From IMG/VR virus record IMGVR_UViG_3300022868_000444, positions 1-28,812 of that record: DNA of 28,812 nt. One strand, 5' to 3'. The stretch is from a virus. This document shows, in pieces, positions 1-28,812 of the stretch. Both the position numbers and the translations under genes were made by a program. Under the pieces are notes generated by a model that saw only the letters and a list, made by a program, of their open reading frames with translations, was not told the origin of the DNA and ran no database searches. Numbering within the stretch: the stretch's first letter is position 1; every line of letters starts with the position of its first letter.

Positions 1-84
1 CGAACGGAAGGCAAAGAGGAAAAGGGCGATAGAGTTATTCCGTGGGACTTTGACAAGTTGAACGATGAACTGTCGCGTATGTAA
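1..84 (+). CDS. C-terminal end of a truncated unknown gene
   Basis: An open frame enters from the left edge and ends at TAA 82-84, giving 27 visible residues, highly charged and ending in LNDELSRM. Its stop overlaps the ATG of the next gene by one base (TAATG), which suggests translational coupling and that it is a real gene end. Too little is visible to assign a family. Confidence 0.55.
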   Translation, partial: RTEGKEEKGDRVIPWDFDKLNDELSRM

Positions 85-329
85 TGCCCCCAAGGCGGGA
101 AGGGACTATCTTGAACAGAGCGATAGATACTATCGACAAGCGGCTCGACTTGGCTGTTGCTATCGAGCGGCTAGAGCCACTTGACCGCGCCATTGTGCGT
201 TACTGGCTGCAAGGCTATACGCAGAGAGAGATAGGGAAGATGATAGGCGACCCGGTGGAGTATACGCATCAGGCCGTGAGCTATCGCCTCAGGGGCGCGT
301 TCGGACTTATTCTTGACTCTTTTGGTTGA
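84..329 (+). CDS. Small sigma-70 region 4-like HTH protein
   Basis: This 81-residue protein looks like an isolated sigma-factor region 4 or phage late-regulator HTH. Residues about 30-75 run LEPLDRAIVRYWLQGYTQRE, then IGKMIG, then a recognition-helix-like AVSYRLRGA. Such proteins in phages are often transcription regulators; the exact role here is inferred. The ATG at 84 overlaps the upstream stop by one base but has no SD. An in-frame TTG at 111 is preceded by GGGAAGGGA at good spacing and could be the true start, giving 72 residues. Neighbours are other small regulatory or accessory genes on the same strand. Confidence 0.7.
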   Translation: MPPRREGTILNRAIDTIDKRLDLAVAIERLEPLDRAIVRYWLQGYTQREIGKMIGDPVEYTHQAVSYRLRGAFGLILDSFG

Positions 330-333
330 GTTT

Positions 334-361
334 TTGCCAAACACCCCTCGGAATGTACAGT
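334..361 (+). promoter_or_regulatory. Possible sigma-70 promoter for the zinc-finger gene
   Basis: TTGCCA (334-339) and TACAGT (356-361) are separated by 16 bases, matching the -35 box at 5 of 6 and the -10 box at 4 of 6 positions. A start near 368 would leave a short leader holding the GAGGGGA SD of the gene at 381. The 51-base gap is otherwise empty. The match is moderate. Confidence 0.3.
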
Positions 362-380
362 AGGGATAGAGGGGATAGAT

Positions 381-761
381 ATGTCAAACAATGGGCCGCT
401 GTATCGGGAGTGCATAGCTTGCGGGATTATCATTGAAAAGCCGTTCTGGCTGTGCCAAACGTGTGAGGATACCCATGGCGTACTGGGTGTGCCGTCACGC
501 CTCTGGCCGCGCTTTCTCAAGGACATGTACAACATGGCGATGCGGGAAGAGCGTCGAGCACGCCGATTCGAGTTGATGTTGTTGGAAGAACGAGGTGACG
601 GGGCGCAGGATATTGAGGGGCGCTCGCTTCGTCACACGGGCTACCCAGTACCGAAGAACTACGACCCCGACATGGAATGGGGCCTGCTGCGCTATGCTCC
701 GTATGCAGACGACGAGCAGAACCGGGCGTATCGCAGATCCAACAATATCGCAGAGAGGTGA
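381..761 (+). CDS. Small zinc-finger protein, function unknown
   Basis: A 126-residue protein with an N-terminal treble-clef or zinc-ribbon-like module: CIACG (residues 11-15) and CQTC (25-28) form a CxxC-x10-CxxC pair. A strongly basic helical stretch follows (REERRARRFELMLLEERGD), then a Tyr/Pro/Asp-rich tail. Nucleic-acid binding is plausible but not shown. The start is supported by GAGGGGAT seven to ten bases upstream. The gene is followed after four bases by the next gene, consistent with a small operon. I do not recognise a named family. Confidence 0.7.
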   Translation: MSNNGPLYRECIACGIIIEKPFWLCQTCEDTHGVLGVPSRLWPRFLKDMYNMAMREERRARRFELMLLEERGDGAQDIEGRSLRHTGYPVPKNYDPDMEWGLLRYAPYADDEQNRAYRRSNNIAER

Positions 762-765
762 GCTA

Positions 766-1191
766 ATGGCAGCTAGAGGCGGACACTGGAGTAAAAGTAG
801 TGGTGGCGGTAGCTCGTTTGTGGCAGCGAGTGGCGGGGCAACCGGCATTGCTGCCGATGCTGCCGGCAAAGAGTCACATGTTATCAGGGGCGAAAAGTAC
901 AACACCGCTGACGTGGTCAACCAGGCTATAACAGAGGCACGCACGCTAGACTTGGGCGGAGCCAGAACTCGCTTGGGAGACATGGGACACTCTAATCCGT
1001 CAGATTCTTTGGTACGTGATTATGCCACGCAAGTAGCGGTTCTTGGAAATATCCAGCGATTGACGGGCGCGAACGCTCCTGGGCAGGTGGGTAAGTGGAA
1101 CTTTTCAAGCGCAAGCAATATTACCAGTGCGTTCAATAGCTATCTGGGGCGCAGGACGCAAGCCCAACGCGCCGGGTGGAAACGTCGGTAA
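766..1191 (+). CDS. Unknown Gly/Ser-rich small phage protein
   Basis: A 141-residue protein. The frame is open further upstream, but ATG 766 has AGAGAGGTGAGC just before it and lies directly after the stop of the preceding gene, so I chose it. The N-terminus is low complexity (GG and SSGGGSS runs, about residues 5-35). The middle, about 50-105, is predicted helical (TADVVNQAITEARTLDLGG). The C-terminus is basic (RRTQAQRAGWKRR). No catalytic motif is visible. The opening MAARG recurs in a 34-residue ORF at 4048. It ends just before a strong hairpin that separates it from the convergent minus-strand cassette. Confidence 0.6.
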   Translation: MAARGGHWSKSSGGGSSFVAASGGATGIAADAAGKESHVIRGEKYNTADVVNQAITEARTLDLGGARTRLGDMGHSNPSDSLVRDYATQVAVLGNIQRLTGANAPGQVGKWNFSSASNITSAFNSYLGRRTQAQRAGWKRR

Positions 1192-1205
1192 TGCTGCAAA
1201 GCAAA

Positions 1206-1233
1206 TAGCCCCGCGTTACCAAGCGCGGGGCTA
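1206..1233. terminator. Hairpin between convergent genes (bidirectional terminator candidate)
   Basis: A perfect 10-bp stem (TAGCCCCGCG, 1206-1215, pairing with 1224-1233) closes an 8-base loop. It lies in the 56-base gap between the + gene ending at 1191 and the - gene ending at 1248. On the minus strand it is followed by a T-rich stretch (ATTTGCTTTG), and on the plus strand by GTTTTATT after about 11 bases. Its position suggests termination in both directions; the U-tracts are imperfect. Confidence 0.65.
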
Positions 1234-1247
1234 GATAAGCGGGCGTT

Positions 1248-1715
1248 TTATTCGTATCCGATGGGGTCATCCCCGCTAGTGAAGAATGGAGCGCGGCCAG
1301 ACTCAAAGCAAACGTGGTTGATGGCGCGGTAGTACGTATCTTCTGCCTGATGCCATTCTTTGGTGGCTTCATCTGCCCAGTCCTGTTCCCGCTGTGACAT
1401 GCTGATCTCGTAGGCATAAGCTCCGTTGGCAGCGGCCTTGCGGCTTGCGAAGGCCATATTATTAGAAGCTACACGCTGCTCGTGATTCTTGGTCTCGTAG
1501 AGTTCCATCATGCGGTTGCGGAGTTCTTTGATCTCAGGGAGTTGGAGAATCTGTTGTAGGCTGGTCACGGTTGTGTCCCTTTCTGACTCATAGAGTCTGT
1601 CGATAGCAATTTCTAGGGCTGACGTGTTTGTCCCATAGTGGCTCGCACTACCAAGCCAGGCGAGTTTGTCGATACTGCTCTGGCTCAGGCGGGCACTAAT
1701 CAGAGTTTTCGGCAT
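1248..1715 (-). CDS. Ribbon-helix-helix-type protein with helical C-terminal extension
   Basis: A 155-residue protein. Residues 1-43 fit a ribbon-helix-helix DNA-binding fold: a short strand (KTLISARLSQ), a helix (SSIDKLAWLGSAS), a turn and a second helix (NTSALEIAIDRLYESE). The remaining 110 residues are mostly helical and charged, with no known motif. The ATG at 1713-1715 is preceded on its strand by AGGAG. It is the second gene of a minus-strand pair, 11 bases after the upstream zinc-finger gene. RHH proteins are usually autorepressors of their own operon, and the palindrome at 2159-2176 is a good candidate site; that link is inferred. Confidence 0.7.
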   Translation of the reverse strand: MPKTLISARLSQSSIDKLAWLGSASHYGTNTSALEIAIDRLYESERDTTVTSLQQILQLPEIKELRNRMMELYETKNHEQRVASNNMAFASRKAAANGAYAYEISMSQREQDWADEATKEWHQAEDTYYRAINHVCFESGRAPFFTSGDDPIGYE

Positions 1716-1726
1716 ATAGGTTTCTC

Positions 1727-2110
1727 CTATTCGCTCATGCGGTCGTAACAGTTGGGGCAGCTCGTGCCCAGGCTAGCGCTCATTACCAGATTGTCGGAGC
1801 ATTCGTGGCCACAATTGCAGCGGACCATGTTCGGTTTGGGAGCGGCTGGCTGTTCGCCTTTGATCCCTCGCAGACGACGGCGGGCCAATTGAAACTGGAC
1901 GCGCCAGTCACGGTCGAACGAGAGCCATTTGGCGAAATACCCACCGAAACTACGGTTTTTGAGGCCGTATGCGTTCTGGGCAATTTCCGAATCGGGCTGA
2001 TCACTGACGCCGCACTCTGCTGATAGTTGCTCGTACTGCTCGCGCGTGAGTGTTTTGGTTAGCCAGTCGGGCGATTCAAATACTGATTGAGGATCGTATT
2101 GGTTAGCCAT
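1727..2110 (-). CDS. Small protein with C-terminal zinc finger, unknown function
   Basis: A 127-residue protein starting at ATG 2108-2110, which has a perfect AGGAGG eight bases upstream. An in-frame extension to 2176 would run through the promoter and is rejected. The N-terminus is acidic (YDPQSVFESPDWLTKTLTRE). The middle is basic and aromatic (FAKWLSFDRDWRVQFQLARR). The C-terminus has a four-Cys zinc-binding candidate (CNCGHECSDN...CPNCYDRM, about residues 99-124). It is the first gene after the strong minus-strand promoter and probably shares its mRNA with the RHH gene. No family is recognised. Confidence 0.65.
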   Translation of the reverse strand: MANQYDPQSVFESPDWLTKTLTREQYEQLSAECGVSDQPDSEIAQNAYGLKNRSFGGYFAKWLSFDRDWRVQFQLARRRLRGIKGEQPAAPKPNMVRCNCGHECSDNLVMSASLGTSCPNCYDRMSE

Positions 2111-2147
2111 TGTGTTCCTCCTGTGTGTCTCACTCAACTCTGCTAGC

Positions 2148-2176
2148 AGTATATCATATTGACATACGAATGTCAA
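2148..2176 (-). promoter_or_regulatory. Strong sigma-70 promoter of the minus-strand cassette
   Basis: Read on the minus strand, TTGACA (2171-2176) and TATACT (2148-2153) are separated by exactly 17 bases. That is a perfect -35 box and a 5 of 6 -10 box. Transcription would begin near 2141, about 30 bases ahead of the AGGAGG-preceded ATG at 2110. It is the best promoter match I see in the window and implies expression of this pair independently of the + strand genes. Confidence 0.8.
2159..2176. promoter_or_regulatory. Palindromic operator overlapping the -35 box
   Basis: TTGACAT (2159-2165) and ATGTCAA (2170-2176) are a perfect 7-bp inverted repeat around a 4-base centre. The palindrome covers the -35 box and half of the promoter spacer, so a bound dimer would block RNA polymerase. 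The RHH protein of the same operon is the nearest candidate ligand. Binding is inferred. Confidence 0.6.
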
Positions 2177-2215
2177 GCGTTATCAGAAATCTGTTAGAAA
2201 TAGGCGGGGGCGCAC

Positions 2216-2869
2216 TTGGCAACGTTCGATAATCGCAGAATAGAGATGGTTGCGCTCGGCACTATTGAGCACTGGCCGCGCAATCCAAAAGATCACGATC
2301 TAGGCGCTATGCACGCGAGCATCAAGCGCCATGGTTTCGTTGAGCCTATGGTACGCGACGACCGCACCGGGCGGCTGGTCGCTGGGCACGGACGCGACAT
2401 CGCACTCAAGCAAATGAAGGCTAGCGGCGAGCCAGTACCGGCGGGCATCGAAGAACGCGACGGCGAGTGGTTCGTGCCGGTCGAGCTGGGCGTGAGATTC
2501 GAGAGCGACGCCGACGCAGAATCTTACATCGTAGCATCGCACCGCGTTGGCGAGCTGGGCGGCTGGCTAGAGCCTCAGTTAGCGATTGTGCTAGGAGACC
2601 TCGCCACAGACGGGCTACTCGAAGGAACCGGCTTTGATGGCGATGACGTGGACTATATCATCAAGACGCAGGCCGACGACTTGCGCGCAGATTACGACTT
2701 CTTGGGCGACCCTGGTCAAGAGGACGCGGCGCCACTAGAGCAAAAGGCGTTCCCGTTGGCGATTGTGCTGACGGTGGACGAGCACAAGCGCTGGCAGGCG
2801 CACAAGAAGAGCGTGAAGACGCAAGACGACCGCACTGCATTCATGGCACTATGGCGCTCCGTGTGTTAG
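2216..2869 (+). CDS. ParB-like N-terminal domain protein
   Basis: A 217-residue protein with a ParB/sulfiredoxin-like domain over about residues 10-110. Visible hallmarks are LGTIEHWPRNPKDHD, the helix ASIKRHGFVEPMVRD, and LVAGHGRDIALKQM, which matches the GHxR nucleotide/phosphate-binding box of the family. The C-terminal half is acidic and lacks the HTH of true ParB, so a partitioning role is unlikely. Phage and mobile-element proteins of this type usually accompany DNA modification genes. The start is TTG 2216 preceded by GGCGGGGG. The 3' end overlaps the radical SAM gene by 19 bases, implying coupled translation and possibly a joint function. Confidence 0.75.
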   Translation: MATFDNRRIEMVALGTIEHWPRNPKDHDLGAMHASIKRHGFVEPMVRDDRTGRLVAGHGRDIALKQMKASGEPVPAGIEERDGEWFVPVELGVRFESDADAESYIVASHRVGELGGWLEPQLAIVLGDLATDGLLEGTGFDGDDVDYIIKTQADDLRADYDFLGDPGQEDAAPLEQKAFPLAIVLTVDEHKRWQAHKKSVKTQDDRTAFMALWRSVC

Positions 2870-4047
2870 ACGTTTACTGGGGCGAACTGCTCATATCACC
2901 GGCACCGCTGGAGCTGAGTCTCAACTCGTGCTCACACAACTGCTCGTATTGCTTTGCCAACTTGAACAAGGGCGCCTACGAAGAGAGCCCGGCGGGCATC
3001 ATGCGCCTACTGGCCTCCTATGGCGAGCGCACCACGCTAGTGGCCAAGCTCTTGCAAGGCGGCTACCCGGTGGTCGTATCGAATCGCATGGATCCGTTCG
3101 GCAAGAGCAACTTTGAGCAAGTGACGCCCATCATGCGAACCATGGTCGCCATGGGTATACCGATAGAAGTACAGACTAAGGGCGGCGAGGGCATTGACGA
3201 AGTACTCGACTTCCTACCGCCGTCGGTGTGGTATATCTCGCTCTCTTATGGTGACGACGCTATCAGGCAACGCATCGAGCCCGGCGCGCCCAGTGTGGAG
3301 CACAGACTCGATCTGGTACAGAAGCTTACAGCGCGCGGTCATACGGTAGTGTGGGGGCTCAACCCTTACGTGCCAGAGTGGCTACCGGAGCCGGAGCCGC
3401 TATTCGCCTCCATGGCAGAGCGGGACGTCAAGGGCGTGTGGCTCGAAATACTACACCTCAACTATCGCCAGATCCGCAATATGAAGGGCTGGCAGACTGA
3501 GGCGCTAGGCGAGCCTATCATGAAGCGGGCACGCAAACGCAAGATAGAGCCGGCGCTGTGGGATTCGATACAATACGCCTACACGCTGGCCGGCTCTCAT
3601 TCTATGGCGCTATTCTCCAAGGGCTTGCCGTGGCCGAGCGACTTTGTGGACATCATGCGCGGCCCGTACGCGCACAACTTCTCGACTATCCAGGACTTTG
3701 TGAACTGGTGCTACGAGAACAAGCAGGACGGCGATACCGTGAGTGCTGATGAGTGGGTGAGCGTACTAACGCGCGGCCTACCACAGAGCCAGCTCAAATT
3801 GCATCACTACTTGGGCGCAACGGCGCACGACCTATGGTGGACGCATCACATCCCGCTCAATATGACCTATGGCGACCTGTTCCGCATCATGTGGTCGGAG
3901 CGGCGCACGAGTCAATGTCCGGCTAACATGTTCTGCTTCGCATACGCGGGCAGCAAGAGCGAGCCAGTACTTGACGCGAACGGGCTACCGCTGATGGTAT
4001 TCGACTCGCGCTGGTTCCACACACTATACGCAGAAGGTGATGACTAG
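2851..4047 (+). CDS. Radical SAM enzyme (SPL-like group)
   Basis: A 398-residue enzyme with the [4Fe-4S]/S-adenosylmethionine motif C27-xxx-C31-xx-C34 (NSCSHNCSYCFANL). Downstream barrel elements include VVVSNRMDPFG, EVQTKGG, WYISLSYGDD and VWGLNPYVPEW. The arrangement resembles the spore-photoproduct-lyase/Rv2578c-like radical SAM group more than SPASM enzymes. The substrate is unknown; DNA, nucleotides or a peptide are all possible. The last third (about 230-398) is not recognised and has two further Cys near its end (SQCPANMFCF), which could bind a second cluster. It overlaps the ParB-like gene and lies just upstream of the terminase genes. Confidence 0.8.
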   Translation: MALRVLDVYWGELLISPAPLELSLNSCSHNCSYCFANLNKGAYEESPAGIMRLLASYGERTTLVAKLLQGGYPVVVSNRMDPFGKSNFEQVTPIMRTMVAMGIPIEVQTKGGEGIDEVLDFLPPSVWYISLSYGDDAIRQRIEPGAPSVEHRLDLVQKLTARGHTVVWGLNPYVPEWLPEPEPLFASMAERDVKGVWLEILHLNYRQIRNMKGWQTEALGEPIMKRARKRKIEPALWDSIQYAYTLAGSHSMALFSKGLPWPSDFVDIMRGPYAHNFSTIQDFVNWCYENKQDGDTVSADEWVSVLTRGLPQSQLKLHHYLGATAHDLWWTHHIPLNMTYGDLFRIMWSERRTSQCPANMFCFAYAGSKSEPVLDANGLPLMVFDSRWFHTLYAEGDD

Positions 4048-4152
4048 ATGGCAGCACGCGGCACTAATCGGAGCGGCGTGATAGCTTTTCCAATTTTTAC
4101 GAAGGGTAGCTTTTCGTGGCAGGTAGGGACCAACTCACAGCACGACAACTGA
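4048..4152 (+). CDS. Possible 34-residue ORF between radical SAM gene and terminase
   Basis: ATG 4048 directly follows the TAG of the radical SAM gene and is preceded by GAAGGTGATG at SD distance. The ORF runs 34 residues to TGA 4152 and overlaps the start of the small terminase gene. Its first residues, MAARGTNRSG, resemble the MAARG start of the protein at 766. It could be a real peptide or only a device coupling translation to the terminase gene. No function can be assigned. Confidence 0.3.
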   Translation: MAARGTNRSGVIAFPIFTKGSFSWQVGTNSQHDN

Positions 4153-4631
4153 TAGACGCGATGAAGGGCAGCGGCGGCATCATAACCACCATCGCCAATC
4201 GCGTTCAGTGTGATTGGCATACCGCGAAAAAGTACATTGAGAAATACCCGACGGTTAAGGCGGCCTACGAAGACGAGTGCAATAAGGGGCTCGACTTAGC
4301 TGAGTCGGTGGTGATCCAGAACATCAGAATCGCCGCACGACAAGCACAAGACGCAGTTGAGCCAGTGAATGCCGTAGACGCCAAGTGGTACTTGAATATG
4401 AAAGGGAGCTCTCGTGGCTATGCTCCCACGACGCGCGCAGAGATAGCCGGTCCCGGCGGCGGGCCTATAGAGACGAAGAGCGAAACGGATGTAACCATTG
4501 ACGCAAGTGACGAGTTGCGCGAATTTATCGAAGCGCTCCACGATGCCGGTCTCATTACCGGAACCGAGGACGACGCGCTACGCGACGCACCGACCGACAC
4601 CGAGACAGCGCCTGTTTCTGCTGCTGAATGA
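4116..4631 (+). CDS. terS: Terminase small subunit
   Basis: A 171-residue protein with an N-terminal HTH of the small-terminase type (residues about 8-50: LTARQLIDAMKGSGGIITTI, then HTAKKYIEKYP). Small terminases recognise the packaging site on concatemeric DNA and form the ring that hands DNA to the large subunit. A helical oligomerisation region (GLDLAESVVIQNIRIAARQA) and an acidic tail follow. The start is GTG 4116, nine bases after GAAGGG. The assignment rests on the HTH, on length, and on direct overlap with an unmistakable large terminase. Sequence conservation of TerS is low, so the exact family is uncertain. Confidence 0.8.
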   Translation: MAGRDQLTARQLIDAMKGSGGIITTIANRVQCDWHTAKKYIEKYPTVKAAYEDECNKGLDLAESVVIQNIRIAARQAQDAVEPVNAVDAKWYLNMKGSSRGYAPTTRAEIAGPGGGPIETKSETDVTIDASDELREFIEALHDAGLITGTEDDALRDAPTDTETAPVSAAE

Positions 4632-5943
4632 CCGCGAGATATTCTACGGCGGCGCGGCAGGTGGTGGCAAAAGTGACGCGTTGCTCATGGCGGCGTTGCA
4701 ATACGTGGACGTGCCAGGTTATGCGGCGATTCTATTCCGGCGCACGTTCGCAGACTTGGCGCTACCGGGTGCCCTGCTAGAGCGCGCCATGGACTGGCTC
4801 GGTGGCTCTGACGCTAAGTGGAACTCGCAGGAAAAGCGATGGACGTTCCCGTCGGGCGCGTCGCTCAGCTTTGGCTACCTGGACAGCGAGAACAACCGAT
4901 ACCGCTATCAATCGGCAGAGTTCCAGTTCGTGGGCTTTGACGAATTGACGCAGTTTAGTGAGACGCAGTACCGCTACCTATTCAGCCGGTTGCGCAGGCT
5001 CAAGAACGCGCAGATCCCGTTGCGGATGCGAAGTGCCTCCAACCCTGGCGGCATCGGGCACGAGTGGGTCAAGCGGCGCTTTATCGACGAACGCGGCACT
5101 ACCGGGCGCAGATTTATACCGGCCAAGCTCGCAGACAACCCGTATCTCGACCGTGGCTCCTACGAAGAGAGTTTGCGCGAACTAGATCCGGTGACACGGG
5201 CGCAGCTCTTGTCTGGCGACTGGACAGTCAAAGAGGGCGGGCTCAAGTTCCAGCGCCAATGGTTCGAGGTCGTTGACAGCGTGCCAGCCAGCGTGCGATG
5301 GGTGCGCTTTTGGGACTTGGCAGCTACAGAGCCCAAGCCCGGCAAGGATCCCGACTGGCTAGCAGGCGTCAAGCTTGCAGAGCAAGATGGCATCTATTAT
5401 GTGAGCGACGTGAGGCGCGTGCGCACTACGCCAAAGGGCGGCGACGACCTCATGAGCCAGACGGCATCGCTCGACGGCATCGAGACCACCATTGTGATCG
5501 AGCAAGAGCCGGGGGCCAGTGGCAAGAAGCTCATTGACCACTATCAACGCAACGCGCTCAAGGGCTTTACGGTTTATGGGCGACGGGCGACGGGCAGCAA
5601 GGAAGTCAGAGCCAATCCGGTCAGTTCTGCGGCGCAGGCTGGTAACATCAAGCTCGTGCGCGGCCCTTGGATTAGCGACTTCCTAGACGAGCTAGACGCG
5701 TTTCCGTTGGGAGCGCACGACGACCAGGTGGACGCGTTGAGCGGCGCCTTTGCGCAACTATTCACGCCGCAATCGATTGCCACCGCGCCGAGCCCATATG
5801 CGTCACTGGTGGCAAAAGAGCCGCCCACTAGGCGCGAGGTGGTAGCCTCGACACACGCGAACAATCCCGCCCATAAGCGCTGGGCGCAGCATCACTATTG
5901 CCAATTATGCTATGACGAACACAACGCGGGGGCCGAGGGATAA
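4543..5943 (+). CDS. terL: Terminase large subunit (ATPase and nuclease)
   Basis: The DNA-packaging motor, 466 residues from ATG 4543; the frame is open from 4498, so a longer start is possible. Walker A is GGAAGGGKS (residues 36-44) and Walker B is FVGFDEL (129-135). The RNase H-like nuclease has Asp in FWDLAAT (about 258), Glu in VIEQEPG (about 320-322) and the AHDDQVDAL acidic cluster (391-399). All catalytic elements are present and the length is normal for the family. The beginning overlaps terS by about 89 bases and has no clear SD, so it depends on coupling. A Cys/His-containing tail (HHYCQLCYDEH, last 17 or so residues) is unusual and could bind a metal. Confidence 0.95.
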   Translation: MPVSLPEPRTTRYATHRPTPRQRLFLLLNDREIFYGGAAGGGKSDALLMAALQYVDVPGYAAILFRRTFADLALPGALLERAMDWLGGSDAKWNSQEKRWTFPSGASLSFGYLDSENNRYRYQSAEFQFVGFDELTQFSETQYRYLFSRLRRLKNAQIPLRMRSASNPGGIGHEWVKRRFIDERGTTGRRFIPAKLADNPYLDRGSYEESLRELDPVTRAQLLSGDWTVKEGGLKFQRQWFEVVDSVPASVRWVRFWDLAATEPKPGKDPDWLAGVKLAEQDGIYYVSDVRRVRTTPKGGDDLMSQTASLDGIETTIVIEQEPGASGKKLIDHYQRNALKGFTVYGRRATGSKEVRANPVSSAAQAGNIKLVRGPWISDFLDELDAFPLGAHDDQVDALSGAFAQLFTPQSIATAPSPYASLVAKEPPTRREVVASTHANNPAHKRWAQHHYCQLCYDEHNAGAEG

Positions 5944-5950
5944 CGACATT

Positions 5951-7306
5951 ATGGATCTGAACCAAGCTCGGTTTGCAGAACGACAAGATGCAGAGCAGCA
6001 AGAGCGGCTCATGGCATACAAACGCGCCTATGAGTACTACACCGGCAAGCACAAGCTTCCGTTGCCAGTGCGTGACGGCGAGCCTAACGACAACGTGATC
6101 CTCAATATCGCGCGTATCATTGTGGACAAGGGCGCGGCATTCTTGTTCGGCAAAGAGCCTATATTTGAGCTGGAAGAGGGCACGACCTCGTCAGCGGAAA
6201 AGGCGCTTGCAGAGTTCTGGGACCGCAATCACAAGATGACGTTTCTCAACGGGCTGGCCATCAGTGGCGGGCTCTATGGGCACATGTTCGGCAAGCTGCT
6301 CAATGAGGAGCCGCTACCGCGCATCGTGAACATGCTGCCGGAGTACATGACGACCTTCTGGGACGGTGACGACATTGACAGCGTTTGGCGCTATCGCATT
6401 CAGTGGACGGCGGCAGACCGCAACGGCGAAGAGATGACCAAACGCCAAGATATTGAGCTAGACGACGGCGCCAAGAAGTGGAAAATCAAGAACCAGGTCG
6501 CCATGGGCAATGGTGGTTTTAAGCAAGACCCGGCCAACCCTGACATGACGTGGAAGTGGGAATGGTGCCCGATTGTGAGCGCTCCTAACATGGTGCTGCC
6601 GGGCTCGTTCTACGGCCAGAGCGACCTCGACGACCTGAGCGAGCAGGACGCTATCAACTACATCGCGTCTAAAATGCAGCGCATCACACGCTATCACGCG
6701 CACCCCAAGACTATAGGGACCGGCTTTGCCAAGTCCGACATCCAGATTAGCGAAGATGACATGCTCGTTTTGCCTAATCCAGAAGCCAAGATCTGGAATC
6801 TAGAGATGCAGAGCGACCTCGCCAGCTCCATGGGCCTTATGGACAGGTTCATTAACTGGTATCTGGCCGCCGCTCGCATCCCGCGACTAGATCCCGCCTC
6901 GGTGAGTGTGGGTGCGCTGTCGGGCTTTGCGCTCAAAGTGCTCTATGGTGAACTCATCGAAAAGACGAACACCAAGCACAACACCTACGGCGACTTTCTC
7001 ATTGAAGCGAACCGCCGCGTGCTCGACATGATGAAGTACGGCGACAAAAACTACACGACTCTCCACTGGCCCGATCCGTTGCCAGAAGACGAAGACGCCG
7101 AGAAGACGCGCGACGAGTTCGAGTTGGCCAACGAGATCGCCGCCCGTGAGACCATCCAGCGCAAGCGTGGCTATACGCCCAAGGACGAAAACGTAAAGAT
7201 TGACGCAGACCAGGCGCGTGATGGCAACGTGGGTGCCATGCTCGTGCGTAGCATGGTGAATCAGACGGGCTCGATTCAGAGGCAAGAGCAGACGGGGGAG
7301 CTATGA
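5951..7306 (+). CDS. Portal protein (SPP1 gp6-like)
   Basis: Forms the dodecameric ring at the capsid vertex through which DNA passes. From ATG 5951 it has 451 residues, usual for the SPP1 gp6-type family. Typical features are the YEYYTGKH opening, NIARIIVDKGAAFLFGKEP (about residues 50-68), the central LPGSFYGQSDLDDLSEQDAI and the helix SVSVGALSGFALKVLYGELI. The C-terminus is charged. I chose 5951 because GAGGGA precedes it and it follows the terminase stop; an in-frame ATG at 5912 would add 13 residues without an SD. It overlaps the next gene by four bases (ATGA). Confidence 0.93.
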   Translation: MDLNQARFAERQDAEQQERLMAYKRAYEYYTGKHKLPLPVRDGEPNDNVILNIARIIVDKGAAFLFGKEPIFELEEGTTSSAEKALAEFWDRNHKMTFLNGLAISGGLYGHMFGKLLNEEPLPRIVNMLPEYMTTFWDGDDIDSVWRYRIQWTAADRNGEEMTKRQDIELDDGAKKWKIKNQVAMGNGGFKQDPANPDMTWKWEWCPIVSAPNMVLPGSFYGQSDLDDLSEQDAINYIASKMQRITRYHAHPKTIGTGFAKSDIQISEDDMLVLPNPEAKIWNLEMQSDLASSMGLMDRFINWYLAAARIPRLDPASVSVGALSGFALKVLYGELIEKTNTKHNTYGDFLIEANRRVLDMMKYGDKNYTTLHWPDPLPEDEDAEKTRDEFELANEIAARETIQRKRGYTPKDENVKIDADQARDGNVGAMLVRSMVNQTGSIQRQEQTGEL

Positions 7307-7497
7307 GCGACACGGTAAAATGTCCAGATTGCGGAGCTAAGGTAGTGGTTGGACAGAAAGAATCATGGGAGACGCCGCATGGCATTTGCGGCAAGTGCGG
7401 AGCGGATGTGGTGGCGCCATGGGATCTTGACGGCGGGCGTGGGTTCCGCTGGCTAGGGCCTACCACGACTAGAAGGCCTGCGGATAGCAATGACTGA
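7303..7497 (+). CDS. Small zinc-ribbon protein
   Basis: A 64-residue protein with two CxxC knuckles, CPDCGAK (residues 7-13) and CGKCGAD (29-35), the classic zinc-ribbon layout. It starts at the ATGA overlap with the portal stop, preceded by GGGGGAG, and overlaps the following minor head gene by eight bases. Its tight packing between portal and minor head genes implies co-expression with head assembly. The molecular role is unknown. Confidence 0.75.
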   Translation: MSDTVKCPDCGAKVVVGQKESWETPHGICGKCGADVVAPWDLDGGRGFRWLGPTTTRRPADSND

Positions 7498-8554
7498 CGC
7501 TAGCACCATCCAGGACGTTGTGGCGGGCTTTCAGTCGCAGCTAGAAACGGCTGAGACGGGCGTGCTCAACTCCATGGTGGGCAGCTACCAGCGCGTATAC
7601 ACGCGGCTTGAAGCGCAACAAGCGGCGTTGTTCGCAGACATCGAACAGATGCGTAAAGCGGGCATGCCTATCACCAAAGCCATGATACGCAAGCAGGCGC
7701 GCTATAAAGACCTCATCACGCAGACGGCGGAACAGATGCAAGCCTACGGCGCAGTGCTAGACGACAGGCTCGCCACAGAAGCGCCGGGCGCAGTACGCAC
7801 GGGATTCGACATGGCAGAGGCCCTTGTGCAACAACGCTTGCAGGGGTTGCCCCCCGACGCCATATCGAGCATAATGGGGTCATTCAACCGTATGCCGCGC
7901 GAGGCAGTCGAAGCGCTCGCGGGCGCCTTGCAGGACAACTCACCATTACGCGACCTGTTCGCAACGTTCGGAGCGGACACAGCGCAGGGCATCAGCGACA
8001 CACTATTGACAGCACTCGTGAGTGGCAAGAACCCGGCAGACGCGGCGCGCATTATGACCAAGGCTTGGGGCTTGCCGCTAACGCGATCCATGAGCATTGC
8101 ACGCACCGAGATGCTGAGAGCGCACCGCATGGCGACACTGGCCAGCTACAGGGCGAACCCGCATATTGTGAAGGGCTGGCAGTGGCACGCGAACCTGGAC
8201 GCGCGCACGTGCATGAGCTGTGTAGCTAAGCATGGCGAGATATTCCCGACATCAGAGACAATGGACGACCATATCCAAGGCAGGTGCTCGATGATACCCG
8301 TCACGCCGTCATGGTCGGAGCTTGGATTCACCGACATGCCAGAGACGGGGCTCGACCTGCAAGCAGGCGACGGCGAGCGTTGGTTCCGCAATCAGAGCGA
8401 AGCGACGCAGCTAGCCATGATGAAGCCAGGCAAGTTTGAGGCGTGGAAGGCTGGCAAGTTTGAGCTGTCGCAATTGAGCAAGGCGGTAACGCACGACCGA
8501 TGGGGCCGCATGTTCGTTGAGACGCCGTTGCAGGATTTAATGGGGGAGGCGTAA
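7490..8554 (+). CDS. Minor head morphogenesis protein (SPP1 gp7 / Mu F-like)
   Basis: A 354-residue protein of the SPP1 gp7/Mu F family, which associates with the portal and takes part in head assembly and DNA ejection. The N-terminal half is helical. The diagnostic C-terminal domain starts at about residue 205 with ARTEMLRAHRMATLASY. It continues with W.WHANLDARTCMSCVAKHG (CxxC), then DDHIQGRCSMIPV, a conserved Cys/His arrangement likely to bind zinc. The position directly after the portal gene is canonical. The start ATG 7490 overlaps the zinc-ribbon gene. Confidence 0.9.
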   Translation: MTDASTIQDVVAGFQSQLETAETGVLNSMVGSYQRVYTRLEAQQAALFADIEQMRKAGMPITKAMIRKQARYKDLITQTAEQMQAYGAVLDDRLATEAPGAVRTGFDMAEALVQQRLQGLPPDAISSIMGSFNRMPREAVEALAGALQDNSPLRDLFATFGADTAQGISDTLLTALVSGKNPADAARIMTKAWGLPLTRSMSIARTEMLRAHRMATLASYRANPHIVKGWQWHANLDARTCMSCVAKHGEIFPTSETMDDHIQGRCSMIPVTPSWSELGFTDMPETGLDLQAGDGERWFRNQSEATQLAMMKPGKFEAWKAGKFELSQLSKAVTHDRWGRMFVETPLQDLMGEA

Positions 8555-8556
8555 CG

Positions 8557-8814
8557 ATGGCTACTATGTGGTTGGCGCCGTGCTGTAAGACGACCTATCC
8601 GGCATATTACGCGAGAGCGCGAGAGCTGCGCCGCATCTGGCGACGCAATCGACTAGCGTACTGGTTCGGTAAGCGCGCGGGCTATTTGCGAACGTGGCTC
8701 AGAGACCACGAGCTAGAGTGCCGCCGCCGCAATCGCAAGGACCGCTGGCAAGAAGAGCTGGCCATGCGGCAAGGTAGCAAGTGGGGAGAGGAAACGAAGT
8801 TGTATGCTAGATAA
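8557..8814 (+). CDS. Very basic 85-residue protein, unknown
   Basis: It starts two bases after the minor head stop, with GGGGAGG upstream. The protein is rich in Arg and Trp (RRIWRRNRLAYWFGKRAG, then ECRRRNRKDRWQEEL) and begins with two Cys (APCCKTTYP). The charge suggests nucleic-acid or membrane contact, but there is no recognisable domain. It overlaps the next small gene by 11 bases, so it is part of the head operon. Confidence 0.6.
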   Translation: MATMWLAPCCKTTYPAYYARARELRRIWRRNRLAYWFGKRAGYLRTWLRDHELECRRRNRKDRWQEELAMRQGSKWGEETKLYAR

Positions 8815-8992
8815 AGCAGATACGACTAGGGGCGAGATGGTGATTGACAAGGAGCCCGCAAAGGCGTCGCTTAGCGCGCGCATCATCGAGGTGGCGCTGG
8901 CTAGCGGATTCTCCCTCGTGGTGCTCTCCATCTTTGGCGTTGTTGCTACGGGCATCGTTGTGGGCGCCTTGCGCCTGCTGAGGCTGATCTAG
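8804..8992 (+). CDS. Single-pass small membrane protein
   Basis: A 62-residue protein with one clear transmembrane segment at about residues 32-56 (VALASGFSLVVLSIFGVVAT onward), ending in RLLRLI. The first 28 residues are charged and hydrophilic. The start ATG 8804 is preceded by GGAGAGGAAACG. It could be a membrane-anchored accessory protein. One TM segment and location inside the head module do not by themselves justify calling it a holin. Confidence 0.55.
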   Translation: MLDKADTTRGEMVIDKEPAKASLSARIIEVALASGFSLVVLSIFGVVATGIVVGALRLLRLI

Positions 8993-8993
8993 T

Positions 8994-9095
8994 ATGAACG
9001 AGCACGAGTTCCGCCTCATAGTTTGGCGCTCGCTGGTGTGCGTCGTCAAGGCGCTCTCGCGGTTCTGGTTCGGGAAAAAAGTAGACATAGCGTAA
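8994..9095 (+). CDS. Possible 33-residue basic peptide
   Basis: ATG 8994 lies one base after the stop of the membrane protein gene and the ORF runs to TAA 9095. The peptide alternates basic and hydrophobic residues (FRLIVWRSLVCVVKALSRFW) and may be an amphipathic or membrane-inserting helix. A weak SD (GAGG) lies about 11 bases upstream. It could be real or a chance ORF. Confidence 0.35.
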   Translation: MNEHEFRLIVWRSLVCVVKALSRFWFGKKVDIA

Positions 9096-9137
9096 CAAGT
9101 TCCACAACTCCATAGGCCCACATCCTTTTAGGATCTC

Positions 9138-9193
9138 GGCCACTTTCGACAGGCTCGGTCGCAAGACCCGCCCCGTCGAGGTGGTCGTTTTCT
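9138..9193 (+). terminator. Structured hairpin ahead of the scaffold gene
   Basis: In the 147-base gap before the scaffold gene, 9138-9150 pairs with 9175-9186 over 12 base pairs including G-U pairs, with one bulged T. Inside it a second hairpin, GGTC-GCAA-GACC (9157-9168), has a GNRA tetraloop. GTTTTCT follows directly, as in an intrinsic terminator. A smaller hairpin, CGCCT-ACGA-AGGCG, lies at 9206-9219 just before the scaffold SD GGAGG. It may be a partial terminator or RNA-processing element that resets expression before the highly expressed capsid genes. An AT-rich stretch at 9189-9205 might contain a promoter, but I see no good -35 box. Confidence 0.5.
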
Positions 9194-9242
9194 ATATATC
9201 ATATACGCCTACGAAGGCGGTAAAAACTCGGAGGTTTCTATC

Positions 9243-9914
9243 ATGGCTACTGACACAGAGCAAGTAATTGCCACGACCACAGACGAAGGTCAGCCGGCAC
9301 CCACCACGGGCAGCGTCCCGGTAACAAACGCGGATCCCGCGCCAAAAGCTGACGAGCGCACATTCACGCAAGCGGACATTGACAAGATTGTCAAAGATCG
9401 ACTGGCACGCGAGAGCCAGAAGACCAAGGACAAATACGCGGACTATGACGAACTCAGAGCCTCCGCCGTGCGACTGGCTGCAATCGAAGAAGCTAACAAA
9501 TCAGACGAGCAGAAGCGCGACGAAGCACTAGAGACGGCACAGGCTGCGCAAGAGGCACTCAAGAGCGAGAATGCGAGACTCGCACAAGAGGCCAAGTCCG
9601 CACTCATCAAAAGCGCCGTGGTCGCCAAGGCTGTGGCGATGGACTTCCAAGATCCAAGCGACGCCTATCAGATGCTGGACACCGGGAAACTGGAACTGGC
9701 AGACGACGGCACCGTGGAAGGTCTCGAAGAGGCCCTCGACGCGCTTGGCAAAGCGAAACCGTACTTGCTAAGACAGCAACCAAAACTGAGCGCCACGAAT
9801 CCGGCCCGCTCCTCGCAAGAGGGCGAAGACGACGCGGATCGCCGGGCGCGCTTGTATGGCGTTGGTAACGTCCCGTTTGGCCAGCATGGCGGGGGGATGG
9901 TGCACAACGACTAG
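9243..9914 (+). CDS. Capsid scaffolding protein
   Basis: A 223-residue scaffold of the phage minor structural/GP20-like type. The N-terminal 45 residues are low-complexity and polar. The motif FTQADIDKIVKDRLARE (about 41-57) is typical of this family. A long charged coiled coil follows (about 58-120, rich in Glu, Ala and Lys), then a helical domain (QDPSDAYQMLDTGKLEL) and a disordered tail. It guides assembly of the major capsid protein and is then removed. It lies immediately upstream of the capsid gene with GGAGG upstream of its ATG. Confidence 0.88.
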   Translation: MATDTEQVIATTTDEGQPAPTTGSVPVTNADPAPKADERTFTQADIDKIVKDRLARESQKTKDKYADYDELRASAVRLAAIEEANKSDEQKRDEALETAQAAQEALKSENARLAQEAKSALIKSAVVAKAVAMDFQDPSDAYQMLDTGKLELADDGTVEGLEEALDALGKAKPYLLRQQPKLSATNPARSSQEGEDDADRRARLYGVGNVPFGQHGGGMVHND

Positions 9915-9923
9915 AGGTGAATC

Positions 9924-10775
9924 ATGACCGTTGGATATTCAAGAGTAGCTGATCTTAATAGCTATTTCAATAACATTTATGCTGATGCAGTGTTTACGCT
10001 GCGCGAGCAGACGCTTGGCGTTCGGTTGGTGAAGAAATTCACTGACGGACGCGGCGACCAAACGCGCACGCTGACATCGTATCCCTCCGTTACGCCAGTG
10101 GAAGTGGCTGAGACTGAGGATTTTGCCGCACCGACGCGGTTCGACAAGAGCCTCTTGGCGACGTTGACCCCCATCGAAGAGATGGCACAGATCATCCTCA
10201 CTGACCGGCGTATTGAGACTGACCAGCAAGACGCAGCCGGTGACGCATCTATCGAACTGGGCGCCGGGCTGGCCGACAAGGTTGACACGAACATCTTGGG
10301 CAACTTTAACAGCCTCACCGGCGGCACCGTGGGCGCAAGCGGCTCGACCATGACCTGGTCGTACTTCTACGCCGCGGCCTCCATCATGCGCAAGAACAAA
10401 GTTCCTCGCCCGTGGTACTGCGTGATGCACCCGTATCACTACCACGACCTGGGCGTTGCGGCTGCAACGGGTGCCACTGTGACCAACGCGCCACAGTTCC
10501 AGGACGAAGTAATGCGCCAGTGGTATGTCGGCACCATCGCCGGCGTCGACCTGTTCATTGACGGCAACTGCGAAGAGGACGGGACTGACGCCTACAGCGC
10601 CATTTTCAACCCTTCCGCTATGGCCTTTGACCTGCGGCGTGACTATCGGATGGAACGTGAGCGGGACGCCTCGAAGCGTGCGTGGGAACTGAACTCAACC
10701 TTGCTCTATGCACACGGCGTCTGGCGGCCCACGTGGGGCGTTCAGATTATTGCCGATGTGACCACGCCTGTCTAG
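9924..10775 (+). CDS. Major capsid protein (HK97-fold type)
   Basis: A 283-residue protein directly after the scaffold, the standard place for the major capsid protein. Recognisable stretches are the N-terminal REQTLGVRLVKKFTDGRG, RFDKSLLATLTPIEEMAQI, the P-loop-region-like NKVPRPWYCVMHPYHYHDL and the C-terminal HGVWRPTWGVQIIAD. The arrangement fits HK97-fold coat proteins of the phage/N4-gp56-like group. The first 25 codons are clearly richer in A and T than the rest, as expected for a strongly translated gene with an unstructured start. The SD is AGAGGTGA. Confidence 0.88.
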   Translation: MTVGYSRVADLNSYFNNIYADAVFTLREQTLGVRLVKKFTDGRGDQTRTLTSYPSVTPVEVAETEDFAAPTRFDKSLLATLTPIEEMAQIILTDRRIETDQQDAAGDASIELGAGLADKVDTNILGNFNSLTGGTVGASGSTMTWSYFYAAASIMRKNKVPRPWYCVMHPYHYHDLGVAAATGATVTNAPQFQDEVMRQWYVGTIAGVDLFIDGNCEEDGTDAYSAIFNPSAMAFDLRRDYRMERERDASKRAWELNSTLLYAHGVWRPTWGVQIIADVTTPV

Positions 10776-10789
10776 GAGGAATAACAATC

Positions 10790-11191
10790 ATGTTTGGTAG
10801 AGACGTACAACAGACTGTTACGGTGGCTGTCTCGGATCCCACCGCTGACAGCGCAATGCCGATCTGGCGAGTTCCTGCGGAAATCACCAAGATCGAGATT
10901 CTTGAAGCGTGGGCTGTGTCTGACACGGCTGTCACGCTGGGCAACGGTACGGGTATCGCGCTGCGCCTGCTCGACTATGGCGCCGCTGGTACTTCCGTGG
11001 CTGGTACTGTAACGGCTTCGCTGGGTGGCACTGCTATCAGTTGGACTGCGCAGGTGCCCAAGAGCTTTACGGTCAGTGACGGGACTATGGACGCTGGGGA
11101 CTATCTCGTGCTCAACTATGACGAGACCGGAACCGTGGCGCCGCTCAACGTACTGGTGAGCTTTACCTGGGTATCAGGAGTTGGTGCCTAA
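10790..11191 (+). CDS. Candidate capsid decoration protein
   Basis: A 133-residue protein from ATG 10790, preceded by AGGAGGAATAAC; upstream in-frame codons belong to the capsid reading region and are rejected. It is rich in Thr, Val, Gly and Ala with alternating strands (TVTVAVSD, TAVTLGNGTG, GTVTASLGGTAISW) and no catalytic residues, suggesting a beta-sandwich. Its size, composition and place directly after the capsid gene fit a head decoration or cement protein. That is inferred from context. The last residues, SGVGA, and the stop codon lie inside an RNA hairpin that is partly duplicated 123 bases downstream. Confidence 0.6.
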   Translation: MFGRDVQQTVTVAVSDPTADSAMPIWRVPAEITKIEILEAWAVSDTAVTLGNGTGIALRLLDYGAAGTSVAGTVTASLGGTAISWTAQVPKSFTVSDGTMDAGDYLVLNYDETGTVAPLNVLVSFTWVSGVGA

Positions 11192-11222
11192 CCACCAACG
11201 CGTCTGGCCTGGTGACCTATGC
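11177..11222 (+). repeat. Imperfect direct repeat with hairpin, copy 1
   Basis: It begins at GGAG, includes the last codons and TAA of the upstream gene, and forms a 7-bp hairpin GTTGGTG-CCTAAC-CACCAAC (11180-11199). Distal CTGGCC (11204-11209) can pair with GGCTAG (11252-11257). A competing small hairpin, CCCACT with AGTGGG, lies at 11235-11253. Copy 2 lies 123 bases downstream with compensatory differences. Confidence 0.65.
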
Positions 11223-11299
11223 TCCCCCTCGGTACCCACTCCGGGGAAGTGGGCTAGGCTATGCGGTGGAAACATCCCCCCAGGACGGTTGCTTTTATA

Positions 11300-11347
11300 G
11301 GAGTCGGTGCCTAATCATCGACGCGGCTGGCTAGCGGTGCCTAGTGC
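11300..11347 (+). repeat. Imperfect direct repeat with hairpin, copy 2
   Basis: GTCGGTG-CCTAAT-CATCGAC (11303-11322) is the same hairpin as copy 1 with one U-A to C-G pair exchange and one G-C to G-U change. It is followed by a perfect 10-bp stem, CGCGGCTGGC (11322-11331) pairing with GCCAGCCGCG (11375-11384). Together the two copies occupy the 240-base gap before the first island glycosyltransferase. A short frame in copy 2 again ends GVGA-stop, so it may be a duplicated gene end that was kept as RNA structure. Confidence 0.65.
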
Positions 11348-11431
11348 ATCGTGAAGAGGCGTGCCCCCCGCCCTGCCAGCCGCGAATATCGGGGCAACTA
11401 ATAACGGAATAGTAACGAGGGGGCAGTGACC

Positions 11432-12616
11432 GTGAACATCTTTTGGCTCAGTAACGCGCCTTGGGCGCACAGTGGCTACGGCAATCAAACTAATCTGTTC
11501 TGGCCGCGTATCCAAAAACTAGGGCACAAAGTAACGCTGGGATCCAACTATGGTCTGAGCGGCGCACCTCTCAACGTCGAGACGATGGGCGAGCAGGCGC
11601 AGGTTTACCCGCAAGGATTCACAGCCTATGGCGCTGACGTGTTGGCGCCCTATGCCAAACACGCCAAGGCAGACATCGCCATTACGCTCTTTGACGCATG
11701 GGTGTTCGGCAACGCGAACGTGGGCGACGTGAGATGGGTACCCTGGTTGCCTGTTGACCACGACCCCGCCCCGCCCAAAGTGGTGACAGCGCTACAGAAC
11801 GCATGGCGGCCTATTGCGTATAGTCGCTTTGGCGAGCGCAAATTGCAAGAGGCAGGACTCGACCCTTTGTATGTGCCGCACGGAATTGACACCAAGGTGT
11901 TTAGCCCTGGCGACAAGAAAAAGGCGCGCGAGGCGCTCCGGTTCGACGAGGATGCCGACTTTGTAGCCGTCATGGTAGCCGCAAACAAAGGCTCACCCAG
12001 CCGCAAGAGCTTCAACGAGGTGCTGATCGCCTGGCGCAGCTTTGTTGAGAAACACCCCAAAGCGATGCTTTACATGCACACGCACACCGGGCGCGAGATG
12101 GCGGGCGAGGACTTGATCGCCATGCTGGAAGCGCTCGACATGCCAGCGGGGAGAGTGATATTTTGCGATCCGCTCTGGAATGTGCTGGGATATCCTGAGT
12201 CGTACATGGCGAACGTATACAGAGCCGCCGACGTGTTGATCAATCCGGCCAAGGGCGAAGGGTTTGGTATCCCGATTGTGGAAGCGCAAGCGTGCGGAAC
12301 GCCGGTGATTGTGACCGATTGCACCTCCATGAGTGAGTTGTGCTTTGCCGGCTGGAAGGTCTCCGGGCAGCCCACGTGGACAGATCAAGGCTCGTGGCAG
12401 TTCACGCCCTACATCGACCAGATTGAGGACGCGCTCGATAAGGCGTTTGAGTTGCGACGATTCGACAAGCTCAACAAGCAGGCGCGAGAGGGCGCTTTGG
12501 CATACGACGCAGACCGCGTGAACGAAGAATACTGGAAGCCGGTGCTAGAGCAGATCGAGTCCGAGATTGACGACTCCGGCACGCTCAAGCCGCTGGCGCC
12601 AGAGGTCGAGCTGTAG
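11432..12616 (+). CDS. Family 4-like glycosyltransferase (GT-B fold)
   Basis: Transfers a sugar from a nucleotide donor to an unknown acceptor; about 394 residues. The N-terminal Rossmann half begins FWLSNAPWAHSGYGNQ, and its hinge contains YVPHGIDTKVFSPGD. The C-terminal donor-binding motif is PAKGEGFGIPIVEAQACG (about residues 273-290), with the E-x7-E pattern typical of GT4 enzymes. I chose GTG 11432, eight bases after GAGGGGG; an in-frame GTG at 11426 sits too close to that SD. It is the first gene of the cargo island, after a 240-base structured gap. No membrane segment is visible, so it is probably cytoplasmic. Confidence 0.88.
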   Translation: MNIFWLSNAPWAHSGYGNQTNLFWPRIQKLGHKVTLGSNYGLSGAPLNVETMGEQAQVYPQGFTAYGADVLAPYAKHAKADIAITLFDAWVFGNANVGDVRWVPWLPVDHDPAPPKVVTALQNAWRPIAYSRFGERKLQEAGLDPLYVPHGIDTKVFSPGDKKKAREALRFDEDADFVAVMVAANKGSPSRKSFNEVLIAWRSFVEKHPKAMLYMHTHTGREMAGEDLIAMLEALDMPAGRVIFCDPLWNVLGYPESYMANVYRAADVLINPAKGEGFGIPIVEAQACGTPVIVTDCTSMSELCFAGWKVSGQPTWTDQGSWQFTPYIDQIEDALDKAFELRRFDKLNKQAREGALAYDADRVNEEYWKPVLEQIESEIDDSGTLKPLAPEVEL

Positions 12617-12637
12617 TTCTGATAGGGGGGGGCAGTG

Positions 12638-12967
12638 ATGAGCAATAGCGTAAAGATTCCGGGACTGCCGGAGATGACAGAGTTCCATATTGACTGGCCT
12701 ATGCCTAGTCAAGAAACGGGTTGTCGGGTTGACGAAATATATAACGCCACCATGGCAGCGAAGTGGGTTGGCGTATCGGAGAACGATTGGTATTGCATAG
12801 GTGCCGTTTTCGCTTGCGAAACCAGGATGGATTGCACTATTCAGCTAGGCACACAATTGATTTCTTGTGCGGCGGACATAGAGCAAGTGCGTGTGGTGAA
12901 AGTTGGGGCAGCGCACATCGTAACGGCCGTGATCGATCTGTTTAACTTCAAGGCGCTACCGGCATGA
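12638..12967 (+). CDS. Unknown 109-residue island protein
   Basis: It starts at ATG 12638 after a run of eight G (SD) and ends overlapping the next gene's ATG by four bases. The C-terminal 60 residues are rich in beta-type sequence (WYCIGAVFACETRMDCTIQL, then IVTAVIDLF) and contain five Cys. There is no signal peptide and no known motif. Flanked by a glycosyltransferase and a radical SAM enzyme, it might be a substrate, carrier or virion component that those enzymes act on. That is speculation from position only. Confidence 0.6.
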   Translation: MSNSVKIPGLPEMTEFHIDWPMPSQETGCRVDEIYNATMAAKWVGVSENDWYCIGAVFACETRMDCTIQLGTQLISCAADIEQVRVVKVGAAHIVTAVIDLFNFKALPA

Positions 12968-14223
12968 AGATAAGCCTATTCAATCCGCCAGTGCATTACT
13001 ACGATGGGATGCACTACCTGATGAATCCAGCCATGGGGCTGCCGATATTAGCAGGCGTGCTGGAGCGCGCGGGGCATGAGGCCCACGTGTGGGACTTGGA
13101 AGCCTTGCTCATAAGCCCGACTAAGCTAGCAGAGCAGTTCGACGCGCAACGCGATCGCTGGCCTGACGTGGTGGGCTTTACCGTGACGACGCACAACCAG
13201 CGCGGCGTTCGCGAGTGTATCGAGGCGCTACGGGGCGTGGGCTACAAGGGCTACATCATGCTGGGCGGGCCGCATATCACGCTACTGGCGTCGCAGAACA
13301 TCGACACGCAGAGTGCATGGGGCGCCAACGTGTGGGTGTATGGCGAGTGCGAGGGGAACATCGTTAGCATCGTTGAGACGCAGCCTAGCGGACTGGTCCA
13401 AGGCGAACGCGCAGACCCTATCCCAGGCCCGGCGTGGCATTTGCACACACCGGTACTTACGGCCTACCAGGGGAATATGCCCAAAGTCGGGCACCCGGAA
13501 GGCATCGCCATGTGGTCGAGAGGGTGCCCGCATAATTGCATCTTCTGCGGAAACCCCGTTTTTAGCCACCAGCGCATACGCATGCGTGACTCGCAAGCCA
13601 TCTATGACGACATGGCGGCGCTCAAAGAGATGGGCGTCAAGGCAGTGTTTGTGTATGACGACGAGCTTGTGGGTATGGGCGGCGCTCAGAACGAGTGGCT
13701 GCTTGAGGTCTGCGAGAAGATTGAGCCGCTGGGCCTATTGTGGAAGTGCCAAGGGCGCTGTAGCGAAAAGGCCATTAGGCCGGACGTGCTGCAAGCCATG
13801 TACAAAGCGGGCTGCCGCGCGATCATGTGGGGAGTCGAGTCGTTTAGCGAGCGCGTGCTCAAAGCCATCAAAAAGGGCACGAACATGGCCGACATCTGGC
13901 ACACGCTGCGAGCCGCACACGACGCCGGTATCGGCAACTGGTTGTTTCTCATGGTGGGCAACTACCAGGAGTCCAAGCCCGACCTGGCACACACCGAAGC
14001 GCAGATACGCAAGGCGTGCGCAGAGGATCTCGTGCAATGGCGACAAGTGACCATCTGCACGCCGGTGCCGGGCACTGAGATGTACGATTTAGCCATGGCA
14101 GAAGGTTGGGGCGTTGAGCCGCCAGAGAGTGGGCCGCAAATGGCGCAAGCGTACAATGACACGCCGTGGTTGAGCAAGCGAGAGATGAAGTACTGGAAGA
14201 CGAGACTAGAGGCGGCATCATGA
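12964..14223 (+). CDS. B12-binding-domain radical SAM enzyme
   Basis: A 419-residue class B-like radical SAM protein. Residues 1-150 form a cobalamin-binding-type Rossmann domain (ISLFNPPVHYYDG, GLPILAGVLERAGHEAHVWD, PDVVGFTV, GGPHIT, YGECEGNIV) but lack the DxHxxG cobalt-ligand motif, as many members do. The cluster motif is C188-xxx-C192-xx-C195 (WSRGCPHNCIFCGNP). Barrel motifs include VFVYDDEL, WGVES and VPGTEMYDLA. Relatives methylate or rearrange sugars, lipids, peptides and nucleic acids, so the substrate cannot be named. It starts inside the stop of the unknown upstream gene and is tightly coupled to it. Confidence 0.87.
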   Translation: MKISLFNPPVHYYDGMHYLMNPAMGLPILAGVLERAGHEAHVWDLEALLISPTKLAEQFDAQRDRWPDVVGFTVTTHNQRGVRECIEALRGVGYKGYIMLGGPHITLLASQNIDTQSAWGANVWVYGECEGNIVSIVETQPSGLVQGERADPIPGPAWHLHTPVLTAYQGNMPKVGHPEGIAMWSRGCPHNCIFCGNPVFSHQRIRMRDSQAIYDDMAALKEMGVKAVFVYDDELVGMGGAQNEWLLEVCEKIEPLGLLWKCQGRCSEKAIRPDVLQAMYKAGCRAIMWGVESFSERVLKAIKKGTNMADIWHTLRAAHDAGIGNWLFLMVGNYQESKPDLAHTEAQIRKACAEDLVQWRQVTICTPVPGTEMYDLAMAEGWGVEPPESGPQMAQAYNDTPWLSKREMKYWKTRLEAAS

Positions 14224-14294
14224 CCAGCGACGGGAATATGTATCGACTTGGCGCAAGTGCTCCGGGAGAGCACGCTAGTGGAAGAGGGGGCAGC

Positions 14295-14978
14295 ATGAGG
14301 TTACTCGTAACGGGTTCGGACGGGTTCTTCGCGTCGTGGCTGATTCCGGCGCTCGGAGCGGCAGGGCACGAGGTGGTCGGGTGTGACGTGAAAAGCGGCG
14401 GCGACTTGTTCAACCATGACGACCTGGTAGCACGGCTGGCCGGTTGTGACGCAGTAGTGCATCTGGCAGCATGGCCGCACTACAAGACTACCATCCCGGC
14501 GCAAGAGTTCACGCGACTGAACATCATTGGCACGGCCAAGCTCGTCGAGGCCATGGCGGACGCCAAAGTGCGGCGCTTGGTCTACACGTCGAGCGGCGCC
14601 ATGTACGGGTTCGGACCTAACCGCTCACTTGACGGCTGGGTAAAACCGCCCATCACCGAGAACACCGATGGCATGGACTGGACCATGGTAGACGCCTACG
14701 GTGCTAGCAAGGTCGCGTGCGAGACGTGGTTGGCTCTGTTGCCGTCACGCTCCTGGACTATCACGACGCTGCGCATCAATTGCATCGAGCCGCATCACGA
14801 GGGCGCCATCACGCAAGGCCATCATTGGGGCTGGTGGTGCTCGCAGGCGCTCACGTCGCAAGCATTCGAGGCGGCGGCACAGCGCGAGAGTGGCGGGTTC
14901 CAGGCTGTCAACGTGGCCGAGCCAAGCGCCAACGTGGACCGGACGCAACTCGACAAGCTACTGGCTGGCAAGTTATGA
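14295..14978 (+). CDS. NAD-dependent epimerase/dehydratase-like SDR, short
   Basis: An extended-SDR protein that would act on a nucleotide sugar. The dinucleotide site is LLVTGSDGFFASWL (residues 3-16), followed by VVHLAAWPHY and the catalytic YGASK (Tyr135, Lys139) with LVYTSSGAMYG before it. At 227 residues it is about 70-90 shorter than usual and lacks most of the C-terminal substrate-binding domain, so activity may differ or be reduced. I chose ATG 14295, which follows GAGGGGG; an in-frame ATG at 14220 overlaps the radical SAM stop and would add 25 unconserved-looking residues. Its stop overlaps the next ATG. Confidence 0.85.
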   Translation: MRLLVTGSDGFFASWLIPALGAAGHEVVGCDVKSGGDLFNHDDLVARLAGCDAVVHLAAWPHYKTTIPAQEFTRLNIIGTAKLVEAMADAKVRRLVYTSSGAMYGFGPNRSLDGWVKPPITENTDGMDWTMVDAYGASKVACETWLALLPSRSWTITTLRINCIEPHHEGAITQGHHWGWWCSQALTSQAFEAAAQRESGGFQAVNVAEPSANVDRTQLDKLLAGKL

Positions 14979-15967
14979 AGGTACTTTGCGACTTCCATCA
15001 CGGCGGGCTCTATCACTCTATGCAGATGCTCTTTGAGGAGCGGCTTGGCCATGAGATATACAGACCGATCGGTTACGAGTGGCTACCGTGGTGGCGAGTG
15101 TCGGAGCTGCCGCCAACGCAGAAAGCCTTTTTGGAGCTCGGTGGCGAGCACTGGCTAGCAGATGACGGCTATTGGCGCTGGGTAGACCACGGCGCAGATC
15201 TAGAGCACAAGTGCCTCACGTTCGAGCAATTCTGCAACGAAGACGTGGGCCTAATCGTGAGCACGCATCCAGGGCACGAACGGTCATGGTACGAGATGTG
15301 GCAACAGCACAAGCCCACGGCCAAGCTGATTCGTGTGGCAGGCAACACGGGCGAGACGATTAACACGACCTGGACGCGCAACCTGATGGACTCGACCGCC
15401 TACTTTAAGGGCCGGGTGGCTAGCTACGTCAAGTTCCACCAGGAGTTCCCGCTGTCTATATTCAACGATGCCGCGCCGCCAGAGCGGCCAATCATTCGCC
15501 AGTATTTGAACTTCTTTAAGAACCACCCGATGTACGAGCACTGGAAGACGTACAAGCCACTGCTACCAGAGTTCGAGTGGCACATGCACGGGCATCAGGG
15601 CGACCACGGGTTCCTGTTCCCTGAGAGCAAGATCGCCGCATCAATGACCGACAGTACGTTTATCTGGCACATCAAGCGCGAGGGCTACGGGCACATCATC
15701 CACAACGCTTTTGCGGCGGGTAGACCCGTAGTGACGCACATCAAGGACTATGCTGACTACACCGGTGGTCCGATGCTGGAGGACGGCGTTACTTGCGTCG
15801 ACATCGGTAGCGGCTCAGTGGCCGACAACGTAGCGAAGATCAGACACTACGCCAAGCGCGAGAACTTATTGCAGCTATGCCAGAACGTGAGAGAGCGGTT
15901 CCCGTGTGTGGTGGACTTTGACCGTGAAGAGCAAGAGATCCGGGCGTTTATGGAGCGGCTAGTATGA
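14975..15967 (+). CDS. Glycosyltransferase-like protein (GT-B type)
   Basis: A 330-residue protein starting at the ATGA overlap with the SDR stop. The N-terminus, MKVLCDFHHGGLYHSMQMLF, looks like a first Rossmann strand and helix. Near the end, GYGHIIHNAFAAGRPVVTHI (about residues 239-258) and TCVDIGSG fit the donor-binding half of GT-B glycosyltransferases. The acceptor is unknown. Alternative: a glycosyltransferase-like protein without activity, because the E-x7-E motif is not evident. It continues the fully coupled island operon. Confidence 0.7.
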   Translation: MKVLCDFHHGGLYHSMQMLFEERLGHEIYRPIGYEWLPWWRVSELPPTQKAFLELGGEHWLADDGYWRWVDHGADLEHKCLTFEQFCNEDVGLIVSTHPGHERSWYEMWQQHKPTAKLIRVAGNTGETINTTWTRNLMDSTAYFKGRVASYVKFHQEFPLSIFNDAAPPERPIIRQYLNFFKNHPMYEHWKTYKPLLPEFEWHMHGHQGDHGFLFPESKIAASMTDSTFIWHIKREGYGHIIHNAFAAGRPVVTHIKDYADYTGGPMLEDGVTCVDIGSGSVADNVAKIRHYAKRENLLQLCQNVRERFPCVVDFDREEQEIRAFMERLV

Positions 15968-17148
15968 TGGCGGACATCCGATGTGGTGATTGCTTGGAAG
16001 TGTTGCGCACCATGGCGAGCGCGAGCGTCCAGTGCTGCATTACGAGCCCGCCGTACTGGGGGCTGCGCGACTACGGCGTTGACGGCCAGCTCGGACTAGA
16101 GGCCACGCCAGAGGAGTACGTCGCCAACCTGGTGGCCGTGTTCCGCGAGGTGAGGCGGGTGCTGCGCGACGACGGCACGGTGTTCTTGAACCTGGGGGAT
16201 AGTTACGCAAGCAGCGGCATATACCACGATGGCGCCTTTGCCGAAATGGGCAAGAACCTAGCAGCTCGCGGAATGCGTTGGAGCGCCACAGGACACGGAG
16301 GGAAGGGGCGTTCTCCTACACCCCCCGGTCTCAAGCCAAAAGACCTCGTGGGCATCCCGTGGCGCGTGGCGTTTGCGCTGCAAGATGACGGCTGGTGGCT
16401 GCGCTCTGACATCATTTGGCACAAGCCCAACCCGATGCCGGAGAGCGTGACTGACCGCTGCACCAAGTCGCACGAGTACATCTTCATGCTCACGAAGAGC
16501 AAGCGGTACTACTACGATCACGAGGCGGTAAAGGAGCGGAGCACGCAACACCCGACAGACTGGGCCAATGGCAAGCCTAAACGCGAAAGCAAAAAGCGCG
16601 GCGACTTTGGCGGTAAAAACGAAGAGCCAGGAAAAGAGGCGTTCCGCACCATAGCGCCCACTCGCAATCGTCGCGACGTGTGGAAGATCAGCACGAAGCC
16701 GTACAAGGGCGCACATTTCGCAACTTTTCCACCAGAGATACCGCGCATTTGCATCAAGGCGGGCACGAGCCAACGGGGCGCATGTCCAGAGTGCGGCGCT
16801 CCGTGGGAGAGAGTGGTGGAGAAGGGGCTAACCGCGCACGACGGGGAAACTGCAAGCGCTTATAAGCAAGGGAGCACGGCCAACCGACTGGCGATGCTCA
16901 GGCAAGCGGCACGAGAGAGAGGCGAGGAGTACACGAGCGCAAAACGAACTACCGGCTGGCGTCCGACGTGTGAGTGCGAAGCTGGCGAGCCCGTGCCGTG
17001 CGTGACGCTAGATCCGTTTTTCGGCGCTGGCACCGTGGGCATGGTTGCCATCGAGCTGGGCCGCGACTTTGTGGGCGTCGATCTCAACCCGGAGTACATC
17101 AAACTTGCGCAAGAACGCATGGCTACAGCGCAACCGGCGCTAGTATGA
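15964..17148 (+). CDS. Site-specific DNA methyltransferase (SPPY type)
   Basis: A 394-residue amino-methyltransferase in the beta-class order. The catalytic TSPPYWGLRDYG (SPPY at 28-31) precedes the AdoMet motif DPFFGAGTVG (about 350-359) and VGVDLNPEYIKLA. The target-recognition region lies between them. It includes a zinc-knuckle-like insertion, CPECGAPWERVVEKG, followed by CECEAGEPVPC, well known in this family. SPPY is commonly found in N4-cytosine enzymes, but N6-adenine activity cannot be excluded. No cognate restriction gene is seen, so it probably protects or marks phage DNA. It starts at ATGATG overlapping the upstream stop. A related gene at 19586 has been destroyed. Confidence 0.9.
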   Translation: MMADIRCGDCLEVLRTMASASVQCCITSPPYWGLRDYGVDGQLGLEATPEEYVANLVAVFREVRRVLRDDGTVFLNLGDSYASSGIYHDGAFAEMGKNLAARGMRWSATGHGGKGRSPTPPGLKPKDLVGIPWRVAFALQDDGWWLRSDIIWHKPNPMPESVTDRCTKSHEYIFMLTKSKRYYYDHEAVKERSTQHPTDWANGKPKRESKKRGDFGGKNEEPGKEAFRTIAPTRNRRDVWKISTKPYKGAHFATFPPEIPRICIKAGTSQRGACPECGAPWERVVEKGLTAHDGETASAYKQGSTANRLAMLRQAARERGEEYTSAKRTTGWRPTCECEAGEPVPCVTLDPFFGAGTVGMVAIELGRDFVGVDLNPEYIKLAQERMATAQPALV

Positions 17149-17798
17149 TCGCTCGTCACATCGCCGCGTTGAGCCAAGGCATGGCGACTATACGGCCCGA
17201 AGGTGGCGACATAGTAGGCTTTACCACCTTTGACGACGGCGGGGTTGAGTGCGAGGTTGGCGAGTTGCTCTATGGCCTCGTGCGCGCGTTCAAGCCGCGG
17301 CGCATCCTAGAGACGGGCACACGCTTGGGCCATGCAGCGGCCTACATGGCGCTGGCACTGCGTGACAATGGCGGCGGCAAGCTGACAACGATCGAGATTA
17401 ACGGCTCGTACACGCAAGACGCCCGCGTGCTACTCGGCAATCTGGGCGCAAGCGACTATGCAGAGTGCATCACGGGTGACGCTTGCCAGTACACGCCGGC
17501 AGAACCGCTTGATATGATTCTACTAGACACTGAGCTACAGTTCCGATTTGACGACGCGGTGCGCTTGTGGCCATGGTTGCGACCGGGCGGGCTGTTGGTC
17601 ATTCACGACCTATGCCCCGGCATGGCGCAAGTGGGACGAGGTAGCGGCGGGGCCTATGGCCCCATGCCGGACGAGATGCGGCGCTGGATTGCGGAGCACG
17701 AGCTACAATCGATTCACTTCAACACGCCGCGCGGCCTATACGTTGGGCAAAGAGCGGCGCCGGGATTCTATTCTACTCAGATATTGGGGGCAATATGA
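17145..17798 (+). CDS. Class I SAM-dependent methyltransferase
   Basis: A 217-residue protein from ATG 17145, which overlaps the DNA methyltransferase stop. The AdoMet-binding motif I is RRILETGTRLGHAAAYMALA (about 52-71). The acidic strand-2 end is LTTIEINGSY, and later strands are LDMILLDTEL and GGLLVIHDLCPG. The layout matches the small-molecule/O-methyltransferase group often found in glycan and antibiotic clusters. Its substrate is probably a sugar or other small moiety of the island product; this is inferred. Confidence 0.82.
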   Translation: MIARHIAALSQGMATIRPEGGDIVGFTTFDDGGVECEVGELLYGLVRAFKPRRILETGTRLGHAAAYMALALRDNGGGKLTTIEINGSYTQDARVLLGNLGASDYAECITGDACQYTPAEPLDMILLDTELQFRFDDAVRLWPWLRPGGLLVIHDLCPGMAQVGRGSGGAYGPMPDEMRRWIAEHELQSIHFNTPRGLYVGQRAAPGFYSTQILGAI

Positions 17799-18493
17799 CG
17801 GACGAGATACGCACGACACGCGAACGCTTCGAGGTTGACGGCATGGCGGCATGGTTCACGTTTCGCGAAGACACGAACGACCGACACGCAGTTTTGTCGT
17901 GCTTTTCGTCGGACGAGTACAGCATAAAATCGCTGGGAGTCGGTGATGTGGCTATCGACATTGGCGCTCACATTGGCGGGGTTACGGTACGCATGGCAAT
18001 GCAAGGCGCGCGCGTGTACGCTTTTGAGCCGGTGCCGGAGAATTATGAGCTACTTTGTGAGAATGTAAAGCAGAACGGGCTTGACGAGCTAGTGACCTGC
18101 TACCGCGAAGCCGTGACGGACGAGAACGGGCCTACGGCGGTCTATCTCGGAGCGGATAGCGACCCGTGGCACCGCTTCATTGCTGGCAAGTACACCAGGC
18201 ACGACCATCCGCGACCTGCGCCGGGCGTGACGCTAGATACGATCTTTGAGCGTGACGACATCCAGTGGTGCGACGTGATCAAGATGGACGCGGAAGGCGT
18301 CGAGTACGAGATAATGCGCGTGGTATCAGTAGATACGCTAGAGCGCGTTGGCCGCATCGTGGGCGAGCTTCACGGCGTACCAGGGGCGCCCGTTGACCAG
18401 CGTGCCGGGCTGTTGAGCTACACGCACGGGGTATTCGTAGACGCAACACTGACAGGCAACACCGCAGCGTTCAATTTCGAGGCCGCGCGATGA
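17795..18493 (+). CDS. FkbM-family methyltransferase
   Basis: A 232-residue protein with the FkbM core VAIDIGAHIGGVTVRMA (residues 52-68) followed by VYAFEPVPENYELLCENVK (74-92), nearly the consensus. A later DVIKMDAEGVEYEIM (about residue 160) matches the conserved KxDxEGxE motif. FkbM enzymes O-methylate sugars, polyketides and other small molecules. It overlaps both neighbours by four bases. Together with the previous gene it gives the island two consecutive methylation steps. Confidence 0.9.
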   Translation: MTDEIRTTRERFEVDGMAAWFTFREDTNDRHAVLSCFSSDEYSIKSLGVGDVAIDIGAHIGGVTVRMAMQGARVYAFEPVPENYELLCENVKQNGLDELVTCYREAVTDENGPTAVYLGADSDPWHRFIAGKYTRHDHPRPAPGVTLDTIFERDDIQWCDVIKMDAEGVEYEIMRVVSVDTLERVGRIVGELHGVPGAPVDQRAGLLSYTHGVFVDATLTGNTAAFNFEAAR

Positions 18494-18555
18494 CCATGAA
18501 GGGGTGGCACGCATGGAATAGCCACAATGACCAGAAGGGGGGTGTATTGGCATGA
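18490..18555 (+). CDS. 21-codon ORF linking two island genes
   Basis: ATG 18490 overlaps the FkbM stop and the ORF ends at TGA 18553-18555, overlapping ATG 18552 of the next gene start in the same ATGA fashion used throughout the island. The peptide (MTMKGWHAWNSHNDQKGGVL plus one) has no recognisable feature. It may only keep ribosomes moving across a 58-base gap, or be chance. Confidence 0.25.
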   Translation: MTMKGWHAWNSHNDQKGGVLA

Positions 18556-18615
18556 AACTATTCTACGTTTCGTGCCATTGAAGGCGCTCAATTCTCGAAT
18601 ACGACGAGTTGAAGC
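18552..18615 (+). promoter_or_regulatory. Glycosyltransferase 5' end with in-frame UGA and hairpin
   Basis: ATG 18552 has a strong SD (AAGGGGGG, nine bases upstream) and reads MKLFYVSCH, then TGA (18579-18581), then RRSILEYDELKLFNGLGINV in the same frame. The peptide before the stop looks like a normal Rossmann N-terminus for the following glycosyltransferase. Four bases after the UGA, 18586-18615 folds into a 10-bp hairpin with two small bulges (GC/TCAA/CTCG arms, loop AATACGA). This is either a decayed start, an assembly error or a recoding site. Confidence 0.5.
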
Positions 18616-19577
18616 TTTTCAATGGACTAGGCATTAACGTCTTTTCGCACGGCGCCTACGTGGATCCTCGCGACAACAGCGGAGACACCAAGCGCCCGCC
18701 GCTAGACATCCCGTTCTATCCTGATCTGTTCCCTCTAGCCAAGGCGACGCCCAAAGAGGCGTTAGACCCCAAGCTGTTCGAGTGGGCTGACGTAGTGGTC
18801 TACATGGGCTCGGTGGAATGGATTGAAGACAACTGGGCGGCTATGAAGGCGGCTAAGAACCGCGTTATCTGGCGCTCTATCGGGCAATCGACGCCGCGAA
18901 TCGAACAACGCTTGACTGCACTGGCTGCGCAGGGGCTAGAGCTTGTGCGCTACTCGCCAGAAGAGCGCAAACTGCCCAACTTTGCCGGAGAGACGGCCCT
19001 GTGCCGCTTCTACAAAGACCCGGACGAGTTTGGCGACTGGCGAGGCACAACGGCACGCGTTATCAGCATCGGGCAGATGGTCAAACATCGCAACGCCTAC
19101 TGCGGGCTGGGCTGGTATGAGGAGTCCACCAACGGCCTAAACCGTATGATGATTGGGCCGCACAACGACGATATTGACACCATGCCCACGGCGCTACTGA
19201 GCTATGACGAGCTAAAGGACGCGTTACGCGAGAACAGAGCCTTTTTCTACACAGGCACCTTCCCGGCGCCTTATACGTTGGGCTTTATCGAGGCGTTTGT
19301 CACAGGCATTCCCGTGGTCGCCATCGGGCCAGGACTGCGCAACCATTACGTGGGCGGCGGCGGCGTGACTGGACTCTATGAGATACCGAGCCTTATTCAG
19401 AACGGCGTCAACGGCTACTGGTCGGAGGACACCGCCACGCTCAAAGGCTACGTTCGCGACTTGCTCAACGATCCGGCGCTAGCGCAACGCATCGGGCAAG
19501 CAGGGCGCACCACGGCCATCAAAGAGTTCGGCAAAGAGGCAGTGGCAGAGGCGTGGCGGGGGGTGTTGCTAAAGTGA
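18609..19577 (+). CDS. Glycosyltransferase, 5' end interrupted by UGA
   Basis: A GT-B type glycosyltransferase, 322 residues from TTG 18609. The natural N-terminus appears to start at ATG 18552 but is cut by a TGA ten codons in. Features are LFNGLGINVFSHGAYVDPRD, the middle MGSVEWIEDNW and VIWRSIGQSTPRIEQRL, and the donor-half AYCGLGWYEESTN, APYTLGFIEAFVTGIPVVAI and LIQNGVNGYW. TTG 18609 has only ACGAG directly adjacent, a poor SD position, so expression without readthrough would be weak. Losing the first strand of the Rossmann fold could inactivate it. It may be functional by readthrough or be a recent pseudogene. Confidence 0.75.
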   Translation: MKLFNGLGINVFSHGAYVDPRDNSGDTKRPPLDIPFYPDLFPLAKATPKEALDPKLFEWADVVVYMGSVEWIEDNWAAMKAAKNRVIWRSIGQSTPRIEQRLTALAAQGLELVRYSPEERKLPNFAGETALCRFYKDPDEFGDWRGTTARVISIGQMVKHRNAYCGLGWYEESTNGLNRMMIGPHNDDIDTMPTALLSYDELKDALRENRAFFYTGTFPAPYTLGFIEAFVTGIPVVAIGPGLRNHYVGGGGVTGLYEIPSLIQNGVNGYWSEDTATLKGYVRDLLNDPALAQRIGQAGRTTAIKEFGKEAVAEAWRGVLLK

Positions 19578-20381
19578 CGGGGGGCGTGACGAGCAAGGTG
19601 CTTTGCGGCGATTGCTTGGAAGTGCTGCCGACAATGGACGAGTGCCGATTATCGTCCATTCGCGTTTCATGTGGCAGGGATGGCAGAGCGTGACCAAATT
19701 TGAGAGGCGATTAGCTTCCTTGTATGAATCAAAGTCACCGAATCTAACAATATGATGCACGTCGAGTTTTGCCCCGTTTTCCTGTTGGGTCTTGCCGCAT
19801 TCTTGACATGTGTAATTGTCGCGCTTTCTCGCTTTACGTCTTTGGGGTCGCCAATCAGGGCCATAGTACGGGGCATGCCCGCCGCGCCACGCTGGATTAT
19901 TTTCGCCTACTCGATAGGCATTACAGCAATTAAGAGAGCAGAATGCCAGCTCGCTTTTGCGGGGACGGCCATAGCTTGGATCATCGAATTGTTTGCCGCA
20001 GCGAGTACAAGTCATCCAATGGTAAACGCGCTTACCTTTTGGTTTGCTCGAAGCCGCTATCATTGCCTGTTTGCTTTCGGGAGAATAAACATATGGCTTC
20101 ACAATCTCGCGTTTAATAATGCCAAGCGAGCGTCCACGATAGAGACATTGGCGGGAACAGACGTTGGCCCATTTGGCATGTTCAATATTGCTTGGATGGC
20201 GGGTAAAATGCTTCTCGCATACAGGGCAGACGAGTTCTACCAGAGTAATCCTCTTGTGTGCTCTTAGCTTATATGAGCAGGCGCGTGAGCAAGTTGTTTC
20301 TCTGCCATAGCCCAACCGCGTCATATCAGCAAGATACATTTGACCGCATACGGGGCATTTACGTTCAATCTTTTTTCCCAT
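19569..20381 (-). CDS. HNH homing-type endonuclease with zinc fingers
   Basis: A 270-residue free-standing HNH nuclease. Three four-Cys zinc-binding units are visible: C9/C12/C31/C35, C52/C55/C75/C79 and C125/C128/C148/C152. A NUMOD-like GENNPAWRGGH follows (about 159-169), then the HNH core CQECG (192-196), DVHHIV (His209-His210), NRLSNLVTLC (Asn228) and CHPCHMKREW. All core residues are present, so it should be active. The last 25 or so residues (GTRPLSAALPSNRRKAP...) are antisense to the methyltransferase scrap and the upstream glycosyltransferase end, and are probably not native. It is the only minus-strand gene in the island and is visibly more AT-rich. Confidence 0.9.
   Translation of the reverse strand: MGKKIERKCPVCGQMYLADMTRLGYGRETTCSRACSYKLRAHKRITLVELVCPVCEKHFTRHPSNIEHAKWANVCSRQCLYRGRSLGIIKREIVKPYVYSPESKQAMIAASSKPKGKRVYHWMTCTRCGKQFDDPSYGRPRKSELAFCSLNCCNAYRVGENNPAWRGGHAPYYGPDWRPQRRKARKRDNYTCQECGKTQQENGAKLDVHHIVRFGDFDSYKEANRLSNLVTLCHPCHMKREWTIIGTRPLSAALPSNRRKAPCSSRPPSL
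19586..19650 (+). pseudogene. 5' remnant of a second DNA methyltransferase gene
   Basis: The frame from GTG 19586 reads VTSKVLCGDCLEVLPTMDEC, matching the start of the intact island methyltransferase (ADIRCGDCLEVLRTM). Similarity ends at about 19645-19650, where the coding region of the HNH endonuclease begins from the other strand. No SPPY or DPPY motif follows. The end coordinate is approximate. Confidence 0.7.
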
Positions 20382-20387
20382 ACAGGG

Positions 20388-20416
20388 ATTATAGCATGGA
20401 AGAATTTATAGAGCAA
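20388..20416 (-). promoter_or_regulatory. Promoter of the HNH gene, probably leaderless
   Basis: On the minus strand a perfect TATAAT (20388-20393) lies six bases from the ATG at 20381. TTGCTC is 17 bases further upstream (20411-20416), matching only 3 of 6 -35 positions. Transcription would begin at or next to the A of the start codon, and no SD is present, so a leaderless mRNA is predicted. Confidence 0.5.
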
Positions 20417-20436
20417 GTATGGGATTTATACGCACC

Positions 20437-20547
20437 GCCATAGACCTCGCCGAGCACAACTGCGAGCTATCGCGCGCGCGGGTGGCGCACTGGCAAGCGC
20501 AGCGCGAAGAGGAAGAGCTACAGCCAGAGTTAGAGGGGGTATTGTGA
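20437..20547 (+). pseudogene. 3' remnant of the disrupted DNA methyltransferase gene
   Basis: The frame ending at TGA 20545-20547 reads AIDLAEHNCELSRARVAHWQ then a Glu-rich tail. It resembles the final strand and helix of amino-DNA-methyltransferases (compare VGVDLNPEYIKLAQERM in the intact gene). It is open from ATG 20419 but has no SD. Its stop overlaps the GTG of the next gene (TTGTGA), as expected for a former operon member. The whole catalytic middle is missing. Confidence 0.55.
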
Positions 20548-21362
20548 AGGAGAGACGCAAGCACTATCTGATTAACGTGACGTGGCGCTGTCCCAACGCG
20601 GGCATCTGCCGCTACTGCTGGGTAGACCATACCATCCGACAGCGCCCGGAACTACTCGCAGCGCCAGAGCGCCCGCTAGAGGACTGGGTCGCAGCCATAC
20701 AACGTGACGCGCCCGACGTGGTAGACATTGCCGGCGGCGAGCCGTTTATCGTGAACTGGCTTGCTGACTTGATGCTGGCCTGCCCTGATGTGGCGTTTGG
20801 GCTGAGTACCAACGGGCTCTATCCAAGAGCCATTGAGAAGCTGGCGGACGCGGCGCCAACAAACCTGATTAGCGTCAATATGAGCTATCACCCGGACGGG
20901 CGTGGGCGCTATAAAAACTACGACAAGGTGTGGCGCGAGTCTATCCGCATACTAAGCAGTGGCGAGGGCCGCCCGGCGCCTAACATCGTTGACTATAAAG
21001 ACACCGTCGAGCTGTCTGCTGACGCTATGGCGTGGATGAACGAGAACGGCATCAATTACGTCGTTAGCCCGTATGAGGACATGGACGGGCTTGAACCGTT
21101 GCAAGAGCAAGGGCTATGCTGTCAGGGCGGCATTGACCATCTCACGATTGCGCCCGACGGTAGCGCGTGGCCGTGCTTGACCACACTGCGCAGCCCTTAT
21201 TGGCGGGAGACCTGCCTCGGCAACTGGCTCGACGGCGAGCTAGACCTGAGTCGTAAGCCGCAACCGTGTCACTTGTACTGTCTCGACCATTACGTGTTGG
21301 AAGACCAGCACAGCGCCGGCGACATGTGGGGGACGCGCGCGCGACCGTGCGAGGGGGAATAG
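20544..21362 (+). CDS. Radical SAM enzyme with SPASM-like C-terminus
   Basis: A 272-residue enzyme starting at GTG 20544, preceded by GAGGGGG. The cluster motif is spaced unusually as C16-x5-C22-xx-C25 (WRCPNAGICRYCW) instead of Cx3CxxC. The SAM-binding GGEP is at 64-67 (VDIAGGEPF). The C-terminal third has a SPASM/twitch-like Cys set: C-x12-G-x4-C (CQGGIDHLTIAPDGSAWPC), then CLGNW, PCHLYC and a last RPC. Such auxiliary-cluster enzymes modify peptides or sugars and alcohols. The substrate is unknown, but its place among glycosyltransferases favours a glycan or a protein acceptor. Confidence 0.82.
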   Translation: MKERRKHYLINVTWRCPNAGICRYCWVDHTIRQRPELLAAPERPLEDWVAAIQRDAPDVVDIAGGEPFIVNWLADLMLACPDVAFGLSTNGLYPRAIEKLADAAPTNLISVNMSYHPDGRGRYKNYDKVWRESIRILSSGEGRPAPNIVDYKDTVELSADAMAWMNENGINYVVSPYEDMDGLEPLQEQGLCCQGGIDHLTIAPDGSAWPCLTTLRSPYWRETCLGNWLDGELDLSRKPQPCHLYCLDHYVLEDQHSAGDMWGTRARPCEGE

Positions 21363-21363
21363 C

Positions 21364-22371
21364 GTGAGAGTGTTACTCGTACATTATAACCCGGCTGCGC
21401 CAGGGAAGGCGGGCGGGGCCGAGAGTGCTATCAGAGACCAGCGGAAGGCGCTGGAACTGCTAGGGCACGATGTGATAGTTTGCTACGAAGAGCCGCAAGC
21501 GGCCTACGCAGAGCACAAGCCCGACATCGTACACTTTCACACCGTCCACATCGGGCTGGGGCTGGGCGTGTTGCGATGGGCACAGCAAGAGAAGGTGCCA
21601 CACTGCCTGTCCCTACACGACTACTGGCCATTTTGCGGGACGCGCATGCTACTCAAGCGGGGCAACAACCAAGGCAGCCTGCTCGCGGAATCATGCAACG
21701 CTGTCGAGGGCATCTGTGATAACAAGTGCCAAGGGCGCCACACGTCCAACTCGATTCGCGCACTGGTCAATCGCTCGCGCCTAGTGGCGTTCAATCCCTA
21801 CAGCGCGGCCATATTCAAGCGGCACGGCGTGCGCATTGACGCTGTCATCCCGCACTCCATAGATACCGACTTTTTCAGCCCGGCGGAGAGCTTGGGTGAT
21901 GGCATTGTGACCGTGTGCGCCTGGCCCAAGTACGCCACCAAGGGAATGCAGATTCTAGGGCCTGCGCTCAAGCAAGTAGGCGCAGCGGCGACGATTGTCT
22001 CAGGCGTGACGCGCGAGCGCGTGCGCGATGAGCTACGCAAAAAGGCCATCATGGTGTTCCCGTCATGCTATCAGGAGACCTGGGGCCTGTGTCTGACCGA
22101 GGCCATGAGTAGCGGGCTGGCGTGTATTGCGTCCGACGTTTGTGGGCCAAGGGCGCAAATTGAGCACGGCGAGAACGGGCTGCTCGTGCCGCCCAACGAC
22201 GTAGGCGCGCTGGCCGACGCGCTCCGTAGCCTGATAGACAATCGCAGTGAGCAAGAGCGGTTGGGGCGCAACGCAAGGGCTTGGGCAGAGAGAGAGTGCA
22301 ACCTGGAGCGTATGGGGCGTGATTATGTGGAATTTTACAAGGCGGTGATAGCCAATCAATGCGAGTCATAG
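21364..22371 (+). CDS. Family 4-like glycosyltransferase (GT-B fold)
   Basis: A 335-residue enzyme, GTG start one base after the radical SAM stop, with GAGGGGG upstream. The N-terminus, VLLVHYNPAAPGKAGGAESA, has the Gly-rich acceptor loop typical of GT4. VHFHTVH and SLHDYWPFCG follow, the latter common in GT4 proteins. The donor-site segment is CYQETWGLCLTEAMSSG (about 235-251), then GENGLLVPPND and a final helix. A Cys-rich insert at about 112-127 (ESCNAVEGICDNKCQG) is seen in some relatives. It overlaps the phosphoesterase gene by 13 bases. Confidence 0.9.
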   Translation: MRVLLVHYNPAAPGKAGGAESAIRDQRKALELLGHDVIVCYEEPQAAYAEHKPDIVHFHTVHIGLGLGVLRWAQQEKVPHCLSLHDYWPFCGTRMLLKRGNNQGSLLAESCNAVEGICDNKCQGRHTSNSIRALVNRSRLVAFNPYSAAIFKRHGVRIDAVIPHSIDTDFFSPAESLGDGIVTVCAWPKYATKGMQILGPALKQVGAAATIVSGVTRERVRDELRKKAIMVFPSCYQETWGLCLTEAMSSGLACIASDVCGPRAQIEHGENGLLVPPNDVGALADALRSLIDNRSEQERLGRNARAWAERECNLERMGRDYVEFYKAVIANQCES

Positions 22372-22832
22372 CCTTTAGTGATGCGCATATCGCCACACCA
22401 GACACACAGAAATGGCTATTCGCCAAGTCGTTAGACTATGCGCCATGCTTGCGCTTTATCGAAATGATGCTCGCGGACCCGCCCGACCGATTGCTCTGCG
22501 TAGGCGACTTTTGCGAAGAGTGGTGGGACACAGGCACGCCATGGCGAGAGATAGTACCAGAGTTCGAGAGCTTGGGTTTTGAGCGCTTGCAGGGCAATCA
22601 TGAGCAGTGCGGCTACCCGCTGGCTGTCGAGATTGACGGCGTGCGCTACGAGCATGGGCGTTGCAAGCCAGACACCATCGAAACCGTGCGCCGTGCGTAT
22701 GCTGGCAAGCGCGTAGTACACGGGCACACGCACGAGCCACAAGAGCCGTGGCCTATGGACTTGGGGAGCCTGACACTGACTGGCACCTATGGCGAGATTA
22801 TCGACGGTGCGGCGCATTTGAGGAGGATATAA
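22359..22832 (+). CDS. Calcineurin-like metallophosphoesterase
   Basis: A 157-residue phosphoesterase with all signature blocks of the two-metal family: D8-x-H10 (FSDAHI), GD (49-50, VGDFCE), GNHE (79-82) and HGHTH (121-125). It is close to the minimal size for the fold. It probably hydrolyses a small phosphate ester or diester; possible roles are removing a phosphate or nucleotide product from the island pathway or acting on host signalling nucleotides. It is the last island gene, three bases before the first connector gene. Confidence 0.88.
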   Translation: MRVIAFSDAHIATPDTQKWLFAKSLDYAPCLRFIEMMLADPPDRLLCVGDFCEEWWDTGTPWREIVPEFESLGFERLQGNHEQCGYPLAVEIDGVRYEHGRCKPDTIETVRRAYAGKRVVHGHTHEPQEPWPMDLGSLTLTGTYGEIIDGAAHLRRI

Positions 22833-22835
22833 CCT

Positions 22836-23396
22836 ATGGCACGTAGTGGCATGACGAATCTGATAACGCGCACGCGGCGCCTGATTAACGACACCGCCAG
22901 CGCGACATGGACAGACACGGAGCTACAAGACGTGCTCGACCTGCACAAGCTCCGCATCTGGCGTGAGCCGCTAGAACGCGAAAAGACGAATCTGACCGGC
23001 ACGACCTACGAGTACCGACTCTATTACTCGCGCCAAGAGAATCTGGAAGAGGTGGCGAGCGGCACGGCCTACTTCCACATCGAAGACAGCACCGGCGCGG
23101 CTAAAGGGTCGGCAGATTACACCATGGACTACATCCGTGGCATGCTGACCATGGACGCAGACCAAGGCGGAACCGCGCTCTATATGTCGGGCTGGACGTT
23201 CGACATCAATGCGGCGGCGGGCGACTGTTGGCGCGAGGTAGCCGGTGGCAAGGCGGGCAAGTACGACGTGAGTGCTGACGGCCACAGGATGAGCCGCTCG
23301 CAGTTGATGAAACAGGCAATAGACATGGCCAAGTATTATGACGGGAAGAGCAAGCCCGTTAGCGTGAGGCAGTGGACAAATGGCATTTCTAGGTAG
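22836..23396 (+). CDS. Head-tail connector (gp6-like adaptor)
   Basis: A 186-residue protein. The N-terminal helical part (MTNLITRTRRLINDTASATW, then TDTELQDVLDLHKL) is the typical start of portal-adaptor proteins that bind under the portal ring. The middle is unusually strand-rich (YEYRLYYSRQENLEEV and TAYFHIEDSTG), and the end is helical (LMKQAIDMAKYYDGKS). It follows GAGGATATAACCT and heads the connector module, which normally adjoins the capsid genes and here is separated from them by the island. It overlaps the next gene by 17 bases. Confidence 0.75.
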   Translation: MARSGMTNLITRTRRLINDTASATWTDTELQDVLDLHKLRIWREPLEREKTNLTGTTYEYRLYYSRQENLEEVASGTAYFHIEDSTGAAKGSADYTMDYIRGMLTMDADQGGTALYMSGWTFDINAAAGDCWREVAGGKAGKYDVSADGHRMSRSQLMKQAIDMAKYYDGKSKPVSVRQWTNGISR

Positions 23397-23754
23397 CGCA
23401 GAACTGGCAGACATCAGGGCCGACCTCGAAGACACGTTCCCAACCACTTGCACCATCAGCGCCAAGGAGAACGTAGCCAACGGCGTGGGCGGGTTTACGC
23501 CTACCTGGACAGCGCGTTCTACGGCCGTCGCTTGTCGTCTCGCGCCTGCGGGCGTGGGCTCTGGCGAGAGCGTGCTGGCCGAGCAGATACGTGCCGGACA
23601 GGTGTGGCACCTGAGCGTGGCCTGGGATCAGACGCTAGAAGCGACCGACCACGTGACAGTCGACGGCAACGAATACGAAGTCATGCAGATTAACCGTAAC
23701 GAGTCGGAGCTATTCTGCAAGAGAGCGCAGGTGACACGATGGCCGTCGTCGTAA
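23380..23754 (+). CDS. Head closure / head-tail joining protein
   Basis: A 124-residue, strand-rich protein resembling SPP1 gp16-type head-closure proteins. Visible marks are TCTISAKENVANGVGGFTPT, WTARSTAVACRLAP, a helix (ESVLAEQIRAGQVWHLSVAW) and the DHVTVDGNEYEVMQIN barrel hairpin characteristic of this group. It seals the filled capsid and receives the tail. It overlaps both neighbours, and the order adaptor-closure-neck fits. Confidence 0.8.
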   Translation: MAFLGSAELADIRADLEDTFPTTCTISAKENVANGVGGFTPTWTARSTAVACRLAPAGVGSGESVLAEQIRAGQVWHLSVAWDQTLEATDHVTVDGNEYEVMQINRNESELFCKRAQVTRWPSS

Positions 23755-24101
23755 AGTACGACAACACCAAACTGCGCAAGATGCTTGCCACGCTTAAGGG
23801 TAAGCCCGTGCGCATACTGCACGACGGCACCGACTACGGCGTGTTTCAAGAGCTCGGCAGCGCTACTCGATCGGTTCCGCTCAAGCCCTTCATCGGGCCA
23901 GCTATCGAGAACGCGCGCCCGGCTTACGAAAAGGGCTGGCCGCAGGTCATTGAGCAGTCACTTATGACGCCAGACGACTTTATTGAAAAGCTCGCGCGCG
24001 ATGCCGAGGGTGTGGCAAAAGACAAAGTGCCCGTCGATACCGGCAATCTCAAGAACAGCATCGCAGTGAGTAAACCAGAGGAGTACGGCAGCCATGCCTA
24101 A
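23739..24101 (+). CDS. HK97 gp10-like tail completion / neck protein
   Basis: A 120-residue protein. The motif FQELGSATRSVPLKPFIGPA (about residues 41-60) and the late KVPVDTGNLKNSI are both classic for the HK97 gp10-like family of neck and tail-completion proteins. It is slightly shorter than usual and ends in an overlap with the next gene. It probably joins head completion and tail terminator proteins. Confidence 0.85.
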   Translation: MAVVVKYDNTKLRKMLATLKGKPVRILHDGTDYGVFQELGSATRSVPLKPFIGPAIENARPAYEKGWPQVIEQSLMTPDDFIEKLARDAEGVAKDKVPVDTGNLKNSIAVSKPEEYGSHA

Positions 24102-24519
24102 TCTCTATACAGCTTTGGGATCTGCGCTGTACTCGCATCTCGCAGCGGGCACAGCGTTGACAACCGCCTTGGGCGGCACGGCAATCTACAACCGGCTCGC
24201 ACCGGATGACGCTAGCTTGCCGTACGTGGTGTTTTTTCCGTCGTCAGACCGTGACGAGAATACATCACCACGCCGTGCACAAGACTGGATTTATACGGTC
24301 AAGGCCGTGGCGGTGGACACAAGCGGGGTTAGTGGGCAGCTTCTCGCGGAGCAGCTTGCCGACCACATTGACGCTCTCATACACGAGCAAGAAATCACCA
24401 TCACGGACTGGGGCAACTACTGGTCGGCTCGCACGACTGGCATAGAGTACACAGAACCCGGCGCAGGCGCCATGTATTGGCATTGTGGCGGGCAGTATCG
24501 AGTACGTATCGCAGAATGA
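24094..24519 (+). CDS. Tail terminator protein (DUF3168-like)
   Basis: A 141-residue protein: an N-terminal helix (NLYTALGSALYSHLAAGTAL), then IYNRLAPDDASLPYVVFFPS, a typical line in minor tail/terminator proteins, then a helix (GQLLAEQLADHIDALIH) and closing strands (YWHCGGQYRVRI). Terminators cap the tail tube at the head-proximal end. The position immediately before the tail tube gene supports the call. Confidence 0.8.
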   Translation: MPNLYTALGSALYSHLAAGTALTTALGGTAIYNRLAPDDASLPYVVFFPSSDRDENTSPRRAQDWIYTVKAVAVDTSGVSGQLLAEQLADHIDALIHEQEITITDWGNYWSARTTGIEYTEPGAGAMYWHCGGQYRVRIAE

Positions 24520-24531
24520 GGTAAACTAATC

Positions 24532-24939
24532 ATGGCAAACACCGGAAGAATCGCCGGTAAAGACGTATATGTGACTTTCGCCGGGACTGACCTCTCGCCG
24601 GACTTCACAAGCGTCTCAGTAAACAACGAAGGCGAGTTGGTCGACGTGACCGCTGGCTCCGACACGTATCACTACTTTGTGAGCCTGGCGCGAGTGAACG
24701 GCACCGTAGACTACGAGTGCTTCTACAATGGTGGCACCACGACCGAGTGGGAGGCGATTGCGCCGAACACCGCCGGCACGCTCATCATCGCACCCAAGGG
24801 CACCGCAGCCGGGAATCCTTGCTGGACTTGCACGCGAGCGTTGGTTCAGAATCAGAATATCGACTTCCCGTTTGACGACGGGGTCAAGGTAACGGCAGCG
24901 TTCCAGCTTTCCGCTACGTTGGCGGAAACAGTCTACTAA
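24532..24939 (+). CDS. Major tail tube protein
   Basis: A 135-residue protein. It begins with GRIAGKDVYVTFAGTDLS and continues SVSVNNEGELVDVTAGSD, standard for siphovirus tail tube subunits. A beta-sandwich pattern follows, with VNGTVDYECFYNGG, TLIIAPKGTAAG and FDDGVKVTAAFQLSATL. It polymerises around the tape measure. A strong hairpin right after the stop (24947-24968) may reduce transcription or stabilise the tail tube mRNA. Confidence 0.85.
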   Translation: MANTGRIAGKDVYVTFAGTDLSPDFTSVSVNNEGELVDVTAGSDTYHYFVSLARVNGTVDYECFYNGGTTTEWEAIAPNTAGTLIIAPKGTAAGNPCWTCTRALVQNQNIDFPFDDGVKVTAAFQLSATLAETVY

Positions 24940-24946
24940 TTGACAC

Positions 24947-24968
24947 GGGGCGGGGCAAAACCCGCCCC
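24947..24968 (+). terminator. GC-rich hairpin after the tail tube gene
   Basis: A perfect 8-bp stem, GGGGCGGG with CCCGCCCC, closes a GCAAAA loop. There is no T-tract, so complete termination is unlikely. It more likely attenuates transcription or blocks 3' exonucleases, separating the abundant tail tube from the sparse chaperone. The following CCCTAGGGGG holds the chaperone SD within a short palindrome. Confidence 0.5.
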
Positions 24969-24990
24969 CACTCCCTAGGGGGTAATTGAC

Positions 24991-25275
24991 ATGGAAAAGA
25001 TGGTAAACGGTACGCGAGTGGTCATCAAAGACAAGATTCCCGCCAAGGCGAACTGGGATCTGATGAGCAAGCTCCAGGCTATCGGCAGCGACATCGGGGC
25101 GGCCAGCTTTGACGACATGGCGCTCATTATCGGACGTATGGTCGAGACGTGGGATTTTGCAGGCAAGCCGCAAGACCCCGAAGCCGTGGGTGAGCTGGAC
25201 CTGTTTAGGGAGCTGATGCCCTTGGTGCAGGCCGCCACAGAGGCCATCACCGGCGGCGAAGACTCAAAAAACTGA
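24991..25275 (+). CDS. Tail assembly chaperone (lambda G-like)
   Basis: A 94-residue protein between the tail tube and tape measure genes, the invariable site of tail chaperones. It is mostly helical (ANWDLMSKLQAIGSDIG, LIIGRMVETWDFAG, LDLFRELMPLVQAATEAITG). It ends SKN-stop directly after the slippery heptamer, so a fraction of ribosomes should extend it into the next frame to make a GT-like fusion. The chaperone coats the tape measure protein during tail assembly. The SD is AGGGGG. Confidence 0.85.
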   Translation: MEKMVNGTRVVIKDKIPAKANWDLMSKLQAIGSDIGAASFDDMALIIGRMVETWDFAGKPQDPEAVGELDLFRELMPLVQAATEAITGGEDSKN

Positions 25276-25308
25276 CTACCGCCGTGTTCGTGGCAGAGCG
25301 CTACGGCG
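25266..25308 (+). promoter_or_regulatory. Programmed -1 ribosomal frameshift site
   Basis: The canonical heptamer A AAA AAC (25266-25272) is in phase with the upstream frame (TCA AAA AAC TGA), so slippage occurs one codon before the stop. Seven bases downstream, CGCCGT (25280-25285) pairs perfectly with ACGGCG (25303-25308). Heptamer, spacing and stem all match the known stimulatory arrangement of phage tail chaperone genes. Confidence 0.88.
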
Positions 25309-25451
25309 CCTCCATGCCATGGGCAGGCGAGCGTTGGGTGATACAAGAAATCACGGGCTGGACGTTGGAGTACATCGACAACCTAGACATGGCAGACATA
25401 CTAGAGCTACACGCGGTGAAGCGGGGGCAATCCGTGGCAAGGGAAAGATAA
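25272..25451 (+). CDS. Tail chaperone T segment, made by -1 frameshift
   Basis: It has no start codon of its own at the right place. After slippage, reading continues CTG ACT ACC... to TAA 25451, adding 59 residues (LTTAVFVAERYGASMPWAGE, then WVIQEITGWTLEYIDNLDMA). This is the lambda T-like domain fused to the G-like protein as join(24991..25272, 25272..25451). The fusion recruits the tail tube protein to the tape measure complex. The next gene starts three bases after it. Confidence 0.85.
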   Translation: MTTAVFVAERYGASMPWAGERWVIQEITGWTLEYIDNLDMADILELHAVKRGQSVARER

Positions 25452-25454
25452 CCT

Positions 25455-28400
25455 ATGGCGACACAAGTCTCCTCCCTCTTTGCAACCATTGGCGCAAACC
25501 TGAATCCTCTCAACAAGGGTTTGGCTTATGCTGATTCTAAAGTAAAGAGCTTTGGTAGAAAATTCACCGATATGAGCAAGCTCACGATGGGCGTTACGGC
25601 GCCCATCGTAGGTATCGGTGCCGCCGCTATAAAAAGCGCGATCAATGTTGAAAGCGCTTTTGCTGGCGTCATCAAAACGACTGACGGCCTAACAGACGAA
25701 TACGGCAAGCTAAACGATGTGGGCCGGGATCTGAAGCAGGGATTTCAGGACTTGAGCTTGTCTATCCCTGTAGATGTTTCCGAGCTTATGGGCATTGGCG
25801 AGCTAGGCGGCCAGTTAGGCATAACGCGTGATAACCTGCTAGAGTTTACCGAGAGCATGGCGGCCATGGGGGTGTCAACCAATCTGTCAGGCGAAGAGGC
25901 AGCGAGCGCATTTTCTCAAATTGCAAATGTCATGGGCACGCCTCAATCTGATATTGCGAATATGGGTTCTAGCGTTGTGGATCTGGGCAACAACTTTGCC
26001 ACAACGGAGCGCGATATTGTTGGGTTTGCCTCGCGCATCGCGGGCGTAGGCAAGATCGCGGGCCTAACAGAATCCGACGTGTTTGGTATTTCAGCGGCAT
26101 TTAGCTCTGTAGGTATCCAATCTGAAGCTGGCGGCACCGCTGTGCAAAAAGTGCTGTTGGCTATGAACAAATCCGTCACTATGGGAGACGACAAGCTAGC
26201 GACATTTGCCAAGACAGCAGGCATGACGGCTGAACAGTTCCAGAAAGCATTTGAGGTAGACGCGGGCGGCGCCTTCGCGGATTTCGTGACAGGGCTAGGC
26301 GTCGCGGGCGATGATGCCATGGGGATTCTCGATACTCTGGAGCTAGGCGATCAGCGGCTAATCCGGGCTTTCCTTTCGCTAGCCGGCGCTGGTGATCTCG
26401 TAAACGAAGCCATTGGGCGGTCGGGTGCGGCCTGGGAAGAAAACGCAGCGCTTACCAAAGAGGCGGAGCAAAGATACGCAACGACCGCATCAAAGCTCCT
26501 GCTAATGAAAAACGCGATTACAAGCGTGGGCGCTAGTTTTGGCGATTTGCTTTTGCCATTCCTACAGCAATTTCTAGGCTTGATTAAGCCAGCTATCGCC
26601 TTTGTGCAGAACATGACTGAAGATCAAAAAAAGATGGCGCTTAAAATCGCAGCTGTAGCAGCAGCCGCAGGGCCAGTTTTGACCATTCTGGGCGCATTGG
26701 GCACGGTTATCGGACTGATCGCGTCTCCTATCGGGCTAGTCGTTGCGGCCATCGTAGCGCTGGGCGCCATGTTCGTGAAGGCGAACGGTGGCATAGGCCC
26801 TGCTATCAAAAAGCTAAAAGAGATTGGCATGGCAATCGGTTCGCTGTTCAAAATGCTCACCGGGCAGGGCGACTATGGCGATCTGCTGAACATATCCGAA
26901 ATATTGCAAGACTTGGGGATTGCCTCTGACAAGGCAGAGAGCATTCTGCGCTTTTTCCAGAATCTTGGCGGCACTATTGGCAAGGCTATCGAGCGTGTCA
27001 AGGCTGCATTTAAGGAAGGTGGCTTGGGCGGCGCGCTACAGGCCGCCTTTGGGGAACTGGGTAATATCAAAGTAGCTCTTGGGCCGCTTAGCGAACTCAT
27101 CAAGGCAAAGCTGCTCGGAGTATGGGATAACATTCAAGAGCAGGTGCCCATATGGAAAGAGAAGTTACGAACGGCACTTGGAGCCGCCATCGGTACCGCA
27201 TGGGATAAGCTCAAGGAGAAGGCGCCTATATGGAGCGCGAAGCTCAAGGCTGCCATTGGTACCGCATGGGAGAAGATTCAAGAGCAGGTGCCCATATGGA
27301 AAGAGAAACTACAGGGGGCTTTGGATAAAGCTACTGAGGCTTGGGACGCTCTCAAGGAAAAGGCGCCAGAATGGGGGGAAAAGCTCAAGGCTGCTATAGG
27401 TACGGCTTGGGCAGCCATCCAGGAGAAGGCGCCAGAATGGAAAGAGAAACTACAGGCAGCGCTCGACACGGCTAGTGAGGCTTGGGACGCTCTCAAGGAA
27501 AAGGCGCCAGAATGGGGGGAAAAGCTCAAGGCTGCCATCGCCCCAGTATGGGATAAGCTGCAAGAACAGGCGCCCCTATGGGGCGAAAAGCTGGGCGCGG
27601 CCGTGAACTCTGGCGTGGGCTGGTTCAGCGCTAATCTTGGGCCACAGTCGCACAAGCTTGGCGCTAGTCTGCAACTGTTATGGCAAAAAGGCGCGGCCAA
27701 GTTCAGCGAAAACGGCACCGCCATGGGCACCAGCTACGGCATTATACTGGGCAAGGTGGTACGCGGCGCTATCACTGCATTGGCGGGGATGATAGTCGCC
27801 ATAGGCACGGCTCTATACAACGTGATCAAGGGCATGTGGAGCGTGGCTACCGACGACGGCGGCAGAGCGGACTTTGAGAAGGGCTTGCTCGACTTTATCG
27901 TTGGCGTGCTTGATGGGTTTATCATCGGGATTACGGGCAACGACAAATGGGCAACCGATCTAACCGCCTGGTTCAAAACCATGGCTGACGACGCAGTGAC
28001 AGGGATTGAAGAGAAAGTTGATGATTTAATTACCGCTGGTGGGGCTATGGTTCAGGGTCTTATTGATGGCGTAAAAGCCAAGGCGCAAGAGTTAGCCGAT
28101 TCGGTGCTAGGCACGGTCGAGAACGCATGGCAAGCCGCCAAAGGCTTCTTGGGCATTAGCTCTCCGTCTAAGCTGTTCGCAGAGATCGGCATCAATACGA
28201 TGCGCGGTTTGGCGGAAGGGCTCAAGAACGGCGAGCCGGAAGTGCTCAACAGTGTGGCGGACCTAGTATCTAACATCGCGGACGCTTTTAGCTCGATGGG
28301 CGACGCCATCGGTGGCATGGGCGGCGACGACGTGTTTGCCGAGGGCGGGTTCGAGGACGCCGTCACGCTCATGTTCACACGCATGGAATACGTGACCGTC

Positions 28401-28812
28401 AAGGCTATGGACTGGCTCAAGCGCATCACGGGCGACTGGAAGAAAGCACTCGAAGAGGCGGCACCACTGGCGGCACTGATCAAGAAGGTGCTGAGTCTGC
28501 TGGGCGTTGACCTATCTATGGATATAGCAGAGGACGTACTTGACGATACATGGGGCAATCGGGTAGTAAACTACTTCCGGGCGTTAGAGATTATAGGCGC
28601 AAGCGCTATGGATTGGCTGAGCAAGATTAAGCCCGCATGGGCTACTATGCTCGCCACTGCGGCACCACTGGCGGCACTGATCAAAAAGGTGCTGAGTCTG
28701 CTGGGCGTTGACCTATCTATGGATATAGCAGAGGACGTACTTGACGATACATGGGGCAATCGGGTAGTAAACTACTTCCGGGCGTTAGAGATTATAGGCG
28801 CAAGCGCTATGG
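25455..28812 (+). CDS. Tape measure protein, truncated at window edge
   Basis: Open from ATG 25455 to the right edge, with 1119 residues visible. The N-terminal 300 or so match TP901-type tape measure proteins (GIGELGGQLGITRDNLLEFT, SAFSQIANVMG, and the LELGDQRLIRAFLSLAG region). Hydrophobic segments lie at about 392-440 and 768-793, expected to contact the host membrane at ejection. A tryptophan repeat array spans 556-719. SPSKLFAEIGINTMRGLAEG (about 900) is a common tape measure motif. A 67-residue tandem repeat begins at 984. The first part has lower GC and different codon choice from the neighbouring tail genes. It sets tail length. Confidence 0.93.
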   Translation, partial: MATQVSSLFATIGANLNPLNKGLAYADSKVKSFGRKFTDMSKLTMGVTAPIVGIGAAAIKSAINVESAFAGVIKTTDGLTDEYGKLNDVGRDLKQGFQDLSLSIPVDVSELMGIGELGGQLGITRDNLLEFTESMAAMGVSTNLSGEEAASAFSQIANVMGTPQSDIANMGSSVVDLGNNFATTERDIVGFASRIAGVGKIAGLTESDVFGISAAFSSVGIQSEAGGTAVQKVLLAMNKSVTMGDDKLATFAKTAGMTAEQFQKAFEVDAGGAFADFVTGLGVAGDDAMGILDTLELGDQRLIRAFLSLAGAGDLVNEAIGRSGAAWEENAALTKEAEQRYATTASKLLLMKNAITSVGASFGDLLLPFLQQFLGLIKPAIAFVQNMTEDQKKMALKIAAVAAAAGPVLTILGALGTVIGLIASPIGLVVAAIVALGAMFVKANGGIGPAIKKLKEIGMAIGSLFKMLTGQGDYGDLLNISEILQDLGIASDKAESILRFFQNLGGTIGKAIERVKAAFKEGGLGGALQAAFGELGNIKVALGPLSELIKAKLLGVWDNIQEQVPIWKEKLRTALGAAIGTAWDKLKEKAPIWSAKLKAAIGTAWEKIQEQVPIWKEKLQGALDKATEAWDALKEKAPEWGEKLKAAIGTAWAAIQEKAPEWKEKLQAALDTASEAWDALKEKAPEWGEKLKAAIAPVWDKLQEQAPLWGEKLGAAVNSGVGWFSANLGPQSHKLGASLQLLWQKGAAKFSENGTAMGTSYGIILGKVVRGAITALAGMIVAIGTALYNVIKGMWSVATDDGGRADFEKGLLDFIVGVLDGFIIGITGNDKWATDLTAWFKTMADDAVTGIEEKVDDLITAGGAMVQGLIDGVKAKAQELADSVLGTVENAWQAAKGFLGISSPSKLFAEIGINTMRGLAEGLKNGEPEVLNSVADLVSNIADAFSSMGDAIGGMGGDDVFAEGGFEDAVTLMFTRMEYVTVKAMDWLKRITGDWKKALEEAAPLAALIKKVLSLLGVDLSMDIAEDVLDDTWGNRVVNYFRALEIIGASAMDWLSKIKPAWATMLATAAPLAALIKKVLSLLGVDLSMDIAEDVLDDTWGNRVVNYFRALEIIGASAM
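27120..27611 (+). repeat. Seven 22-26-residue repeats inside the tape measure gene
   Basis: Each unit follows (A/V)W-x2-(I/L)-(Q/K)-E-(K/Q)-(A/V)-P-x-W-x2-KL-x2-A(I/L), for example AWDALKEKAPEWGEKLKAAI. Units alternate between about 22 and 25 residues, and alternate units are closest at DNA level (27349 and 27484 regions), indicating duplication of a two-unit block. Two Trp per unit, about 11 residues apart, suit the long helical tape measure. Confidence 0.85.
28404..28812 (+). repeat. 201-bp tandem repeat at the right edge
   Basis: Units start at 28404, 28605 and 28806 (GCT ATG GA/G-). The stretches 28458-28611 and 28659-28812 are 154 bases long and identical except for one A/G difference. 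The first 54 bases of each unit differ strongly. Each unit encodes 67 residues beginning AMDWL and containing AAPLAALIKKVLSLLGVDLS. The array continues past the window. Confidence 0.92.

Follow-up and report, generated by a model that had tools for sequence, protein, structure and literature searches.

In phage T4, the mRNA of gene 32 carries a translational pseudoknot operator. Cyanophages encode structured RNAs such as the manA and wcaG motifs, some of which lie ahead of sugar-metabolism genes (PMC2864571). The RNA described here is closest to int-alpA (RF02996), so far an orphan family that is filed as an sRNA and whose name turned up in a single paper, as an entry in a list, in a full-text literature search. 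The int-alpA copies of E. coli lie 3' of an integrase gene and 5' of the next start codon; those of Pseudomonas, Nitrosomonas, and others share the pseudoknot and also sit just before a start codon. We found that RNA of this type extends to many metagenomic phage contigs, and our analysis would place it as a cis leader with a testable mechanism that names two pairings per copy.

The DNA analyzed (the window) is one entire 28.8-kb IMG/VR virus record. Its gene for a 133-amino-acid protein is placed after the major capsid gene, likewise in Microcystis phage Mae-JY09, and is followed by a glycosyltransferase gene (Table 1). The 133-amino-acid protein matched nothing in Pfam or PHROG; host genomes searched with it gave none, and a nucleotide search for named phages gave none. 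For the glycosyltransferase gene, the GTG at 11432 is more likely to be the start than 11426, judging from homologs that begin MKIxW. Elsewhere the window holds several radical-SAM genes (12964-14223, 2851-4047, and 20544-21362), one with a B12-binding domain, which adjoin epimerase, FkbM, and DNA methylase genes.

The gap between the 133-amino-acid gene and the glycosyltransferase gene is occupied by two hairpins, and a sequence-only reading had taken this duplicated hairpin for a selected RNA structure that tunes expression between capsid genes and cargo. Two other candidates for the gap were rejected. Stop-codon readthrough or frameshifting would soon end, because in L009, L011, L014, and the window the frame stays open for no more than about 7-11 codons, and an intrinsic terminator (a GC-rich hairpin plus a T run) has no terminator-like site on the + strand and no T run within 10600-11600. 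Because the region folded as a whole does no better than shuffled sequence (z -0.51), the question was settled with relatives, and the evidence that follows is comparative.

Table 1. Features of the window between the putative decoration gene and the glycosyltransferase gene
Feature	Position	Strand	Evidence
133-aa gene following the major capsid gene; probable decoration protein	10790..11191	+	ORF, AGGAGG upstream, homologs
Partial duplicate plus insertion: P0 copy 1 and P1-like 5' strand, without UA/GAAAA junction	11176..11298	+	No model match
P0 copy 1, GUUGGUG-CCUAAC-CACCAAC	11180..11199	+	-8.1 kcal/mol; homologous stems in L009, L010, L011, L014
ORF of 17 codons with GVGA-stop at its end; may be what is left of an earlier decoration gene's 3' end	11261..11314	+	Translation; homologs end GVGA-stop
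P0 copy 2, GUCGGUG-CCUAAU-CAUCGAC, just 5' of core element	11303..11322	+	-7.1 kcal/mol
Core three-way junction P1-UA-P2-GAAR-P3	11322..11384	+	R1 52.7 bits, E 1.7e-10; pair counts; int-alpA 27.3 bits
P1, 10-bp stem CGCGGCUGGC/GCCAGCCGCG	11322-11331 with 11375-11384	+	
J12, UA	11332-11333	+	
P2 hairpin	11334-11352	+	
J23, GAAG	11353-11356	+	
P3, with bulged C	11357-11361/11369-11374	+	
L3 segment UGCCCCC, complementary to 11391-11396 and to 11419-11425	11362..11368	+	
Proximal pseudoknot partner GGGGCA, 6 bp with L3	11391..11396	+	Pseudoknot covariation in relatives
Ribosome-binding site of next gene, GGGGGCA; 7 bp with L3, alternative partner	11419..11425	+	
Glycosyltransferase gene	11432..12616	+	PHROG 2170, Pfam Glyco_trans_1_4, homologs

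Relatives were gathered through homologs of the 133-amino-acid protein, homologs of the glycosyltransferase, and a DNA pattern, and dozens of contigs from phages were obtained in this way. In the same gap, a majority of the contigs inspected show an RNA with P1, UA, P2, GAAAA (or GACAA), P3, the 3' strand of P1, a short spacer, and a G-rich strand in this order, and in dozens of IMG/VR phages this element lies between head genes and the glycosyltransferase gene. In 29 trimmed copies, 94.9% of cells are paired versus 65.9% in shuffled controls, the covariation score is 0.749 versus 0.217 shuffled and at most 0.161 slid, and 12 of 15 pairs show two-sided changes; P1 and partly the pseudoknot were selection criteria for the glycosyltransferase set, which makes its figures partly a product of construction and leaves the pattern set described below unaffected. 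P2 was no selection criterion, and its three pairs are 100% kept. The covariation expected of a selected structure is found in these homologous sequences, and it includes the stop-codon hairpin in five lineages.

A covariance model, R1, was run over 618 kb and gave 51 matches. Each locus had a single match, and almost all matches were 5' of a glycosyltransferase gene on the same strand (contexts from protein-guided searches are biased to this gene), plus one E. coli int-alpA copy. The element is absent from L006-L008 and L037-L040. L006, L007, and L008 have a simple hairpin in its place, and beyond the gap their glycosyltransferase reading frame is interrupted by a TGA within its conserved beginning (ILWCS-stop-ANAPW). 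In another relative (L010:3338-3560), the glycosyltransferase gene stops after about 12 codons and resumes later, where it matches L047 from residue 12; this interruption may be an insertion, perhaps a self-splicing intron. An independent set of 62 non-glycosyltransferase copies came from two sequence patterns that ignore the loop and its partner. These elements precede DUF1376, methylase, HNH, and other genes.

The loop of P3 can pair with the strand that directly follows P1. The resulting pseudoknot matches UGCCCC with GGGGCA in the window and extends the conserved object to 11322-11396. The two sides covary in relatives, which pair AUCCCCC/GGGGGAU, GUCCCC/GGGGAC, GCCUCC/GGAGGC, AAGCUCCA/UGGAGCUU, and AAUCUCCC/GGGAGAUU. 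Own pairs exceed mismatched pairs in the glycosyltransferase phages (6.15 versus 4.38 bp, z 9.6), where the partial selection noted above applies, in the 62-copy pattern set (5.76 versus 3.78, z 16.2), and in int-alpA from 28 loci (5.54 versus 3.74, z 9.4). Three pattern-set copies (L163, L169, and L186) keep P1 and the junction with little complementarity to the proximal strand; they are possibly decayed copies or another subtype.

The same loop has a second, separate complement in the next gene's ribosome-binding site, as UGCCCCC/GGGGGCA in the window, GCAAGCCCCC/GGGGGCUUGC in L077, GGGCUCCCUCC/GGAGGGAGCCC in L080, and UUCAUCCUU/AAGGAUGAA in L251. With search windows separated from the proximal match in both phage sets, own pairs again exceed mismatched ones in the glycosyltransferase phages (6.03 versus 4.59, z 7.0) and in the pattern set (5.15 versus 3.82, z 10.5); in int-alpA, where overlap with the proximal match is possible, the difference is smaller (4.75 versus 4.12, z 3.5, p 0.00065). 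All these permutations count related sequences as independent, and the mismatched pairs include relatives, which acts against the signal. Both partners of the loop are G-rich, and G-rich ribosome-binding sites are common in the window phage, so we also compared the loop with the sites that serve other genes of each contig. In 29 of 34 cases (p 1.3e-6) the better match was to the site of the next gene, although the search windows of some copies may reach a few bases into the proximal strand. Within the DUF1376 family the ribosome-binding site changes along with the loop (4.88 versus 3.66, p 0.002). In two gene families the loop itself varies little.

The longest of these matches (11 bp in L080, 10 bp in L077 and L053, and 9 bp in L251) extend past any Shine-Dalgarno motif, and a minority (L070, L087, L098, and L109) have just 3-4 bp. 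P3 or its loop is longer than elsewhere in L053, L057, L059, and L068; the first three of these are among the longest matches, at 9-10 bp. The mean duplex energies of the two pairings are similar, at -13.5 and -14.9 kcal/mol. Comparison of relatives thus establishes the predicted fold, the pseudoknot, the double complementarity, and the fixed position. What is new here, on the evidence of base complementarity, is that one P3 loop is complementary to a pseudoknot partner and, separately, to a ribosome-binding site.

The two pairings exclude one another and are about equally strong by calculation, and one of them would cover the ribosome-binding site; this is how a translational switch is designed. 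We consider it probable, with some reserve, that the element is a cis-acting switch of int-alpA type built on these two loop pairings. The three-way junction would fold and the P3 loop would dock on the strand just after P1, and this pseudoknotted state would leave the next gene's ribosome-binding site free (on). Alternatively, the loop would pair with the ribosome-binding site, some 20-30 nt downstream, and so make it inaccessible (off). Both pairings would have to form, and the second would be the repressing one; since each excludes the other, their balance would determine how strongly the next gene (in the window, the glycosyltransferase gene) is expressed. The suggestion that the region tunes expression from capsid to cargo genes is thus partly upheld: a selected, covarying structure is there, but it also precedes quite different genes and is thus not confined to the capsid-to-cargo setting. 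Tuning itself now has a concrete candidate mechanism through which it might act, namely that the P3 loop switches to the ribosome-binding site as its partner.

What could trip such a switch? Candidates would be a ligand of the junction, a protein of the phage or its host, or a ribosome that ends translation of the capsid gene upstream. In 29 of 34 copies only 4-14 nt separate P1 from the stop codon of the head gene, which would bring a terminating ribosome into contact with P1; this short distance may also simply reflect tight packing. In one phage group (L215, L198, L223, L248, and others), a TATAAT-like box lies a few bases 5' of P1, with 12 perfect boxes versus 2.4 expected. Because P1 begins beside the box, no upstream ribosome is expected there, and the transcript probably starts with the element.

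The short distance from stop codon to P1, together with strong GC-rich folding, would also suit a passive role, in which a stable pseudoknot would shield the abundant capsid mRNA at its 3' end or act as an insulator toward the following gene, with the complementarity to the ribosome-binding site a by-product of G-rich sites. We regard this explanation as unlikely. The match to the ribosome-binding site exceeds what G-richness gives, both in the permutations and within genomes, and in the TATAAT-box group the element would start the transcript, which leaves no upstream gene to protect.

A trans-acting sRNA, processed from the operon or made as its own transcript, could instead use the C-rich loop to target ribosome-binding sites elsewhere. 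Its loop does resemble the seed loops of sRNAs, and the Rfam type of int-alpA is Gene; sRNA. However, the element occurs once per locus at a fixed position in cis, in the intergenic space that leads up to a start codon, and its loop fits the adjacent site better than it fits those of the phage's other genes, which makes this reading improbable.

The junction has unpaired residues that are invariant (T11, A12, G23, and A24 in alignment A5), as would be expected if UA, GAAAA, and the bulged C bound a small molecule in the manner of a strict riboswitch. Such residues are few for a ligand pocket, and the genes downstream (glycosyltransferase, DUF1376, methylase, HNH endonuclease, and integrase-neighbor genes) share no common pathway. 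A strict riboswitch therefore seems quite improbable to us.

The sequence features from which the sequence-only reading began are real. The hairpin, which we call P0, belongs to a 33-nt direct repeat (11176-11208 and 11299-11331) that is 85% identical at a spacing of 123; both hairpin sequences fit a common 7-bp stem plan with a CCUAAY loop, copy 2 has the compensatory changes U-A to C-G and G-C to G-U, and the loop of copy 1 holds the stop codon of the 133-amino-acid gene (11189-11191). The motif GGTGCCTA does occur a third time at 11336, where it lies within another hairpin, P2, whose sequence CGGTGCCTAGTGCATCG resembles P0. Of the longer-range stems said to follow each copy, that of copy 2 is a perfect 10 bp, but the stem after copy 1 is not its equivalent. 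R1 matches the window at 11322-11384 only, and neither R1 nor the Rfam int-alpA model matches anything at copy 1; copy 2 alone therefore marks the element.

P0 nevertheless has a history of its own. In the window, as in the closest relatives, the stop codon lies within P0, and the P0 stem is retained with synonymous-site covariation in both window copies, L009, L010, L011, and L014. The 3' arm tracks synonymous changes in the GVGA-stop codons, such that own stems have 6-7 bp and nearly all mismatched ones 2-5. That the duplicated hairpin is itself the regulatory unit is nonetheless scarcely credible, since P0 is absent from L018, L035, L049, and most other relatives that retain the core, two copies occur only in the window virus (two other contigs with the duplication are nearly identical to it), and copy 1 lacks the core. 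Most relatives have one element, and nothing supports selection for the duplication itself. P0 is an accessory confined to a single clade; what has been conserved is the pseudoknotted three-way junction, which starts at the end of copy 2.

Copy 1 of the window holds the true stop codon, whereas the intact element follows copy 2, which is preceded by a short ORF that likewise ends GVGA-stop. Copy 1 is a partial duplicate, probably the scar of a capsid-gene rearrangement. The simplest reading would be that a decoration gene was duplicated or replaced, and that its old 3' end and the element were left behind.

How does this element relate to int-alpA? The window copy scores 27.3 bits at 11324-11394, below the gathering threshold of 35.8, and the relation was missed by Rfam at this threshold on the window alone and likewise by a 401-base search. 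The threshold is reached by 11 other phage copies: those of L064 (43.8), L048 (39.9), L035 (36.9), and L014 (36.5), and those of 7 of 18 pattern-found contigs (L261, L182, L192, L254, L180, L190, and L206). Given its score, the window copy is called int-alpA-like, a diverged relative by sequence, and is kept outside the family. When five whole genomes were scanned with R1 at E 0.01, their int-alpA copies went unmatched, which indicates that R1 and int-alpA are separable branches.

The likeness to int-alpA lies in the order P1-UA-P2-GAAAA-P3, to which the window aligns over model positions 1-71 with UA and GAAG; in a pseudoknot between the P3 loop and the 3' strand, which was inferred from the Rfam consensus and then found when tested; and in a position 20-80 nt ahead of a start codon. 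Unlike the integrase-alpA context of int-alpA, the window element lies in a phage late operon between a decoration gene and a glycosyltransferase gene, and it appears to act in cis, in contrast to the stand-alone sRNA of the Rfam entry. We tentatively suggest, as a possibility short of an expectation, that int-alpA-like RNAs form one large riboregulator class of phages and mobile elements, in which a single pseudoknot loop would pick a decoy strand or a ribosome-binding site, loop, decoy, and site would co-evolve before unrelated genes, and the trigger would be a new signal of the infection cycle. If true, phages would be using a portable translational switch ahead of genes for replication, head-associated genes, and accessory genes, and what this orphan RNA family does would become directly testable. 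The manA and wcaG motifs are different families, with no Rfam match at the window. With operators of the T4 gene 32 type, the element shares a pseudoknot near the ribosome-binding site in phage mRNA, but its fold differs, and one loop has two alternative partners.
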